From assembly GCA_014695325.1 (NCBI GenBank), contig JACJNZ010000029.1, forward strand, positions 124,001 through 188,000: a DNA stretch of 64,000 nt. The letters run 5' to 3'. Under the pieces are notes generated by a model that saw nothing but the letters and a program-made list of their open reading frames with translations, ran no database searches and had not been told where the DNA came from. Shown here one piece after another: positions 1-64,000 of this stretch; position 1 is the first letter of the stretch, and each line of letters starts with the position of its first letter. The translations under genes were made by a program, and so were the position numbers. Source of the DNA: Cyanobacteria bacterium FACHB-502. Its GTDB lineage: Bacteria; Cyanobacteriota; Cyanobacteriia; Elainellales; Elainellaceae.

Positions 1-70
1 TCGTACCCGTAATTGGATGTCTAAACACAAGTCCCAGAGCTGTCTGGAGATACCGCTGTAGCTGTTGCAT
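1..70 (-). CDS. N-terminus of a probable NUDIX hydrolase (cut by window edge)
   Basis: A minus-strand frame opens with ATG at 70 and stays open to the window edge, giving 23 residues that begin MQQLQRYLQTALGLVF and continue RHPITGT. From memory this resembles the N-terminus of cyanobacterial NUDIX hydrolases, which have a short helix and then a strand leading to the substrate-processing fold. The NUDIX box itself would lie outside the window, so the assignment is an inference. No clear Shine-Dalgarno sequence is visible upstream of the ATG. Confidence 0.4.
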   Translation of the reverse strand, partial: MQQLQRYLQTALGLVFRHPITGT

Positions 71-147
71 AATCAAAAAGGGGCAGGTCTACTAATTCTC
101 TCGTTCAAGTTGATGCGTTCAAAAGTCATTTCAGCCACAAAGCAGGA

Positions 148-621
148 TTAGGCAGCACGGATTGCCCCCAGATCGGCTAACACCTCAGACGCATGGTTAT
201 CGGGCTTTACTTTCAGGTACACCTTTTCGATCTTGCCATCCGGGTTAATCAGAAATGTATTGCGGCTAACGCCCAGATATTCCTTGCCCATAAACTTTTT
301 CAAGCCATAGCTCTCGTAGGCGGTAGCGACATGACCCTCTACATCAGTGAGCAGTGGAAAGGGCAGGCTGTATTTTCTCGCAAATTTATTGTGGCATTTT
401 GCATCATCTGTGCTGATTCCCAGCACCACCACATCGCTGGATTGATAGTCTGAGTAAAAATCTCGGAAGCTACAGGCTTCTTTAGTGCAGCCCGGCGTGT
501 TGTCGCGAGGATAGAAATACAGCACAACCCATTGACCGCGATGGTCTGTGAGTTGAACCAGGTTGCCATCGGCATCAGGTAGGCTAAAGTTGGGAGCGGA
601 GTCACCGGGCTGGAGAGGCAT
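148..621 (-). CDS. bcp: Peroxiredoxin Q/BCP (thioredoxin-dependent peroxidase)
   Basis: A 157-residue single-domain peroxiredoxin of the PrxQ/BCP family, which reduces H2O2 and organic hydroperoxides using thioredoxin. The thioredoxin fold opens with GDSAPNFSLPDADG. The peroxidatic site is TPGCTKEAC, with Cys45 as peroxidatic and Cys50 as resolving cysteine, the CX4C spacing typical of PrxQ. Length is normal for the family and no signal peptide is seen, so it should be cytosolic. It is divergent from the folate gene at 818 and appears to be a single-gene unit. The start ATG at 621 matches the normal N-terminus. Confidence 0.95.
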   Translation of the reverse strand: MPLQPGDSAPNFSLPDADGNLVQLTDHRGQWVVLYFYPRDNTPGCTKEACSFRDFYSDYQSSDVVVLGISTDDAKCHNKFARKYSLPFPLLTDVEGHVATAYESYGLKKFMGKEYLGVSRNTFLINPDGKIEKVYLKVKPDNHASEVLADLGAIRAA

Positions 622-817
622 TGCTTTCTGGATTACTTTTCTGAGTTACGTTTCTGAATTACAGTCCTTCGACAACGATCGCGATCCTTCCTGGCTCTTG
701 ACTATAGCGCAGCGGTCAAACTTCTGACTAAGGGCGCAGCCCCTACAGGACATTCCTCACGCGATCAAAAAAGGCTGCAATAATAATTCTAATTTTAGGG
801 CGAATGAAACCGCTTGC

Positions 818-1501
818 TTGAACGACATGACTGCTAATAAGGCTGTAGACGAGAATGGTGTTCCCTTTCCTTCCTGCACCATCAATGATGGAAACAATAA
901 TGACGGAAGAAATGATGAGAATCGTTTTGATTTGGCAAAAGGCGCATCGTCCGCGAAAGCTGATCTGCGTCGCTCGCTCCTGAAAGCCCGACAATCCCTA
1001 CCCCAGTCCGTTTGGCGTGAGAAGAGTGATCGGCTCTGTGCCCACTTGCAGCAGTGGGAAGGATTCCAGCGATCGCACACCATCCTGGCATATCTGAGCT
1101 TTCGGCAAGAACCCGACCTCAGCCCGCTCTTTTTGACGCCGCACCGCTGGGGGCTGCCTCGCTGTGTGGGCAAATCGCTTTCCTGGCATCTCTGGTCGCC
1201 TCAGTTTCCACTTCAGCCTGGCAGCTACGGCATTCTAGAACCCCAGGCAGATGCTCCGCTGATTCAGCCCCAAGCGGTTGATTTAATTCTGGTTCCGGCA
1301 GTGGCTTGCGATGTGAAGGGCTATCGCCTGGGCTACGGCGGCGGATTTTACGATCGCCTACTCAGTTCCCCTGCCTGGAGCAATAAACCGACGATCGGCA
1401 TTGTGTTTGAGTTTGCTCGGCTCCCGCAGTTGCCCACCGACCCGTGGGATCGACCGCTCAATGGCATCTGTACCGAGTTCGGCTTGTTTCTGAAGCGATA
1501 A
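818..1501 (+). CDS. 5-formyltetrahydrofolate cyclo-ligase (MTHFS)
   Basis: ATP-dependent conversion of 5-formyl-THF to 5,10-methenyl-THF in one-carbon metabolism. The family's C-terminal motif YRLGYGGGFYDR is present, and the N-terminal basic helix (KADLRRSLLKARQSL) begins near residue 47. The 227-residue frame is longer than the usual ~190 because of a polar N-terminal stretch of about 45 residues rich in Asn and Asp. An in-frame TTG at 932, just before the conserved helix, would give a normal-length protein, so the true start is uncertain. It converges with the large STAND gene, only 19 bases from its stop. Confidence 0.9.
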   Translation: MNDMTANKAVDENGVPFPSCTINDGNNNDGRNDENRFDLAKGASSAKADLRRSLLKARQSLPQSVWREKSDRLCAHLQQWEGFQRSHTILAYLSFRQEPDLSPLFLTPHRWGLPRCVGKSLSWHLWSPQFPLQPGSYGILEPQADAPLIQPQAVDLILVPAVACDVKGYRLGYGGGFYDRLLSSPAWSNKPTIGIVFEFARLPQLPTDPWDRPLNGICTEFGLFLKR

Positions 1502-1520
1502 TCTTTGGGAAAATCAGTTT

Positions 1521-4500
1521 TTATAGCGGCAGTTTGGGGCACTGGTCAAATGACAGGTTCAGGTAGCGGCTACATTCTTCCGAGGTGAGTTGGCGCGGCG
1601 TGCGTTCCTGTGCTAGCGAAAGCAAATGACCCCAGGTAGCTGCCCAGAGATAAACCTGCCCGGTTGGAGTGAGTGTCGCTACATACTGACCATCTGGGCT
1701 AAAGGCAGCCTGTACGAGCGGTTGCAGCCCGTCTTGCTGTCGAGGTGGATTCAGCAATGCCTGCTGCTGTCCAGTTCGAGCATTCCAGACGATCGCTGTT
1801 CCATCTGCGCTTGCAGTCACGATCAAGTCGCCAACCGGGCTGTATTGCACATCCGCGATCTTTTTTTGATGCCCTGCTAGCACAAACTGCAGTTGCCCCG
1901 TTGCTCGATCATAGATTCTGGCTTTGCCATCTTCACTGCCCGTGACAATTTGCTGTCTCTCTGGGCTAAAACTGCTGCTCGTCACTGCTGTATCGTGAGT
2001 CAAAACGCGGGTGGGTTTGCCCGACGCCACTAGACCCGAATGCGCTGCTTTTACTTCTAAAACTTGGGCAGTTTTGTCCTGACTGGCAGTAATAATCTGC
2101 GACCCGTCTGGGCTAAATCTTACCTGATGAATCGTCGCCTGGTGATCGTTCCAAACCTGAACCAACTCTCCTGATTCCACGTTCCAAAGCCGCACCGTCA
2201 AATCATCTCCTACGCCTAGCAAAAACTGTCGGTCTGGGCTGAAGTGGAGCTGATAAATTTTCACGCTGCTTTGATCCTCCGGGCGAGACGGCAAGGCAAC
2301 ACTGTCCATAATCTTTTGGCTCAGGAGCAGTTGGCTACCAATTCGCCAGTTCCGAATCTGGTGCTTGGTCTGGAAGGTTTGGTTGGGCTGTCGCTGCTGA
2401 AGGGCGATCGTTCCAGTGAGATCTGCGGTCGCGAACCATTCACCGTCAGCACTTAAAGCAACACTGCTAAAAGACGATTGATTCGCCAGGACAGATCCCG
2501 CAGCCCATGAGGGCAGTGAAGACCAACCTGCAACGTGGAATATTGTCTCCCGCCAGCCAGACCAGACGATCGTTCCAGGAATGCTTTCTAGTTTCGCTTC
2601 TGCCTGAATGGGTTGGACGACTTCTGGCTGTTTTGCCGATGCGCGCCTGGGTAAAGCGGCTTCTGCCTTCGCCAAAAGATCAGTTTGGGCTGCAAGCTCT
2701 GTTAATTTTTGCCAGAAGCTTTCTGATTTCAAGGCTGCGGTGTGAATTGCGCTGGCAGGAATCGAGCGAGCAGGTTGGGCAGGTGCAGCAGAAACAGCAG
2801 GTAAACGCCACGGCTGAACTTGACCGTTCGCAGCGATCGTTAGCAGTTGTGAACCATGATTTTGTCCCAAACCATTCTCTAAAAAAGAAATCCGGCTGGC
2901 TGGGGCATTGGCTTGCTCTAGAGTCGGCAACTCGCCCCCAGTTTGAACTGCCCAAAACTTGAGCTGACCCTGAGCGTCCCCTGTAATCAAATAGGCATTA
3001 TCAGGACTGAAGCGCACCTCTGTCACTTCCGAGTCCTGCGGCAGCCTTCCAACAGACTCACCGGATTTCCCGTCCCAGAGCTGAATGACCTGCTTCCCGT
3101 TGCCCATTGCTGAGCTGGAGCGGGTTACAAGCCAGCGTCCGTCCATACTAAAGGTCAGGGCTGTTGCTTTGCCGGAAACTAAAGGCAGTTGCTTTAAGTG
3201 ACGGGTCGAGATATCGTACAGCCAAACCACCTCTTCTGTAAGAATTGAGAGCGTTTGATCGTTAGGGCTAAACTGAACCTTTGCATCTTGATCGATCGGG
3301 AAGCGGTGCAGGAGTTGTCCGGTTTGCGATCGCCACAGGCTCACCTGTCCCTGAGTGCTGAGGGTTGCCGTCCAGTTGCCCTGAGGACTAAACACCGTTC
3401 GCTGAAGCTGCTCTGCCTGAACCTGCTTTGCCTGAATTAAGCCTGCCTGAATTAAGCCTGCCTGAATTAACTCTGCCTGAATTGGAGATGCAGCAGGCTG
3501 AAGATGAAGGGAAGTATTTGCTGTCTGAATCAGGCGATAACGGCGGAGGTCATTTTCAAAGCCCACCTGCAAAAACTGCCCATCTGGGCTGAACTGTAGT
3601 GCCTCGATCGGCTTGGGATACAGCAATCGAGCTTGAAGCTTTCCGGTATCACCGCGCCAGATCGCCAGACTGCGATCGGCGTGAACGGAGACCAGCCACT
3701 CTCCCATCGGGCTGTAGTGAAGTTGTGTCACTGGAGCCGATCCCTTTAGATGCAGCACCAGTGCCCCGTACTGTGTAGACCACACTTTAATATCGGGAAG
3801 TCCTTCTGCAAAAGCGGCGATCGATTGACTATTGGAACTGAAACGAACACTGGCAATCCGAAGCGGTTCTCTCTGAGAAAGAGTGGGTGCGGATAGATTC
3901 TGACCAGGAGGACAGCCGGCGATCGAGCGACAGGGCAAAGGGTTTGCTTGCAGAGCAGGATCTTGCGAGACCGTTTCTTCTAAACCTTGCCCCGCACCGA
4001 TCGTCCAATCTAAAACTTGTCCAGGTTGGGGGGTACTCGTGCTGCTATAAAGCTGGTAGGGCTGGATTGTCCACAGGCGAATTTTGCCCTCTGCACTGGC
4101 TGCCGCTAAATAACCGCGATCGGGGCTAATTTCAAGCTGCTGAATGGAACTGTGCGTGATGGGCAGTTTGAGCTGAAGACGCAGGCTTTGCAGCGCAAGA
4201 CGCAGACTCGCTTGGGCAGACTCGGTTGGTTTTTCCTGGGCGGCTAAGCGTCCAATAAGAAGGGCAGTGGTGACTGCATCGGCAGAGCTACCTGACTCAG
4301 AGTTGCTGGCTTCCTGAAGAATAGATTGTGTGATCGCTGCCCGTTCGCGAGCGGTGGCAAGTCGCAACTGTTGCTCTTTTTCAATCTGGGACTGTAGCGC
4401 ATTGAAATATTGCCCCATCACGATCGTCAGCGTTGCCATCAGGAAAGCAGGCACAGCGATTTGCAGTTGGCGAGATTCTCGCCGCGCCCGTTGAGCTTCT

Positions 4501-6848
4501 TTGCGACTGGCAAGGATAAATTCCTGCGTAAGGGCAGAAAGTTCGTGGCTTCGATCGGCGACAAGCTCTTCTGCTGCTTCAAGCCTTCGTCCTGCTAGCA
4601 AAAACTCGATCGAGGCAGGTTGTCCGGCGTCATACCAGATTCGCGCCGCCTCTTCTAGCTCCCGCTGTCGCACCAGCATTTCGCGATCGCGACTGCACCA
4701 CTGCCGTAGGAGTGACCAGTGACGAATCAGAGCTTCATGGGCAACATCAACCACTGCCTGCGTCGATTTTTCCAGGGTAGGAGGATGAAGGCGATCACTC
4801 CAATCGGGAAGCGCCTCAGCAGGACGATCGCGTACAGAAAATAGCCCTGCGTCACCTAATCCGGAATGATGAATGCCTCGATCGTCTTGCCCACTCAATT
4901 CTGCAACATTGAGTCCCGCCTGATCCGTGACCAGCAGCTTCGCAGAAACCAGCTTTTCTAAAATCCGCTCGACTAAATCAGTCTTTTCTGGTGCAAACGT
5001 TGGGCTGACAAGCTGCGACTTAAACACACGGCGGCGTGTGTCTTCTGTGCCTTCGCCAAAATGCGTTAGGGTAAGGAAAATCCGCTGGGCGATCGCCTGC
5101 TCTACGGTGTCAAAGCGATGGAATACATCGGTTGCTCGTTCCTGCAAAAGCTGCCGAATTCCGCCGAATTCCCGATAGCTATCGAGTGTCAGGCACTCTA
5201 TTCCTTCAGGAGTGGGCTGTCGCCGCTGCCAAAGTTCGAGCAGGGTCGATTGCAGTAACGACAGTTCGCCAGGCGCACCAATGACATCCAGCAGCAGGGT
5301 ATAAACCAGATTCGGTTCACAGCGTAACCCTGCCTTTTGGGCTGAACGGACGATCGCCGCTTTGAGCTGGTCGTATTTGAGCGGGGGAACGATGACCGAA
5401 TGCTGAGCAATCTGGAGCACCAGCGGTTCGTACTGACGACACTGAGGCACAAAGTCTGAACGCAGCACGACCATCGCCTTCAGGCAGCCAGCCTCTACCG
5501 CCGCCATTAAACAAGCAATAAACTGCTGTCTTTCCCGGTCAGCCTGGGCGTGCCCCTGAGTAAAGATTTCTTCGAACTGGTCAATTACCAGCAGCAATTG
5601 CGACCGTCGGGATGACAGCCCAGTCGTCCCAAAGTTTTGGGGCATCGTGCCACGCACAAGCTGGACAAATCCGGCTTCTCCTGCCTGCAAAAGCTGTTCT
5701 GCCCGTCTGAGCTGCTCTGCTCGTTCGATCGGGTCGGCTTCGGGATCAACAAAGGCAGCAGCCAGGCTTTTCAGCGGATGTTCACTGGGGGTAATGAGCT
5801 TAATCTGCCAATCTGTATCAGTCTGGTTGCTCTGCCGCAGCAGGGGGATCAATCCCGCACGAACTAGCGAAGATTTACCGATGCCCGACGCCCCCACAAC
5901 TGCAATAAAGTTATTGGTCTTGAGTTTTTGCAGGAGTTCGGTAGACAGGGCTTCGCGTCCAAAAAAGAACTCGGCATGCGATTCGTCAAAACACTCCAGC
6001 CCGCGATAGGGGCAAACCGGGGGTGTCTCCAGATGGGATGAGATCGATGCGGGCAGGGGGCGATGCAAAGCAGTTTCTACAGGGAATTGATGCAAAGCAG
6101 TTCCCCCTAAGGAGCAATCGACTCCAGTGATTCGGCGCGTCAGAATAATCTCGCTGCCGGAGCTTTCAAATAAGGGCTGCTGAATTTCGCCTTTAAGTTG
6201 GTGATTGACCCAATCGGTCAAGGCATGGTGATTCACAATTCCGGTGTTACTGCGCTGGGGGTCGAGTCCGGTGAGGAGGGCTTGGGTGAACACGCTGTAG
6301 GGACTGTCGATCGACTCATAGGCAGTCTCATACTCTCGCGAAGCCGCCATAAACAGACGATCGGTTCCTGGTGCAGCGCCTGGATCTGCCTCCAGGAAAT
6401 TCAGCAGTTCTCCGCTGTGGCAGCAGTCTAGGATAATAATCCGCTGACGAACCGGGCTTTCCTGAAGCAGTCGCCGCAGCCAGAAGAGAGATAATCCATA
6501 GAATCCGCGATCGGGGTCAGCATTACTGGGAGCTAGAAACCCTTCCCGAATTCCGGCTTCTCGCTGAAGCCCGTGCCCAGAGAAATAAAACAGAGCGGTC
6601 TGCGCCACAGAGCGGCCCTTCGGCTTAAAAAGCTGAATCAAAGCTGATTCAAGCATCTGAAGCGTGACCTGCGTTTTTTGCCCAATCTGCGGTTGTCCTG
6701 TCTGAATGACCTCTGGCAAGCGATGAACTCGGAATTCGCCATAGGTTTGCAGCGTTTTTGCAACCGCTTCGGCGTCTCTTGCTGGAGCTTTTAGCCCCGG
6801 CAAATTTTGGTATGTATTTACTCCTACAACTAAGGCATCCCGTAACAT
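1521..6848 (-). CDS. Caspase-like protease/STAND ATPase/WD40 repeat protein
   Basis: A 1775-residue multidomain signalling protein. Residues 1-240 form a caspase-like (C14, orthocaspase) domain with catalytic His92 in SGHG and Cys143 in DCCHSG. After the linker CPYRGLECFDE (about 279) comes an nSTAND NTPase with Walker A GASGIGKSS (319-327) and Walker B LLLVIDQFEE (418-427). A hydrophobic segment near 795-815 looks like one membrane span, followed by a short coiled coil. The rest (about 890-1770) is WD40-like, with many FSPDG-type blades. In this architecture the WD40 part is thought to sense a ligand and STAND oligomerisation to switch on the protease; many relatives are linked to programmed cell death or phage defence, but the trigger here is unknown. 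A 15-base minisatellite lies inside the WD40 region. The protein looks intact and is transcribed alone. Confidence 0.9.
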   Translation of the reverse strand: MLRDALVVGVNTYQNLPGLKAPARDAEAVAKTLQTYGEFRVHRLPEVIQTGQPQIGQKTQVTLQMLESALIQLFKPKGRSVAQTALFYFSGHGLQREAGIREGFLAPSNADPDRGFYGLSLFWLRRLLQESPVRQRIIILDCCHSGELLNFLEADPGAAPGTDRLFMAASREYETAYESIDSPYSVFTQALLTGLDPQRSNTGIVNHHALTDWVNHQLKGEIQQPLFESSGSEIILTRRITGVDCSLGGTALHQFPVETALHRPLPASISSHLETPPVCPYRGLECFDESHAEFFFGREALSTELLQKLKTNNFIAVVGASGIGKSSLVRAGLIPLLRQSNQTDTDWQIKLITPSEHPLKSLAAAFVDPEADPIERAEQLRRAEQLLQAGEAGFVQLVRGTMPQNFGTTGLSSRRSQLLLVIDQFEEIFTQGHAQADRERQQFIACLMAAVEAGCLKAMVVLRSDFVPQCRQYEPLVLQIAQHSVIVPPLKYDQLKAAIVRSAQKAGLRCEPNLVYTLLLDVIGAPGELSLLQSTLLELWQRRQPTPEGIECLTLDSYREFGGIRQLLQERATDVFHRFDTVEQAIAQRIFLTLTHFGEGTEDTRRRVFKSQLVSPTFAPEKTDLVERILEKLVSAKLLVTDQAGLNVAELSGQDDRGIHHSGLGDAGLFSVRDRPAEALPDWSDRLHPPTLEKSTQAVVDVAHEALIRHWSLLRQWCSRDREMLVRQRELEEAARIWYDAGQPASIEFLLAGRRLEAAEELVADRSHELSALTQEFILASRKEAQRARRESRQLQIAVPAFLMATLTIVMGQYFNALQSQIEKEQQLRLATARERAAITQSILQEASNSESGSSADAVTTALLIGRLAAQEKPTESAQASLRLALQSLRLQLKLPITHSSIQQLEISPDRGYLAAASAEGKIRLWTIQPYQLYSSTSTPQPGQVLDWTIGAGQGLEETVSQDPALQANPLPCRSIAGCPPGQNLSAPTLSQREPLRIASVRFSSNSQSIAAFAEGLPDIKVWSTQYGALVLHLKGSAPVTQLHYSPMGEWLVSVHADRSLAIWRGDTGKLQARLLYPKPIEALQFSPDGQFLQVGFENDLRRYRLIQTANTSLHLQPAASPIQAELIQAGLIQAGLIQAKQVQAEQLQRTVFSPQGNWTATLSTQGQVSLWRSQTGQLLHRFPIDQDAKVQFSPNDQTLSILTEEVVWLYDISTRHLKQLPLVSGKATALTFSMDGRWLVTRSSSAMGNGKQVIQLWDGKSGESVGRLPQDSEVTEVRFSPDNAYLITGDAQGQLKFWAVQTGGELPTLEQANAPASRISFLENGLGQNHGSQLLTIAANGQVQPWRLPAVSAAPAQPARSIPASAIHTAALKSESFWQKLTELAAQTDLLAKAEAALPRRASAKQPEVVQPIQAEAKLESIPGTIVWSGWRETIFHVAGWSSLPSWAAGSVLANQSSFSSVALSADGEWFATADLTGTIALQQRQPNQTFQTKHQIRNWRIGSQLLLSQKIMDSVALPSRPEDQSSVKIYQLHFSPDRQFLLGVGDDLTVRLWNVESGELVQVWNDHQATIHQVRFSPDGSQIITASQDKTAQVLEVKAAHSGLVASGKPTRVLTHDTAVTSSSFSPERQQIVTGSEDGKARIYDRATGQLQFVLAGHQKKIADVQYSPVGDLIVTASADGTAIVWNARTGQQQALLNPPRQQDGLQPLVQAAFSPDGQYVATLTPTGQVYLWAATWGHLLSLAQERTPRQLTSEECSRYLNLSFDQCPKLPL
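3412..3486 (-). repeat. 15-bp coding minisatellite inside the WD40 region
   Basis: Five tandem 15-base units with core CTGCCTGAATTAA on the plus strand; the units at 3427-3471 are nearly identical. Translated on the minus strand they give repeating five-residue units such as IQAGL and IQAEL. The length is a multiple of three, so the frame is kept. This probably forms a variable loop between WD40 blades. Confidence 0.85.
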
Positions 6849-7509
6849 CTAGACCGCACCCCTTACCCGCAGTTTGTCTAAATTTGCTGTTTGACTGGGC
6901 ATCATCAACTTCCACACAAGACACTAGGTAAAACTCAAATCGAAATTAGCTTAAACACTCGTTATTGCACCATTGTTCAGGAATTAGACTTAAGTAATAA
7001 GCTGTATTCGACTGAGAAAGTTGAGAGATAGTTTGCGTAGAATTAAGCAGTTTTTCTATCTAAAACTTACTGTAACAAGCGGCAAAAAGAACTAAAAGGG
7101 GGGTGAGGGCGAAAGGGGGTTAAAGCCCTCATCAGAAGGGTTTCGAGCTAGAGCAACCAGCTTAAAAGTAACTTTAAATCGCATTCTTTCTAATCCAAAT
7201 ATCTACCTAGGAAAATTTGCATAAACAATCAATCAGTAAATACTACTTGCCTATTCTGAGTTCAGTAATAACCCTGAGTTTTCTTCATCTAACACAAATA
7301 AATTTCAATACAGACCTAAAATTAAGTAAAAATACGGGGTAATTGGCGACGTCAGCTCTTTAAATTTAATTTCTTTGTAAGGCTTTTTTTCAACATTGGT
7401 CTGTCCCGGATTTAAGATCAGGAAAGACAAGAGCTTTGAGCAAGCAGTGGGAGAAGTTTTATTTGCTCAAGATTATTTGCTCAAGCCTGCACAATTCCTA
7501 TTCCTTACG
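6849..7509. other. Divergent intergenic region, AT-rich
   Basis: About 660 bases between the start of the caspase-STAND gene (minus strand) and the TPR gene (plus strand). It is visibly more AT-rich than its flanks and must hold both promoters. A G-rich patch lies at about 7096-7123. A longer reading of the TPR frame from TTG 7396 is possible, but its translation does not look conserved. No RNA gene was recognised. Confidence 0.5.
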
Positions 7510-7953
7510 ATGAACTCCTATTCACAGCAAATCGCCTTACTGGAAATGGTAGAAGACAGTCAGTTCTCGCTTGAGCAAGGGGAACAGCTTGCAAATCAAG
7601 GACTGTACGGAGAGGCACTGGTTCAGTTCGATCGCGTCCTTGAAGCTCAGCCTGAATCTGTACCGGCTTGGGTCTTTCGTGCAGTAGTGTTGCTCTATCT
7701 CGATCGATATCACGAAGCCCTTGAGAGCTGCGATCGTGCGTTGACTCTTTGCCCGACCGATGCTGAAGCTTGGCTGTTTCGAGGCGTTGCCCTTCATCGG
7801 CTCAATCGCCACCGCGAAGCTTATCAGAGCTATCACAATGCGCTTGGCGATCGCAATCCGTCTAAAAAGCTGCCAAAGCAGTTCAATTTTTCGTCACTTC
7901 AGCAAAGCGGCTGGCTCACTTCACTCTGGCAATCTTTAAAAGGATGGGCTTAG
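7510..7953 (+). CDS. Small TPR-repeat protein
   Basis: A 147-residue protein starting at ATG 7510 (MNSYSQQIALLEM). It contains about three tetratricopeptide repeats: the pattern GLYGEALVQFDRVLEAQPES, a second around YHEALESCDRALTLCPTDAE, and a third around HREAYQSYHNAL. It ends in a Trp-rich tail. TPRs mediate protein-protein contacts; no catalytic domain is present and the partner is unknown. No membrane span is seen. The gene stands alone between the caspase-STAND gene and hflX. Confidence 0.8.
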   Translation: MNSYSQQIALLEMVEDSQFSLEQGEQLANQGLYGEALVQFDRVLEAQPESVPAWVFRAVVLLYLDRYHEALESCDRALTLCPTDAEAWLFRGVALHRLNRHREAYQSYHNALGDRNPSKKLPKQFNFSSLQQSGWLTSLWQSLKGWA

Positions 7954-8120
7954 CCTTTGCTCAGGACTGAAGAACAGCACTAAAGAACAGAGTGACCGCT
8001 TGATGATTACGGCTTGATCAATGGATTGAGCCACAGGTTAGACCGCACGGATTGCTAAACAGATCGGTAAAATAAAGGCAGTCTAATTGAGAACACCAGA
8101 ATTCCTGGTGGAATGCGCCT

Positions 8121-9824
8121 ATCGAAACGATTTATGGACAGCTTCAAGGTCTGAAGCCAAGTCAACTCAAGCAACTCCAGCGACTTTATCATCAGCGACT
8201 TCCCGGCGATCGATTAACCACGCCTGAGTTTGCTCAACGATTAGCGGCAATCAGCACCGAAATTGATCAGCCCGTTAGCACCTACATTAATCGGCGCGGG
8301 CAAGTGATTCGAGTCGGCGTGGGAACGGTCAGACAAACGCAGATTCCCTTATTAGAACTACCCCGCTATGGTGCAGAACGGCTGAGCGGAATTCGCTGTG
8401 TTACAACGAACCTCAAATCAGAGTCGCCCAGTGAGGCAACTTTGACGGCAATGGCACTGCAACGCCTGGATGCGCTAGTGATGCTGGTGCTGTCGGGCGG
8501 AGGCTTTGAGCGGCGGGGCGGGGGTGCAACTGGGTATGTGAAAGAAACATATCTAGCGCATCTGGTTCCCCATCCTGAAGCTCGCTGGACGGTTTCGCCG
8601 CCGCTCAGCCTGGACAGTATTGCTCTACAAGATTTTCTCGATCTCACTGAAGGTCTGGAAGAAGAATTTCGCCGGGACTATGTGGCGCAACAGGTGGCTG
8701 CGGGTCACGATCGCGTACTGCTGGTGGGCTTAATGACCGAGGGGCTGAATGCCAAACAGTTTCGCGATCGGCTAGTCGAAGTGGCGCGACTGATTGAAAC
8801 CGCAGGCGGTGAAGTGCTAGAAGTGCTGCATCAGCGGCGGAGCAGTCCCCATCCGCAAACAGTGGTGGGTGAAGGCAAGGTGCAGGAAATTGCGCTGGCG
8901 GCTCAGACCGTGGGAGCAAATCTGGTAGTGTTCGATCGCGATTTGTCGCCTGCACAGGTGCGAAACCTGGAAATGCAAATTGGGGTGCGGGTTGTCGATC
9001 GAACTGAAGTGATTCTAGATATTTTTGCTCAGCGGGCACAGTCGGGAGCCGGAAAGTTGCAGGTCGAGCTGGCGCAGCTTGAGTATATGCTGCCTCGACT
9101 CAGCGGTCGGGGTCGGGCAATGTCTCGACTGGGCGGCGGGATTGGCACAAGAGGGCCGGGGGAAACCAAACTAGAGACTGAGCGGCGAGCGATTCAGCGA
9201 CGGATTTCTCGACTTCAGCAGGAAGTGAACCAGCTTCAGGCACATCGATCGCGCCTTCGACAGCAGCGACAGCATCAGGAAGTTCCGTCGATTGCGATCG
9301 TGGGCTACACCAATGCCGGAAAATCAACGCTGCTGAATGCCTTAACTAATGCGGAGGTTTATACCGCAGACCAGCTTTTTGCGACGCTTGATCCGACCAC
9401 TCGCCGCTTGGTGTTGACTGATCCACAAACTCACAGCTCTCTGCCGATCGTCCTCACCGACACGGTGGGATTTATCCACGATTTGCCGCCTTCGCTGGTC
9501 GATGCGTTTCGCGCCACGCTAGAAGAAGTCACCGAAGCCGACGCAATGCTGCACGTTGTTGATTTATCTCATCCAAGCTGGCAGGGTCAGATTCGATCGG
9601 TGATGAAAATTCTGGCGCAGATGCCGATTACACCTGGTCCTGCCCTGCTTGCATTTAACAAGATTGACCAGGCCGATGGCGAAACCCTTGCCTTTGCTCA
9701 GGAGGAATATCCGCAGGCAGTGTTCATCTCTGCCGGAGAGCGGCTGGGGCTAGAAACCTTGCGGACGCGCTTGGCGCAGCTTGTTTACTATGCCGCCGCT
9801 TCCCGGCAGTTTAAAAAGGATTAA
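8121..9824 (+). CDS. hflX: GTPase HflX
   Basis: Ribosome-associated GTPase that in other bacteria splits stalled or heat-damaged ribosomes. The glycine-rich linker GGGIGTRGPGETKLE, a coiled-coil helix (LQQEVNQLQ) and the G domain are clear: G1 GYTNAGKSTLLN, G3 DTVGF, G4 NKID. The first in-frame canonical start is GTG 8304 (506 residues), but the frame is open and family-like for about 60 codons further upstream (IYGQLQGLKPSQL, TYINRRGQ). No in-frame ATG, GTG or TTG exists between the TGA at 8088 and 8304. The most likely initiator is ATC at 8121, about 9 bases after GGTGG, giving 567 residues; alternatively a 2-base insertion has displaced the ATG at 8113. The 3' end overlaps the converging debranching-enzyme gene by 4 bases. 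Confidence 0.9.
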   Translation: METIYGQLQGLKPSQLKQLQRLYHQRLPGDRLTTPEFAQRLAAISTEIDQPVSTYINRRGQVIRVGVGTVRQTQIPLLELPRYGAERLSGIRCVTTNLKSESPSEATLTAMALQRLDALVMLVLSGGGFERRGGGATGYVKETYLAHLVPHPEARWTVSPPLSLDSIALQDFLDLTEGLEEEFRRDYVAQQVAAGHDRVLLVGLMTEGLNAKQFRDRLVEVARLIETAGGEVLEVLHQRRSSPHPQTVVGEGKVQEIALAAQTVGANLVVFDRDLSPAQVRNLEMQIGVRVVDRTEVILDIFAQRAQSGAGKLQVELAQLEYMLPRLSGRGRAMSRLGGGIGTRGPGETKLETERRAIQRRISRLQQEVNQLQAHRSRLRQQRQHQEVPSIAIVGYTNAGKSTLLNALTNAEVYTADQLFATLDPTTRRLVLTDPQTHSSLPIVLTDTVGFIHDLPPSLVDAFRATLEEVTEADAMLHVVDLSHPSWQGQIRSVMKILAQMPITPGPALLAFNKIDQADGETLAFAQEEYPQAVFISAGERLGLETLRTRLAQLVYYAAASRQFKKD

Positions 9825-11899
9825 CGTTCATCGATTTGCTCGATCGCAGCCCAAGCAAGCAGTACCTCTGCCACTGTCCAGGCTTGAGCAAAACAGCCAC
9901 GTGGATGAAAGGGGGGATCGCCATCAAAAATCTCGCTGAGGCTGCCGATGCCATGTGCCGACAGGTGATTTGCCATAGGTTCTAAAAACTGACGCGCCTG
10001 CACAGGATTGCGATAAACCCGAAAATGCGCCCGCACAAACGGTCCTAACAGCCAACCCCAAACGGTTCCCTGATGATAGGCTCCGTCTCGCTGCTGCGGA
10101 GTGCCACCATAGCGTCCTCGATAGTTGGGATGATCAGACGATAGCGATCGCAGCCCATGAGAAGTCAGGAGCGATCGTCCACACACATCCACCACGCTGC
10201 GCTGCTGGGCTTCGGTTAAAGGACTTTCGGGCAGCGAAACGGCAAAAATTTGATTCGGACGCAGCGAAGCATCATTGCCATCGGGCGTATCCAGCACATC
10301 GTAGCAGTAACCCAAATCGCCATTCCAGAAGCGATCGAAGCGGGCAAGGGTGCGATCGGCAATGGCGTCGTATTCCTGATGGGGCTTGCCCAGCCGACGG
10401 GCAATTTTTGCGATCGTACGGAGAGCGTTGTACCAAAGGGCGTTAACTTCGATCGGTTTGCCCAGGCGCGGCGTAGCTACCCAATCGCCTACTTTGACAT
10501 CCATCCAGGTGAGCTGCGTTTCAGGAGTGCCTGCATAAAGTAAGCCGTCTGCCGGATCAAGGTGAATGTTGTAGCGCGTGCCCCGACAGTGCCAGTCGAT
10601 CATCTCTGCCAGCACTGGAAAAAGCTCTACCAGCAAATCATCATCCTGCGTCGCCAGATAGTATTGGTGAATCGCTTCAAAATACCAAAGCGTTGCATCG
10701 ACCGTATTGTATTCCGGTTCTTCTCCCACATCGGGAAAACGATTGGGCAGCATTCCCTGACTGACATAGGAAGCAAAGGTTCGCAAAATCGATCGCGCCA
10801 CATCCGATCGTCCGGTCGTCAGGGTCAGTCCCGGCAGGCTGATCATCGTATCTCGTCCCCAATCACTAAACCAGGGATACCCAGCGATGATCGTTTTGCC
10901 ATGCAGCACCTCTGGTTCTGGTAGAGTTTCTTCTGCATCCGCTGGCTCACTCGGCTGCTTTGCTGTTCCTGGAAGGGGTAATCGGGTCACCGATCGATTC
11001 ACGACAAACTGATTGGCTGCCAGCACCAGACGACGAATCCAGGGAGGCGCGTCTTTTGCCCCAATGGGACGGTTGCTTTTCCAGAGGCTCAGCAATCGCT
11101 GCTCGTAGGTCTGGCGCAGTTTGAAAGCCGCAGAGCCATTGAGGCTAGCATGGGGATCTGTACTGGCAACAATCGTCACTGTTTCGCCGGGATGCAGGGT
11201 CAGGTGAAATGTTGCGGCATGAAGGTGATCTTCTCGATCGCTCAATCCCCGGTAGCGTTCCACTTCTAAGAAAAAGTTGTAGTACCACTCATGCAGCGTA
11301 ATCACCTCTGCCCGATCGCTAAGCAGGAAAAAAGGAACGGCTTGTCCATGAGCCACGATAGACACGCCGCGATCGACCCGATTCACCTCCATCTGCCAGT
11401 GCAAACAGCGGGTATTGCCGTGATAATCCCGATAATTCACAAACGATTTGAGCATCAGGGCAAGCGGCTGACTCGATCGCACCAGCTCATATTGAATGTA
11501 GGTGGTATTTGCACCCTGCTGCATCCAAACTCGCTTTTCGAGCAGCGCATCGCCGCAGGCATATCGCCAGGTGGGAATTGTGTCGTTGACTGCAAAATGC
11601 TCTAAATATCGGTATCCCTGCGGATCAACATGACCACCATTCCAGCGATCGGTGCTGAGCGCATACACCTGGCGATCATAGTGGACAATTTCCTCTAGCT
11701 TGGTCAGCAGCAAAGTACGGGCGAGGGGTGGGTTAAGGGCGGCAACCAGTAAGCCGTGATAGCGACGGGTTAGCACTCCTGAAACCGTCCCCGCCGCAAA
11801 TCCGCCGATGCCATTGGTGACTATCCATTCGCGTGATCCTGCCAGGTCGAGATCGCCGCAAATTTCTCGCCCAAATTCAATATTCATAAAACAAGTCAA
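9821..11899 (-). CDS. Glycogen debranching enzyme, archaeal-type (GH133)
   Basis: A 692-residue protein of the amylo-alpha-1,6-glucosidase family that removes branch stubs from glycogen. The N-terminal domain contains the family signature REWIVTNGIGGFAAGTVSG and RRYHGLLVAA. The C-terminal (alpha/alpha)6 barrel has GYPWFSDWGRDTMISLPGL, carrying a likely catalytic Asp, and SLSEIFDGDPPFHPRG, carrying a candidate Glu. Length is typical. Translation may start at the internal ATG at 11887 (MNIEFGREICGDL), which matches the conserved N-terminus better. The 3' end overlaps that of hflX by 4 bases, so no terminator fits between them. Function from family knowledge. Confidence 0.9.
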   Translation of the reverse strand: MTCFMNIEFGREICGDLDLAGSREWIVTNGIGGFAAGTVSGVLTRRYHGLLVAALNPPLARTLLLTKLEEIVHYDRQVYALSTDRWNGGHVDPQGYRYLEHFAVNDTIPTWRYACGDALLEKRVWMQQGANTTYIQYELVRSSQPLALMLKSFVNYRDYHGNTRCLHWQMEVNRVDRGVSIVAHGQAVPFFLLSDRAEVITLHEWYYNFFLEVERYRGLSDREDHLHAATFHLTLHPGETVTIVASTDPHASLNGSAAFKLRQTYEQRLLSLWKSNRPIGAKDAPPWIRRLVLAANQFVVNRSVTRLPLPGTAKQPSEPADAEETLPEPEVLHGKTIIAGYPWFSDWGRDTMISLPGLTLTTGRSDVARSILRTFASYVSQGMLPNRFPDVGEEPEYNTVDATLWYFEAIHQYYLATQDDDLLVELFPVLAEMIDWHCRGTRYNIHLDPADGLLYAGTPETQLTWMDVKVGDWVATPRLGKPIEVNALWYNALRTIAKIARRLGKPHQEYDAIADRTLARFDRFWNGDLGYCYDVLDTPDGNDASLRPNQIFAVSLPESPLTEAQQRSVVDVCGRSLLTSHGLRSLSSDHPNYRGRYGGTPQQRDGAYHQGTVWGWLLGPFVRAHFRVYRNPVQARQFLEPMANHLSAHGIGSLSEIFDGDPPFHPRGCFAQAWTVAEVLLAWAAIEQIDER

Positions 11900-12010
11900 A
11901 CAAACGGTGTAAGGTCAAAGGTCAAGCTGCGCATCCCAGGACCGGAGTGAGGTTGGGTAGACGCAGCAATGGGCTGGAAGAGAACCCAGAAGAGGAACGC
12001 TATATTGAGT

Positions 12011-12829
12011 ATGGGATGTGAACCCTGTAAAAATCCTGTGAGGATACTTAAGAATTTTGAATTCGATCGATTCACTCCCCTCGAATGGATTGCCCTGGCG
12101 ATCGGGAATTCGCGATTACACTGGGCTTGGTTTCAAAAGGGAGAGCTGATCGCTGCCTGGGATACTGCTCATCCTGCCCTGGAACTTGCCCCGCTAGCAT
12201 TTTTCCATCAAAACTCCAATTTGCCTGCGGATGCGGCTTTCGCTGACCTTCCGATCTATATTGCTTCGGTCGTTCCTGCCCAAACTGCCTTCTGGCAAAC
12301 CTGCCCCCAAGCCCAACTGCTGACGCTGGAGCAAATTCCGCTGCGGGGGCTTTACCCGACGCTGGGGATCGATCGCGCCCTTGCCCTCTGGGGAGCTGTC
12401 GATCGTAACAAACTGCCTGCTCTGGTGATCGATGCTGGAACTGCTCTAACTTTTACGGGAGCAAATGCTCAGCAGGAATTCATCGGGGGCGCAATTCTAC
12501 CCGGGCTGACGCTGCAAAGACGATCGCTTTCTGACCAGACTGCTGCCTTGCCCCTGATTCAACCCAGCAAAAAATTACCGCCGCGCTGGGCAAAAACGAC
12601 TGCGGAGGCAATTGGAAGCGGCATTTTCTACACCGTGCTGTCAGGAATTAAGGATTTTATTTCAAACTGGGAACAGGAATTTGGTCAAGGCGCAATTGTC
12701 CTGACTGGCGGCGATGCTCCTTCATTAGTGCATGGACTGAAGGCACAACATCCAGAATTAGCACAAAAAATCACGATCGACCCGCATCTGCTCTTTAGAG
12801 GAATGCAGGCGATCGTGGAGCAGGGTTAG
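12011..12829 (+). CDS. coaX: Type III pantothenate kinase
   Basis: Phosphorylates pantothenate, the first committed step of coenzyme A synthesis; an ASKHA-fold enzyme. Visible motifs are the first phosphate loop ALAIGNSRLHWAW, the second VIDAGTALTF, IGGAILPGL, and the C-terminal GAIVLTGGDA. The usual Asp of the first loop (D-x-GNT/S in most CoaX) reads Ala-Ile-Gly-Asn-Ser here; I believe a shift of this kind is common in cyanobacterial CoaX, but it would matter for ATP/Mg binding. ATG 12011 is preferred over an upstream in-frame start at 11969, whose extra residues are not family-like. It converges with aar. Confidence 0.88.
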   Translation: MGCEPCKNPVRILKNFEFDRFTPLEWIALAIGNSRLHWAWFQKGELIAAWDTAHPALELAPLAFFHQNSNLPADAAFADLPIYIASVVPAQTAFWQTCPQAQLLTLEQIPLRGLYPTLGIDRALALWGAVDRNKLPALVIDAGTALTFTGANAQQEFIGGAILPGLTLQRRSLSDQTAALPLIQPSKKLPPRWAKTTAEAIGSGIFYTVLSGIKDFISNWEQEFGQGAIVLTGGDAPSLVHGLKAQHPELAQKITIDPHLLFRGMQAIVEQG

Positions 12830-12893
12830 TTTTCAGACGATTATTTCAGCGGGGAAGCTGCTTCGCATCGATCGGGCAGCTGAGCGTAATCAA

Positions 12894-13916
12894 TTAAGCT
12901 GGCAAAAGTGGACGGAATCCGTGCTTCACCGATACTTGACCGATCAGATCCATTTTCTCGAGCGTAATCTGATTGCGTCCCCAGGAGAAGTTGGTGTGCA
13001 GCTTCTCAAACTCCAGCAGCATCGATTCTGCAAAGCAGGCAAACAACTGACGCGCTGGAACGTCCATATTCACGATCCGCATGATCCGCCAGTCGATGTC
13101 GAGCGAATGCTCCACAATGCCGCCATTCAGCACATAAACACCCGGATGCTGAATCTTGGTTCCCAAATTCTTGGGATAGCCGCCGTCTATTAGCAAACAG
13201 GGCTGTTTTAGCGTGGTCGGATCAATCTCCACACCCTTTGGCATACTGGCAACCCAGACAATAATGTCTGCCTGAGGCAGTGCTTCTTCCAAGTTCAAAA
13301 TTTTGCCGCGCCCCAGCTCTTCCTGAAGTGCCTGAAGCCGTTCCTGGTTACGAGCGATCAGCAGCAATTCTGCGACATCGGTACGGGCATCAAGCCAGCG
13401 ACAAACTGCACTGCCAATGTCTCCCGTTGCTCCGCAGACCGCTACGGTTGCCTTTGATAAGTTAATACCAAGCTGACGGGCTGCCTGCTCCACCTGACGA
13501 CAAATAATGTAAGCCGTGTGGGTATTGCCCGTGGTAAATCGTTCAAACTCTAGCTTGACGTTTCGCACCTGGGAAATTTGCTGCAAGTTGAAATTCTCAA
13601 AGATAATCGAAGAGAATCCACCCAGCGCAGTGATATTGATGCCGTGTTTTTGGGCGTGCGCCATCGCATTAATAATTTTGCGGGTCGCTGCCTTGATCCG
13701 GCGCGTTGCTAGCATTTCCGGCAGAAAACAGGATTCGACGTAGCGACCTTCAATTTGCTGTCCAGTGGCACTGGTCACTTTGATGGTATCTACGATTTGG
13801 GGCGGTGCACTGCACCAAAAGTCTAAACCCTGGTCGGCATATTCGGGATAGCCCAGGTCTCTTGCAACCAGTTGGGCGTGTTCTAAGCTTGTCAGATGAC
13901 CAATTAATCCAAACAT
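12894..13916 (-). CDS. aar: Long-chain acyl-[acyl-carrier-protein] reductase
   Basis: A 340-residue enzyme reducing fatty acyl-ACP to fatty aldehyde with NADPH, the first step of cyanobacterial alkane/alkene synthesis. It closely follows the Synechococcus elongatus protein as remembered: N-terminus [15 protein letters not shown], Rossmann loop GATGDIGSA (162-170), and the acyl-thioester nucleophile Cys294 in LFACFAE. Length is as expected. The partner, aldehyde-deformylating oxygenase (ado), normally lies directly upstream of aar, but here the upstream neighbour is an ABC transporter ATPase. Convergent with coaX across a 64-base gap holding a short inverted repeat (AGCTGC/GCAGCT). Confidence 0.96.
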
Positions 13917-14133
13917 GGACAGCAGCGAGCCTATGTCTCGAATGGCAAGGAGGACAGTGAACAGGAGTGTTGTTAAACACCCCTCAAAATACTACACAAT
14001 CTGGGGTAATCGAAATAAATCTTTAGAAGGATCGCTTCTGGTTTAATCGGGGTTACGCTCCTGTTCCAGGATACACGGTTCACTAGCAGCACTGGGTCGC
14101 CGACTCTCCCATAAACTGGACAAAATCCAATTG

Positions 14134-15891
14134 TTATTCAGAGAAAATTGCTTTTGTTGGGCTGACCTGTGGATTCCCCGGTGGGTTTGCCTGGGACAAG
14201 CGAGATAAAAGCGGTGCAGCAGACAGCAGCGTTTTCGTGTAGGGATGCTGAGGATTGGCAAACAGGGCATCCGTTTTACCCAGCTCGACGATTTTGCCCG
14301 CATTCATCACTGCAATGCGATCGCACAAAAACCGTGCCACCCAGAGATCGTGCGTAATAAACAGGTAGGTCAGGTCAAATTCCTGCTTTAGCTCCAGCAT
14401 CAAGTCCAGCACCTGCGCCTGCACGCTCGCATCCAGCATACTCACAGGCTCATCGCAGATCAGAAGCTTCGGTCGCGTAATCAGGGCACGGGCGATCGCG
14501 ACACGCTGCTGCTGTCCGCCAGAGAGGTCTTTAGGATAGTGGTGGTAAAAGTCGATCGCCGGAGTTAGACCGACGCGCTCCAGCATTTTTTCCGCTTCGG
14601 CTTTTGCGGCTTTGGGTGTTGCCAGTTTGTGGATCAGCAGGGGATCGGAAATGCTTGCTCCTACCGTCATCAGCGGATTGAGACAGGCGTGAGGATCCTG
14701 AAACACCATTTGCATCTGTCGTCGCTGCTGCTGAAGTGCCTGAGGGGAAAGCGCGGTTAAATTTTGCCCTAAAAACTCTACCCTGCCGTGCGTGGGACGA
14801 ATAAGCTGCAAAATGGTGCGCGACAGGGTACTTTTACCGCAGCCCGACTCTCCCACCAATCCCAGAATTTCCCCCGGAAACAGGTCGAGCGTGACGCCGT
14901 CTACTGCTCGAATCGTCTTGTCTTCTGGTTGCTTTTCAGTGCTCCCCAGGGGGAATTGCCCAAAAATCCGCGCCATAAAATTCTGCTCTAGCGTATAGTG
15001 CTGCCTTAGATCGTCAAGCCTAAGCAGAGGTTGAGTTGTTTGGGGACGGTTTGGGATAGGCTCTGACTGATCCCGACCCGCTTGGAGGTGCAGGGCAGAC
15101 TGAAGCAGCGATCGGCTGTAGGGGTGCTGGGGCTGAGTCAGAACCGTATGGGATTTTCCCGTTTCGACCAGCTTGCCCTGATACATGACCGCAATGCGAT
15201 CGCAATATTCGCCCACCATTGCCAGGTCGTGAGAAATCAGCAGCAAACCCATGTCGCGTTCTTTGCAAAGGCGGGTTAGCTCCTGCAAAATCTGGGCAGA
15301 CACGGTGACATCCAGGCTTGTTGTTGGTTCATCTGCCACGATCAGCTTTGGGTCGAGCAGCAGTGCCAGCGCAATCGCCACCCGTTGCCGCATCCCGCCG
15401 CTAAACTCATGGGGATACTGCGACCAGCGATTTGCCGGAATTTTGACTGCTTCCAGCGTTGCCATTGCCCGATCCTTGGTTTGCTGGCGCGACAGGTGGG
15501 GCTGATGGGCGCGGAGGGTTTCCAGACAGTGATCGCCGATCGTCATCAGCGGATCAAGCCGGGTCATTGGGTCTTGAAACACCAGCGCAACTGCTTCACC
15601 CCGAAACTGCCGCAGTTCTTCCGGCGAAAAGTCGAAAACCGATCGCCCCTCATACAAAACTTTTCCTTCGATTTGCGTCCCTAGCGGAAGCAGCCGCATT
15701 GCTGCTCGTCCCAGGGTTGATTTACCGCAGCCCGACTCTCCCACTAACCCGACCCGTTCCCCGCGCTCTAGCGCCAGCGATACCCCGTCAACTGCCCAGC
15801 GCAGTTCCTGAGCGTGAGTTAAATTTCCCTGCCGTTGCGGATAGGCAACCCGAAAGTTATCGATGTAAAAAAGCGATGTCATGGAGGACAC
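14134..15891 (-). CDS. Dipeptide/oligopeptide-type ABC transporter, two fused ATPase domains
   Basis: A 585-residue fusion of two ABC ATPases of the DppD/DppF (OppD/OppF) type. Each half has Walker A GESGCGKST (51-59 and about 344-352), a signature motif (EFSGGMRQRV; DLSGGQQQRV) and Walker B with a D-loop (VADEPTTSLD; ICDEPVSMLD). Such fusions energise uptake of peptides, nickel or similar solutes together with two permeases and a binding protein. None of these partners lies in the window, so the substrate cannot be assigned. A second ATG three codons in (15882) could also serve as the start. Confidence 0.92.
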   Translation of the reverse strand: MSSMTSLFYIDNFRVAYPQRQGNLTHAQELRWAVDGVSLALERGERVGLVGESGCGKSTLGRAAMRLLPLGTQIEGKVLYEGRSVFDFSPEELRQFRGEAVALVFQDPMTRLDPLMTIGDHCLETLRAHQPHLSRQQTKDRAMATLEAVKIPANRWSQYPHEFSGGMRQRVAIALALLLDPKLIVADEPTTSLDVTVSAQILQELTRLCKERDMGLLLISHDLAMVGEYCDRIAVMYQGKLVETGKSHTVLTQPQHPYSRSLLQSALHLQAGRDQSEPIPNRPQTTQPLLRLDDLRQHYTLEQNFMARIFGQFPLGSTEKQPEDKTIRAVDGVTLDLFPGEILGLVGESGCGKSTLSRTILQLIRPTHGRVEFLGQNLTALSPQALQQQRRQMQMVFQDPHACLNPLMTVGASISDPLLIHKLATPKAAKAEAEKMLERVGLTPAIDFYHHYPKDLSGGQQQRVAIARALITRPKLLICDEPVSMLDASVQAQVLDLMLELKQEFDLTYLFITHDLWVARFLCDRIAVMNAGKIVELGKTDALFANPQHPYTKTLLSAAPLLSRLSQANPPGNPQVSPTKAIFSE

Positions 15892-15921
15892 GGGGGAGGG
15901 GTGAGAAGGAATTGGGTGAAG

Positions 15922-16311
15922 CTAGTTTAGATCAAGGTCGAAGACTGTTTTCAGGTGATTGTGAACATCTGTGATGAACTGCTGACGCTGCTCGTAGCGA
16001 CCGGTCTTTACAGGCTTGCGGTCTGGATCGAGCATCCAGCCATAGTCACTGCTGAGGCGAATCTTACCCTGCCAGTCGGCGATCGACAACACAAGCTGGG
16101 GCGCGGGGCTATTGTCGTAATCCTGCACCCGAAACACATAGTTAAAGTTGTTCTGCTTGGCAGCAGCCACCGTCGAAGGTTGACCAAACTTGCCTTTAAG
16201 GCGCGATCGAACCTGCTCTACGCGATCGGGATTGCCCACTTCTTCCAGGGTTTTGACGGCAAGGGTAAGGGCAAAGTAGAACTCTTCAACGGGGACGAAT
16301 TCGAGGCGCAT
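15922..16311 (-). CDS. Conserved hypothetical protein, about 129 residues
   Basis: I do not recognise a named domain. From ATG 16311 the protein reads MRLEFVPVEEFYFALTLAV and continues as a mixed alpha/beta sequence without membrane spans or signal peptide. Conserved-looking parts are LEEVGNPDRVEQVR near the N-terminus and DYGWMLDPDRKPVKTGRYEQR in the middle. The frame is open back to 16353, but the extra 14 residues (Cys-rich) look non-coding. It lies directly upstream of the ABC ATPase gene on the same strand, 30 bases apart, so the two may be co-transcribed. Function unknown. Confidence 0.65.
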   Translation of the reverse strand: MRLEFVPVEEFYFALTLAVKTLEEVGNPDRVEQVRSRLKGKFGQPSTVAAAKQNNFNYVFRVQDYDNSPAPQLVLSIADWQGKIRLSSDYGWMLDPDRKPVKTGRYEQRQQFITDVHNHLKTVFDLDLN

Positions 16312-16442
16312 GGTCTTTTGACAGGGCTGTTTTATGCAACATGAGTTTATCACTTTGGGGGAGGGGGTAAGGGGGCCAATGCTTTTGCCCGGAGGATTGC
16401 GGGATAACTAGGCTGAAGAAGGAAGCTTGAGGAAGAACGACG

Positions 16443-17174
16443 ATGACCTATAGCTTGCGGGTGGCAGATTTGCCCACGAGTGAGCGACCGCGTGAACGCT
16501 TGATAAGCTATGGTGCAAAGAGTTTGTCTACGGCGGAACTGCTAGCGATTCTGCTGGGGACGGGGCAGGGGGCGGGGAAGCTGTCGGCGGTGGGACTGGG
16601 GCAGTATATTTTGCAGAAGCTTGGCGAACACCAGCGCGATCCGATCGTTGTTTTGCGAGATGTTACGGTTAATGAGCTGACGCAGATTCCCGGGATCGGT
16701 GAGGCAAAGGCAACAAGCATCCTGGCGGCGATCGAGTTGGGAAAGCGCGTTCTTACGTCTCGTCCACCAGAAGGTACGGTCATTGATGATCCCGCTGTTG
16801 CCGCTACGGTTCTCAGCCATGACCTGATGTGGCAGGCACAGGAGCGGTTTGCCATTTTGCTGCTTGACGTTAAGCATCGTCTGCTGGGAACCCAAATTAT
16901 CAGCATTGGCACGGCAACTGAAACGCTGGCACATCCACGCGATATTTTCCGGGAAATTATTCGACAGGGAGCAATTCGGGCGATCGTCGCTCACAATCAT
17001 CCCTCAGGCAACGTTCAGCCCAGTTCCGAAGACATTCACCTGACACGACAGTTGCTTCAGGCAGGGCAGCTTCTTGGGATTCCACTGTTGGATCACCTGA
17101 TTCTGGGCAGCGGCAACCACGCAAGTTTGCGGCAAACAACCTCGCTCTGGCAGGAATTTCCGCAGGGAGATTAG
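16443..17174 (+). CDS. radC: RadC family JAB/MPN-domain protein
   Basis: 243 residues. The N-terminal half has a UPF0758 region with a helix-hairpin-helix ([15 protein letters not shown], about 79-93). The C-terminal JAB1/MPN metalloprotease-like domain has a complete JAMM metal-binding set: Glu134, then HNHPSGN with His184 and His186, Ser188, and Asp197. Despite the historic name, a direct DNA-repair role is not established for this family; the fold suggests a zinc-dependent hydrolase. The gene is monocistronic, with a roughly 200-base spacer before the STAS genes. Confidence 0.93.
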
Positions 17175-17378
17175 CGAGTTTTCCGTACAGCAGCGCGGAA
17201 TGAATTCGCTATACTACTTTGAAGTAAGTTATTTGAATAAATCACCGGCTCAAGCTGATTGCACAAGTCGGTAAAGAATTAAGGAAACGGAGTTGCTGAT
17301 CAACTACGCTTGACTTATACTTAACGCTCGAACTGTTTAGAATTTGTCGCTGAGTACACACCGACTGAGGAGGCTACT

Positions 17379-17747
17379 ATTCCTGACGCACTTACCCTAA
17401 CCGTTAGTCTCCGAGGCACACGCGAAGTTAGAGACAACTGCCAACTCTTTCGCCTTGCAGGGCTGCTAGATGCTTTCTCTGAGCCGACCTTCCGCAAGGT
17501 GCTAGAAAAGTATGTGGAAGAAAGTCCCAAAAACTTTGTCCTTGACCTCTCCCAGATTGACTTTATTGATAGTTCAGGGCTGGGAGCACTGGTTCAGCTT
17601 GTCAAGAAAGTGCAGAATAACGGAGGCACACTGCAAATCGTGACCAACCCCCGCGTCACGCAGACCGTTAAACTGGTTCGCCTAGAACAGTTCCTCTCGC
17701 TTCAACCTTCGGTAGACATTGCGCTCGAAAATTTGAAAAAGAGCTAA
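17379..17747 (+). CDS. STAS-domain anti-sigma factor antagonist, AUU start
   Basis: A 122-residue STAS protein. The domain runs from ALTLTVSLRG through CQLFRLAGLLDAFSEPTF to the phosphorylatable-serine region DLSQIDFIDSSGLGALV (Ser65/Ser66) and the C-terminal LRLEQ-like helix. Such proteins bind anti-sigma kinases or act in partner switching. From the stop at 17322 to GTG 17499 the frame has no ATG, GTG or TTG, and starting at 17499 would remove the first third of the fold. A strong GAGGAGG at 17367-17373 sits 5 bases before ATT at 17379, which I take as the start. That gives almost the same length as the next gene, whose ATG overlaps this stop (TAATG). Confidence 0.85.
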   Translation: MPDALTLTVSLRGTREVRDNCQLFRLAGLLDAFSEPTFRKVLEKYVEESPKNFVLDLSQIDFIDSSGLGALVQLVKKVQNNGGTLQIVTNPRVTQTVKLVRLEQFLSLQPSVDIALENLKKS

Positions 17748-18112
17748 TGCCGGGCTTTGATAAGGTTTCCCCGCTGAGAATTGATCGCGAAATCGGGCAG
17801 CATTGCCAGATCTTCCGTCTTAGCGGGATATTCGATGTCTTCTCTGTGCCAACCTTTTGTAGAGTGCTGGAAAAGTCTGTGGAGGAGAATCCCAGAAATT
17901 CTATCCTCGACTTTACCGATGTTGACCTGATCGATAGTTCATCATTCGGTGTGCTAGTTGACCTGTGTAAGAAGATTCAAAAGAACGGAGGTACGCTACA
18001 GATCGTGGGCAGTCCTCGCGTTGCACGGGTCATTCAATGCCTTCGTCTGGAACAGTTCCTTTCCCTTCAGCCTTCGGTGGACGCTGCGCTCAGAAATCTA
18101 GAAAAAAGCTAA
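17747..18112 (+). CDS. STAS-domain protein, tandem paralogue
   Basis: A 121-residue STAS protein, clearly a tandem duplicate of the preceding gene: shared blocks include FRLSGIFDVFSVPTF, NGGTLQIV, and LRLEQFLSLQPSVD. The stop and start overlap by one base (TAATG), so translation is probably coupled. At the phosphorylation loop this copy has DSSSFG (Asp63, Ser64-66) where the first has DSSGLG, and the strand before it changes from DLSQIDF to DFTDVDL. This suggests the copies have diverged in partner or phosphorylation behaviour. The role in a partner-switching pathway is inferred from the family. Confidence 0.85.
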   Translation: MPGFDKVSPLRIDREIGQHCQIFRLSGIFDVFSVPTFCRVLEKSVEENPRNSILDFTDVDLIDSSSFGVLVDLCKKIQKNGGTLQIVGSPRVARVIQCLRLEQFLSLQPSVDAALRNLEKS

Positions 18113-18140
18113 AGCTGCGTTTCAGTGAGGCAGGTTGCTC

Positions 18141-18635
18141 GTGGAGTTTGATGAGGACGGTAGCCGTGAAAAGATTTTTGAAGAAGATTTATTGAGCATC
18201 GATCGATTGTTCAGCGTCTTTCTATCCTCGACGGACGTTGAGCAGCTTAAACGCCAGAAGATACAGCGGCTCTCGCCTGCGGCTCTGGCATATTTGGGCG
18301 ATGCGGTGTACGAGCTTTATATTCGCACTTATTACTTAATGCCACCTCAACGGCTGCAAGCGTATCATAAAGAGGTAGTAGCTCAGGTGCGGGCAGAAGC
18401 TCAGGCACAATATCTGCAAATGCTTCAGCCCTATCTGACGCAGGCAGAGCAAGACGTAGTTCGGCGCGGTCGTAATGCGGCGCATCGGGTGCCAAAACGG
18501 CTCGCTCCAGAAATCTATCAGCAGGCAACCAGTTTAGAAACGCTTCTGGGATATCTCTATGTCACCGACCCGCCCCGTCTGGCTCAGCTTTTCGCCTATC
18601 TTCAGCCTTTGCTTCAGCCGTCCACTGAGCCGTAA
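18141..18635 (+). CDS. mrnC: Mini-ribonuclease III
   Basis: About 164 residues consisting of an RNase III catalytic domain without the dsRNA-binding domain, which in Bacillus matures 23S rRNA ends. Family features are [18 protein letters not shown] (catalytic Asp in GDAVYE), the helix [18 protein letters not shown], and [14 protein letters not shown] 18141 is preferred as start, with AGGCAGG 6 bases upstream; a TTG two codons earlier (18135) is possible. It is immediately followed by rlmB, another 23S rRNA maturation gene, which fits a common role in ribosome biogenesis. Confidence 0.9.
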
Positions 18636-18858
18636 CGCTTAACCCAATCAATTCCCCTATTGCCTGGCTCTCGATCGCCTGATCCCCTTTCGGGACCTGC
18701 GAAGCAACCGAATGCTGCTGTCAGCTCTTTAGCCTTGCTTCTAATTTCTATCCCGCAATTTCTGTCAGGCTCCTTGTGATGCTGGCTTGCCGACAGAAGC
18801 ATTTTGCACTCGACCCTGTATTGCTTACCCTTGCTCATACTTAAGGAATCGGATTGCC

Positions 18859-21123
18859 ATGCCCGCCAAACGACCCACCCGCACTTCTCGCCCTGATCGC
18901 TCCGATCGCCGATCGGGTAGCTTTCAACGAGACAACGATAAACCTTCTCAGGGCAAGCCTAGAGAAAACCGCTACAAATCGAAACCCTCTAAGCCCTATC
19001 AAGACAGCCCTCGCAGCAAATCCTCGTTCGATTACCCCAAAGGGGGAACTGCTTCGCCTCGCGATGATGGTCGCACAGGAGACCGCCCTAATCGAGGAAC
19101 GGGTTCTGATTACTCCTCTGGGGCACCGCGAAGCAACCGATTTAGCGACAATACTGATAAGCCCTATCGGGAAAGACCCGATAGCCGGAGTGAAAGACCT
19201 TATCGGGAAAGAACTGACAGCCGAAGTGAAAGACCCTACCGCGAAAGGCCTGACAGCCGCAGCGAAAGACCTTACCGGGAAAGAACCGAAGGTCAAGGCG
19301 AAAGACCCTACCGCGAAAGAACTGAAGGTCGAGGCGAAAGACCTTATCGGGAAAGAACTGACAGCCGGAGTGAAAGACCCTACCGCGAAAGACCCGATAG
19401 CCGGAGTGAAAGACCTTATCGGGAAAGAACTGACAGCCGCAGCGAAAGACCCTATCGGGAAAGACCCGACAGTCGGGGTGAAAGACCGTTTCGAGGACAA
19501 TCTGATAGCCGACCGGAGAAATGGTCAGACCGCCGTTCTGAAAAGCCCTATCGCGATCGGGAAGACCGTCCAAACTCGCGATCAGATAAACCTTTCCGGG
19601 AAAGAAACGGCAGCCGAACCGACAAGCCCTACCGGGAGCGATCGTCTTATCGGGGAAGCGCGGAGCAATCGGATTTTCGATCAGACAGCCATTTTCGCGA
19701 TGGCTCACGAAAAGATTATCAAAACAGTTCTAAACCTACTCGTGGTAAAGGTAAGCCTGTTCCGCCAGTGCCTTCAGTGAAGCGTATTAAATCTGCACCT
19801 GAAGAAATCTTTGCGTTTGAAGAGTTTGAATCTCCTGAATTTGAATTACAAGAGTTTGAGTCACCTGCTGCCCTGCCTAATGAAGTGGAGGTTGCGCCTA
19901 TTAGACGACGCAGCTCTTATCAGGAGAGTCCGTTAACTGAGGGATTAGAGGGATTATTAGAGCAATCATCAAATGAAGATGAACTAATTGCACCTGAACC
20001 AATCGCACCTGAATCAATCGAGAGCGTCGAAGTTGCTGCGGATGAAATCGAAGTCGATGCAGACAACGATGATCTCAGCCAGGATCATTTGCATGAAGAC
20101 GATCTCAGCCAGGATCAGCCGGACGAAGATGAGATCAACGAAGATAATCCGACTGAAATTGTCGCGATCGAGGCAGCACCCATTGCTTCACAGTTCTCGG
20201 AAGGGAGCGTTGAGCGTTCATCAAAACCACCGCTTCGGATTAAATCTGTTGTGCCAGATCGCCGAAGGATTGCTTCAGTTGCTTCGCAGTTCCTGAAAGG
20301 AGGAATCGCAGCCAAACCAGTGGCTGGCGATACTGAAATCAATCCTGATCTAATCTATGGTCGTCATAGTGTTCTTGCAGCCTTAGAAAACCAGCGTCCT
20401 TTGAATCGTATCTGGACGACCGATCGCCTACGGTACGATCCCCGCTTTCATTCGCTGATTCTAGAGGCAAAAGCCAACGGAACAGTCATTGACGAGGTGG
20501 AGTTCCGCCGTCTGGATCAAATCACAGGGGGAGCAACACATCAGGGCATTGTGGCTCAGGTTGCCCCTTATGATTATCTGGATTTACAGGATTTGATCGA
20601 TCGAGCTAAGGCTGCTTCTGAGCAACCCGTTCTGCTCGCTGCCGATGGGATTACTGATCCCCACAATCTGGGCGCGATTATTCGGACGGCAGAAGCACTA
20701 GGCGCACACGGACTTCTGATCCCTCAGAGGCGAGCGGTAGGCGTCACTTCGACAGTTGCAAAAGTGGCAGCAGGTGCGTTAGAGTCCCTGCCTGTAGCAC
20801 GAGTTACTAATCTCAGTCGTGCCCTGGAGCAGCTCAAAGAATCTGGATTCTGGATTTATGGCACAGCAGCAAATGCGGCTCAGCCTGTGGATACGGTGAA
20901 GTTTACTGGAGCGATCGTGCTGGTCATTGGTTCAGAAGGCGACGGATTGAGTCTATTGACACAACGCTGTTGCGATGAGCTGGTGAGCATTCCGCTTCAG
21001 GGCGTAACCCCTAGCCTGAATGCGTCGGTTGCAGCGGGAATGGTGATGTATGAACTGTTCCGTCAGCGGCGATCGCAAACGCTGCACCTGGAGGGTCTGT
21101 CAAAAGGAACTTTGCAAAGATAG
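18859..21123 (+). CDS. rlmB: 23S rRNA (guanosine-2'-O)-methyltransferase RlmB with long disordered N-terminus
   Basis: A 754-residue protein from ATG 18859 ([15 protein letters not shown]). The last ~260 residues form a standard SpoU/TrmH methyltransferase: substrate-binding domain from [12 protein letters not shown], then the trefoil-knot SAM domain with [32 protein letters not shown] and [18 protein letters not shown]. The first ~310 residues are Arg/Ser/Asp/Glu/Tyr-rich and built largely of a 12-residue repeat ([12 protein letters not shown] type), followed by an acidic linker (about residues 310-470). Ordinary RlmB is near 250 residues. Shorter basic extensions occur in other cyanobacteria; the role is unknown but the composition suggests RNA binding or phase separation. 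An upstream in-frame start (18787) adds residues that do not look coding. Confidence 0.92.
19162..19485 (+). repeat. Nine tandem 36-bp units encoding a 12-residue repeat in rlmB
   Basis: Nine head-to-tail 36-base units start at 19162 with a fixed 36-base phase, each coding PYRERxDSRSER or a close variant (TDSRSE, PDSRSE, TEGQGE, TEGRGE). More degenerate copies continue to about 19660. Because of the repeated codons, several other frames are also open for hundreds of bases here and on the opposite strand; these are shadows. Confidence 0.95.
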
Positions 21124-21226
21124 GGCTGAAGCAGTATAAAACAAGAGGGGCATAGCTTGAAACCGTCGTCAAGATTCTAAAGGCTGCTCTGTACGTTTGT
21201 CATTTCTGGAACATAAGTAGGAGCTT

Positions 21227-21511
21227 ATGAACGAATTGCTGGTTAATGTACTTGAGGTGCTGGGTTTAGCCTGGTGGGTCGAGGTCGTCACAGAAACGCC
21301 GAACTGCACGTACTATTTTGGTCCTTTTGCCACTGCTAAAGATGCCAAATTAGCGGAACCTGGTTACATCGAAGACTTACAGCAGGAAGGCGCAAGCGGC
21401 ATTAAAGCAGTGGTGAAACGCTGCAAACCTGTCAGGCTGACCGTGTTCGACGAGGAAAAAGAAATGAAGCCCTGGAAAAACTTGTTCCCGGTGCTGAGCA
21501 GCTCACTTTAA
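21227..21511 (+). CDS. DUF1816 domain protein
   Basis: A 94-residue protein. The sequence LAWWVEVVTETPNCTYYFGPF followed by GYIEDLQQEGA and the C-terminal CKPVRLTVFDEE is typical of the cyanobacterial DUF1816 family, whose members are often compared with phycobilisome linker-associated proteins. Its biochemical role is not established. No membrane span. A single-gene unit with ATG at 21227 preceded by TAGGAG. Confidence 0.85.
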   Translation: MNELLVNVLEVLGLAWWVEVVTETPNCTYYFGPFATAKDAKLAEPGYIEDLQQEGASGIKAVVKRCKPVRLTVFDEEKEMKPWKNLFPVLSSSL

Positions 21512-21567
21512 GTAAATAGGGAATGTCTCTCAAGCGAAGCGTAACGCTAGCTTTGTAGAACGATCGA

Positions 21568-22425
21568 CTATTCACTGTATGCCTCTGGTATTGCAATGCG
21601 AGTCACTCCCGGTTGTTGAAGTAGCCATCGATCGATATCGGCGATCACCTGCCCCGGAATTTCCCAGGGAAACAAGTGCGCCGTTTCGGGATAGCAGCAG
21701 ACTTCACAGTCCGGGAGTTTTGCCGCAGTTTCCAGACTGGACTGGATTGAAATGTGGCGATCGGCTTCTCCTGCTAGCATCAGAGCCGGACACTGAATTT
21801 GGTTGAGTTCTTCCAGTCGGTTATAGCGGCGACGCAAGGCTTGATTCAGCGCATTTTGGGCAGCGCGTGAGGTTTTGAGATAGGCGGGAAAGGCTTCGTC
21901 TGCTAAGTGTTGATAGGCAGCGGCATTGTGCTGTTGGATTAGGTAGCGATAGAGCGATCGTTTGCCAAAGGTGTCAATATTCCACTGCCAACCAGGATTC
22001 AGCTTATTAACGATCGAAGCCACCCCGGTGTAGAAATTGTCCTGCCAGGTGACAGGGGGATGATCACTCCAGGGACGGGCAGCCGTGCCAACCAGAATTA
22101 AACCGCTCACGCGCTCTGGAAACTTTAGAGCAAGCTCCATTGCCAGAATTCCACCTAGCGACCAGCCCAACACCAGAAAGCGATCGATCTGCAGGCGATC
22201 GAGCAGCATTTCCAGATCCAGCAGATGATCGGTCATGTCGAACAATTCACGGGTCTGGCTATTGCCGTAGCCACGCAAATCGGGAGCGATCGTCCAGTAT
22301 CGCTGCGACAAATAATTGGTGAACACAGACATACAGTCTCCCGATCCTGGATGCCCATGCAGGCAAAGAATCGGGAATCCCTGTCCTTGCAGGTAGACAG
22401 AGAGAGGGTAGGGATTGGAGGGCAT
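21568..22425 (-). CDS. Alpha/beta-hydrolase fold protein
   Basis: A 285-residue alpha/beta hydrolase. The oxyanion region is LCLHGHPGSG, the nucleophile elbow GWSLGG with Ser89, the acid probably in LAGEADRH, and the histidine in the C-terminal PETAHLFPWE. The cap region is helical. The family covers esterases, haloperoxidases, C-C hydrolases and lactonases, so the substrate cannot be read from the sequence. No signal peptide; likely cytosolic. Divergent from gatA. Confidence 0.88.
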   Translation of the reverse strand: MPSNPYPLSVYLQGQGFPILCLHGHPGSGDCMSVFTNYLSQRYWTIAPDLRGYGNSQTRELFDMTDHLLDLEMLLDRLQIDRFLVLGWSLGGILAMELALKFPERVSGLILVGTAARPWSDHPPVTWQDNFYTGVASIVNKLNPGWQWNIDTFGKRSLYRYLIQQHNAAAYQHLADEAFPAYLKTSRAAQNALNQALRRRYNRLEELNQIQCPALMLAGEADRHISIQSSLETAAKLPDCEVCCYPETAHLFPWEIPGQVIADIDRWLLQQPGVTRIAIPEAYSE

Positions 22426-22666
22426 AGGAGTGAAGGGGTGGATTTGATGGAGGGCGTGTCTGTTAAAGCTGCTTGTATTAGGAAGTTCTGATGGCGATCG
22501 TATCTTTCTGGCTGCTTTTTCAACAGGATTTCTATTGGATTAACACTGTTGGATCAACACCGCCTAAAATCGCGCTTGATTTTTGCTGCGGACTGCCACA
22601 TCCCCCCATTTGGCGATAAAGTGGTGTTTTGGAAGTTTTGTATCGGCTGAAATTCGAGGGCATTGC

Positions 22667-24112
22667 ATGGCATCCATTCGTGAGTTGCACGACCAGCTCG
22701 TTAATAAAGAACGCTCTGCGGTTGAACTGACGCAGGCAGCACTCGATCGCATTCAGGCATTAGAGCCAAAGCTGCATAGCTTTTTGAGCGTGACGGGCGA
22801 TCGAGCGATCGAGCAGGCAAAACAGGTGGATGCCAAAATTGCCGCCGGTGAGGAAATTGGCTTGCTAGCAGGGATTCCGATCGGCATTAAAGACAACCTT
22901 TGCACAAAGGGCATTCGCACGACCTGCGGTTCTAAGATTTTGCAGAATTTCGTGCCGCCCTACGAGTCTACTGTGACGCAAAAGCTGAACGAGGCAGGCG
23001 CAGTTATGGTAGGCAAAACGAATATGGACGAGTTCGCAATGGGCAGCTCGACCGAAAGTTCTGCTTATCAGCTCACAGCGAATCCCTGGGATCTGGAGCG
23101 AGTTCCGGGCGGCTCATCGGGGGGGTCGGCGGCGGCAGTGGCAGCAGAGGAATGCGTGGTTGCCCTTGGCTCAGATACGGGGGGATCGATTCGTCAGCCT
23201 GCTTCGTTCTGTGGTGTGGTGGGTATGAAGCCGACCTATGGGCGCGTTTCTCGATATGGATTGGTTGCCTATGCCTCCTCGCTCGATCAGATTGGCCCAT
23301 TTGGGCGATCGGTTGAGGATGCCGCAATTTTGCTGAAAGAAATTGCCGGATACGACCCGCACGACTCTACCAGTCTTAATGTGCCTGTGCCGAATTATGT
23401 GGCGAGCTTGAAGACCGATCGCAAGTTTCGCATCGGCATTATCAAAGAAACCTTTGGCGAGGGACTTGATCCCGTCGTGGGCAATGCGGTGAATCAGGCA
23501 GTGGAGCAAATGAAAGCTCTGGGCGCAGAAGTCAAAGAAATTTCCTGTCCGCAGTTTCGCTACGGGTTGCCAACTTATTACATTATTGCGCCTTCGGAAG
23601 CGTCGGCAAACCTGGCACGCTATGACGGGGTGAAGTATGGCTACCGCACCGATCATCCTGATAACCTGATGACGATGTACACCCAGACCCGCGCTCAGGG
23701 ATTTGGCGCAGAAGTGAAACGCCGAATTATGATCGGCACTTATGCGCTGTCGGCAGGCTACTACGATGCCTATTACCTGAAGGCGCAAAAAGTGCGAACG
23801 CTGATCAAGCAAGACTTCGAGCGAGCGTTTGGACAGGTCGATGTGCTGGTGTGCCCTACTGCGCCGACCACTGCGGTTAAAGCCGGAGAAAAGACCGAAG
23901 ACCCGATCAGTATGTATCTGCTCGACCTGATGACGATCCCCGTAAACCTGGCGGGACTGCCTGCCCTCAGTTTGCCCTGTGGCTTCGACGGTCAGGGAAT
24001 GCCGATCGGCTTACAAATGATTGGAAACGTGCTGCAAGAAGAGACTTTGCTGCAAGCGGCTTATGCCTATGAGCAGGCGACGGAGTGGCATTTGCGATCG
24101 CCCCAGCTTTAA
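22667..24112 (+). CDS. gatA: Asp-tRNA(Asn)/Glu-tRNA(Gln) amidotransferase subunit A
   Basis: The amidase subunit of GatCAB, which hydrolyses glutamine and passes ammonia to misacylated Glu-tRNA(Gln) (and Asp-tRNA(Asn)). 481 residues from ATG 22667 ([11 protein letters not shown]). The Ser-cisSer-Lys triad is present: Lys75 in GIPIGIKDN, Ser150 in GGSSGGS and Ser174 in SDTGGS, each shifted by four from the usual GatA numbering. gatB and gatC are not adjacent, which is usual in cyanobacteria. A longer frame from 22583 is open but not family-like. Confidence 0.97.
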
Positions 24113-24340
24113 AGCGGATTGCAGGCTATTTGAAGAGTCACAAAGTTTCTACATTGCCCCTCAAATCCCGAGTTTTTTAGAGGGAGCGGGTGAGCAATTA
24201 GGTAACATCATTGCACGGTCATCCGCCTAAAACTTCTAAAAGATAAAAACTACCCTTTCGATCGGGAAACTCCCCTGTCTGACCCTCGATCACCTTCCTA
24301 TACTGAAAGAAGAGTGTCTTTCTACGTCCCAGGAGGGAGT

Positions 24341-25633
24341 ATGGCTCCAAATCCCAACATCATGCGGGCGGTTGAGCAACTGGGCTATCGTGTGACCGTG
24401 GGCGATGTTGCCTCTCAGGCAGGCTTAGAAGTGCGAGTCGCTGAAAAAGAGCTTTTAGCGTTGGCATCGGAAGCAGGCGGGCATCTTCAGGTCGCGGAGT
24501 CGGGCGAGATTGCCTATCAGTTTCAGCGCAACTTTCGGGATGTGCTGCGAAACAAGTATTTTCGGCTGCGGGTGCAGGAATGGTGGAATCGAGTCTGGAA
24601 GATTTTGTTTTACCTGATTCGGATTTCCTTTGGCATTGTCCTGATCGCGTCGATCGTCCTGTTGTCAATTGCAATTTTGGCGATCGTGATTGCCGCGAAT
24701 AGCCGTAGCGATGGTGACTCTAATGGGGGCAGTGAAATTCGGATGCCCACGGTTTGGTTTGGCGATGTGTTCTGGATCTTTACGCCCAACTATGGAGACG
24801 ATCGCGCCTATCACCGCAGGCAACGCAGAGACGATCGGGAAATAAACTTCCTGGAAGCAATATTTTCCTTCCTGTTTGGGGATGGTAACCCAAATGCAGA
24901 TCTGAATGAACGACGCTGGAAAACGATCGGCACAGTGATTCGCAGCAATGGGGGAGCCGTGATTGCAGAGCAGGTCGCGCCCTATTTAGATGAGCTTGGA
25001 AGCCAATCGCAGCAGGAATATGAAGACTATATGCTGCCTGTGTTGAGCCGCTTTAATGGACGACCGGAAGTGAGTCCCGAAGGGCAGTTGGTTTATCACT
25101 TTCCCGAATTGCAGGTGACGGCAGACCAGAAGCGATCCAATCCGGTTGCGGCGTATCTGAAAGAACTGCCCTATCGCTTTAGTCGGGCAACGAGTGGACA
25201 AATTATCCTGGCGGCAGGTTTGGGCGGCGTGAATATTGTGCTGGCTCTGGTGCTGGGATCACTCCTGGCAGATGGAACGATCGCCGCTCAGCTCGGCGGG
25301 CTAGTTGCCTTTGTGGGTAGTATTTACTGGGGGCTGCTAGCCTATGGCGTTGGATTCCTAGCCATTCCGCTGATCCGCTATTTCTGGATTCAGTCACGCA
25401 ATCGCCACATTGAGTCGCGTAACGACCAGAGGCAGCAGTGGGCTATGCTTCTCAACCAGAAAAACCCAGAAGTGAAGCAAAAGCTACTTTATGCCCGTCA
25501 GTTTGCTGCAACAACCGTGGTAGACGAAAAAGACCTGGCATATACCACCGAAACCGACCTAACCGAACAGGAACTCCTACGATCGGACAAGATCGATGAA
25601 GAGTGGCAGCGCAGGCTAGAGGCAGGCTCATAG
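24341..25633 (+). CDS. Conserved cyanobacterial/plastid-type membrane protein of unknown function
   Basis: A 430-residue protein starting at ATG 24341, four bases after AGGAGG. The N-terminus (NIMRAVEQLGYRVTVGDVASQAGL) looks like a winged-helix-type segment. A long hydrophobic stretch follows (about 90-125) and two more near the C-terminus (about 285-345), then a charged tail. The middle has NFLEAIFSFLFGDGNPN and GTVIRSNGGAVIAEQ. From memory, similar proteins occur throughout cyanobacteria and in plant chloroplasts, without a firm function. It ends in a strong terminator at 25718. Confidence 0.75.
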   Translation: MAPNPNIMRAVEQLGYRVTVGDVASQAGLEVRVAEKELLALASEAGGHLQVAESGEIAYQFQRNFRDVLRNKYFRLRVQEWWNRVWKILFYLIRISFGIVLIASIVLLSIAILAIVIAANSRSDGDSNGGSEIRMPTVWFGDVFWIFTPNYGDDRAYHRRQRRDDREINFLEAIFSFLFGDGNPNADLNERRWKTIGTVIRSNGGAVIAEQVAPYLDELGSQSQQEYEDYMLPVLSRFNGRPEVSPEGQLVYHFPELQVTADQKRSNPVAAYLKELPYRFSRATSGQIILAAGLGGVNIVLALVLGSLLADGTIAAQLGGLVAFVGSIYWGLLAYGVGFLAIPLIRYFWIQSRNRHIESRNDQRQQWAMLLNQKNPEVKQKLLYARQFAATTVVDEKDLAYTTETDLTEQELLRSDKIDEEWQRRLEAGS

Positions 25634-25717
25634 ACTGGATTGGACTATATTACGATTGAACTGTATTACGATCGAAGCCCGGCGATAACCAGTGTTTAGA
25701 TAAACGGTTAGATAGAG

Positions 25718-25751
25718 GATGCGTTAGTGCAAACACGACGCATCTTTTTTT
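25718..25751 (+). terminator. Intrinsic terminator
   Basis: A perfect 7-bp inverted repeat, GATGCGT at 25718 and ACGCATC ending at 25744, with a 13-base loop, is followed at once by seven T. It lies 85 bases after the stop of the membrane-protein gene. Confidence 0.9.
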
Positions 25752-26709
25752 GCACCCTGCGGAAATCAGTTTCAATCAGTGGCAATCAGGCAATTAATAG
25801 CCATTAGCAATTAATTTCAGTGGTGATCAGTTACTGGCGATCGTCACCCAGCGGCGATTACTCACTGAGTGAGTCTACTTAGAACGACAATCAAACCCAA
25901 ACCTAAACTTATTTTTAAGTACTACATTACCAGTACATTGACTATCACAAAATATTGCAACTGAAACGCTAATGATACAAAACTTTTAGACTAGTTTTTT
26001 GGACTGACTTTACCAGAAAAAATATAGAGAAGAACATGGTGGAGTGAATAGAGCAATGCACGATCGCTAATACATAAGCGATACATAAGTGATTCAGTAA
26101 AAGCATTCCTGTATTTACTGCAAAATCTACTGGGAAAAAATCTACTGCAAAAGAAGAATGTAGATATTTTTGGGTTAGCGATCGAAGCGACTATTAAACA
26201 AATCAAGGAACGCAATAGCACAACGCATCAAGCACTCACCTAAAAGAAATAAATCTTCTTAGAATAAATCATTTGCTCGAATAAAATTAAGATAAGTTAA
26301 CAATTTCAAGCCGATAACTTCTCTTCCTTTAGGTAGAGATGGCTGTCCTCCGAAACGGGTAGAGTATTTTCCTAATTACAGTGATTTACAGCACAACAAA
26401 TCCTGGATTGCTTCTCGTTCCCCTTCATCAATGGTTGAATGCAATAAGGAGGTTTTAGTGATTTCATCTGTCTAAATTATGTGAAGTTTATGTGACAGGA
26501 AAGTCGCTTCTGGCTACGAGAAAGAGTAGAATTCTTGAAGTGGTTGAAAGCGGTTCCTGAACCAGTCGATCGTCTCCTACGGGAAGCAGTTTCGCATTGG
26601 GTTAAATTATTTTCTCAGGGTTTTTCAACCTTTTATTTTTGCCACTAAAAGTGGTGTTTAACTGCAAATCTTTCCTTCGCTTACTAAATTACGAGGTAGG
26701 CAAACGTCT
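25752..26709. other. Long AT-rich spacer upstream of psaB, with a possible leader mini-ORF
   Basis: About 960 bases without a credible gene. Near its 3' end, AAGGAGG at 26446-26452 precedes GTG ATT TCA TCT GTC TAA at 26458-26475, a five-codon ORF with a strong ribosome-binding site. CCTCC at 26347-26351 could pair with that GGAGG. A degraded psaA was looked for, because psaA normally precedes psaB, but none is visible. The length suggests an extended promoter/leader region for psaB. Confidence 0.5.
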
Positions 26710-28947
26710 ATGGCAACGAAATTCCCAAAATTTAGCCAGGGGCTTGCTCAAGAAGTCACCACACGGCGAATTTGGTACGGGATTGCGACTGCCCATGATT
26801 TTGAAAGTCATGATGGAATGACGGAAGAGAATCTTTATCAAAAGATTTTTGCTTCCCACTTTGGTCATCTGGCAATCATTTTCCTCTGGACATCCAGTCT
26901 TCTCTTCCACGTCGCTTGGCAAGGCAACTTTGAACGGTGGATTAAAGATCCGCTCCACATCCGCCCGATCGCCCATGCGATTTGGGATCCGCACTTTGGT
27001 AAACCCGCAGTTGATGCGTTTACTCAGGGTGGCGTGGGTTACCCGGTCAACATTGCTTACTCTGGTGTTTATCACTGGTGGTACACGATCGGGATGCGAA
27101 CCAACGGTGAACTCTACATGGGTTCCCTCTTCCTCATCCTGTTGTCGGCGATCTTTTTGTTTGCGGGCTGGCTGCATCTTCAGCCGAAGTTCCGTCCGTC
27201 GCTGTCCTGGTTTAAAAATGCTGAATCTCGCCTGAACCACCACTTAGCAGGTTTGTTTGGAGTGAGTTCGCTGGCTTGGGCAGGTCACATGGTTCACGTT
27301 GCGATTCCTGAGTCACGCGGCATCCATGTTGGCTGGGATAACTTCTTAACCGTGAAGCCACACCCAGCTGGACTTGCACCCTTCTTCACAGGTAACTGGG
27401 GTGCGTATGCTCAAAACCCGGACGCTGCTGAGCACGTCTTCACCACGTCTCAGGGAGCCGGAACCGCAATTCTCACCTTCCTAGGTGGTTTTCATCCGCA
27501 AACTGAATCGCTGTGGCTGACGGACATTGCCCATCACCATCTAGCGATCGCCGTGATTTTCATCATTGCGGGTCACATGTACCGCACCAACTTTGGGATT
27601 GGGCACAGCATTAAAGAAATGCTCAACTCCAAGGCGGGTCTGCTCACTCCTCGAAGTGAAGGTCAGTTCAACCTGCCTCACCACGGGCTGTACGACACTT
27701 ACAACAACTCACTGCACTTCCAGCTTGGAATTCACCTGGCTGCTCTGGGTGTGGTAACGTCGCTGGTGGCGCAGCACATGTACGCGATGCCGCCTTATGC
27801 GTTCATGGCAAGGGATTTCACGACCCAGGCTGCGCTTTACACCCATCACCAGTACATTGCTGGATTCCTGATGGTTGGGGCATTTGCTCACGGCGCAATC
27901 TTCTGGGTAAGGGATTACGATCCGGTGCAGAACAAGGGCAACGTGCTCGATCGCGTTCTCAACCATAAAGAAGCGATTATTTCTCACTTGAGCTGGGTAT
28001 CGCTGTTCCTGGGCTTCCATACCCTGGGTCTGTACGTCCACAACGACGTGATGCAGGCTTTCGGTACACCGGAAAAGCAAATCTTGATTGAGCCTGTGTT
28101 CGCGCAGTTCATTCAGGCTTCCCACGGCAAACTGCTTTACAGCATGGATACGCTGCTGTCGAATCCAGGTAGCTTGGCTTCGACCGCATGGCCCAACCAC
28201 GCCAACGTCTGGCTTCCGGGCTGGCTCGGCGCGATTAACTCCGGCAATAACTCGCTGTTCCTCACGATCGGTCCTGGTGACTTCCTGGTTCACCACGCGA
28301 TCGCGCTGGGACTTCATGTGACCACGCTGATCGGCGTCAAAGGTGCGCTCGATGCACGCGGTACAAAACTGATGCCCGACAAGAAAGACTTTGGCTTTAC
28401 CTTCCCCTGCGACGGTCCGGGTCGTGGCGGTACGTGCCAAACCTCTGGATGGGAACAGTCTTTCTATCTGGCAATCTTCTGGATGCTGAATACGATCGCT
28501 TGGGCAACCTTCTACTTCCACTGGAAGCACCTGGGCATCTGGTCAGGCAACGTCGCACAGTTCAACGAAAGCTCAACCTACATCATGGGCTGGCTGCGTG
28601 ACTACCTCTGGCTGTATTCAGGTCCGATCATCAACGGCTATAACCCCTACGGCATGAACAGCATCGCCGTTTGGGACTGGATGTTCCTCTTCGGGCATCT
28701 AGTATGGGCAACTGGTTTCATGTTCCTGATTAGCTGGAGAGGCTACTGGCAAGAGCTGATCGAAACGCTGGTCTGGGCGCATGAGCGCACTCCGCTCGCG
28801 AACTTGATTCGCTGGAAGGACAAGCCAGTTGCTCTCTCGATCGTTCAGGGTTGGTTAACAGGTCTAGTTCACTTCACAGTGGGTTACATCTTGACCTATG
28901 CCGCCTTCCTTATTGGCGCAACCGCAGGTCGATTCCCAGTGAACTAG
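26710..28947 (+). CDS. psaB: Photosystem I P700 apoprotein PsaB, stand-alone variant copy
   Basis: A 745-residue PsaB, the chlorophyll-binding core subunit that with PsaA carries P700 and the FX iron-sulfur cluster in the thylakoid membrane. The eleven-helix protein is intact; FX ligands Cys567 and Cys576 lie in [12 protein letters not shown]. It differs from the usual PsaB as I recall it at many sites (for example [50 protein letters not shown]) and ends in TAGRFPVN rather than the usual TAGKFG-type terminus. There is no psaA upstream, whereas the main psaB lies directly behind psaA. This fits the alternative, separately encoded PsaB2 type described in some filamentous cyanobacteria such as Nostoc. 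Confidence 0.93.
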
Positions 28948-28975
28948 GAATTGTGGATTGAATTGCTGGTGTAGT

Positions 28976-29011
28976 GGGCATCCTCCCTTCAATCAAACAG
29001 GAGAGATGCCC
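28976..29011 (+). terminator. Hairpin downstream of psaB
   Basis: GGGCATC at 28976 pairs with GATGCCC ending at 29011, extended inwards by CTCC/GGAG with a one-base bulge. No T-run follows, so it may stabilise the psaB 3' end or terminate weakly. Confidence 0.5.
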
Positions 29012-29115
29012 TCCTACAGGAGAAACAGTGGATTCAATTCCCCTTCCTGAGTGCCATTAACGCTAGTTCCTAGCAATTTTAACAATCAACCCTTTTAAGG
29101 TGTTGCCATAAGTCC

Positions 29116-29147
29116 GGGGCGGGGAGCAGGTCTTCGCCCCCTTTATT
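29116..29147 (+). terminator. GC-rich hairpin with T-rich tail
   Basis: GGGGCG (29116-29121) and CGCCCC (29135-29140) form a 6-bp GC stem with a 13-base loop, followed by CTTTATTAT. It separates psaB from the terpene-type operon beginning at 29284. Confidence 0.65.
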
Positions 29148-29283
29148 ATGGGAGCCAGTATTATAGAGGCCAGTAACTCGTCGATCGCCTCACCAACTCT
29201 TCCTCTAAGCAGAGGATTGAACTGTATCAGCCTTTCTAGATTGATAGCAATCATCGTAGGCAGCTGCAGCAGTCCAATTTGCT

Positions 29284-30333
29284 ATGAATATTCCGGTATC
29301 TCCCTGGACGCTCATACTAGAAACTCGCTTTAAAGTGATTCCAACTGTCCGGAGTGAGTTGAAAGGCTGGAGGCGACGGGCAGAAGAAATTCCTAATCCG
29401 GAGCTGCGTTGGCAAGCATTGGCGAGTCTTGCAGCGAAACAATTTCATTGTGAAGGTGGCTCGATTTACGGGTTGCTGGCGAAGCGCCACTGGCAGGAAG
29501 CGATCCGGTTTATTGTGGCGTATCAAACGATTAGCGATTATCTGGATAATTTGTGCGATCGCAGCACTTCGCTTGATCCCGCCGATTTTTCTGCCCTGCA
29601 TGAGTCCATAGCCAATGCACTGACTCCGGGCGCAAAGGGTAAAAACTATTACCGCTTTCGAGACGAGCAGAACGATGGCGGCTATTTGCAGGCGTTGGTG
29701 AAAACCTGTCAGGATGTGCTACGCCAAATTCCGAATTATGGAACGATCGCCCCCGCCGTGCATGAGCTAGCCAGCTATTACTGTAATCTCCAGGTACATA
29801 AGCATGTGCGAATCGAGGAGCGAGTGCCCCGCTTGCAGATGTGGTTTTCTGCCTATCAAAAGCAGCTTCCTGAACTGCGCTGGTATGAGTTTTCTGCCTG
29901 TGCAGGTTCCACGCTGGGAATTTTCTGTTTAGTCGCGTATGGGCTGGATCAGGAGCTGTCAAATGAGTTGACCAATCGCGTCAAGAATAGTTATTTTCCC
30001 TGGGTGCAGGGATTCCATATTTTATTGGACTATTTGATTGACCAGGAAGAAGACCGCGTCAACGGAGACTTAAACTTCTGTTTCTACTACAGAAATCATG
30101 AGGATATGCTGGAGCGATTCAAGCACTTTATGCAAAACGCGGCTGAAAGTGTTTCCCAGCTTCCCCATACTGGGTTTCATCAGTTAATTAATCAGGCTTT
30201 GCTGGGTGTGTATCTTTCAGACAAAAAAGTTAGGCGACAGCAGGAAGTTCAAAATATCGCAAAGCAGCTAATTCACTGCTCAGGCAGTACGGCATCCCTG
30301 TTTTTTCGGAGTCGATTATTAATCTCTCACTGA
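29284..30333 (+). CDS. DUF2600 (YtpB-type) large terpene synthase-like protein
   Basis: A 349-residue all-helical protein of the DUF2600 family. The characterised member, Bacillus YtpB (tetraprenyl-beta-curcumene synthase), cyclises long prenyl diphosphates. Two acidic metal-binding motifs characteristic of the family are visible: DYLDN (85-89), and DYLIDQEEDR (249-258) followed by GDLNF. A basic patch VHKHVRIEER is also present. No signal peptide. It is followed after 25 bases by a geranylgeranyl-reductase-like flavoprotein gene on the same strand, forming a probable two-gene terpenoid operon. Substrate and product are unknown. A terpene-synthase activity is inferred from motifs and family. 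Confidence 0.85.
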   Translation: MNIPVSPWTLILETRFKVIPTVRSELKGWRRRAEEIPNPELRWQALASLAAKQFHCEGGSIYGLLAKRHWQEAIRFIVAYQTISDYLDNLCDRSTSLDPADFSALHESIANALTPGAKGKNYYRFRDEQNDGGYLQALVKTCQDVLRQIPNYGTIAPAVHELASYYCNLQVHKHVRIEERVPRLQMWFSAYQKQLPELRWYEFSACAGSTLGIFCLVAYGLDQELSNELTNRVKNSYFPWVQGFHILLDYLIDQEEDRVNGDLNFCFYYRNHEDMLERFKHFMQNAAESVSQLPHTGFHQLINQALLGVYLSDKKVRRQQEVQNIAKQLIHCSGSTASLFFRSRLLISH

Positions 30334-30358
30334 TCCCGATTTCGCAGGAGGTTGAAGG

Positions 30359-31486
30359 ATGGCTAAAGTGGCGATCGTTGGTGCAGGACCCGCCGGATGT
30401 TCTGCCGGATATCACCTGGCAAAAAGTGGGCATGATGTCACCTTAATGGACAAGCAGGGTTTTCCCAGAGATAAAGTCTGCGGCGATGGCATTAGCATCG
30501 AATCGATTCAGGCGATCTCCACGATGGGAATTTATCCGCACGATATTCAGAAACTCGCTTCAGAGTATGCCCCAATTCATCATTTCTTTCTGGGGGTTTC
30601 CAATCAAATTAGCCACAGCGAACAAACCAATCTGGAGGCTTACTGCATTCCAAGAGCTGTGTTTGATCAACTTTTGTATGAAAAAGCGATCGATGCAGGA
30701 TGCCGTTTTCTGGTTCAAACGGTTCACAAAAACAATTGGCATCATCACGGATTGACGGATGCGTTTGACACCATTATTGATGCTCGCGGAGTTTCTGCCG
30801 GAGAGGTGAATGCGATCGCGATTCGAGCCTACTGGACAGTGCAGCGGCAAGATTTACCTGAAACTGCGCTGATGGAAGCTCAAATTCATTTCGATCGAAG
30901 CCTGGGAGTAAATGGCTATGGCTGGATCTTTCCCGTTTCGACACAGCATGACTTGATTAAATTAAATGTGGGCGTGGGCGTTTGGCTAGACGAATACCAG
31001 GAGCTAAAAATCAATGTGATTCAACTTTTTAAGCAATTCGTTGGAAGCAATAAGATTGCACAGCAAATCCTCAGCAAAGTGGTGGAACAGCAATCCCCCA
31101 AGGTATTTCCTCTAGCAACTGCTAAAAAAGGAAATAGAGTGACTGACGGGAAAATTCTGAAGATTGGCGATGCGGCAAATTTGACGGATCCGTTGACGGG
31201 AGAAGGCATTGCTAATGCAATCCTAAGCGGTTTCCACGTTGCCCAAGCCGTTAATATGAGTCGAACTCCCGAGGCGATCGCAGACAACTGGCAATACCTG
31301 TATGAATCTCACTTTGAAGCGGATTTGCGGGCAGGGTTACGCATTAAAGCATTTAGAAAATTCTCCTTTATGAATTATCTGTTGATCTGGTTAATGAAAC
31401 AGAATCCTCGGATTGCGCGTCAGGTGAGTCATGCGGTAGCTGGAGTGGTTCCCTACAACGAAGTTCTGGCTTCCCTCAAGTACTGA
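30359..31486 (+). CDS. FAD-dependent oxidoreductase of the geranylgeranyl reductase family
   Basis: A 375-residue flavoprotein. The N-terminal FAD-binding loop is VAIVGAGPAGCSAGYHL (GAGPAG at 8-13), followed by DKVCGDG (38-44), typical of geranylgeranyl reductases, and the second FAD motif KIGDAANLTDPLTGEGI (about 268-284). Family members saturate prenyl chains (chlorophyll phytyl, archaeal lipids, menaquinone) or oxidise polyketides. It differs from the chlorophyll enzyme ChlP in length and central region. AGGAGG lies at 30346, 7 bases before the ATG. It is probably co-transcribed with the DUF2600 synthase, suggesting it tailors that enzyme's product or precursor. Confidence 0.87.
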   Translation: MAKVAIVGAGPAGCSAGYHLAKSGHDVTLMDKQGFPRDKVCGDGISIESIQAISTMGIYPHDIQKLASEYAPIHHFFLGVSNQISHSEQTNLEAYCIPRAVFDQLLYEKAIDAGCRFLVQTVHKNNWHHHGLTDAFDTIIDARGVSAGEVNAIAIRAYWTVQRQDLPETALMEAQIHFDRSLGVNGYGWIFPVSTQHDLIKLNVGVGVWLDEYQELKINVIQLFKQFVGSNKIAQQILSKVVEQQSPKVFPLATAKKGNRVTDGKILKIGDAANLTDPLTGEGIANAILSGFHVAQAVNMSRTPEAIADNWQYLYESHFEADLRAGLRIKAFRKFSFMNYLLIWLMKQNPRIARQVSHAVAGVVPYNEVLASLKY

Positions 31487-31563
31487 GATCCCATCCACGC
31501 TCCACCGTCCGCTAAAGTAGTCTGAGGAAAACGCAGAGGAAACTGCGGCTGGAGGCAGGAAGT

Positions 31564-32856
31564 ATGAATAGAAAAACCTGGAAAACCGTCGGAATTTTCG
31601 CGCTGCTGGGATTGGCACTGAGCTGGGTGGTGAGTAGCTGTAGCCCCAGTCCTTCTCGATCGCCCCAAGCAGGTTCAGGGACGGCAGAAGTTGAGTTTTG
31701 GACGATGCAGCTTCAACCGCAGTTTACCGACTATTTCAATCAGCTCATTGCCCAGTTTGAGCAGAGCAATCCGGGCACGAAGGTGCGCTGGGTGGATGTG
31801 CCGTGGGCGGATATGCAGAGCAAGATTTTGACGGCGGTTTCGGCGAATACGGCTCCCGATGTGGTGAATCTGAACCCAGATTTTGCAGCGCAGCTTGCTG
31901 GACGCAATGCCTGGTTAGAGCTGGACGATCGCCTGACCGACACTGATAAACAGCAGTATTTGCCCAAGATCTGGCAGGCGAACACCCTAAACGGCAAGAG
32001 CTTTGGTATTCCCTGGTATTTGTCTACCAGCATCGCAATTTATAACCAGCAGATCATGAAGCAAGCAGGGATCAACAAGCCACCTGCAACTTATGTAGAA
32101 CTGGCTGAAGCCGCGAAGCAGATTAAGGAGAAAACCGGGAAGTACGCTTTCTTTGCCACCTTTGTGCCTGAGGATTCGGGAGAGGTGTTGCAGTCGTTTG
32201 TGCAGATGGGGGCACAACTCGTAGACGATCAGGGGAAAGCGGCGTTTAATACGCCTGAAGGCAAGGCAGTGTTTCAATATTGGACGGATTTGTACAAGCA
32301 AGATTTGCTGCCCAAAGAGGCACTAACGCAGGGACACCGACGCGGGATTGAGCTATATCAGTCTGGGCAAACGGCTCTTTTGTCAACAGGCCCGCAGTTT
32401 TTGAAGACGATCGCTACCAATGCGCCTGCTGTGGCTGAAGTGTCTGCAGCTGCGCCGCAAATTACTGGAGCTACAGGCAAAAAAAGCGTTGCGGTCATGA
32501 ATCTGGTAATTCCGCGCAAAACGGATCAGCCGGATGCTGCGCTCAAGTTTGCCCTGTTTGTAGCGAACGACCAGAATCAGCTTGCGTTTGCCAAAGCCGC
32601 GAACGTGTTGCCCTCGACGGTGGCAGCTCTGAAAGATAGCTATTTCACGCAGGTTCCTAGCTCTGCTCCGGCGATCGATCAGGCGCGAGCCATCAGCGCG
32701 AAACAGATGCAGGATGCAGAAGTGCTGCTTCCAAATCAAAAAGAGATTAAGGTTTTGCAAAAGATTATTTACGACAATTTGCAGGCAGCGATGCTGGGCG
32801 AAAAGTCGATCGATCAGGCAGTATCAGACGCAGCCGGAGAATGGGATCAGCGATAG
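31564..32856 (+). CDS. Extracellular sugar-binding lipoprotein of an ABC importer
   Basis: A 430-residue family 1 solute-binding protein. The N-terminus has a basic start, a hydrophobic segment (VGIFALLGLALSWVV) and a lipobox ending VSSC, so the mature protein should be lipid-anchored at Cys26. The body follows the maltose/multiple-sugar-binding pattern: EVEFWTMQLQPQ, QSNPGTKVRWVDVPW, APDVVNLNPDF, and GIPWYLSTSIAIYN. No permease or ATPase gene is adjacent, so it is either an orphan or works with components elsewhere. The ATG follows AGGAAGT. Confidence 0.9.
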   Translation: MNRKTWKTVGIFALLGLALSWVVSSCSPSPSRSPQAGSGTAEVEFWTMQLQPQFTDYFNQLIAQFEQSNPGTKVRWVDVPWADMQSKILTAVSANTAPDVVNLNPDFAAQLAGRNAWLELDDRLTDTDKQQYLPKIWQANTLNGKSFGIPWYLSTSIAIYNQQIMKQAGINKPPATYVELAEAAKQIKEKTGKYAFFATFVPEDSGEVLQSFVQMGAQLVDDQGKAAFNTPEGKAVFQYWTDLYKQDLLPKEALTQGHRRGIELYQSGQTALLSTGPQFLKTIATNAPAVAEVSAAAPQITGATGKKSVAVMNLVIPRKTDQPDAALKFALFVANDQNQLAFAKAANVLPSTVAALKDSYFTQVPSSAPAIDQARAISAKQMQDAEVLLPNQKEIKVLQKIIYDNLQAAMLGEKSIDQAVSDAAGEWDQR

Positions 32857-33713
32857 GTTGCTAACCTAAGTTGAAATATCTTGATGAAGGGGGGAGGTAT
32901 CATGAGATGCTTCCCTTCTCTGCTAAAGATTGCTGTACTTTCTGTACAAATTGAGCTTTACAACTGCAAAGCCGAAACTGAGTCGCTACAGTAGAGAAAG
33001 GAACCGAAAAACTGAATCTGAAGCAAACTGCTTTTACCGACAGTATTTTTATCACTATTGCGACAGAATTGAAAAGATCTGTAAAGGAATATTAATTCGA
33101 ATTAATCATCTCCAAGATCTACCATTTCTAAAAAAGACGTGCTATAAGAAGGGGAAGTTGAGCAACACACTCAAACGCTTGAAGTTTCTATCAGAAATAC
33201 GTTAGTTCTAATGCCATTTTCCTCATTAGTTAATACTGCCGTTTGTTCGCTAATTGATCGATAAACTTTTAGCGCAAATGACGGAGCGATCGAGATTTTG
33301 CGATAGCACTAATGCAGCTAAATCTTTGGTAATTGGGAGACGTAGCAAAGACTGATTGAGCTTTGATTGCATTGTGCTGTTAATTGAAGAAAAGGCTGAA
33401 TTGGGTTAAAAGTTAACTCTAATCATGCTGTTTTTTCTAGCTCTAAGTCCTGGTAGCATCTCGGTGAAAGTGCTTTAGTTTCTTTCTAGTTTTTCGATTT
33501 ATTCATTGATTAAAGTGCTGATAATAGGCGATCGCTTGAGGGTTTTCTCAGGTTAGATCCTTAAGGCAGCTTACTTTCGATTGCTTATAAAAGCGATCGG
33601 ACTAAACTTTGGTCTTGTGCGAGTTCTGGTTTTTGCTTGAAGTTTGATTCGTTTCTGTTTGGCTTCGTTTTGACTTCATTAATTTGCGTTATTTCTGACT
33701 CAAGAGGTGGATT
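32857..33713. other. Long intergenic region without a credible gene
   Basis: 857 bases. A hairpin at 32886-32918 (arm GAAGGGGGGAGGTATC against GATGCTTCCCTTC, ATGA loop, with some G-T pairs) lies 30 bases after the lipoprotein gene and may end its transcript. A 91-codon frame at 32930-33205 is AT-rich, lacks a ribosome site and looks random. From about 33600 to 33700 the plus strand is markedly T-rich and leads into the small gene at 33714, suggesting a long 5' leader. Confidence 0.5.
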
Positions 33714-33923
33714 ATGCAGTATTTGTTAGTTGACCTTCATCAGCGGATTGTGGGCACACTGAGCAGCGATCGTTCTTTTTCCGTGGGTGATACTTTTGAA
33801 AATCACAATGCTCAAACCTACACGATAATCGGTTTAAATTGGTTTAAGCAGCGTCCACAAACGCCTTCTTTAACCGTAATTCCGGGTTTGCTCAACCGAA
33901 AGCTGGCAAACGCTGAGAAGTAA
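33714..33923 (+). CDS. Small conserved hypothetical protein, 69 residues
   Basis: Starts at ATG 33714 with AAGAGGTGG a few bases upstream. It reads MQYLLVDLHQRIVGTLSS, then SVGDTFENHNAQTYTIIGLNWF, ending in a basic tail. The pattern suggests a small beta-barrel-like domain; I cannot name a family. No membrane span. It is followed 57 bases later by a strong terminator and preceded by a long empty leader, so it is a genuine single-gene unit. Function unknown. Confidence 0.7.
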   Translation: MQYLLVDLHQRIVGTLSSDRSFSVGDTFENHNAQTYTIIGLNWFKQRPQTPSLTVIPGLLNRKLANAEK

Positions 33924-33980
33924 TTCGGTTTACACAGGGCATCTTTAAACGTGACTGTTTCTATATCTTTTACAATCCTT

Positions 33981-34010
33981 GAGGGCGGACAATTGTTCGC
34001 TCTTTTTTTT
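33981..34010 (+). terminator. Intrinsic terminator
   Basis: GAGGGCGGAC/GTTCGCTC forms a hairpin around an AATT loop (one bulged G and one G-T pair), followed by eight T at 34003-34010. It terminates the 69-residue gene. Confidence 0.88.
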
Positions 34011-34108
34011 GTTCTTTATTAAATTGCTTCATAGAAAATGGGGATGAGACCGTTAGCTAATCGCTGCTGATGCCATCTGCTGCCTCGTCTAAATTGCTGG
34101 AGGTTGGG

Positions 34109-34158
34109 GCTGAAGCGATTCGGTAGCAGCAGGGATCGTCTTTTCGAATCGCTTCAGC
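34109..34158. repeat. Perfect 14-bp inverted repeat
   Basis: GCTGAAGCGATTCG at 34109-34122 is exactly complementary to CGAATCGCTTCAGC at 34145-34158, with a 22-base loop. No T-run follows on either strand. It lies between the terminator at 34010 and the end of the converging ABC exporter gene. Confidence 0.9.
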
Positions 34159-34194
34159 AGGAGATTATGAGGGTTCAGCGATTTCGACTTGCCT

Positions 34195-36117
34195 TTAAGT
34201 TTCGAGATAGCTACTTGCCTGCCGCGTAAACATCTCGTAGTATCGATCGCCGTTTGCCATCAGTTCGGCGTGAGTTCCGGTTTCAAGAATTTTGCCATGC
34301 TCCAGCACGATAATCCGATCGGCAAGTTTGGCAAGGGCAAGGCGATGGCTAACGACAATGCTCATTCTGCCCTGGGCGATCGTGCGAAAGATTTGATAAA
34401 TTTCATGCTCGTTTTTGGGATCGAGGGCAGCCGTGGGTTCATCAAACACCAGCAGTTCCGCCTGGGATCGCAGCAGGGAGCGGGCGATCGAAACGCGCTG
34501 CCACTGTCCGCCGGAGAGATCCACACCCTTTTCAAGCTGTTTGCCCAGGGGCGTGTCGAGTCCGTGAGCCAGTTTGTGGGTGAGCTGGGCGACTCCGGCT
34601 TCCTCCAGCACAGTTTGAATGGCGCGATCGGACTCCAGTCTGGACAAATTGCCCCAGCCGACATTTTCCCGCAGTGTTGCCGGAAAGCGAGCGTAGTCCT
34701 GCATTACCACGGCAATTTTCGATCGCAGCTCGTTCAGATCCAGGTCACGATAATCGCGATCGTTCCAGAGAATTGCGCCTGCGGTAGGGTCATAAAGGCG
34801 ACAGAGCAGCTTTGCCAGGGTGGTTTTTCCGGCTCCATTTTCGCCCACCAGCGCGATCATTTCTCCACGGCCGATCGTCAGGTTGATGTCCTGTAGCGTC
34901 GGTTTTTCGCTGCCAGGATAAGCAAAACTGAGATTTTTGACCTGAATTCCGCTACCCTTGATTTCACCCGAAGAGAAGCGCGGCGATGGGGAGCTGGTCT
35001 CTTGGCAAAGCAGTCGATCGCATGACGGGACGGGTGCAGTACCGCTAATGGTTTCAGGCTGTAAATCAAGCAGTGCAAAAAAGGGACGAGTGCCCAGAGA
35101 TGCATCGTACAGTCCTATGAACGCAAAGACAATAAAAGACACGCTCCTCCGCAGTTCGAGAATCAGTCCGGTAAACAGTGCCAAATCCCCAAAGGTATAG
35201 CGACGCTCCAGCACGCCGAGGATGATAAACACGTAGGGAACCGCTGCGCCAATGCCGCTGACTAATGACCAAATGAGGGTCTGGGTTGCGCCAGCCCGTC
35301 GCACTCGCTGCATTGCCCCAAAAATTTGTTCAAACAAATCGCGCCATCGCTGAAGCAAAATGGACTGTAAGGAAAATAGCCGCAGTTCTTTGGCATAGGT
35401 GTCTTCAGTTAAAACTTTGGCGTAAATTTCCATCTGGCGAGATAGAGCTGCCTGAGTTTCCTCGACGCGCCAGCTTTTATTGTGATGCTTCATATCCACG
35501 TAAAACGAGGGCGCGAACCCAATGACCAGCACGATCGGAACCCACCAAGCGATCGACGCAGACAGCAGCACTGAAGGTAAAAAGCGCAGCATCCCAATCA
35601 GCAGTTCGAGCAGCTTAAATGTAATTTCCTGAAGCTTAGACAGGCTCTTTTCCTTGGTCAGCGTGATCAGATTTAGCCGCTCTGGATTCTCAAACAGCGC
35701 AATGTCATTGAAGTTGGCCACCTTCTCGATCATCTGACCCTGAGCATAACCCTTTACCCGATCGCGCAATGCCGTAATGATATTGGTCTGAATGGGCTGA
35801 AGCGAATCAACAGCAATGTTAAACACAATCGTAACCACGATCGCCGTCAGTAAAAGCTGATTGTTCAGCAGAATTGGGAGCGAATTTCCGGTCACATTTG
35901 CGGCTAGCAAACCGGTGACTTCATCGATTACGACTTTGCCAAAATAAAGGGCGATCGATGGGCCTGCCCCCAACACCAAATTCAATAGCAATAAGTTGAT
36001 AATTTCTCGCGGAGCCGATCGCAGTACAAGGGCTACACTGCGGCGCAGAACTTGTCCCACAGGCATTTCAGCAGATTGTTCTTGGGGCATTGCTTTCGTA
36101 AATTGAGCAAATCGCAT
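34195..36117 (-). CDS. ABC exporter, fused permease and ATPase
   Basis: A 640-residue half-transporter. The N-terminal membrane domain has about five to six spans (INLLLLNLVLGAG, LLLTAIVVTIVF, LLSASIAWWVPIVLVIGF, and others). The ATPase has Walker A GENGAGKTT (about 424-432), a variant signature LSGGQWQRVSIARSLLR (about 530) and Walker B LLVFDEPTAALDP. It should act as a dimer exporting lipids, peptides or drugs; the substrate is unknown. The start may be an internal ATG (MPQEQSAEMP, 9 codons in). Nothing adjacent suggests a bacteriocin cluster. Confidence 0.9.
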   Translation of the reverse strand: MRFAQFTKAMPQEQSAEMPVGQVLRRSVALVLRSAPREIINLLLLNLVLGAGPSIALYFGKVVIDEVTGLLAANVTGNSLPILLNNQLLLTAIVVTIVFNIAVDSLQPIQTNIITALRDRVKGYAQGQMIEKVANFNDIALFENPERLNLITLTKEKSLSKLQEITFKLLELLIGMLRFLPSVLLSASIAWWVPIVLVIGFAPSFYVDMKHHNKSWRVEETQAALSRQMEIYAKVLTEDTYAKELRLFSLQSILLQRWRDLFEQIFGAMQRVRRAGATQTLIWSLVSGIGAAVPYVFIILGVLERRYTFGDLALFTGLILELRRSVSFIVFAFIGLYDASLGTRPFFALLDLQPETISGTAPVPSCDRLLCQETSSPSPRFSSGEIKGSGIQVKNLSFAYPGSEKPTLQDINLTIGRGEMIALVGENGAGKTTLAKLLCRLYDPTAGAILWNDRDYRDLDLNELRSKIAVVMQDYARFPATLRENVGWGNLSRLESDRAIQTVLEEAGVAQLTHKLAHGLDTPLGKQLEKGVDLSGGQWQRVSIARSLLRSQAELLVFDEPTAALDPKNEHEIYQIFRTIAQGRMSIVVSHRLALAKLADRIIVLEHGKILETGTHAELMANGDRYYEMFTRQASSYLET

Positions 36118-36330
36118 CGGTAAACAGAGTTCTTTTACAAAAGGGTGAAATGAAGCTCATTTCGACCGATCAATACACCCGACCAGAATGGGCGAAGCGA
36201 GCAATTTGAGTCAAAGACAAGACTTTTGAAACATCCTTCAGAGACGATCGCGTAGACGCAGCGGAAAGGGCGATCGGTGAACCGCCCCTAGCAAATCGAT
36301 TAACTTTTGAACCCTTTTGAACCAATCACA

Positions 36331-36579
36331 CTAAGCGGCAAGAATAAACAGCACCAGCACGATCAGCGTTAACAGCATCAGCAGAGTCGGCAGGAAGCTT
36401 TTTTCTTTCGGCTTAGACAGGTCGCGCTGAAAGCTGCATGAAAGGCAAACAAACTTGTCGGCGTTGCGCTGATAAAGCGTTTGTTTTGAGCATTGCGGAC
36501 ATTCAGAGAAGCGTGTTGGTTCGTCGGGGTAGGAGTAAATATATTCTCGACGAGCGGGAGGCAAGCGACGATCGTTCAT
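36331..36579 (-). CDS. Small zinc-ribbon membrane protein
   Basis: An 82-residue protein starting at the ATG ending at 36579, preceded by GGAGGTTCC. A zinc ribbon with two CxxC pairs (CPQC and CLSC, 19 residues apart) is followed by a basic stretch and one C-terminal hydrophobic helix (LPTLLMLLTLIVLVLFILAA), giving a tail-anchored layout. The larger frame extending to 36933 includes non-coding sequence. Function unknown. Divergent from the dehydrogenase gene at 36815. Confidence 0.75.
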   Translation of the reverse strand: MNDRRLPPARREYIYSYPDEPTRFSECPQCSKQTLYQRNADKFVCLSCSFQRDLSKPKEKSFLPTLLMLLTLIVLVLFILAA

Positions 36580-36814
36580 AGGAACCTCCGGGGATTGAAG
36601 GGGGCTGAAAAAATGAGTCGGTAAGGAAGCGAGGCGCGATCGATCTTGAAAACCAGCAGTAGAGACAACAAGCCAATGAGGATGAATTACGGAAGCTGTA
36701 TTACACGAAACTACATGATAATACAGATCTTCTGAATTCCAGCTGAATCTCTTCTGGTCCGATCCAGTCATTCTGCTTCTAAAATCGACAAGGGAACGCA
36801 GGAGGGCACAACGC

Positions 36815-37723
36815 ATGAAAATTGGCTTGGTGGGAACCGGACTGATGGGTTTGCCAATGGTGGAGCGACTGCGGACTGCCGGAGAATTTGTCACCGCATG
36901 GAACCGCACAGCCAGCAAATTGCAGCCGCTCAAAGATGCAGGAGCGGAACTTGCCTCCTCGGCAGCCGAACTGCTGCGATCGTCTGAATTAATCTTGCTG
37001 ATGCTGACCGATGCCCCGGCAATTCACGAAGTTTTGCTGGTCGAAGAATGCCGCTCTTTGCTTGCCGATCGCACCGTGATCCAGATGGGAACGATTGCAC
37101 CGCAGGAAAGCCGCGATTTGCACGATGAGATACGGCGATCGGGTGGATTTTATCTGGAGGCTCCGGTGCTGGGCAGTATTCCAGAAGCAAAAGCCGGGAC
37201 GCTTCAGGTGATGGTCGGCAGTACGCCGGAACAGTTTGAGCAGTGGTCGCCGATTTTGCGTCAGTTGGGCATGCCGCGCTACGTCGGGGAAGTTGGCTCG
37301 GCGGCTGCGCTAAAGCTGGCACTGAATCAGCTTATTGCCGCGTTAACGACTGCTTTTTCGCTCAGTCTGGGTTTCGTGCAGCGGCAGAATGTACCGATCG
37401 ACACCTTTATGCAGGTGTTACGCCAGAGCGCGCTATATGCGCCTACCTTTGACAAGAAACTTCAGCGCATGATCGATCGCGATTTTGCCAACCCCAACTT
37501 TCCCACCAGACATTTGCTCAAAGATGCCAATCTGTTTTTGCAGGAAGCCCGCAATCTCGGCTTGCAGGTGGATAGTTTAGCAGGCATTCAGCACATCATA
37601 GAGATTGCCTGCACCGAAGGGTTAGCCGACGCAGACTATTCCGCTTTGTTTGCCGCCGTGAATCCTGAAGCAGGGAATCCTGAAGCAGGGAATCCTGAAG
37701 CGGGGAATCCTGAATGTTCCTGA
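36815..37723 (+). CDS. NAD(P)-dependent beta-hydroxyacid dehydrogenase family protein
   Basis: A 302-residue member of the 3-hydroxyisobutyrate dehydrogenase/glyoxylate reductase family. The Rossmann loop is IGLVGTGLMGLPMVERL, the substrate-binding region GGFYLEAPVLGS, and the catalytic Lys lies in GSAAALKLALNQ. The second domain is the usual all-helical dimerisation domain. The extreme C-terminus is made of four copies of a five-residue unit (NPEAG, last one NPECS) encoded by a 15-base minisatellite. Substrate unknown. The next gene starts 8 bases downstream, suggesting an operon. Confidence 0.88.
   Translation: MKIGLVGTGLMGLPMVERLRTAGEFVTAWNRTASKLQPLKDAGAELASSAAELLRSSELILLMLTDAPAIHEVLLVEECRSLLADRTVIQMGTIAPQESRDLHDEIRRSGGFYLEAPVLGSIPEAKAGTLQVMVGSTPEQFEQWSPILRQLGMPRYVGEVGSAAALKLALNQLIAALTTAFSLSLGFVQRQNVPIDTFMQVLRQSALYAPTFDKKLQRMIDRDFANPNFPTRHLLKDANLFLQEARNLGLQVDSLAGIQHIIEIACTEGLADADYSALFAAVNPEAGNPEAGNPEAGNPECS
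37661..37720 (+). repeat. 15-bp coding minisatellite at the dehydrogenase C-terminus
   Basis: Four tandem 15-base units (AATCCTGAAGCAGGG; third with one change, fourth diverged after CCTGAA) at 37661, 37676, 37691 and 37706. They encode NPEAG repeats at the end of the protein and keep the frame. Confidence 0.92.
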
Positions 37724-37730
37724 CTCGTGA

Positions 37731-38402
37731 ATGCCTATGACTTCTTCTCCCCAATCTCCTCAATATACAGTCAGCGTTTGGGAAGGCATCGCCATTACGG
37801 CGGGAGCTGTTCTTCTGGTTGCAGTCGGTTTAGCAGGGCTGGGCGTTAAAGCTCTGAACAATGCGTTTGATCCGCGTCGGGCACAGGCAACGGCTCAAAG
37901 CATTGCTGATTATCAAATTGCGGGCGGTTCGAGGGGCGTTTTCGGCACAAATCTGGGCGGCGGCAAACTGGCAGTGATGAATAGCTTATCTCCCGTTGCT
38001 CTGCCTGCCCTGCCCGCCGGAACTAATGCGCCACCCCAAACTGAACTCTTTCTGGCAAGAATTCCGATTACTGAAGGCGCAACTGATCCCAGTTCTGAAG
38101 AGGATATCACTGGGGATAGCAGCGTTTTTCTCTCAGGATTTTCTTTTTCCTATCAGGATGTGGACACGTTTCAAATTCACAGTGCCCGAACGGAAAATCG
38201 GCTTCTCTGCGGCACAAGTGTTCCCGTCACGATTCAGACTGGACATTTAACCGTAGCAGCAGGTGCACCCTCGATTCCGGCTGTGCGCTATCAGGGGGAA
38301 GCCAACTTCAAAGCGCATACCTATATTGCGATCGTCTCTGCTTTAGGCGAACGGGCAGAAGATCGGGCGATCGAGGTTTTTGATTCACTGCGTTGCCGAT
38401 AG
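37731..38402 (+). CDS. Hypothetical protein with one N-terminal membrane span
   Basis: A 223-residue protein. A hydrophobic segment at about 20-43 (AITAGAVLLVAVGLAGLGV) should anchor it, with the rest outside or in the periplasm. The body has a Gly/Ala/Pro-rich linker and a beta-rich C-terminal region (QTGHLTVAAGAPSIPAVRYQ). I recognise no family. Two closely spaced ATGs (37731 and 37737) are possible starts. It follows the dehydrogenase gene after 8 bases, so co-transcription is likely. Confidence 0.7.
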   Translation: MPMTSSPQSPQYTVSVWEGIAITAGAVLLVAVGLAGLGVKALNNAFDPRRAQATAQSIADYQIAGGSRGVFGTNLGGGKLAVMNSLSPVALPALPAGTNAPPQTELFLARIPITEGATDPSSEEDITGDSSVFLSGFSFSYQDVDTFQIHSARTENRLLCGTSVPVTIQTGHLTVAAGAPSIPAVRYQGEANFKAHTYIAIVSALGERAEDRAIEVFDSLRCR

Positions 38403-38432
38403 CATCATGTTCTCACTGGATGCCCTGAGCAA

Positions 38433-38861
38433 TTATTTTTCGCTGGAAGGCAGGAAGAAAGACTCCGCTTCCTGCATGAGGAAATCTAGCTCCTCAGGAT
38501 TGCTGGCTTGGCTGCTGAAGTCTCTGCCGTCTGAGGATTTCAGCGTGATTTCCAGCATTCGATTTTCAAACAGTCGATCGCGCAAAAAATCGAGTACCTG
38601 CATAAGATAGGGCAATCGCACTTCGGCTTCCAGCACCGCCGGCAAAAAGCCACTAATATTGCGCGGCATCATTCCGATCGGCATTTCGGGGGCAACTTTC
38701 ACCGCAACCAGGGTGACATCCTGCACCCCTTCCCGATTTCTAAGCTGGGGCAAAACCTGCTCGATCTCGGCATAGAGCTTTCGATCGCCCAACTCACGAT
38801 CCCGAAGGGCGATGCGCATCCGAACTGCCACCTGCACTCGATTAAAGAGAGCGTTCGCCAT
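38433..38861 (-). CDS. Conserved hypothetical protein, about 142 residues
   Basis: No named domain recognised. From the ATG at 38861 it reads MANALFNRVQVAVRMRIALRD, then LYAEIEQVLPQLRNREGVQDV and EVRLPYLMQVLDFLRDRLFE. The sequence is amphipathic and soluble with no membrane span. An upstream ATG (38870) is three codons earlier. It converges with the preceding hypothetical gene, 30 bases apart. Function unknown. Confidence 0.65.
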   Translation of the reverse strand: MANALFNRVQVAVRMRIALRDRELGDRKLYAEIEQVLPQLRNREGVQDVTLVAVKVAPEMPIGMMPRNISGFLPAVLEAEVRLPYLMQVLDFLRDRLFENRMLEITLKSSDGRDFSSQASNPEELDFLMQEAESFFLPSSEK

Positions 38862-38974
38862 GAATGCCACCTAAGACGAATAATCTCGATATTGTAGGAG
38901 GCTGTTGTCGAATTCGCGTCCCTCAAGAGGCGGTTTTAGTGAAGAACCCTGGTTTGATGATCAGCGTTTTTGGG

Positions 38975-40072
38975 CTATTCGACCCGGACTTTCAAATTGT
39001 TGTCCACGTTATCGTATCCGGTGATAAATCCATTTTTTAGCTCGATTTTGCTGTTGCCATAGCTCAGCGTTTCGGTACAGCTAGGGTCGTCTAGCTCCAC
39101 ATGGGTGGGTGTGCCCTGAATGCGGAACAGGTCCTCCCGCATCGAGTTCATCGTCCAGTAGGGCTGGTTAGAAGTCTGTCCAACGGGAAGGGTCTGCACG
39201 TACAGGTTATTACTGAAGTTGCGATAGCCGGTAACGCGATTATCAGTTAGCTCGATGGTGCTATTGCTGTAGTAGAGCAGTTCTTTTTTGGAGTATTCGT
39301 ATTGAGTCACACGCGAGGGGGTTCCCTGCACAGCAAAAACTTCTTCCTTGGTAGAACCCAATCCCCAGAAGGAAGCGGCTTTTTTGAATGAATGGTCGGG
39401 CTGCGCGGTTACTCTCAAGTTGCGATCGAAGTCTTCATAGCGGATGACTACCCCATTTCGCAGCTCAACCGCACTTTTGCCGTAGCGCAGCACTTCTTTG
39501 CACATCGAGTCATAGCGATCGGTCGAGGAAGGTTTACCCTGAATGCCAATCACTTCGGCTCGGCGCGATCCCGCTGACCACAGACCCTCCCCTGGAGCGG
39601 TTTGAGTTGATTCTTCGGCTTTGCGCTGAGCATACTGCAAATTGCGCTCGTACTGCGGAATCCGCGATTGAGCAACGTCATATCGAGCATAAGACATCGG
39701 AACCTGACGCATCAGGTCAATCGCTTCTTGCCACCACTTGGCAACTATCTTCCATTCTTCGACGGAATTTGCCTGCTGCGTGAGTTCAGATGCGCTCACT
39801 GCCCGATTGACTGCCCATCGAAACGGCTCTGCCTGGGCTGCGGCAAAACTGCGGCTACTGCCTAATCGAAGATCTTGCGTGGCAACGACGATCGCAAACC
39901 CAACGCTTGCTCCCATCAAAGCAATTCCTAATACAGGCGATAGCAGCCTTCTGCCCGGCAACCTGCGTCGTGGCGGGGGTGGAGGAGGGACCTGACCTAA
40001 AAATTCCATCTCATAGTAAAGATTCCGTTTGTCCCTGCTGTTTTTGCCGTGAGCGTCGCGTCGGTTTTTCAT
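38975..40072 (-). CDS. Membrane-anchored protein with three SmpA/OmlA-like repeats
   Basis: About 365 residues from ATG 40072 (MKNRRDAHGKN). A proline-rich basic segment (PPPPPPRRR) precedes one membrane helix (VLGIALMGASVGFAIVV), then a helical region (EEWKIVAKWWQEAIDL) and three tandem copies of a ~65-residue domain. Each copy has the pattern REEVxxIQGTPxxV, then LxYGNSxIELxNGxVxGY and NLxV. This resembles the small outer-membrane lipoprotein SmpA/BamE-like fold found in many cyanobacterial proteins, which binds other envelope components. Specific role unknown. Confidence 0.75.
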   Translation of the reverse strand: MKNRRDAHGKNSRDKRNLYYEMEFLGQVPPPPPPRRRLPGRRLLSPVLGIALMGASVGFAIVVATQDLRLGSSRSFAAAQAEPFRWAVNRAVSASELTQQANSVEEWKIVAKWWQEAIDLMRQVPMSYARYDVAQSRIPQYERNLQYAQRKAEESTQTAPGEGLWSAGSRRAEVIGIQGKPSSTDRYDSMCKEVLRYGKSAVELRNGVVIRYEDFDRNLRVTAQPDHSFKKAASFWGLGSTKEEVFAVQGTPSRVTQYEYSKKELLYYSNSTIELTDNRVTGYRNFSNNLYVQTLPVGQTSNQPYWTMNSMREDLFRIQGTPTHVELDDPSCTETLSYGNSKIELKNGFITGYDNVDNNLKVRVE

Positions 40073-40167
40073 GCTGGTTTCCGGCGATACACGTGATGGT
40101 TGAAACACCAATAGTATAGGTGCGAATCTGCTAAAGTAAATATTTTTAAACCCGAATCCTTGAAAAT

Positions 40168-40794
40168 TTACGTAATTTTGCCCTCGCCATACTGGTGCAG
40201 CCAGTGATTCAACAGTTCAGCAGCCGTAGTGCGCTGATAGCGATCGGGTAATTGGGGGGAACTCACGACAGTTCTGCACAAAGTTTTAACATGATATCCA
40301 CAGATCTGCTGTGGTGCCCGCCACAAATCCAGGTGACGTACAGCCGGATCGGCATAAAAGCTATCGCCACCGCTGCCCAGTAATGCCGAACTCCAGTGAG
40401 TAAAGGCATCATGGCTCAGCCGATGAATCGGGAAATTGCCCCAGAGCGGCACCCCCCAGCCATCGATCGCAATCACAGCTTTGACCGTTCCCCCTGCTGC
40501 CTGCCACTGCTGCGCAGCCCCGATCGCCGCAACGACCCCCGCACTAAACCCGATAAACACCAGTGAATTGACATTTTGATGTATTTTTTCGGACTGTCGG
40601 ATGCGAAGCTGCTGCTGCAAAAAAGCGAACATATGCAGACCGGAATAGGGCGGGTAGCGATCGGCAGGGTAAATCAGCTCTTGAGGAGAACACACTTCAC
40701 CAGAACTGCGTCCGATGCTCGTTCGTCCTAACCCTTTCAGGAAGCCGATCGTCAGCTCAGGCGGATGATATCCCGGACAAATTACGATCGTCAT
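40168..40794 (-). CDS. Alpha/beta-hydrolase-like cyanobacterial protein
   Basis: A 208-residue protein starting MTIVICPGYHPPELT. A nucleophile-elbow motif LVFIGFSAGVVAA (GFSAG) and the preceding strand suggest a compact alpha/beta-hydrolase fold. A candidate acid lies in VIAIDGWGVP and a candidate His in RLSHDAFTHW. No lid domain is obvious. Substrate unknown. It lies 95 bases downstream of an amino-acid permease gene on the same strand. Confidence 0.7.
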   Translation of the reverse strand: MTIVICPGYHPPELTIGFLKGLGRTSIGRSSGEVCSPQELIYPADRYPPYSGLHMFAFLQQQLRIRQSEKIHQNVNSLVFIGFSAGVVAAIGAAQQWQAAGGTVKAVIAIDGWGVPLWGNFPIHRLSHDAFTHWSSALLGSGGDSFYADPAVRHLDLWRAPQQICGYHVKTLCRTVVSSPQLPDRYQRTTAAELLNHWLHQYGEGKIT

Positions 40795-40888
40795 GCTTGG
40801 TTTTTCTGATTGCCGGATTTTTGAAGCAGCACTGTTAGGGCAGCACTGACAGCATTATCGCCGAATTGCATTATGGCAAATTGCATTA

Positions 40889-42169
40889 TTACCGAATTGC
40901 CCGCCTTAGCCCGTGCCAAATCAGTCCTGCAACAATTAACCCCAACCCAGCTTGCCAAACGATCGGCTCCACCCAAAACGCCAGCAGCAGACAGGACAAT
41001 AAGCCCACGATCGACACCCAAGCAGGATAGAGCCTTTCTGCAACCGGAAGCCGTAGAGCTGCCCCGTTGGTAATGGCGTAATAAATGAGAACGCTGAACG
41101 CACTAAACGACCAGGTGGTTTTCACGTTGCCCACCAGCACCAATAGCCCGATCGCCCCACTTACCCCAAAAACTGCCCAGGTTGGAGTTGCCTGTGTTCG
41201 GTTGAGCTGAGCAAAGCAATGTGGCATATCCGATCGCCGTCCCATTGCCAGCAGCACCCGCGATAGCCCCAAAATCAGATTGAGCAGCACGCCCAGCATT
41301 GCCGTCATTGCGCCGATCGCTAACACCAGCGAACCGCCGGCTCCCGCGACCTGACGGATTGCCGCTTCCAAGGGAGCTGTGCCGCTTAGCCCACCGACGC
41401 CCACTGCCCCAATTCCAACGGTGGCGATCGTGCTATAGAGCAGCAGAGTGAGTCCGAGACACACAAGCATTGCTTTCGGAATCGTCTGGCGCGGGTTTCG
41501 AGCTTCTTCGCCCATCGTGGCAATTCTGCCGTATCCGGTGTATGCCACAAACATGAGGGCACTCGCTTCCAGCACGCCCGTAGGCGATGTCGTGAAAAAA
41601 GGCACCAGGTTCTGTGAGCCGTTCTGCACCGCAAACGGCAAACAAGCAAGTACAAAAAAGCCGAGTGCCAGCAGCGTTACTGCCACAATTACCGTATTCG
41701 CTGCATTTGATCGCTTAATGCCCTTCAGCACGATCGCGGTGAGCGTTACGACGGCAATCAGGGCGATCGTCACGAGCGGCACAGCATTACCGCCGAGGTC
41801 ACGTCCGAGCAGGTTCAGCAAATATCCTGCAAACCCCAGCGCCGCCGTTGCCGCCGAAGCTGCCTTTGCCACCAAAAACATCCAACCTGCTGTGAAGCCG
41901 AGCCAGGGTGTGAGATAACGATAGCCATATTCATAGGTTCCACCGCTGACTGGATGACTGGCTGCAAGCTGGGCACTGCTCAACCCATTGCAAATTGCGA
42001 CGATCGCCCCAATTAAAACTGCCAAAATCACCGCAGGCCCGGCTAAGTTCGCCCCAATGCCAATGCTGACAAAAACCCCTGTGCCGACGATCGATCCTAG
42101 CCCCATAAGGGTCGCCCCTAAAACTCCGAGTTCGCGTTTAAGTTGGGGTTGGGGGGCAGCAGTAGACAT
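40889..42169 (-). CDS. APC-superfamily amino acid permease
   Basis: A 426-residue integral membrane protein with about 12 hydrophobic segments. The first span contains the APC signature GLGSIVGTGVFVSIG (unwound GSIVGTG substrate/ion region), followed by SHPVSGGTYEYGYRYL and GWMFLVAKAASAATAALGF. It should import an amino acid or polyamine with protons or sodium. The substrate cannot be assigned. Confidence 0.9.
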   Translation of the reverse strand: MSTAAPQPQLKRELGVLGATLMGLGSIVGTGVFVSIGIGANLAGPAVILAVLIGAIVAICNGLSSAQLAASHPVSGGTYEYGYRYLTPWLGFTAGWMFLVAKAASAATAALGFAGYLLNLLGRDLGGNAVPLVTIALIAVVTLTAIVLKGIKRSNAANTVIVAVTLLALGFFVLACLPFAVQNGSQNLVPFFTTSPTGVLEASALMFVAYTGYGRIATMGEEARNPRQTIPKAMLVCLGLTLLLYSTIATVGIGAVGVGGLSGTAPLEAAIRQVAGAGGSLVLAIGAMTAMLGVLLNLILGLSRVLLAMGRRSDMPHCFAQLNRTQATPTWAVFGVSGAIGLLVLVGNVKTTWSFSAFSVLIYYAITNGAALRLPVAERLYPAWVSIVGLLSCLLLAFWVEPIVWQAGLGLIVAGLIWHGLRRAIR

Positions 42170-43062
42170 TTTTGCTTCAGGTCAAACTCCAGGCTCGGGT
42201 CAGTTTGGGAATGGGGCGATCGCCCCCATCATGGCAAATCTCGTGTCTCAAACCATGTCATTCAAGCTACATCTTGTCAGTGACATCCTGCGACCTGCTT
42301 TGAGTTTCATCACGTTGTCAAATCTCCTGCTTCAGGAGGAGGGAGGGGCAATGGACAACTTTTCCCACTCCTCAAACAACCTGTAACTCGCTGCGGCTGA
42401 AATTCTGCACTCAAGATTTTGTACTTAGCAGAGCCAACCACAGAACGGGCAGCAAAGAAAACTTTACATTTGCTGCATAATTTCACAAAACAAATTTATA
42501 GCCGTCCAAAGGAATTTCAGAAAAAATTAATGTATTCTTTCCGTAGATGTAGTCCGACTTTCTGTATTTCTTCTATGCTTGGTATCTATGTTTAGAACGG
42601 ATACTCGATACGGACATAGACAAACTTTGATAAGGATACGGAAAGCAACAGAAACTCTGTGGGGCTGAGTTAATTCACTGCTTATAACGCTGGGAATTTG
42701 ATCGCTGTGAATTCCATCACAGGGCTAAACAGAGTTAAAGGCTTTAATAAAGGGCAGTCGAAAGTTCACTTCAGCTTAATTTGTTTGTCACACGCCATCG
42801 TTATCTTACTTATACGATTAAGCGACTTCAAACGATTGCATTGAGCGAAGACTGAAAGACCCACCAGCTAAATAGATCATGACCTTGGGTAACTGCGGAC
42901 AGGCAGTTGTTTTGGGTAATTGTTGCAGGTAGCTATTGCAGGTAACTATTGCTCTCTCCACAACACAGTCGTCGCTTCGCTTTTCGCTTAATTTCCAACG
43001 CTGAACTTCAAGTTGAACTTCAAGATGTTGCTTAGCCCATTTCCAGGAGGTGAGTTTTACGA
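42170..43062. other. Long intergenic region
   Basis: 893 bases between the permease start (minus strand) and the DUF2949 gene (plus strand). Open frames here have no family-like sequence. A small hairpin CTCCTG-CTT-CAGGAG occurs near 42327-42341, and a short direct repeat GAACTTCAAG occurs twice near 43003-43025. The region must contain both divergent promoters; no RNA gene was recognised. Confidence 0.45.
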
Positions 43063-43260
43063 ATGAATCCAACGAAATACTCCCGATTTATTCGATTTCT
43101 ACAGGAGGATTTGGCCCTGTCTGCGGCTTCAATCGCGATCGCAATGCGCTATCGTGAGCAAGATCCTGGACCTCTGCCGATGATCCTCTGGCAATATGGC
43201 TTGGTAACGCTAGAACAGCTCGATCGCATTTTTGACTGGCTCGAAACAGCGCAGCCCTAA
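43063..43260 (+). CDS. DUF2949 small protein
   Basis: A 65-residue protein, MNPTKYSRFIRFLQEDLA to IFDWLETAQP. The block LPMILWQYGLVTLEQLDRIFDWLE matches the cyanobacteria-specific DUF2949 family as I know it, with a helical, DprA/winged-helix-like look. A good ribosome site (AGGAGGTGAG, 43046-43055) precedes the ATG. Function unknown. Confidence 0.82.
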   Translation: MNPTKYSRFIRFLQEDLALSAASIAIAMRYREQDPGPLPMILWQYGLVTLEQLDRIFDWLETAQP

Positions 43261-43404
43261 AACGGCTCCGGCTCTTCAGATTGCTCCCCGGAATTGCGCT
43301 AGCACTGAGGAACTTTTTGGGCATGCCGCCGATCGAAGCAGAAACGTGGAGCAGTCGAAAAATATCTCAACCGATTGCCCCGATCATTAACCTGATCATT
43401 AAAA

Positions 43405-43806
43405 ATGCGAGCAAAACTGTTTTGGGCAGGAATCGGTGTAGTAAGCTGGATTTTTCTTGGAATGATCCTGAGCTTGATTGGGGGTTCGGTCATCGGTTTC
43501 AGTCAGATTGATGGCTTGATCAGGTTTGGTGCAGCGATCGGGCTAGCCATTGGTTTGTTTTATAGCGGTGCGGCGTTGCTGACTGCGTTATTGGTGCATT
43601 CCCGTCGCGTAATGCCCTGGATGATTAGCAGCTCCCTTGCCTGCGCGATCGTGTGTTTCTTTATAGCCATTGGGCTGGGCGGTTATCCCAAACACACTCA
43701 AGCAGATCTAAGTTTTCTCTTGATCGCGCCAGTTAGTATCGCGCTTGGGGGACTGTTGGGAAGTGGGCTGGGTGTGGCGTTTTGGCGATCGAGGATGGGT
43801 GTTTAG
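43405..43806 (+). CDS. Small four-span membrane protein
   Basis: A 133-residue, very hydrophobic protein with about four transmembrane helices: AGIGVVSWIFLGMILSLIGG, IGLAIGLFYSGAALLTALL, MISSSLACAIVCFFIAIGL, and LLIAPVSIALGGLLGSGLG. No recognised family and no charged pore-like motif. The ATG at 43405 gives a short basic N-terminus. Ribosome site weak. Function unknown. Confidence 0.65.
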   Translation: MRAKLFWAGIGVVSWIFLGMILSLIGGSVIGFSQIDGLIRFGAAIGLAIGLFYSGAALLTALLVHSRRVMPWMISSSLACAIVCFFIAIGLGGYPKHTQADLSFLLIAPVSIALGGLLGSGLGVAFWRSRMGV

Positions 43807-43927
43807 AAGGTTTGAAACGCGTTTGAAACGCATTTAAGGTGCTACATCGCCTCCTAAAAATGACGCATCCGCAAGCTCACATGGCAGAATTTAGAAAGTG
43901 AAACGCCGTGATTCCTCAGAATTTCCA

Positions 43928-46900
43928 ATGACTGCAACGATTTCCACCCTCGCTAGCCAGTATGACCCGTTTGCCACTGAAGCCAAGTGGCAGAAATCCT
44001 GGGAAGAGAATCAGGTCTTTAAAGCAGACCCCGATCGCGGCGGTACGCCTTACTGTATCGTGATTCCGCCGCCAAATGTGACGGGCAGCTTGCACATGGG
44101 GCACGCCTTCGACAATACCCTGATGGATGTGCTGGTGCGGTATCACCGCATGCGGGGTTTCAATACGCTGTGGCTACCGGGAACGGATCACGCCAGTATT
44201 GCCGTAAGTGCGATTCTAGACAAAGAGCTGCGATCGCAGGGCAAAACCCGCTTTGATGTGGGACGCGAGGCATTTCTGGAGCGCGCCTGGGAATGGAAAG
44301 CAGAGTCAGGCGGCACGATCGTCGGTCAGCTTAGAAGTCTGGGCGTGTCGGTAGACTGGACTCGCGAACGGTTCACAATGGACGAGGGGCTGTCTGAGGC
44401 AGTCGTAGAGGCATTCAAGCGGCTGTACAGCGAAGGATTGATTTACCGGGGCAAGTATCTGGTGAACTGGTGTCCTGCCACCCAGTCGGCGGTGTCTGAC
44501 CTGGAAGTAGAAAATAAAGAAGTGCAGGGCAACCTCTGGCATTTCCGCTATCCGCTCAGCGATGGGTCAGGTTACCTGGAAGTCGCTACCACCCGCCCAG
44601 AAACGATGCTGGGGGATACAGCCGTGGCAGTGAACCCCGAAGACGATCGCTACAAGCATTGGGTGGGCAAAACGATTCGCCTGCCGATTATGAATCGGGA
44701 AATTCCCATCATTGCCGATGAATACGTCGATTCCAGCTTTGGCACGGGCTGCGTCAAAGTCACGCCTGCCCATGACCCAAACGACTTTGAGATGGGAATG
44801 CGGCACAATCTAGAGTTTATCAACATTCTTAATAAAGACGGTACGCTGAACGAAAACGCCGGAGACTTCCAGGGACAGGATCGGTTTGTGGCGCGCAAGA
44901 ATGTGGTCAAACGGCTAGAGGAAGAAGGTTTCCTGGTCAAAATCGAAGACTACAAACACACCGTTCCCTACAGCGATCGCGGTAAAGTGCCGATCGAGCC
45001 GCTGCTCTCAACCCAGTGGTTTGTCAAAATTCGTCCTTTAGCCGATCAGGCGCTGGACTTCCTGAATAACCAAGACGAGCCGATTTTCGTGCCGGAACGC
45101 TGGACAAAGGTGTATCGCGACTGGCTGGTGAATCTGAAGGACTGGTGTATCTCGCGCCAGCTCTGGTGGGGACATCAGATTCCGGCTTGGTATGCAGTCA
45201 GTGAAACTAATGGCGAAATCGCAGACAATACACCGTTTGTAGTCGCAGTGAACGAAGCAGAAGCCCGATCGCTGGCAGTAGCCCAATTCGGGGAAGAGGT
45301 GCAGCTTCAGCGCGACCCAGATGTGCTGGATACCTGGTTTTCGTCGGGTTTATGGCCCTTCTCCACAATGGGCTGGCCCCACGACACAAAAGATCTGGAG
45401 TTCTACTACCCCACTTCCACCCTTGTTACCGGATTCGACATTATCTTTTTCTGGGTTGCCCGGATGACGATGATGGCGGGACACTTCACCGGGAAGATGC
45501 CGTTTAAGCACGTCTATATCCACGGGCTGGTGCTGGACGAAAACGGCGAAAAGATGTCCAAATCGAAGAACAATGGCATCGATCCGCTGATTCTGGTTCG
45601 CAAATACGGCACAGACGCGCTGCGCTATACCTTGGTCAAAGCCGTTGCTGGAGCCGGACAGGACATTCGCCTGGAATACAACCGCAAGACTGATGAATCC
45701 GTCTCGGTGGAAGCTTCGCGCAACTTCACGAATAAGCTGTGGAATGCCTCCCGGTTTGTGATGATGAACCTGGACGGACAAACGCCGGATCAGCTTGGCT
45801 TCCCAATTTTGGATGAGCTGGAACTGAGCGATCGCTGGCTCTTGTCCCGCTATCATCAAGTGATCCGCCAGACCGCAAACGATATCGATCAGTTTGGCTT
45901 GGGCGAAGCGGCGAAAGGGCTATATGAGTTTATCTGGGGCGACTTCTGCGACTGGTATATCGAGTTGGTCAAGTCGCGTCTGCAAGATCAGGATTCCGCT
46001 TCCCGAAAAGTAGCGCAGCAGGTTCTTGCCCACGTTCTCGAAGGGACACTGCGATTGCTGCATCCGTTTATGCCCCACATTACCGAGGAAGTCTGGCATA
46101 CGCTGACTCAATCGGGCGATGACCAGTACCTTGCGCTTCAGGTATACCCAACGCTGGACGAATCGCTGATCAATCCCGACCTGGAGCAGCAGTTTGACCT
46201 GATCATCGAAACCATTCGCACGGTGCGAAATCTGCGCGCTGAGGCAGACATCAAGCCCGGAGTCAAAGTCACAACCGTCTTCCAGACAGAGAACGATCGC
46301 GAACGAGAAATTCTCACCGCTGCCCAGCCCTACATTCAAGATTTGGCAAAGGTCGAGCAGCTTAATATCCTGAAGCCTGAACCTGCGCCGATTATTTCCA
46401 CAAAAACCTCAGCTCTGGCTCCGATTGCAAAACCGTCGAAGGCAAAACCAGAACGCACGCCTCGCCAAAAATACACGCGGGCTGCGGTGAATATCGGGGT
46501 ACTCTTCGCCCTCTTTGTTGCAGCAAAGGTGCTTTATGCCGTTGTAAGTGAGATTAATAGCCTGCCGCTGCTGCCTACTCTGTTCACGCTGATTGGTTTA
46601 GGTCGTAGCGCATGGTTTGCCTATCAGAATTTCTTGTTTGCTGAGAACCGACAGGCACTCGGAGATAACCTACAAGCCTTTACTAAAGAGGTATTTGGTC
46701 AGTTTGAAGATGTAGTAGACGCGATCGTGGATGTGGAAGCCGAAGCTACTCCCCTGACATTACCCGCAGCAGGTCAAACCGAGGGTCAAACGATCGTAGG
46801 GGTGGTGGGAACAGTGCAGGTTTCGATTCCGCTAGCGGGCGTGGTCGATGTCGAGGCACTGCGATCGAAGCTGCAAAAAGACTTGAACAAAGCCGAAGCT

Positions 46901-47044
46901 GAGATTGCGTCTCTGTCTCAACGATTGAGCAATCCCAAATTTGTTGATAAAGCTCCGGCAGATGTGGTGCAGGGTGCAAGAAACGCGCTGGCAGAAGCGG
47001 AGACTCAGGCGCAGATTTTGCGCGATCGGCTGAATCAGCTCTAG
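43928..47044 (+). CDS. valS: Valyl-tRNA synthetase with CAAD membrane-anchoring domain
   Basis: Class I synthetase charging tRNA-Val, about 1038 residues from ATG 43928 ([15 protein letters not shown]). HIGH-type motif [15 protein letters not shown] and KMSKS in [10 protein letters not shown]; the editing domain lies between them. After the anticodon-binding domain an insertion at about 822-920 carries two hydrophobic helices ([39 protein letters not shown]), the CAAD domain, which targets some cyanobacterial synthetases to thylakoid membranes. The usual ValRS C-terminal coiled coil ([18 protein letters not shown]) follows it, so CAAD is inserted rather than appended. An upstream in-frame start (43898) is less likely. 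Confidence 0.96.
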
Positions 47045-47142
47045 CAATTCATCAAATCCTAATCTGCCCTACGGCAGAGGATCATCTAATCCATAATGAT
47101 AAAAAGATATACTCTTTCCAGAACGGGTTCACCCTTGCAGGA

Positions 47143-47631
47143 ATGATGCACTTGGCTCAGGTGACACAAAAAGATACAGAGGGCAGGATGCAGCTTCGCC
47201 TCCTGGCTCAACAAAAAGCTGAACACGCTTGGGCATTGCTTGACGACGCGGAAAATCGCCTCTGGATCGAGCAGGCAGATTACAACGAGGGTGCGCTGGT
47301 GCTGGTTGAGCTTTCCCCCCTGCGGCAAATTCAGCAGATTCAAGACGCGACCCACTGGATACTTGCCCTGGTTGAGCAATATCTGACGGTGGGAATGACC
47401 CCCGTGCTGTTGCAGGAAGAAGTGCAGCGAGCGGAACAGTGGCGGCAGTCGCTCACGCTAAAAAGCCAGGAGCTCGGTCGCCGTGCCCTAGAAATTGAGG
47501 CGCGTCGCGATCAGATTCAGGAGCTTGAAGAAAATCTGAAAATTGAAAAGGAAAAGCTAGAGCAAATGGCAGCTCAGGTTCGAGCCAATCTAAACGGAAA
47601 ACCCTGCCCACCGCCGGAGCCGGAATCTTAG
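47143..47631 (+). CDS. Coiled-coil conserved hypothetical protein
   Basis: A 162-residue protein (start ATG 47143 or 47146). The N-terminal half is alpha/beta (MQLRLLAQQKAEHAWALL, ALVLVELSPLRQI). The C-terminal half is a long charged coiled coil (about 95-150: QELGRRALEIEARRDQIQELEENL). It ends in a Pro/Glu tail. I believe similar proteins are widespread in cyanobacteria, but no function is known to me. Its 3' end overlaps the converging chorismate mutase gene by 4 bases. Confidence 0.75.
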   Translation: MMHLAQVTQKDTEGRMQLRLLAQQKAEHAWALLDDAENRLWIEQADYNEGALVLVELSPLRQIQQIQDATHWILALVEQYLTVGMTPVLLQEEVQRAEQWRQSLTLKSQELGRRALEIEARRDQIQELEENLKIEKEKLEQMAAQVRANLNGKPCPPPEPES

Positions 47632-47936
47632 CTTTGAACGCTATCCGATCGCTGCCAGTGCTGCATTTCTTCTGAAACAAAGTAGCTCACCAAATCGCGA
47701 TACATCTTTTCGATCGCGTCTGCACTCAGTCCTTCTGTTTCTGCCCAGACTCGTCGATCTACCAGCATTGCCTCTAGCCGCTCTGGTGCTTTGACGCTAG
47801 TTTCGCTGGTCTTAAACTGAGCAGCTGCCTTCACATAGGCAAAGCGTTGACCGAGAAGCGCGACGATTTGGCGATCGATGCGATCGATTTCCGATCGAAT
47901 TTCTGCCATGTTGGTACATTCGTCGGGAGTTTTCAT
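47628..47936 (-). CDS. Chorismate mutase, AroQ type
   Basis: A 102-residue all-helical protein of the AroQ family, which converts chorismate to prephenate for Phe/Tyr synthesis. Active-site features are RSEIDRIDRQIVALLGQRF, the Lys of VKAAAQFK and the Arg/Glu of PERLEAMLVDRR. Small standalone proteins of this type also include isochorismate pyruvate-lyases (PchB). The context gives no siderophore genes, so chorismate mutase is favoured. An internal ATG after 9 residues (MAEIRSEID) could be the start. It lies 30 bases upstream of no same-strand partner other than the ABC1 kinase gene, which precedes it. Confidence 0.85.
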   Translation of the reverse strand: MKTPDECTNMAEIRSEIDRIDRQIVALLGQRFAYVKAAAQFKTSETSVKAPERLEAMLVDRRVWAETEGLSADAIEKMYRDLVSYFVSEEMQHWQRSDSVQS

Positions 47937-47966
47937 GCAGTGGAAATTGGGGATAGAGGCAGCAAT

Positions 47967-49970
47967 CTAACGGGCAACCGCAGGCAAAGCCCGTTGCTCA
48001 GGCAGTTCCGTCGGGGTTGAACTCTCTGGTAACTCTCGACCATTCAGCAATAGCTCTCGAATCATCCGGGCTGCCACCCGCTGACCCAATCCGCCGATGA
48101 TTTCCTGTCCCATGCCTCGCGCTTCCGGCTTTGCCAGCAAACGGGGGACGATCGGCAAAAGCTGAGCTGGATCAAATCCGGGTGTGCTTCGCAGCAGGTC
48201 AATTACCCGCGCTAGGTGTTCAGCATTACCGGGGATTTCCAGCTTTTTGGGCTGTTTGGTCTGGAGCCCGACCCACGATCGCAGATTGTTTGTGACCTGA
48301 TCGATCGCGCTGCGTCCAGCCGTATCAACGTTGTTGATAATCTCAGTCACCAGGAACTCGCGAATAAACTCGCCCCGTTCTGAGAAGATAAACTCAACCG
48401 CCTGATTTAGAGCAAAGTTAATATCGTAGTCCTGGCTATCGCGAGCGTTTCGCAGTAGGTTTTCTAAGCGATTCCAGCGAAAGGTTCCATCTTTAAATAA
48501 CAAGCCTTGCAGCGAGTTACGCAATTGCGGAGCCGGATCGGTGAGGAGCCGCTTTGACACATAGGGATACGCTTTGCTCAGCACCTTGAAATTCGGATCG
48601 ACGTTAATTGCAATCCCTTCTAGGGTTACCAGCGATCGAATAATCAGCGCGTAGTAGGCTGGAACCCGGAACGGATATTCATACATCAATGCCGAGAGTT
48701 TATCTGTAATGCTCTTGATATTAATCTCGGCAACGCTTGCGCCCAGCGCTTCATTAAAAACAGCAGCAAAAGCAGGGATGATCGGCGTCAGGTCAGTATC
48801 GGGCGTGAGAAACTCCAGATTGACGTAATCCTGCGCCAGCGCGTCAAAATCACGATTTACCAGGTGGACGATCGCCTCGATCAAGCCATATCGCTGCGGC
48901 GGCATTACCTCGCTCATCATGCCAAAATCGAGATAGGCGAGTTTGCCTTCAGGAGTCGCCAGCAGGTTTCCGGGATGCGGGTCGGCATGGAAAAAACCAT
49001 GCTCTAGCAGCTGCCGGAGCGAACACTGTACGCCTACATCAACGAGATAGCTGGCATCAATGCCCTGTGCCCGAATTTCTTGAAGCTGAGTGAGTTTTGT
49101 GCCCGTAATCCATTCCATTGTCAGCACGCGCCGCTGAGTGTAGTGCCAGTAGATTCGAGGGACATAAATATCGGGCAGATTGCCGTAGAGCTGAGCAAAC
49201 CGCTCTGCGTTGCGTCCTTCCTGGGTGTAGTCCATCTCCTCGAAGATGCGTGCACCAAACTCGTCGGCAATGGCAACCAGGTCACTGCGAATCCGCTTAA
49301 AGGTTCTGCCTGCCCAGGCGGCAAGCTGACGCAGAATGTAGAGATCCAGCGTGATTTGCTGTGCTAATCCGGGACGCTGCACCTTCACTGCAACGGTTTC
49401 ACCGCTCTTGAGTTTGCCTTTATACACCTGTCCCAGAGAGGCAGCCGCAAGAGGTTTTTCAGACAGCTCCGCATAGATATTTTCGGGACGATCGCCTAAC
49501 TCTTCCTGGATAAACTGAAACGCGATTTCATTCGGGAAAGGCGGCAACTGATCCTGTAAACGAGTCAGCTCTTCCAGATACGCGGGCGGAACCAGATCAG
49601 GACGGGTTGAGAGTGCCTGCCCTACTTTAATGTATGCCGGACCAAGATAAGTCAAGATTTCTCGCAGCCGTACTGCGCGCCTATGCTGATTGCGCTCGCC
49701 CTTTCCCCTTTGCCGATCCCACCATAGCGACAGCGCAAATCCAAAAAACGACCAGAAGATCGCTAGCAGTCGCCCGACCACCTGAAACGGACGGCGACCG
49801 TAGTAAGCAGCGATCGCGAGTGGGTCGTATTGTTGGGCTTCCATGGCGTTTGGCTGAACTGATTTCAGATGCTCTTGAGGAGCCGGAAACAGTTCGCTTT
49901 CAACGACAAGACCAGAAGCAGCGTTCGCGTTCGGTGAAGAAGGAAGGGTTTGCATGGGAGATTGTCTCAA
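47967..49970 (-). CDS. ABC1/UbiB family atypical kinase
   Basis: A 667-residue ABC1K protein. The family-specific KxGQ motif is seen in AYIKVGQALSTRPDLVP, the Ala-rich nucleotide loop in LAAASLGQVYKG, the VAVK lysine in TVAVKVQRPGL, the catalytic/metal region in HGFFHADPHPGNLL and DFG in YLDFGMMSE. Members regulate quinone and prenyl-lipid metabolism; cyanobacterial and plastid ones affect plastoquinone and tocopherol. The N-terminus has a hydrophobic segment (AIFWSFFGFALSLWW), suggesting membrane association. An alternative start is five codons in (49955). Confidence 0.92.
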   Translation of the reverse strand: MRQSPMQTLPSSPNANAASGLVVESELFPAPQEHLKSVQPNAMEAQQYDPLAIAAYYGRRPFQVVGRLLAIFWSFFGFALSLWWDRQRGKGERNQHRRAVRLREILTYLGPAYIKVGQALSTRPDLVPPAYLEELTRLQDQLPPFPNEIAFQFIQEELGDRPENIYAELSEKPLAAASLGQVYKGKLKSGETVAVKVQRPGLAQQITLDLYILRQLAAWAGRTFKRIRSDLVAIADEFGARIFEEMDYTQEGRNAERFAQLYGNLPDIYVPRIYWHYTQRRVLTMEWITGTKLTQLQEIRAQGIDASYLVDVGVQCSLRQLLEHGFFHADPHPGNLLATPEGKLAYLDFGMMSEVMPPQRYGLIEAIVHLVNRDFDALAQDYVNLEFLTPDTDLTPIIPAFAAVFNEALGASVAEINIKSITDKLSALMYEYPFRVPAYYALIIRSLVTLEGIAINVDPNFKVLSKAYPYVSKRLLTDPAPQLRNSLQGLLFKDGTFRWNRLENLLRNARDSQDYDINFALNQAVEFIFSERGEFIREFLVTEIINNVDTAGRSAIDQVTNNLRSWVGLQTKQPKKLEIPGNAEHLARVIDLLRSTPGFDPAQLLPIVPRLLAKPEARGMGQEIIGGLGQRVAARMIRELLLNGRELPESSTPTELPEQRALPAVAR

Positions 49971-50421
49971 GAAGACAGATTAATAGCGTAACAATCTGCT
50001 TTAGGCAGAGCCGTCCACCCTCTGAGCGACTTTCGGAGCGACTTTAGAATCGGGGGAAGCTTCAGCGATCGGCGGAGGCTTAGACTGCAACGGCTAATGT
50101 AAAGTATTGTAACCCTACCCTTTGTTGAATTTGAAATTTAACCAGGCGATAAATCCGCACCTGACCGTATTCGGTTGTAGACACTGGGTTGACTGATCTC
50201 TACTGGATAAAGCGAATAGGGTAAAGCGGGTAAAGAATGTTAAGCCTTGCAAATCTGATAGATGACAGAAACGGGGCTTGGGGCTAAGTTTTTAGAAGAG
50301 AGTAATTCAAATGTTCTCTATCAGGTATCCGCTCCAGAGTTAGTCCCACTACACTGGTAGTAGCTGCTTGAAAAAAGCGATTTGAAATCTTGCATTTCCA
50401 GGTCAAAGCGAATTTTGCTCC
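49971..50421. other. Intergenic region between ABC1 kinase gene and recN
   Basis: 451 bases between divergent genes. No ORF of interest, tRNA or clear hairpin was found. It should contain both promoters. Confidence 0.4.
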
Positions 50422-52284
50422 ATGCTGATCTCCCTTCAGATTGAAAATTTTGCCTTGGTTGACCAGTTAGACCTGGAGTTTGGCACAGGGCTAAACGTCC
50501 TGACTGGAGAAACCGGGGCGGGAAAGTCGATTATTTTAGATGCACTCGATGCGGCTTTAGGCGGCAAAGTGACCAGCCGAGCAGTTCGAACTGGGGCTGA
50601 ACGAGCGACGATCGAAGCCACCTTTGACCTCGACCCTGCCTTAATTCACTGGCTCTCTGAGCAGCAGATCGAGCTGGTAGACGATATGACGCTGGTGTGC
50701 AGCCGCGAACTTACCGCTAACCGGGGAAACGTCCGCAGCCGTTCCAGGGTGAATGGGGTGCTGGTCAACAAACAGCAAATGGAATCCCTGCGCGAGCGAC
50801 TGCTGGAAATTACTGCCCAGGGGCAAACGCTTCAGTTAGGGCAGACTGCCATTCAGCGCGATTGGCTCGACGGCTTTGGCGGCAGTGCGGTCATTGAGCA
50901 GCGCGATCGCGTCAGCAAACTCTACGCCTCCACCCAGCAGGCACTGCAAACCCTCGAAAAGAAACGCCAGTTTGAGCAGCAGCGGCTTCAGCAGCTCGAT
51001 TTGTTTGAATACCAGGCGAAAGAACTGCGATCGGCAAATCTGCATGACCCCGACGAACTGACTCAGCTTCAGCAAGAGCATCAGCGGCTCGGCCACGCTG
51101 TCGAACTTCAGCAGCAGAGCTATCAGGTGTATCAAGCACTTTACCAGAACGATCGCGGCTCCCATGCCTGCGCCGATCTGCTAGGTGAAGCAGAGCATAC
51201 CCTGACGGACATGATTCGCTACGACGAGCAGCTTCAGCCGATTCTAGACATGGTGCTGGAGGCAATGGCGCAGGTCGAAGAAGCCGGACGGCAGATTAAC
51301 GCCTACGGCGAGAGCCTGGAAACTGACCCAGAGCGGCTGCAAGAAGTCGAAGAACGCATTGCCCAGCTCAAGCAAATTTGCCGCAAATACGGTCCGACCC
51401 TGGCAGAAGCGATCGCCTATAGCGAAAGTTTGCAAAAGCAGCTCGAAGACCTGACCGGAGGCGCGCAGTCCGTTGAGGAGCTAGAGCAGATTTACCAAGA
51501 GCAACTCGCTGCCCTCACTGAAGCCTGTGCCCAGCTCACCACCCTGAGACAAAAAGCCGCTCAGAATCTAGAAGCCTTGCTGGTGCACGAGTTAAAGCCG
51601 CTGGCAATGGACAAAGTGCAGTTTAACGTCGGGATCGATTCGGTTGCGCCGAGTGCTTTTGGAGCCGATCGCATCACCTTCCGATTCAGCCCTAACCCTG
51701 GCGAACCGCTGCAACCCCTAGCAGAGACTGCCTCTGGTGGAGAAATGAGCCGCTTCCTTCTCGCGCTAAAAGCCTGTTTCTCACAGGTAGACTCGGTGGG
51801 ATCAATGGTGTTTGACGAAATCGATGTGGGCGTGTCGGGACGGGTCACGCAGGCGATCGCCGAAAAGTTGCACCAGTTGAGCCAGCGGCACCAGATACTT
51901 TGTGTGACTCACCAGCCGATCGTTGCTGCAATGGCAGACCACCACTATCGTGTTGCCAAAGAAGTGATTGATTCGGCAGGCGAAGGCACTCCGGCAAAGC
52001 GCAAGCGCGGCAAAGGCAAAGCGGCTGAAGCTGATCCTGAGCCAACGGAAGTTTCCCCCAAAGACGAACTCCGAACCGTGGTGCGGGTGATTCCGCTGAA
52101 CGAGCAGCAGCGACGGGAAGAACTGGCACAGCTTGCAGGCGGCAAATCCGACCAGAAAGCGATCGAGTTTGCAGACTCTCTGCTGGACGAAGCGGCAAAA
52201 GCAAGACTCGCTCATCTGCCTCAGTTGACTAAAACTGCCGCCAAATCTGCCTCCCGCAGTAAAACGGCGCGTCTGCCTCGCTAG
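50422..52284 (+). CDS. recN: DNA repair protein RecN
   Basis: A 620-residue SMC-like ATPase acting in double-strand-break repair. Walker A GETGAGKSI (29-37), a long central coiled coil (about 160-400), signature LAETASGGEMSRFLLALK and Walker B SMVFDEIDVGVSG are present. The C-terminal ATPase lobe has a basic insertion (KRKRGKGKAAE, about 530-545) followed by an acidic/Pro stretch not found in short RecN proteins, and a basic tail. Start ATG 50422 gives the conserved MLISLQIENFALVDQL. Confidence 0.96.
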   Translation: MLISLQIENFALVDQLDLEFGTGLNVLTGETGAGKSIILDALDAALGGKVTSRAVRTGAERATIEATFDLDPALIHWLSEQQIELVDDMTLVCSRELTANRGNVRSRSRVNGVLVNKQQMESLRERLLEITAQGQTLQLGQTAIQRDWLDGFGGSAVIEQRDRVSKLYASTQQALQTLEKKRQFEQQRLQQLDLFEYQAKELRSANLHDPDELTQLQQEHQRLGHAVELQQQSYQVYQALYQNDRGSHACADLLGEAEHTLTDMIRYDEQLQPILDMVLEAMAQVEEAGRQINAYGESLETDPERLQEVEERIAQLKQICRKYGPTLAEAIAYSESLQKQLEDLTGGAQSVEELEQIYQEQLAALTEACAQLTTLRQKAAQNLEALLVHELKPLAMDKVQFNVGIDSVAPSAFGADRITFRFSPNPGEPLQPLAETASGGEMSRFLLALKACFSQVDSVGSMVFDEIDVGVSGRVTQAIAEKLHQLSQRHQILCVTHQPIVAAMADHHYRVAKEVIDSAGEGTPAKRKRGKGKAAEADPEPTEVSPKDELRTVVRVIPLNEQQRREELAQLAGGKSDQKAIEFADSLLDEAAKARLAHLPQLTKTAAKSASRSKTARLPR

Positions 52285-52715
52285 TGAGAACCGCTTCTGC
52301 AGAAAGGCAAGCACTAGCGCAAGCTGGGAAAACCAAGTCTGATTCGGCTTTCAAAGTCCCTCAGGCTTAGGAATTTAGGAGGCAATCTCAAACTCTCGTC
52401 CCTGCTCAAACCGCCTCTGACAGAGCGTGTTAATCCTTCTTAATTCTTAGCTCTTAGTCTTGATCGATCGCGAGATAATAGAAATCGACCTGATTTGCGC
52501 TCAATCCCCCGTGGGTTATGAGCAGGAGTTTGAAGTGTTGACGGTTTGAGACATCAGGCACAGCAAAGCAATTTTGAAGTAACCCTTGCGTAACTCAACG
52601 CAATTACCGTAGCCTACAGGATGATTCTGTCAGAACTGCTGCGAAGCTGACAAAACAGTAGGCAAACAAGTGCCACGCTTAAAAGTTCAAGTTATTTCGG
52701 TCTTACGGTGAAATT
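52285..52715. other. Intergenic region upstream of gltA
   Basis: 431 bases between recN and gltA. No gene or obvious riboswitch was recognised. The last 150 bases are AT-rich and probably hold the gltA promoter and leader. Confidence 0.4.
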
Positions 52716-53894
52716 ATGACGTTTTGTGAATACAGACCGGGGTTGGAGGGAATTCCTGCGACGCAGTCCAGCATTAGCTTTGTGGATGGTCAGCGCGGAA
52801 TTTTAGAGTACCGGGGCATCAACATCGAAGAGTTAGCACAGCATAGCACCTTTCTAGAAACGTCCTATCTGTTGATCTACGGCAGCCTGCCCTCTCAGGA
52901 AGAACTTGCCGAGTTTGAGCATGAGATTCGCTTTCACCGACGGCTGAAATACCGCATTCGCGACATGATGAAGTGTTTCCCGGAGAGCGGTCATCCGATG
53001 GATGCGCTTCAGGCTTGCGCGGCAGCACTGGGCCTGTTTTATTCTCGGCGTGCACTCGACAACCCGGATTATATTCGGGCAGCGGTAGTGCGGCTGCTGG
53101 CAAAAATTCCCACTATGGTGGCTGCCTTTCAAATGATGCGGAAGGGCAACGACCCGATCCAGCCCCGCGACGACCTGGACTATGCCGCCAATTTTCTCTA
53201 TATGCTGAACGAGCAGGAACCGGACCCGCTCGCCGCCCGAATCTTTGATATTTGTCTGACCTTACACGCCGAACACACGATCAATGCTTCTACCTTTTCG
53301 GCAATGGTCACGGCTTCCACGCTGACCGATCCTTATGCTGTGATCGCCTCCGCAGTGGGAACGCTGGCAGGTCCGCTCCACGGCGGCGCAAACGAAGAAG
53401 TGATCGAAATGTTAGAAGAAATCGGCTCGATCGAAAACGTAGAGCCTTACCTGGAAAGCTGCATTCAGCGCAAAGCTAAGATTATGGGTTTCGGGCACCG
53501 AGTTTATAAAGTGAAAGACCCTCGCGCCACAATTTTGCAGGAGCTAGCAGAGCAGCTTTTCGAGAAGTTTGGACGCGACCACTATTACGATATTGCGATC
53601 ACCCTAGAAAAAGCCGTCGAAGAACGCCTGGGACACAAAGGTATTTATCCCAACGTAGACTTTTACTCGGGTCTGGTATATCGCAAAATGGGCATTCCCA
53701 CCGACCTGTTTACGCCCGTGTTTGCGATCGCCCGTGTTGCTGGCTGGTTGGCACACTGGAAAGAGCAGCTCAACGAAAACCGCATTTTCCGCCCAACTCA
53801 AATCTATACGGGAATGCGGGGTACGCCCTATGTGCCGATTGAAAAGCGTCAGTCCGAGCAGGATCAGCAGCTCTTAAATCTCGTGACCGGATAA
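52716..53894 (+). CDS. gltA: Citrate synthase
   Basis: A 392-residue citrate synthase condensing oxaloacetate and acetyl-CoA at the entry to the (incomplete/branched) TCA cycle that supplies 2-oxoglutarate. Catalytic residues are His222 in GPLHGGANEEV, His261 in MGFGHRVYK and Asp315 in YPNVDFYSG. The short length and N-terminus (GLEGIPATQSSISFVDG) are those of the dimeric type II-like bacterial enzyme; 2-methylcitrate synthase activity cannot be excluded. ATG 52716 follows a weak ribosome site. tRNA-Thr lies 66 bases downstream with its own promoter. Confidence 0.95.
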   Translation: MTFCEYRPGLEGIPATQSSISFVDGQRGILEYRGINIEELAQHSTFLETSYLLIYGSLPSQEELAEFEHEIRFHRRLKYRIRDMMKCFPESGHPMDALQACAAALGLFYSRRALDNPDYIRAAVVRLLAKIPTMVAAFQMMRKGNDPIQPRDDLDYAANFLYMLNEQEPDPLAARIFDICLTLHAEHTINASTFSAMVTASTLTDPYAVIASAVGTLAGPLHGGANEEVIEMLEEIGSIENVEPYLESCIQRKAKIMGFGHRVYKVKDPRATILQELAEQLFEKFGRDHYYDIAITLEKAVEERLGHKGIYPNVDFYSGLVYRKMGIPTDLFTPVFAIARVAGWLAHWKEQLNENRIFRPTQIYTGMRGTPYVPIEKRQSEQDQQLLNLVTG

Positions 53895-53916
53895 TTTCAG
53901 GGTAATTTTGTTTTGC

Positions 53917-53947
53917 TTGCAGTCCTCGATCGCATACCTGCTATACT
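53917..53947 (+). promoter_or_regulatory. Probable promoter of tRNA-Thr
   Basis: -35-like TTGCAG (53917-53922) and -10 TATACT (53942-53947) with a 19-base spacer, ending 13 bases before the tRNA. Confidence 0.6.
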
Positions 53948-53960
53948 AGGTAAGGCGATT

Positions 53961-54032
53961 GCCGGTGTAGCTCAGTGGTAGAGCACTCGATTCGTAATCG
54001 AGCGGTCGTGAGTTCAAATCTCATCACCGGCT
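53961..54032 (+). tRNA. tRNA-Thr(CGT)
   Basis: A complete 72-base cloverleaf: acceptor GCCGGTG/CACCGGC, D-arm with GCTCAGTGGTAGAGC, anticodon stem CTCGA/TCGAG with loop TTCGTAA (anticodon CGT, reads ACG), T-arm with TTCAAAT in GTGAGTTCAAATCTCAT, discriminator T54032. No CCA is encoded. It marks the start of an accessory patch, and TGTACAGT begins two bases after its 3' end. Confidence 0.95.
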
Positions 54033-54033
54033 T

Positions 54034-54041
54034 TGTACAGT
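54034..54041 (+). mobile_element. Possible degenerate Tn7-like transposon terminus
   Basis: TGTACAGT begins 2 bases after the tRNA-Thr 3' end. From memory this equals the terminal bases of type V-K CRISPR-associated transposons such as the Scytonema element, which insert next to tRNA genes. The internal repeats that TnsB binds are not visible. Support comes mainly from the TniQ remnant 650 bases away. Confidence 0.3.
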
Positions 54042-54124
54042 AGTAATTTGGAATGCGCTTGAGATTCTTCAGTAGAAGTCATATTTGTAGCAGCAAAAAG
54101 AAAAAGCCAAAGTTTGAACCGACC

Positions 54125-54637
54125 TCAAAAATCAAAGCTGATTTGCTTGGTTAGTGGTGCAGGAGAATACGAGCCATGCTTTAACTCGTTAATTGCCCAT
54201 GAGATAAACTCCTGAAATGAAAAGACCTCAAGAAATCGCTCGCCGTCCTTATGTGATTTCAGGTACTCGATTGCTTTTGCTGCCACATCGGAGTTGCATA
54301 TATACTCTCCGTCTAGAACAATGATGCAAGGGCAAGGATAGACAGTCTTGATATTCTCAACTAGAAAAGGTAGTTTCTCGATTACGCTACCAGAGGCATC
54401 CTGCCACTTGGATTCGATCGCTAGCCCTCCGGGAAAGGTCTCGCACGGTTCAACAAAACAATCAATTCTGATTGATTTGCCAAAGATGTCTTTGATTCCA
54501 GGCTTATACTGCGTTTGTACTGAATAGCCAACACACTCCAATACGCACTTAATAATATGTTCTGTTAGCTTGCCAGAAGCATTCGCATTTGACCCTGCAC
54601 TGGCGGCTTTGACTTTGATTGGCTTATGTTTGGGCAT
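54125..54637 (-). CDS. PD-(D/E)XK nuclease-like protein
   Basis: A 170-residue protein from the ATG at 54637 (MPKHKPIKVKAASAG). The arrangement fits a minimal PD-(D/E)XK nuclease: Glu26 on the first helix (SGKLTEHIIKCVLE), Asp59 in RIDCFV, and Glu75-x-Lys77 in LAIESKWQ, followed by PCIIVLDGEY and a helix. Restriction-enzyme-like families and Tn7 TnsA share this core, so the biological role is open. No methyltransferase partner is nearby. Its codons look more AT-rich than the core genes, and its place after a tRNA and beside a transposon remnant suggests horizontal acquisition. A longer frame to 54712 runs into the TniQ remnant. Confidence 0.7.
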   Translation of the reverse strand: MPKHKPIKVKAASAGSNANASGKLTEHIIKCVLECVGYSVQTQYKPGIKDIFGKSIRIDCFVEPCETFPGGLAIESKWQDASGSVIEKLPFLVENIKTVYPCPCIIVLDGEYICNSDVAAKAIEYLKSHKDGERFLEVFSFQEFISWAINELKHGSYSPAPLTKQISFDF

Positions 54638-54665
54638 AGGAAGATTGATAGGCTGCTCGTCACTG

Positions 54666-54842
54666 TTATAACTCCATCCGGTGACAAGGCACCTCAGCAT
54701 AGCAGCTTCCACAAAGCCGAATCGGGCAAGGCTGTAACGTCATTTCTTGCTGGGGCAACATCTCCCGCATCCGTCCGGGATCAAGTCTGATGAGGCGGGC
54801 GATCGCCCCTAACTCCTCCGCCGTTGGAAACGGATTGTGGTT
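54666..54842 (-). pseudogene. tniQ: Remnant of a TniQ transposition protein (Tn7-like/type V-K CAST type)
   Basis: About 57 codons read HNPFPTAEELGAIARLI, then RLDPGRMREMLPQ and PIRLCGSCYAEVPCHRME. From memory this follows the middle of the small TniQ of type V-K CRISPR-associated transposons: a helix after FNP-P, then a zinc-binding PIRLCGACYAESPCHRIEW-like segment. Both ends are lost: upstream sequence is the end of doxX and a stop replaces the conserved Trp after HRME. The second half of the family's zinc finger (a C-x-x-H knuckle) is missing. It is therefore an internal fragment, not a working gene. Family assignment is by recollection only. Confidence 0.6.
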
Positions 54843-54850
54843 GACAGAGA

Positions 54851-55315
54851 TCAGGATTTTCTCAGCCACCTTGCGATCGCCGTATCCAGCGAGAATAAAC
54901 CACCGCCATTGGTCAGGAAGAAGCTAAACCACAGGGCATAAAGGGAAGCTGTTTCCAAAGGGGGAATGTGCCAACCGTCTTTTTTAAGATGGAAAAAGAG
55001 AGCAATGAACATGGTGAATAGCAATATCAAAGCATTCAGCCGAGTCAATAATCCCAGCACCAGCAGAATCGAACTTCCAATTTCAGCGTAGGCAGCACAA
55101 TAGGTCAAAAACACAGGGTAAGGCAAGCCAATAAAACTGACAACGCCGTTGGCAAAGCCCTGCACATCCGCCAGCTTGCTAAATCCGTTATGGATCATCA
55201 GTAAGCCTACTGCCACTCGAGAAATCGTCCAAACAATCTGAGCCACACGGCTCTCGACCGCCGGGGATTGCAGCATGGCGTCCAGTAACGTCGGTTTCGT
55301 TTGAATCACAGTCAT
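54851..55315 (-). CDS. DoxX family membrane protein
   Basis: A 154-residue protein with four transmembrane helices (VAVGLLMIHNGFSKL, VFLTYCAAYAEIGSSILLVLGLL, LILLFTMFIALFF, LYALWFSFFLTNGG). The DoxX signature (Arg-x-x-x-G, HNGFSKL, AAYAEIGSSI, HLKKDGW) is clear. Members associate with oxidoreductases, for example in thiosulfate:quinone oxidation or with superoxide dismutase. Here the sequence just upstream is a broken thioredoxin-reductase-like tail, its likely former partner. It ends at the point where the TniQ remnant begins. Confidence 0.88.
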   Translation of the reverse strand: MTVIQTKPTLLDAMLQSPAVESRVAQIVWTISRVAVGLLMIHNGFSKLADVQGFANGVVSFIGLPYPVFLTYCAAYAEIGSSILLVLGLLTRLNALILLFTMFIALFFHLKKDGWHIPPLETASLYALWFSFFLTNGGGLFSLDTAIARWLRKS

Positions 55316-55344
55316 AGCTCAGAAGAATCTCAGTTAGGTTGAAT

Positions 55345-55552
55345 TCATTTTCGCCGATTGGGAAAGCGGTCAATCAGAATTATTGCAACATAGCCATTGC
55401 CAGCTCCGACAACTGCCCCTGAACGGGGGATTGCGAATTTCTCCGATCGCCCAAACCCCTTTTACCCTTGTTTCCATCCCCTCATTGACCCTCACTTTCC
55501 CACCTGCATTAAACTCTACCCGATCTCCGACCCCATCCATGAGCAGCATCAC
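55345..55552 (-). pseudogene. Frameshifted C-terminal remnant of a thioredoxin-reductase-like flavoprotein
   Basis: From 55552 the minus strand reads VEFNAGGKVRVNEGMETRV and GVWAIGEIRNPPFR, matching the last FAD-binding segment of pyridine nucleotide-disulphide oxidoreductases (usual GVFAAGDxRNxPFRQ). Immediately after NPPF the family-like sequence GAVVGAGNGYVAIILIDRF continues in another frame to a TGA at 55345-55347, so one frameshift is present. No upstream two-thirds of the gene exists in the window. The gene is 5'-truncated and frameshifted. Confidence 0.65.
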
Positions 55553-55599
55553 ATTGCTTTAATCAATAAAGACTCCCTCAGCAGGCAGAAAGACAAGCG

Positions 55600-55875
55600 A
55601 TGGTTTGGTTCCCCCCTACTCCTTTGGCAACCTGTTTATTTCACGAAGCGGTAATCTTACAAAGTTTTACGAGTGGAATATTAAACGTTTTTTGTCGATT
55701 TAGATCTAAATTGGTAGAACTATTTGGAGTCGCTGATAAGACATTAGACAACATCAATAAAGAAACCAACGAGATATTTTCGGTGAGGTTTATAAGAAAA
55801 CTGATGAATTCACTTGAAAGGCGACAAACTTATATTGTGGAAGGATCGATCGCAGGCTTACTAGCCCACTCGTGA
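55600..55875 (+). CDS. Uncertain small ORF in the accessory patch
   Basis: A 91-codon frame whose second half (KLVELFGVADKTLDNINKE, RFIRKLMNSLERRQTYIVEG) looks protein-like and AT-rich, but I recognise no family and no good ribosome site is present. It could be a fragment of another decayed mobile gene. The rest of 55553-55989 holds nothing recognisable. Confidence 0.25.
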   Translation: MVWFPPTPLATCLFHEAVILQSFTSGILNVFCRFRSKLVELFGVADKTLDNINKETNEIFSVRFIRKLMNSLERRQTYIVEGSIAGLLAHS

Positions 55876-55989
55876 ATCTAATTGCAGTTCATCTTTTCTC
55901 TTCTTTCCAAAGGGGGTGTTAAGATCCGCAGTTAGGCCTTATATAAAGTATTACTAACCGTAAAAGCGAAAAGCTCATTAAAACCTTTT

Positions 55990-56538
55990 ATGACTATTCC
56001 TCTACTGGTTGTTGATGTGCAAACAGGATTTATTAACGACTTTACACATCACATTCCCCCCAGAGTAGTGCGCTTAATTGAGCAGAAAATCTATTCTCCG
56101 ATATTATTTACTCGTTTCATTAACTTATCCGATGGTCCCTACACTCGCCTGCTCAACTGGAACGGTTGTCATGGGGAACCTGAAACCAATCTAGCGGCAG
56201 ACTTAGCTCCCTACATTCAATCCCAATTCGTCTTTAGTAAACCGGGATTATGCGGGATGCCTATTGAACTCGTGGATTATTTCTGTGACCATCAAATTCA
56301 GCAGGTTGCTGTAGTTGGAATCGACACCGATATGTGTGTCTTAAAAATTGCGATGGATTTGTTTGACCGAGGCATCGAACCACTTGTGTTAACAGATTGC
56401 TGTGCCAGTACTGCAGGGTTGCAGGCGCATCTGGCAGGTTTAGCGGTTCTGAGTCGCAATATTGGGGCACAGCGTTTGCGCGATGCTGGATTGGGAGAAG
56501 GCTTTCTTGCGGCTCCGACGCCAAACCAAGACGATTAA
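55990..56538 (+). CDS. Isochorismatase-like cysteine hydrolase
   Basis: A 182-residue alpha/beta protein of the isochorismatase/nicotinamidase superfamily. The triad is complete: Asp9 in LLVVDVQTGF, Lys84 in VFSKPG and Cys116 in IDTDMCVLK, with the cis-peptide region VVGIDTD. Members hydrolyse amides (nicotinamide, carbamoyl groups) or vinyl ethers. No metal-site His cluster typical of nicotinamidase is seen, so a generic amidase is more likely. A single-gene unit. Confidence 0.9.
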   Translation: MTIPLLVVDVQTGFINDFTHHIPPRVVRLIEQKIYSPILFTRFINLSDGPYTRLLNWNGCHGEPETNLAADLAPYIQSQFVFSKPGLCGMPIELVDYFCDHQIQQVAVVGIDTDMCVLKIAMDLFDRGIEPLVLTDCCASTAGLQAHLAGLAVLSRNIGAQRLRDAGLGEGFLAAPTPNQDD

Positions 56539-56746
56539 TCCCAAACATAAACTTTTAGCCTTTAGGAGCGATCGCATACTCCCTAAAATCATTAGACAAA
56601 ATCAAGTTCTAGCATAGACGGCCCTGATGGGATCGATGCTTCTAGATCTACGCTGTTATCCTCCTCTTCCCGTGACGCTGAACTGCGGATTGGGCGCGGG
56701 GCGATCGGAAATTGATTGGTGTTGAGTGCGATCGCCGTAGCAGGTC

Positions 56747-58126
56747 TTATACAAACGCAATCCAGGTGCCGTGAAAACCATAGGGAATGCGTTGGGGCAT
56801 CAAGACGCGGGCAATTGGTTCATCGGTCATGGCTTGGGCTGCGACAATGATCAATTCAGAGGTGCTCTGAGTTTCGTCATGTACGAACGTCATCAGCCAC
56901 CCATCGTCTTCGGTCGTCGCACCGGGTCTTGGCACAAACACGCCTTCACCCCCATAGCGTCCTGTCCCAAAGGAGTGCGTTTGCACCGATTGATGCGCCA
57001 GATCGAACTGGAGTAAGCCATTAAACTTGGGCATTGCGGTAGGCGCACTCTTGCCCGCATAGCCATAGCGGATAGGCCGTCCTAAATACTGTTCGTTGAT
57101 GCGTGGGAATTCGCAGGGGCAATCGTCGAGGGTCTCTTCCTGTACGGTTCCAGTCTTGAGATTGAACCGCCAGCGGTAAAGCAGCGGCACATTACTGCTA
57201 ATAGCGCGATTATCGCTTTCATGGGAACCCGGAGACGCACCCAGGATGCTGGTGCTGCCCATCCGACAGGCAATCAGGATAATGTCATCCCCCGACTCGT
57301 AAGCATTCAGCGTATGAAAAATGTAGCAACTGGGTGATTCAAACCAGCGAATCATGCGATTTTCGCCGTGCCGAGGCAGAATGCCAAACCGACTGGGGCG
57401 ATCGCGTTCAAAGGCAAAAGCAGGTTCTCCCCGCTGAATTCGTTCTAGCCGGAACGTTAGGGGCAAGTCCATAAAGATTGTGTAGTGTTCGGTGATGGCG
57501 AAGTCATGCATCATCACACCCACAGGCAGATCGATCCCAACCGTTCGCAGCAGTTCTCCCTCGGCAGAAACGACGCTGTACCTCAGGTAGGGCGGTTGAG
57601 CCAGCGAATAGCCAAAGAACATCATTTCACCCGTAGTCGGGTCAACTTTGGGATGGGCAGTCACCGGAGAAACGAGTTTACCGCCAAAGGTGTGTGACCC
57701 GATCGTGTCTAAACTGGGCACGTCGATCGCATGAGGTTCACCACCTTCCCAAAGGGCAAGCAGACGATCGCGATGCCAGACGAGAGCCGTATTCGCCACA
57801 TTTTTGGAGCCGTTGGGTGAAGGTTGCAGCATTCCCCCAAACAATGCCTGCCCTGCCTGCCGCTCTTGCTGGAATCCCTGAGTGCGGATGTAGCGATTGC
57901 GATAGCTTGCCTTGCCGCCCTGGATATGAACACCGTGCAGCATTCCATCTCCGTCAAACCAGTGGTAGCGACCAATCGGCGAAAACTGAGGATTCGGCCC
58001 GTTGCGAACAAACATGCCGTTGAGATCAGGCGGTAACTCGCCCAGAACTGGCAGGTCATCGATCGTTAATTCAGTTTGAACCGGAGCAAAGTTATCGGCA
58101 AGGTAGGGGTTGAGGGTGGCTGTCAT
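56747..58126 (-). CDS. Carotenoid oxygenase (carotenoid cleavage dioxygenase)
   Basis: A 459-residue seven-bladed propeller enzyme that cleaves carotenoids or apocarotenoids with O2 and non-haem iron. The four iron-binding histidines are identifiable: His158 (VTAHPKVD), His207 (MMHDFAI), His271 (IFHTLNAYE) and His452 (YGFHGTW). Conserved GMFVRNGPNPQF and FDGDGMLHGV are present. It resembles cyanobacterial CCDs of the NSC1/Diox1 type, but the cleavage site cannot be read off. No transit or signal sequence. Confidence 0.93.
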   Translation of the reverse strand: MTATLNPYLADNFAPVQTELTIDDLPVLGELPPDLNGMFVRNGPNPQFSPIGRYHWFDGDGMLHGVHIQGGKASYRNRYIRTQGFQQERQAGQALFGGMLQPSPNGSKNVANTALVWHRDRLLALWEGGEPHAIDVPSLDTIGSHTFGGKLVSPVTAHPKVDPTTGEMMFFGYSLAQPPYLRYSVVSAEGELLRTVGIDLPVGVMMHDFAITEHYTIFMDLPLTFRLERIQRGEPAFAFERDRPSRFGILPRHGENRMIRWFESPSCYIFHTLNAYESGDDIILIACRMGSTSILGASPGSHESDNRAISSNVPLLYRWRFNLKTGTVQEETLDDCPCEFPRINEQYLGRPIRYGYAGKSAPTAMPKFNGLLQFDLAHQSVQTHSFGTGRYGGEGVFVPRPGATTEDDGWLMTFVHDETQSTSELIIVAAQAMTDEPIARVLMPQRIPYGFHGTWIAFV

Positions 58127-58489
58127 CGGGTTGGGGGAGAAATAGTCTGCCTCTCCCTTTTAGCAGAAACGCGAATCAGGTGCTGCCCCCGCTCCTGCTC
58201 CTGCCAAGCTAAACATAGCCGCATTAAAACGATTGCTTAATCCTAGCTGTAGCAAAACTGTAGCGAAATATTTGGCAGTTCTTCAATGACTTCTGCTCCT
58301 CATCGAACATCATAGGGCGTTCCTTTCTATTGCTTGATCTACTCTATTGCCATGTTTTGAGAAAAACGCTTGGCATTGATCTTGATATTGACCTTGGCAT
58401 TTACCCTAGTATTGACTGAAATATCTTTCAACGTGATGTTCAAGCTTCTAAATTAATGCATCGTAGTTGGCCTGAAACATTCCATAAAA
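58127..58489. other. Intergenic region with short direct repeats
   Basis: 363 bases. Between 58368 and 58422 the phrases TTGGCATT, TTGATATTGACC and TATTGACT recur in an imperfect ladder. No gene or clear terminator was identified. Confidence 0.4.
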
Positions 58490-59263
58490 CTACAAAATTT
58501 TTTCTTGTGATATATTCTCCTGATCATCATTTTGGTTGCTCACAGATATTTCTGCAATTGTTTCTGAAACCGCGTTTGCGGCGGGCTTCACGAATATACT
58601 AATTCCGATTGCCCAGGCGATCGACAGCATCCATCCTGCCAGAATATCGCTGGGATAATGCACGCCCAAATAAAGGCGCGTCCAAGCGATCGTCACGACA
58701 TAGACCATCGCCAGCATTGTGGTGACACCAAGCCAGCGACCGCGCCACGCCAGCATGATCACCACAGCAGCAAACGCCATACTCGTCATTGCATGACCAC
58801 TGGGAAACGAGAAATCTTTTGGCAAAATATAACCTTCCCAGAGTTGGGGGCGCACCCGATGCCAGAAGGATTTTGCAGCCAAGTTAATTGCACCGCATCC
58901 CGCAAGCGTCAGAGTCAGGTAAACCAGCGATCGCCAGCGTTTTTGAGAGAACAGCACTCCCGCGATCAGGAAGGCGATCGGACCGATCGTTTTGACCGAG
59001 CCAAATTGCGTGAGAACGACTACAATGCGATCGAGCGTTGGGGTTGCTGCGTTGTGAATCGTGATCATCAGCGGCACTTCCCAGGTTAAACCACCCTCAA
59101 GCTGCCAAATTTTCAGTGCCAGAATCACAAATGCCTGAAGCGGGAGGTACACGCCACAAAATAGGAGCAACAGCAGTGCAAACCAGTCGCTTCTGGGTGG
59201 GAAATGCCAGTGGTTTCGAAACCAATTCGTCAAGAATTTCGGCAAGAATCGGGAATCCTTCAT
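58490..59263 (-). CDS. PAP2-family phosphatase
   Basis: A 257-residue membrane phosphatase with about six spans. The three acid-phosphatase motifs are present: KSFWHRVRP (KxxxxxxRP), FPSGHAMTS (PSGH) and TRLYLGVHYPSDILAG (Rx5HxxxD). These enzymes dephosphorylate phosphatidate, undecaprenyl or other prenyl diphosphates on the outer side of the membrane. The C-terminus is a polar Asn/Gln/Glu-rich tail. It might act on prenyl phosphates, but no context shows it. Confidence 0.9.
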   Translation of the reverse strand: MKDSRFLPKFLTNWFRNHWHFPPRSDWFALLLLLFCGVYLPLQAFVILALKIWQLEGGLTWEVPLMITIHNAATPTLDRIVVVLTQFGSVKTIGPIAFLIAGVLFSQKRWRSLVYLTLTLAGCGAINLAAKSFWHRVRPQLWEGYILPKDFSFPSGHAMTSMAFAAVVIMLAWRGRWLGVTTMLAMVYVVTIAWTRLYLGVHYPSDILAGWMLSIAWAIGISIFVKPAANAVSETIAEISVSNQNDDQENISQEKIL

Positions 59264-59424
59264 ACAGCGTGTGTCAGTTTTCAGCTCACCATCCCCAGCA
59301 GCAGATACACTGCAAATCGTAATGCCTTTTGCAACACAACCCCCGATCGCTTTCCTGAAAAACTATCAGGCTGAAATCGTCATACACTGGTCTTGATGGA
59401 TGACTTGATGAAGGAAAATGCCTC

Positions 59425-60276
59425 ATGGAAATGACTCGCAGCAGTAAAATACCCGAGATACTAAAAACCCATGAGGCAGACTTGCTGTTGGAGTGGAATC
59501 AGGAGTTAACCGCTACGAACACCCGAAGAGGGTTAATTAAAGAAGCAGAGCTACAGGAAGAGTGCCGGGAATTTCTCAGGTTGCTTCGCGTCGCTGCTCA
59601 ATCTGGTAATTTGAGCAATGTTCAGACATCAGAATGGCGAGAAGTTCGGGAAATGTTGACCAGCATTTCGCGATCGCGTTCTCAAAAAGGCTTCACCCCC
59701 ACGGAAACCGCTACATTTGTCTTTTCATTCAAGCGACCACTGTTTGATCGGCTGCGGCAGCAATTGCAAGACTTTACTGAGCTAGGTGAAGAGGTTTGGC
59801 GAGCAACTGACCTGCTCGATCATCTGGGATTGCTAGTGATGGAAGCCTACCAGAAGTCGCGGGAAGAGGTAATTTTGCGGCAGCAGGAAGAACTGCTGGA
59901 ACTGTCTACCCCCGTGGTCAAGCTTTGGGAAGGCATTCTAGCATTACCGATTATTGGCACCCTTGATAGTGCCCGTACTCAAGTGGTGATGGAGTCGCTA
60001 TTGCAGAAAATTGTTGAAACTGGGTCAGAAGTTGCCATTATTGACATTACTGGGGTTCCGACCGTCGATACGTTGACAGCTCAACACCTGCTGAAAACAG
60101 TGACAGCCGCTCGCCTGATGGGAGCTGACTGTATTATCAGCGGTATTCGACCTCAGATTGCCCAAACAATCGTGTATCTTGGCATTGATTTAACCGATGT
60201 GATTACGAAAGCAACCTTAGCTGATGCCTTTCTCATCGCATTAAAGCGCATGGGAACCACGATCGCCCGCAAGTAG
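59425..60276 (+). CDS. rsbR: Stressosome sensor/scaffold RsbR-type protein
   Basis: A 283-residue protein with an RsbRD-type N-terminal helical sensor domain (about 5-150: EILKTHEADLLLEWNQEL, TATFVFSFKRPLFDRL) and a C-terminal STAS domain (about 160-280). Phosphorylatable sites correspond to Thr216 in VDTLTAQ and, at the second position, Ser239 in IISGIRP, where Bacillus RsbR has Thr. With RsbS it builds the stressosome, which holds RsbT until stress. It opens an operon of five genes; rsbS follows after 16 bases. The signal sensed is unknown. Confidence 0.9.
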   Translation: MEMTRSSKIPEILKTHEADLLLEWNQELTATNTRRGLIKEAELQEECREFLRLLRVAAQSGNLSNVQTSEWREVREMLTSISRSRSQKGFTPTETATFVFSFKRPLFDRLRQQLQDFTELGEEVWRATDLLDHLGLLVMEAYQKSREEVILRQQEELLELSTPVVKLWEGILALPIIGTLDSARTQVVMESLLQKIVETGSEVAIIDITGVPTVDTLTAQHLLKTVTAARLMGADCIISGIRPQIAQTIVYLGIDLTDVITKATLADAFLIALKRMGTTIARK

Positions 60277-60292
60277 GTTAGAGGAGAGACTT

Positions 60293-60709
60293 ATGGAGCG
60301 CATTCCCATCCTTCAAATGGGCGAACTTCTGCTCGTCACGATTCAAGTCGATATGCACGATCGCCTGGCAATGACCTTGCAGGATGATCTGACCAATCGC
60401 ATTAGCCAAACCCAGGCAAATGGGGTTCTGATTGACATTTCTGCGCTAGAGATCGTTGATTCCTTCATTGGTAGAATTTTAAGCAACATTGCCAAAATGT
60501 CGCGGGTCATGGATGCTGAAACGGTGGTCGTCGGGATGCAGCCTGCTGTTGCGATTACCTTAGTGGAGTTGGGGCTGTCCCTGACAGGCATTCGCACGGC
60601 ATTGAATGTGGAAAAGGGGATGGCACTGTTGCGATCGTCACTGGGTGCACCTACCAAGGCTGAGGTCATTGCCACAGAATGGGATGCTGAGGACAATGCA
60701 GAAGATTGA
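60293..60709 (+). CDS. rsbS: Stressosome core protein RsbS
   Basis: A 138-residue single STAS domain protein. The conserved phosphorylation region is DISALEIVDSFIGR with Ser57, equivalent to Ser59 of Bacillus RsbS, whose phosphorylation by RsbT releases that kinase. Following helix and NIAKMSRVM plus VVVGMQPAVAITLVELG are family-typical. A ribosome site AGAGGAGAG lies before ATG 60293. The C-terminus has an acidic extension of about 20 residues (EWDAEDNAED). It overlaps rsbT by 14 bases. Confidence 0.92.
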   Translation: MERIPILQMGELLLVTIQVDMHDRLAMTLQDDLTNRISQTQANGVLIDISALEIVDSFIGRILSNIAKMSRVMDAETVVVGMQPAVAITLVELGLSLTGIRTALNVEKGMALLRSSLGAPTKAEVIATEWDAEDNAED

Positions 60710-61094
60710 GGAAATGACAATTCAATCCTCTGCTGACGTGGTTTTAGTTCGGCAAGCCGTGCGTCGGTTTGCGATTGAGGTTGGCTTTAGTTTAGTAGAC
60801 CAAACCAAAATTGTGACCGCTGCCAGCGAGTTAGCTCGGAATACCCTGGATTATGGGAGAGGGGGAACCGTAACCTTAGAAATGCTTCAGGACGGTGGGC
60901 GGCGGGGTCTCAGGCTAACCTTTGAAGACCAGGGTCCGGGCATTCCAGATATTGAAATGGCACTCAGGGATGGCTTTACCACCGGGGGCGGTCTGGGGAT
61001 GGGGTTGGGTGGCGCAAAACGTCTTGCTAACGAATTTGAAATTGAGTCTGTGGTGGGAGAGGGAACACGCATAATCATCGTACGCTGGAGGTAA
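60696..61094 (+). CDS. rsbT: Switch kinase RsbT
   Basis: A 132-residue GHKL-fold serine/threonine kinase that phosphorylates RsbS and RsbR and, when released, activates a downstream phosphatase. Motifs: N-box ASELARNTLDYG, G1 EDQGPGIPD, and G2 GGGLGMGLGGAKRL. ATG 60696 (MQKIEEMTIQ) preceded by GAGGA is chosen; ATG 60714 is an alternative. It overlaps the end of rsbS, indicating coupled translation. Confidence 0.92.
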   Translation: MQKIEEMTIQSSADVVLVRQAVRRFAIEVGFSLVDQTKIVTAASELARNTLDYGRGGTVTLEMLQDGGRRGLRLTFEDQGPGIPDIEMALRDGFTTGGGLGMGLGGAKRLANEFEIESVVGEGTRIIIVRWR

Positions 61095-61108
61095 CATGAG
61101 GGAATCAA

Positions 61109-62116
61109 TTGAAGGAATCTACGGCGATCGCTGTTACAGAGCAAAGTCAAACTGGGGAAGCACGGCGAGCCTCTCTGTCATTAGCCAACCGTCTTGGCTT
61201 TAAGGAAACCGAACGGGGCAAGGTTGGAATTTTGGTGACGGAGGTGGCGAATAATCTCGTGCAGCACGCAGGCGGTGGAGTGATTGTGCTGCGGGCGATC
61301 GCACAACATGACAGCATCGGCATCGAGGTTCTGGGGTTAGACCAAGGTTCTGGCATGATGGACGTAGAGGAGTGCCTCCAAGATGGCTTTTCTACTGCCG
61401 GAACATCGGGCAATGGGCTGGGCGCAATTCGTCGCCTCTCTGACTTCTTTGAAATTTACTCGCTGCCAAAAAAGGGAACTGCGCTTCTTGCTCATCTCTG
61501 GGCAAAATCCCCGATGCGTTCGTCAAAGAAAAGCATCGAAATCGGTGTGGTGGGTTTACCCAAGCCGGGAGAGGAAATTTCAGGTGATGCCTGGGCCTGG
61601 GAAGGAGATGATCACCGCAGCCTGTTTCTAGTGACAGATGGTTTAGGGCACGGTCCTGCGGCTGCCAGTGCGTCTTCAGCTGCCATCCGAGTGTTTCACG
61701 ATCATCAGCATCAGTCGCCTGAACGCATTGTCGAAGCGGCTCATGCTGCTTTAAAGAGCACTAGAGGGGCAGTGCTGGCGATCGCTGAAATCAATTTTGA
61801 GCAGCAGACGGTTCGCTTTGCGGGCATTGGCAATATTGCTGCCAGCATTTCTTCCGCAACCGAACATCACAACCTGATGTCTTACAACGGCACCGTGGGG
61901 CATGAAGTTCGTAAAATTCACGAGTTTACCTACCCCTGGTATAGCAACGGGCTACTGATTATGCATTCCGATGGCATCAGTACCCAGTGGAAGCTCGATC
62001 GCTATCCGGGCTTAAGCCAAAAACATCCCAGCTTGATCGCAGGCGTTTTATACCGCGATTTTCATCGGGAGCGCGATGATGTAACCGTGTTAGTGGCGAA
62101 AGGAACGGGAGCATGA
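61109..62116 (+). CDS. RsbT-like ATPase fused to SpoIIE/RsbX-type PP2C phosphatase
   Basis: A 335-residue two-domain protein starting at TTG 61109, about 5 bases after GAGGGA; the nearby ATG at 61096 is in another frame. The N-terminal GHKL domain has N-box VTEVANNLVQHAGGG and an ATP-lid region TAGTSGNGLGAIRR, related to RsbT/RsbW. The C-terminal domain is PP2C/SpoIIE-like with metal-binding Asp residues in ISGDAWAW, LVTDGLGHG and IMHSDGI, and RDDVTVLV. It lacks a long sensor domain, as in RsbX, so it may reset the stressosome by dephosphorylating RsbS/RsbR; the extra ATPase domain is less usual. Its stop overlaps the next ATG (ATGA). Confidence 0.88.
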   Translation: MKESTAIAVTEQSQTGEARRASLSLANRLGFKETERGKVGILVTEVANNLVQHAGGGVIVLRAIAQHDSIGIEVLGLDQGSGMMDVEECLQDGFSTAGTSGNGLGAIRRLSDFFEIYSLPKKGTALLAHLWAKSPMRSSKKSIEIGVVGLPKPGEEISGDAWAWEGDDHRSLFLVTDGLGHGPAAASASSAAIRVFHDHQHQSPERIVEAAHAALKSTRGAVLAIAEINFEQQTVRFAGIGNIAASISSATEHHNLMSYNGTVGHEVRKIHEFTYPWYSNGLLIMHSDGISTQWKLDRYPGLSQKHPSLIAGVLYRDFHRERDDVTVLVAKGTGA

Positions 62117-64000
62117 CAACCCTTTTCACCCTGGAAATTCATTATGAACAGGATGTGGTGCAGGCGCGGCAGCGAACCCGCGAGTTGGCAGAACATCTGG
62201 GATTTGACGTGCAAGATCAGGCGCGGCTGGCAACTGCCGTTTCAGAAATTGCCCGCAATGCGTTTCAGTATGCGAAGGGTGGAACGGTTCAATTTGACGT
62301 GGAAGAAAGCCCCCAAACATTTCTGATTCAAATTCAGGATCAGGGAAGGGGCATTCCGCATTTGAGCGATGTTTTAGAGGGACGCTATCATTCCTCGACC
62401 GGCATGGGGCTAGGAATTACTGGCACGCGCAGGCTGATGGATTCCTTTGAGGTGGAATCGACAGGGCAGGGGACTACCGTGCGGATAGGCAAAACCTTAC
62501 CAAAAAAGCAATCGCCCATTCTCACAGACCGACAGTTGCAGCAAATCCGGGATGCAGTCGCAAAGCGATCGCCCCAAAACCCCTACGACGAAATCCAACG
62601 CCAGAACCAGGAATTGCTGCGGACGATGGCAGAACTTCGCAAGCGAGAAGAAGAGCTCACTCACCTCAACCACGAGTTAGAAGATACCAATCGAGGCGTG
62701 ATTGCTCTGTATGCCGAATTGGATGAGAAAGCTAGCTCTCTACAACAGGCTAACGAGTTAAAAACTCGCTTTCTTTCCAACATGAGCCACGAGTTCCGCA
62801 CACCGCTCAACTCGATTCTGTCCCTATCTCGAATGCTGCTGGCTCACATGGATGGGGATCTGTCCTCAGAGCAAGAAAAGCAGGTGACGTTCATCCAGAA
62901 AGCAGCCGATGGATTGTCAGAAATGGTGAACGATCTGCTGGATTTGGCAAAGGTGGAAGCAGGCAAAACAGAGGTGCATCCCAGTTCTTTTGAAGTGAGT
63001 GATTTGTTTGCAACCCTGCGGGGAATGCTGCGTCCGCTGCTGGTTCAGGGATCTTCTATCTCACTCGTGTTTGTGGAACCGGATGGGCTGCCTTCGCTGT
63101 ATAGCGACGAGGGAAAAATTGCTCAAATTCTCCGAAACTTTATCTCAAATGCACTCAAATTTACGGAACGGGGAGAGGTGCGCGTCACGGCAGAACAAGC
63201 CGGTCAGATGATTCAACTCTCGGTGTCTGATACAGGAATCGGTATTGCGCCGGACGACCAAGGGCGCATCTTTGAGGATTTTGTGCAAATTGAGTCTCAC
63301 CTGCAAAAGCAAGTAAAAGGGACGGGGTTAGGACTGCCGCTATCGCGCAAGTTAGCAGAGCTAATGGGGGGCAGCGTTTCCGTTCAAAGTGAACCGGGTC
63401 AAGGTTCCACCTTTTCGGTCTGCATTCCGATCGTTTATCCCAAAGCAGCAGAACTGCCAGACTCACTGAAACCCATTACCTCCCTTAACCCAACCCAACT
63501 GCCCATTTTGGCGATCGAAGACCATACTGAAACGCTATTTATCTACGAAAAACACCTGCAAGCGTCAAGATATCAACTGATTGCCACCCGCACCCTGGCT
63601 CAAGCCAGACAAGCCCTACAGCAACTTCAACCCGTGGCGATCGTTCTAGACATTTTGTTAGAAGGGCAAAACGGCTGGACATTTCTGCGAGAACTCAAAA
63701 GTGATGGAGCAACCCGCAACATTCCCGTACTGGTCATTACGGTTGTGGATAACGAGAAACAGGCACTTGCATTAGGAGCCGATGGATTTTTAATTAAGCC
63801 TGTAGACAGACTACCCTTGCTTACCAAACTCAATATGCTAATCAGTCGGGGTAAAGCTCAAAAACTCTTAGTCATTGATGATGACCCAGTCTACCGATAT
63901 GTGGTGAAGCAGTTGTTAACGAATATTCCATTACAAGTTTTAGAAGCTGCAAGCGGACGAGAAGGATTGGCAGTCGCAGAGAGTGAACAGCCTACTGTAA
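62113..64000 (+). CDS. Hybrid histidine kinase with N-terminal RsbT/RsbW-like ATPase (3' end outside window)
   Basis: An open frame of 629 codons from ATG 62113 to the window edge. Order: a GHKL anti-sigma-type ATPase (about 1-135: N-box SEIARNAFQYAKGG, QGRGIP, STGMGLGITGTRRL); a coiled coil (about 155-215); HisKA with His226 in MSHEFRTPLN; HATPase_c with FISNALKFT, DTGIGI and GTGLGLPLSR; a receiver domain with Asp513 in VVLD-type ILDILLEG context (AIVLDILLEG) and Lys in FLIKPVD; then a second receiver beginning LLVIDDDP (about 586). It joins partner switching to two-component phosphorelay in one protein. ATGA overlap with the phosphatase gene shows tight co-translation. Confidence 0.93.
   Translation, partial: MTTLFTLEIHYEQDVVQARQRTRELAEHLGFDVQDQARLATAVSEIARNAFQYAKGGTVQFDVEESPQTFLIQIQDQGRGIPHLSDVLEGRYHSSTGMGLGITGTRRLMDSFEVESTGQGTTVRIGKTLPKKQSPILTDRQLQQIRDAVAKRSPQNPYDEIQRQNQELLRTMAELRKREEELTHLNHELEDTNRGVIALYAELDEKASSLQQANELKTRFLSNMSHEFRTPLNSILSLSRMLLAHMDGDLSSEQEKQVTFIQKAADGLSEMVNDLLDLAKVEAGKTEVHPSSFEVSDLFATLRGMLRPLLVQGSSISLVFVEPDGLPSLYSDEGKIAQILRNFISNALKFTERGEVRVTAEQAGQMIQLSVSDTGIGIAPDDQGRIFEDFVQIESHLQKQVKGTGLGLPLSRKLAELMGGSVSVQSEPGQGSTFSVCIPIVYPKAAELPDSLKPITSLNPTQLPILAIEDHTETLFIYEKHLQASRYQLIATRTLAQARQALQQLQPVAIVLDILLEGQNGWTFLRELKSDGATRNIPVLVITVVDNEKQALALGADGFLIKPVDRLPLLTKLNMLISRGKAQKLLVIDDDPVYRYVVKQLLTNIPLQVLEAASGREGLAVAESEQPTV

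Follow-up and report, generated by a model that had tools for sequence, protein, structure and literature searches.

A rare cyanobacterial gene pair of a Bacillales-related class IB terpene synthase and a geranylgeranyl-reductase-like flavoprotein, a candidate terpenoid operon

The closest described systems are the class IB ("large") terpene synthases of the YtpB/BalTS type. According to the available excerpts of PMC7839719, YtpB of Bacillus uses C35 heptaprenyl diphosphate supplied by HepS/HepT and SqhC acts on the YtpB product, while BalTS carries two Asp-rich motifs of the forms DYLDNLxD and DY(F,L,W)IDxxED. Two BalTS structures represent this class, 5yo8, whose title names a C25/C30/C35-prene synthase, and 6loo, whose title names a bound C20 surrogate. 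We found no report of such a synthase paired with a reductase in the open-licence literature, as far as its accessible excerpts go; PMC11450739, in the part available, deals with a cyclase and not with a DUF2600 synthase.

We analysed a stretch of 64,000 nucleotides (the window) from contig JACJNZ010000029.1 of Cyanobacteria bacterium FACHB-502, in which two plus-strand open reading frames run from the ATG at 29284 to the TGA at 30333 and from the ATG at 30359 to the TGA at 31486. The sequence-only reading had described them as an operon-like pair in a cyanobacterial host, 25 nt apart, with a strong ribosome site before the second gene, and this description holds: the frames lie on the same strand at that spacing, the Shine-Dalgarno-like GCAGGAGG stands 5' of the reductase start codon, and psaB is next door. 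We regard it as fairly probable that the pair is a laterally acquired terpenoid operon, made up of a Bacillales-derived synthase and a prenyl-saturating flavoprotein working on a C20 or C45 substrate, a reading in which activity, chain length, order of steps, product and co-transcription are all predictions. The features of the locus are as follows.

29116..29140, plus strand: terminator-like stem-loop 3' of a lone psaB, just beyond the variable segment; kept in the same-genus genome G411
29154..31490, no strand assigned: segment missing from G411, containing the leader and both genes; homology with G411 ends at 29153 and returns at about 31491
29284..30333, plus strand: class IB (DUF2600, YtpB/BalTS-type) terpene synthase, 349 aa, by PF10776, the match to 5yo8 and the model compared with 6loo
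29536..29559, plus strand: first Asp-rich motif DYLDNLCD, residues 85-92 (DYLDN at 85-89), invariant in seven aligned sequences
30028..30054, plus strand: DYLIDQEED at residues 249-257, the second Asp-rich motif; invariant in seven sequences except at position 251 (L/Y/F)
30334..30358, plus strand: 25-nt spacer with the strong Shine-Dalgarno-like sequence for the reductase, read from the sequence
30359..31486, plus strand: FAD protein resembling geranylgeranyl reductases, 375 aa (TIGR02032 E 6.2e-45, 154.1 against 158.8 bits; 3oz2 E 1.5e-10)
30914..30934, plus strand: stretch GYGWIFP within the GGR_cat region, residues 186-192; its counterpart in the alignment with 3oz2 is GYIWVFP
31166..31207, plus strand: flavin-binding stretch GDAANLTDPLTGEG, residues 270-283, aligned with GDAARLIDPITGGG of 3oz2

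No operon promoter was recognised 5' of the pair, the one promoter-like site (3.5 expected) lying within the synthase gene, and terminator-like stem-loops were detected at three sites against a chance expectation of 3.0.

By family score, motifs and predicted fold, the first gene is a class IB terpene synthase with a corresponding predicted activity. It scores 493.5 bits against PF10776 (DUF2600; cut-off 25), covering profile positions 1-324 of 328, and matches the BalTS structure 5yo8 over its full length with an E value of 6.1e-117. The YtpB-type assignment and the motifs DYLDN and DYLIDQEEDR reported earlier are thereby borne out, the latter motif occupying residues 249-258, and DYLDNLCD and DYLIDQEED satisfy both BalTS motif forms. 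An AlphaFold model built from seven sequences (pLDDT 89.4) superimposed on 6loo with a Z score of 47.9 and an rmsd of 1.7 over 342 residues, and on 5yo8 with a Z score of 47.5, while the third-ranked match, another terpene synthase, reached only 18.4. Over the structural alignment the protein shares 49% identity with BalTS at a Z score near 48. In addition, 27 positions distinguish the four cyanobacterial synthases that have a reductase neighbour from 10 Bacillales sequences.

On sequence comparison, the flavoprotein probably either belongs to the geranylgeranyl reductases as a divergent member or is closely related to them, with prenyl reduction as its predicted reaction. TIGR02032, the geranylgeranyl reductase family, is its best NCBIfam match and the top family in all four reductase orthologues, yet the window copy falls 4.7 bits below the cut-off, so that the membership proposed in the sequence-only reading stands as best match but is borderline. 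The protein shares with this superfamily (TIGR02032, 3oz2) a common FAD domain and the CGDG, GYxWxFP...NVGxG and GDAA...PLTGxG stretches, its NVGVG aligning with 3oz2, an archaeal digeranylgeranylglycerophospholipid reductase that is its best solved relative. The nearest other cyanobacterial members found are only 28-29% identical, and ChlP is distant (37.6 bits against a cut-off of 505.3). A predicted model from the four orthologues had a pLDDT of 41, too low to use.

The main alternative is that the synthase alone makes an acyclic beta-prene or a prenyl-curcumene and that the flavoprotein is a decorating oxygenase or epoxidase, not a reductase. The score below the TIGR02032 cut-off speaks for it, as do the next NCBIfam matches, in which the monooxygenase QhpG (81.1 bits) stands near MenJ (86.1) and an archaeal lipid reductase (78.5), and a structure search in which two halogenases (E 2.4e-8 and 1.1e-7) follow closely behind 3oz2 (E 4.2e-9). 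However, the 154.1 bits for TIGR02032 are nearly double those of any of these three, and the GGR_cat domain PF22578 (residues 175-237), which in the window copy scores 23.6 against a cut-off of 27, exceeds it in three orthologues with 27.1, 29.3 and 29.0 bits. The GYxWxFP...NVGxG stretch is also of the reductase type, and the QhpG and halogenase matches would mainly reflect the common FAD fold. We thus consider a decorating oxygenase unlikely.

Among cyanobacteria the pair is a rare cassette. DUF2600 was present in two of the 386 sampled genomes of the phylum and in two of the 36 sampled genomes of the order, the window genome included in each count. A scan of GTDB contigs with a peptide pattern, sensitive only to close relatives, yielded three Bacillota loci and three cyanobacterial ones, in Myxacorys californica, Dulcicalothrix desertica PCC 7102 and Plectonema cf. 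radiosum LEGE 06105. Genome G185 and the Myxacorys locus have identical proteins, apparently come from one genome and were counted once, which leaves five cyanobacterial genomes whose synthase gene is complete. The reductase stands directly 3' of the synthase in four of these five, at differing genomic places and across spacers of 25 (window), 24, 9 and 9 nt. The fifth carrier, G413, is counter-evidence: no reductase adjoins its synthase, and its genome holds only a 28% match elsewhere, so the reductase partner is not indispensable. At E 1e-20 the reductase matched five of the 386 cyanobacterial genomes, three of them at 28-29% identity and two with close copies, both of which adjoin DUF2600. 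The sequence-only reading had named a lack of neighbourhood in relatives as grounds for refutation; the genes are neighbours in four carriers, with G413 as the one exception, and the reading was not refuted in this way. The pair is indeed found in cyanobacteria, but its rarity and the tree described below show a laterally acquired trait and not a general one.

The supply of prenyl diphosphates in the carriers differs from that in Bacillus. Each of the five carriers, and likewise G411, encodes two PF00348 trans-prenyl synthases, which in all five carriers are named solanesyl synthase (C45) and CrtE (C20), and a HepS/HepT-like C35 heptaprenyl diphosphate synthase is absent from all five (the G413 genome being 92% complete). 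The window genome has neither domain of a squalene-hopene or tetraprenyl-curcumene cyclase; such a cyclase is missing in three of the five carriers, and a squalene-hopene cyclase (C domain) occurs in the other two, G185 and Dulcicalothrix. Of the sesquarterpene pathway of B. subtilis, the YtpB step is thus represented in the carriers, whereas a HepS/HepT-like synthase is missing from them and a SqhC-like cyclase is missing from the window genome, and the Bacillus C35 route cannot have been copied unchanged. The Bacillus precedent cited in the sequence-only reading consequently does not apply directly. Since no carrier has a C35 synthase, the substrate should be C20 (geranylgeranyl diphosphate from CrtE) or C45 (solanesyl diphosphate), with C20 favoured and C15 an outside chance; some C15 supply is possible because the CrtE proteins are recognised by the broader FPP-synthase model as well. 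A substrate of C20 is compatible with the synthase class, although the product range stated for 5yo8 includes neither C20 nor C45.

In the terpenoid-operon reading, the class IB synthase would ionise an all-trans prenyl diphosphate and release a terpene hydrocarbon, and the flavoprotein would saturate part of the isolated double bonds, acting on the diphosphate before this step or on the hydrocarbon after it. The product would be a partly saturated prene derived from a C20 (or C45) diphosphate, a terpene lipid so far undescribed in cyanobacteria. A more specific version, which we think rather improbable, has the reductase make a phytyl-type diphosphate from geranylgeranyl diphosphate (or the synthase use phytyl diphosphate of the host), after which the synthase would eliminate the diphosphate to leave a saturated-chain 1,3-diene such as neophytadiene, or its C45 homologue. 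Curcumene-type ring closure needs the 6,7 double bond. A chain reduced before it reaches the synthase would lack this bond, which should block closure and lead to a linear 1,3-diene; starting from phytyl diphosphate, this would be neophytadiene. Neophytadiene is usually regarded as a breakdown product of chlorophyll, and to our knowledge prenyl reduction and class IB elimination are not described in combination elsewhere. Were this diene version true, the pair would be an enzymatic pathway devoted to a hydrocarbon whose presence is otherwise put down to the decay of chlorophyll. Excerpts of the literature already mention neophytadiene in connection with cyanobacteria, and its detection would therefore not prove the route.

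A further possibility is that the two genes move as a unit but have separate functions, the synthase being a Bacillus-like enzyme of membrane terpenes and the flavoprotein acting on a different prenyl lipid, for instance a quinone or carotenoid. We judge this quite improbable: the synthase does occur alone in G413 and, truncated, on a Calothrix plasmid, and the two squalene-hopene cyclases in G185 and Dulcicalothrix could process its product, but in four of the five carriers the genes are adjacent on the same strand, 9-25 nt apart, while their wider surroundings differ, and a close reductase occurs in only two of 386 cyanobacterial genomes, both times beside DUF2600. Both enzymes are of known kinds; what is unusual is the host in which this familiar synthase class occurs, and the new partner beside it. 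A large terpene synthase of the Bacillus type has entered phototrophs in which its usual C35 substrate is not made, and it has acquired a prenyl-reductase-like partner. In our preferred terpenoid-operon reading the pair would bring a further class of terpenoids to cyanobacteria, and its substrate and product pose a sharp and cheap question.

We then compared the synthases with those of Bacillota, where 91 of 249 genomes carry DUF2600. No reductase match was found beside DUF2600 at 33 distinct Bacillota loci, comprising the 30 best-scoring with sequence and four others with one duplicate (about 1.5 kb checked at the 30 and about 6-8 kb at the others), in contrast to the cyanobacterial pair with its reductase 3' of the synthase. 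Whole-genome searches of three Bacillota carriers also gave no reductase relative at E 1e-5. In an IQ-TREE phylogeny of 38 rows, rooted at midpoint, with the Calothrix fragment and duplicates omitted and the Bacillota rows skewed to high scores, the five cyanobacterial synthases form one clade (100/99). This clade nests in a clade of ten (100/98) with Aquibacillus, Anoxybacillus, Bacillus sp. RO2 and two other Bacillota, itself within fifteen (100/99) that include a Paenibacillus group; support for its exact sister is weak (85/58). Because the cyanobacterial clade nests among Bacillales sequences, the phylogeny indicates that the synthase reached cyanobacteria by transfer from Bacillales, most simply once. 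The G413 synthase groups with that of Myxacorys (97/88), and G413 has therefore most simply lost its reductase.

As for vehicles, a complete synthase gene lies on plasmid pDSM15939_1 of Anoxybacillus amylolyticus, and the mobilizable plasmid4 of Calothrix sp. NIES-4101 carries a synthase fragment only (residues 3-117; L017:8001-8345). Plasmid matches to the reductase were only of partial length and at most 35% identical. A phage vehicle was considered and dropped, no relative of the synthase or the reductase being confirmed in viral contigs.

The pair is not a chance arrangement, because the same gene order recurs in three other cyanobacterial genomes and dN/dS is low (0.05-0.15 where computable). 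For the synthase the ratio was 0.12-0.15, dS being computable in only three of ten comparisons and in none of the four with the window; for the reductase it was 0.05-0.125, the three comparisons with the window having a dS near 2, close to saturation. That the pair is a decaying acquisition without present function is very unlikely: its patchy distribution, the truncated Calothrix copy, the lack of both genes in G411 and the GADPAG that replaces GAGPAG in the FAD loop of the Dulcicalothrix reductase would agree with decay, but all five full copies retain complete frames and both Asp motifs, under the low dN/dS given above. Faster evolution of the partnerless G413 synthase was also considered and rejected; its end branch is 0.25 against 0.04 for Myxacorys, but the relative-rate chi-square is at most 1.7 in nine comparisons, which is not significant. 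This synthase alone deviates at residues 133, 138 and 162, which are otherwise invariant in 14 sequences.

The surroundings of the pair show that the cassette is an insert that can be exchanged for another. G411, which belongs to the same genus as the window genome, has no synthase and no close reductase, and its flanks match the window with a lone psaB at 98% and a sugar-binding protein at 93% identity. These two flanking genes lie 2.6 kb apart in the window and about 9.0 kb apart in G411, where the slot (L036:36-7442) holds the type I restriction genes HsdR, HsdS and HsdM together with an AAA protein and a PIN protein. Given where homology between the two genomes ends and returns, the differing segment is the pair with its leader, an accessory slot filled with metabolic genes in the window genome and with restriction genes in G411. 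The lone psaB (26710-28947) has no adjoining psaA; it is 88% identical to the psaB of a psaA-psaB pair elsewhere in the window genome (G000:C7), and a second psaB is also present in G411 and Myxacorys.

In Dulcicalothrix and Plectonema the pair lies in a common 2.6-kb island with 2511 of 2587 aligned bases identical, outside which the compared stretches share a single 370-base match at 65%. The Plectonema island is flanked by direct repeats with a 21-nt core (L005:7683-7703 and 10274-10294), of which Dulcicalothrix retains one copy (L004:10279-10291); these repeats are possibly a trace of island movement. At L004:5394-6773 a serine-recombinase-like gene stands immediately 5' of a late-starting cytochrome oxidase subunit I frame, which suggests, as read from the translations only, that the oxidase gene is interrupted. 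Additionally, in the Bacillota genomes G432, G479, G518 and G607 the DUF2600 match is split in two within frames of 529-708 aa, a possible insert or fusion with another domain.
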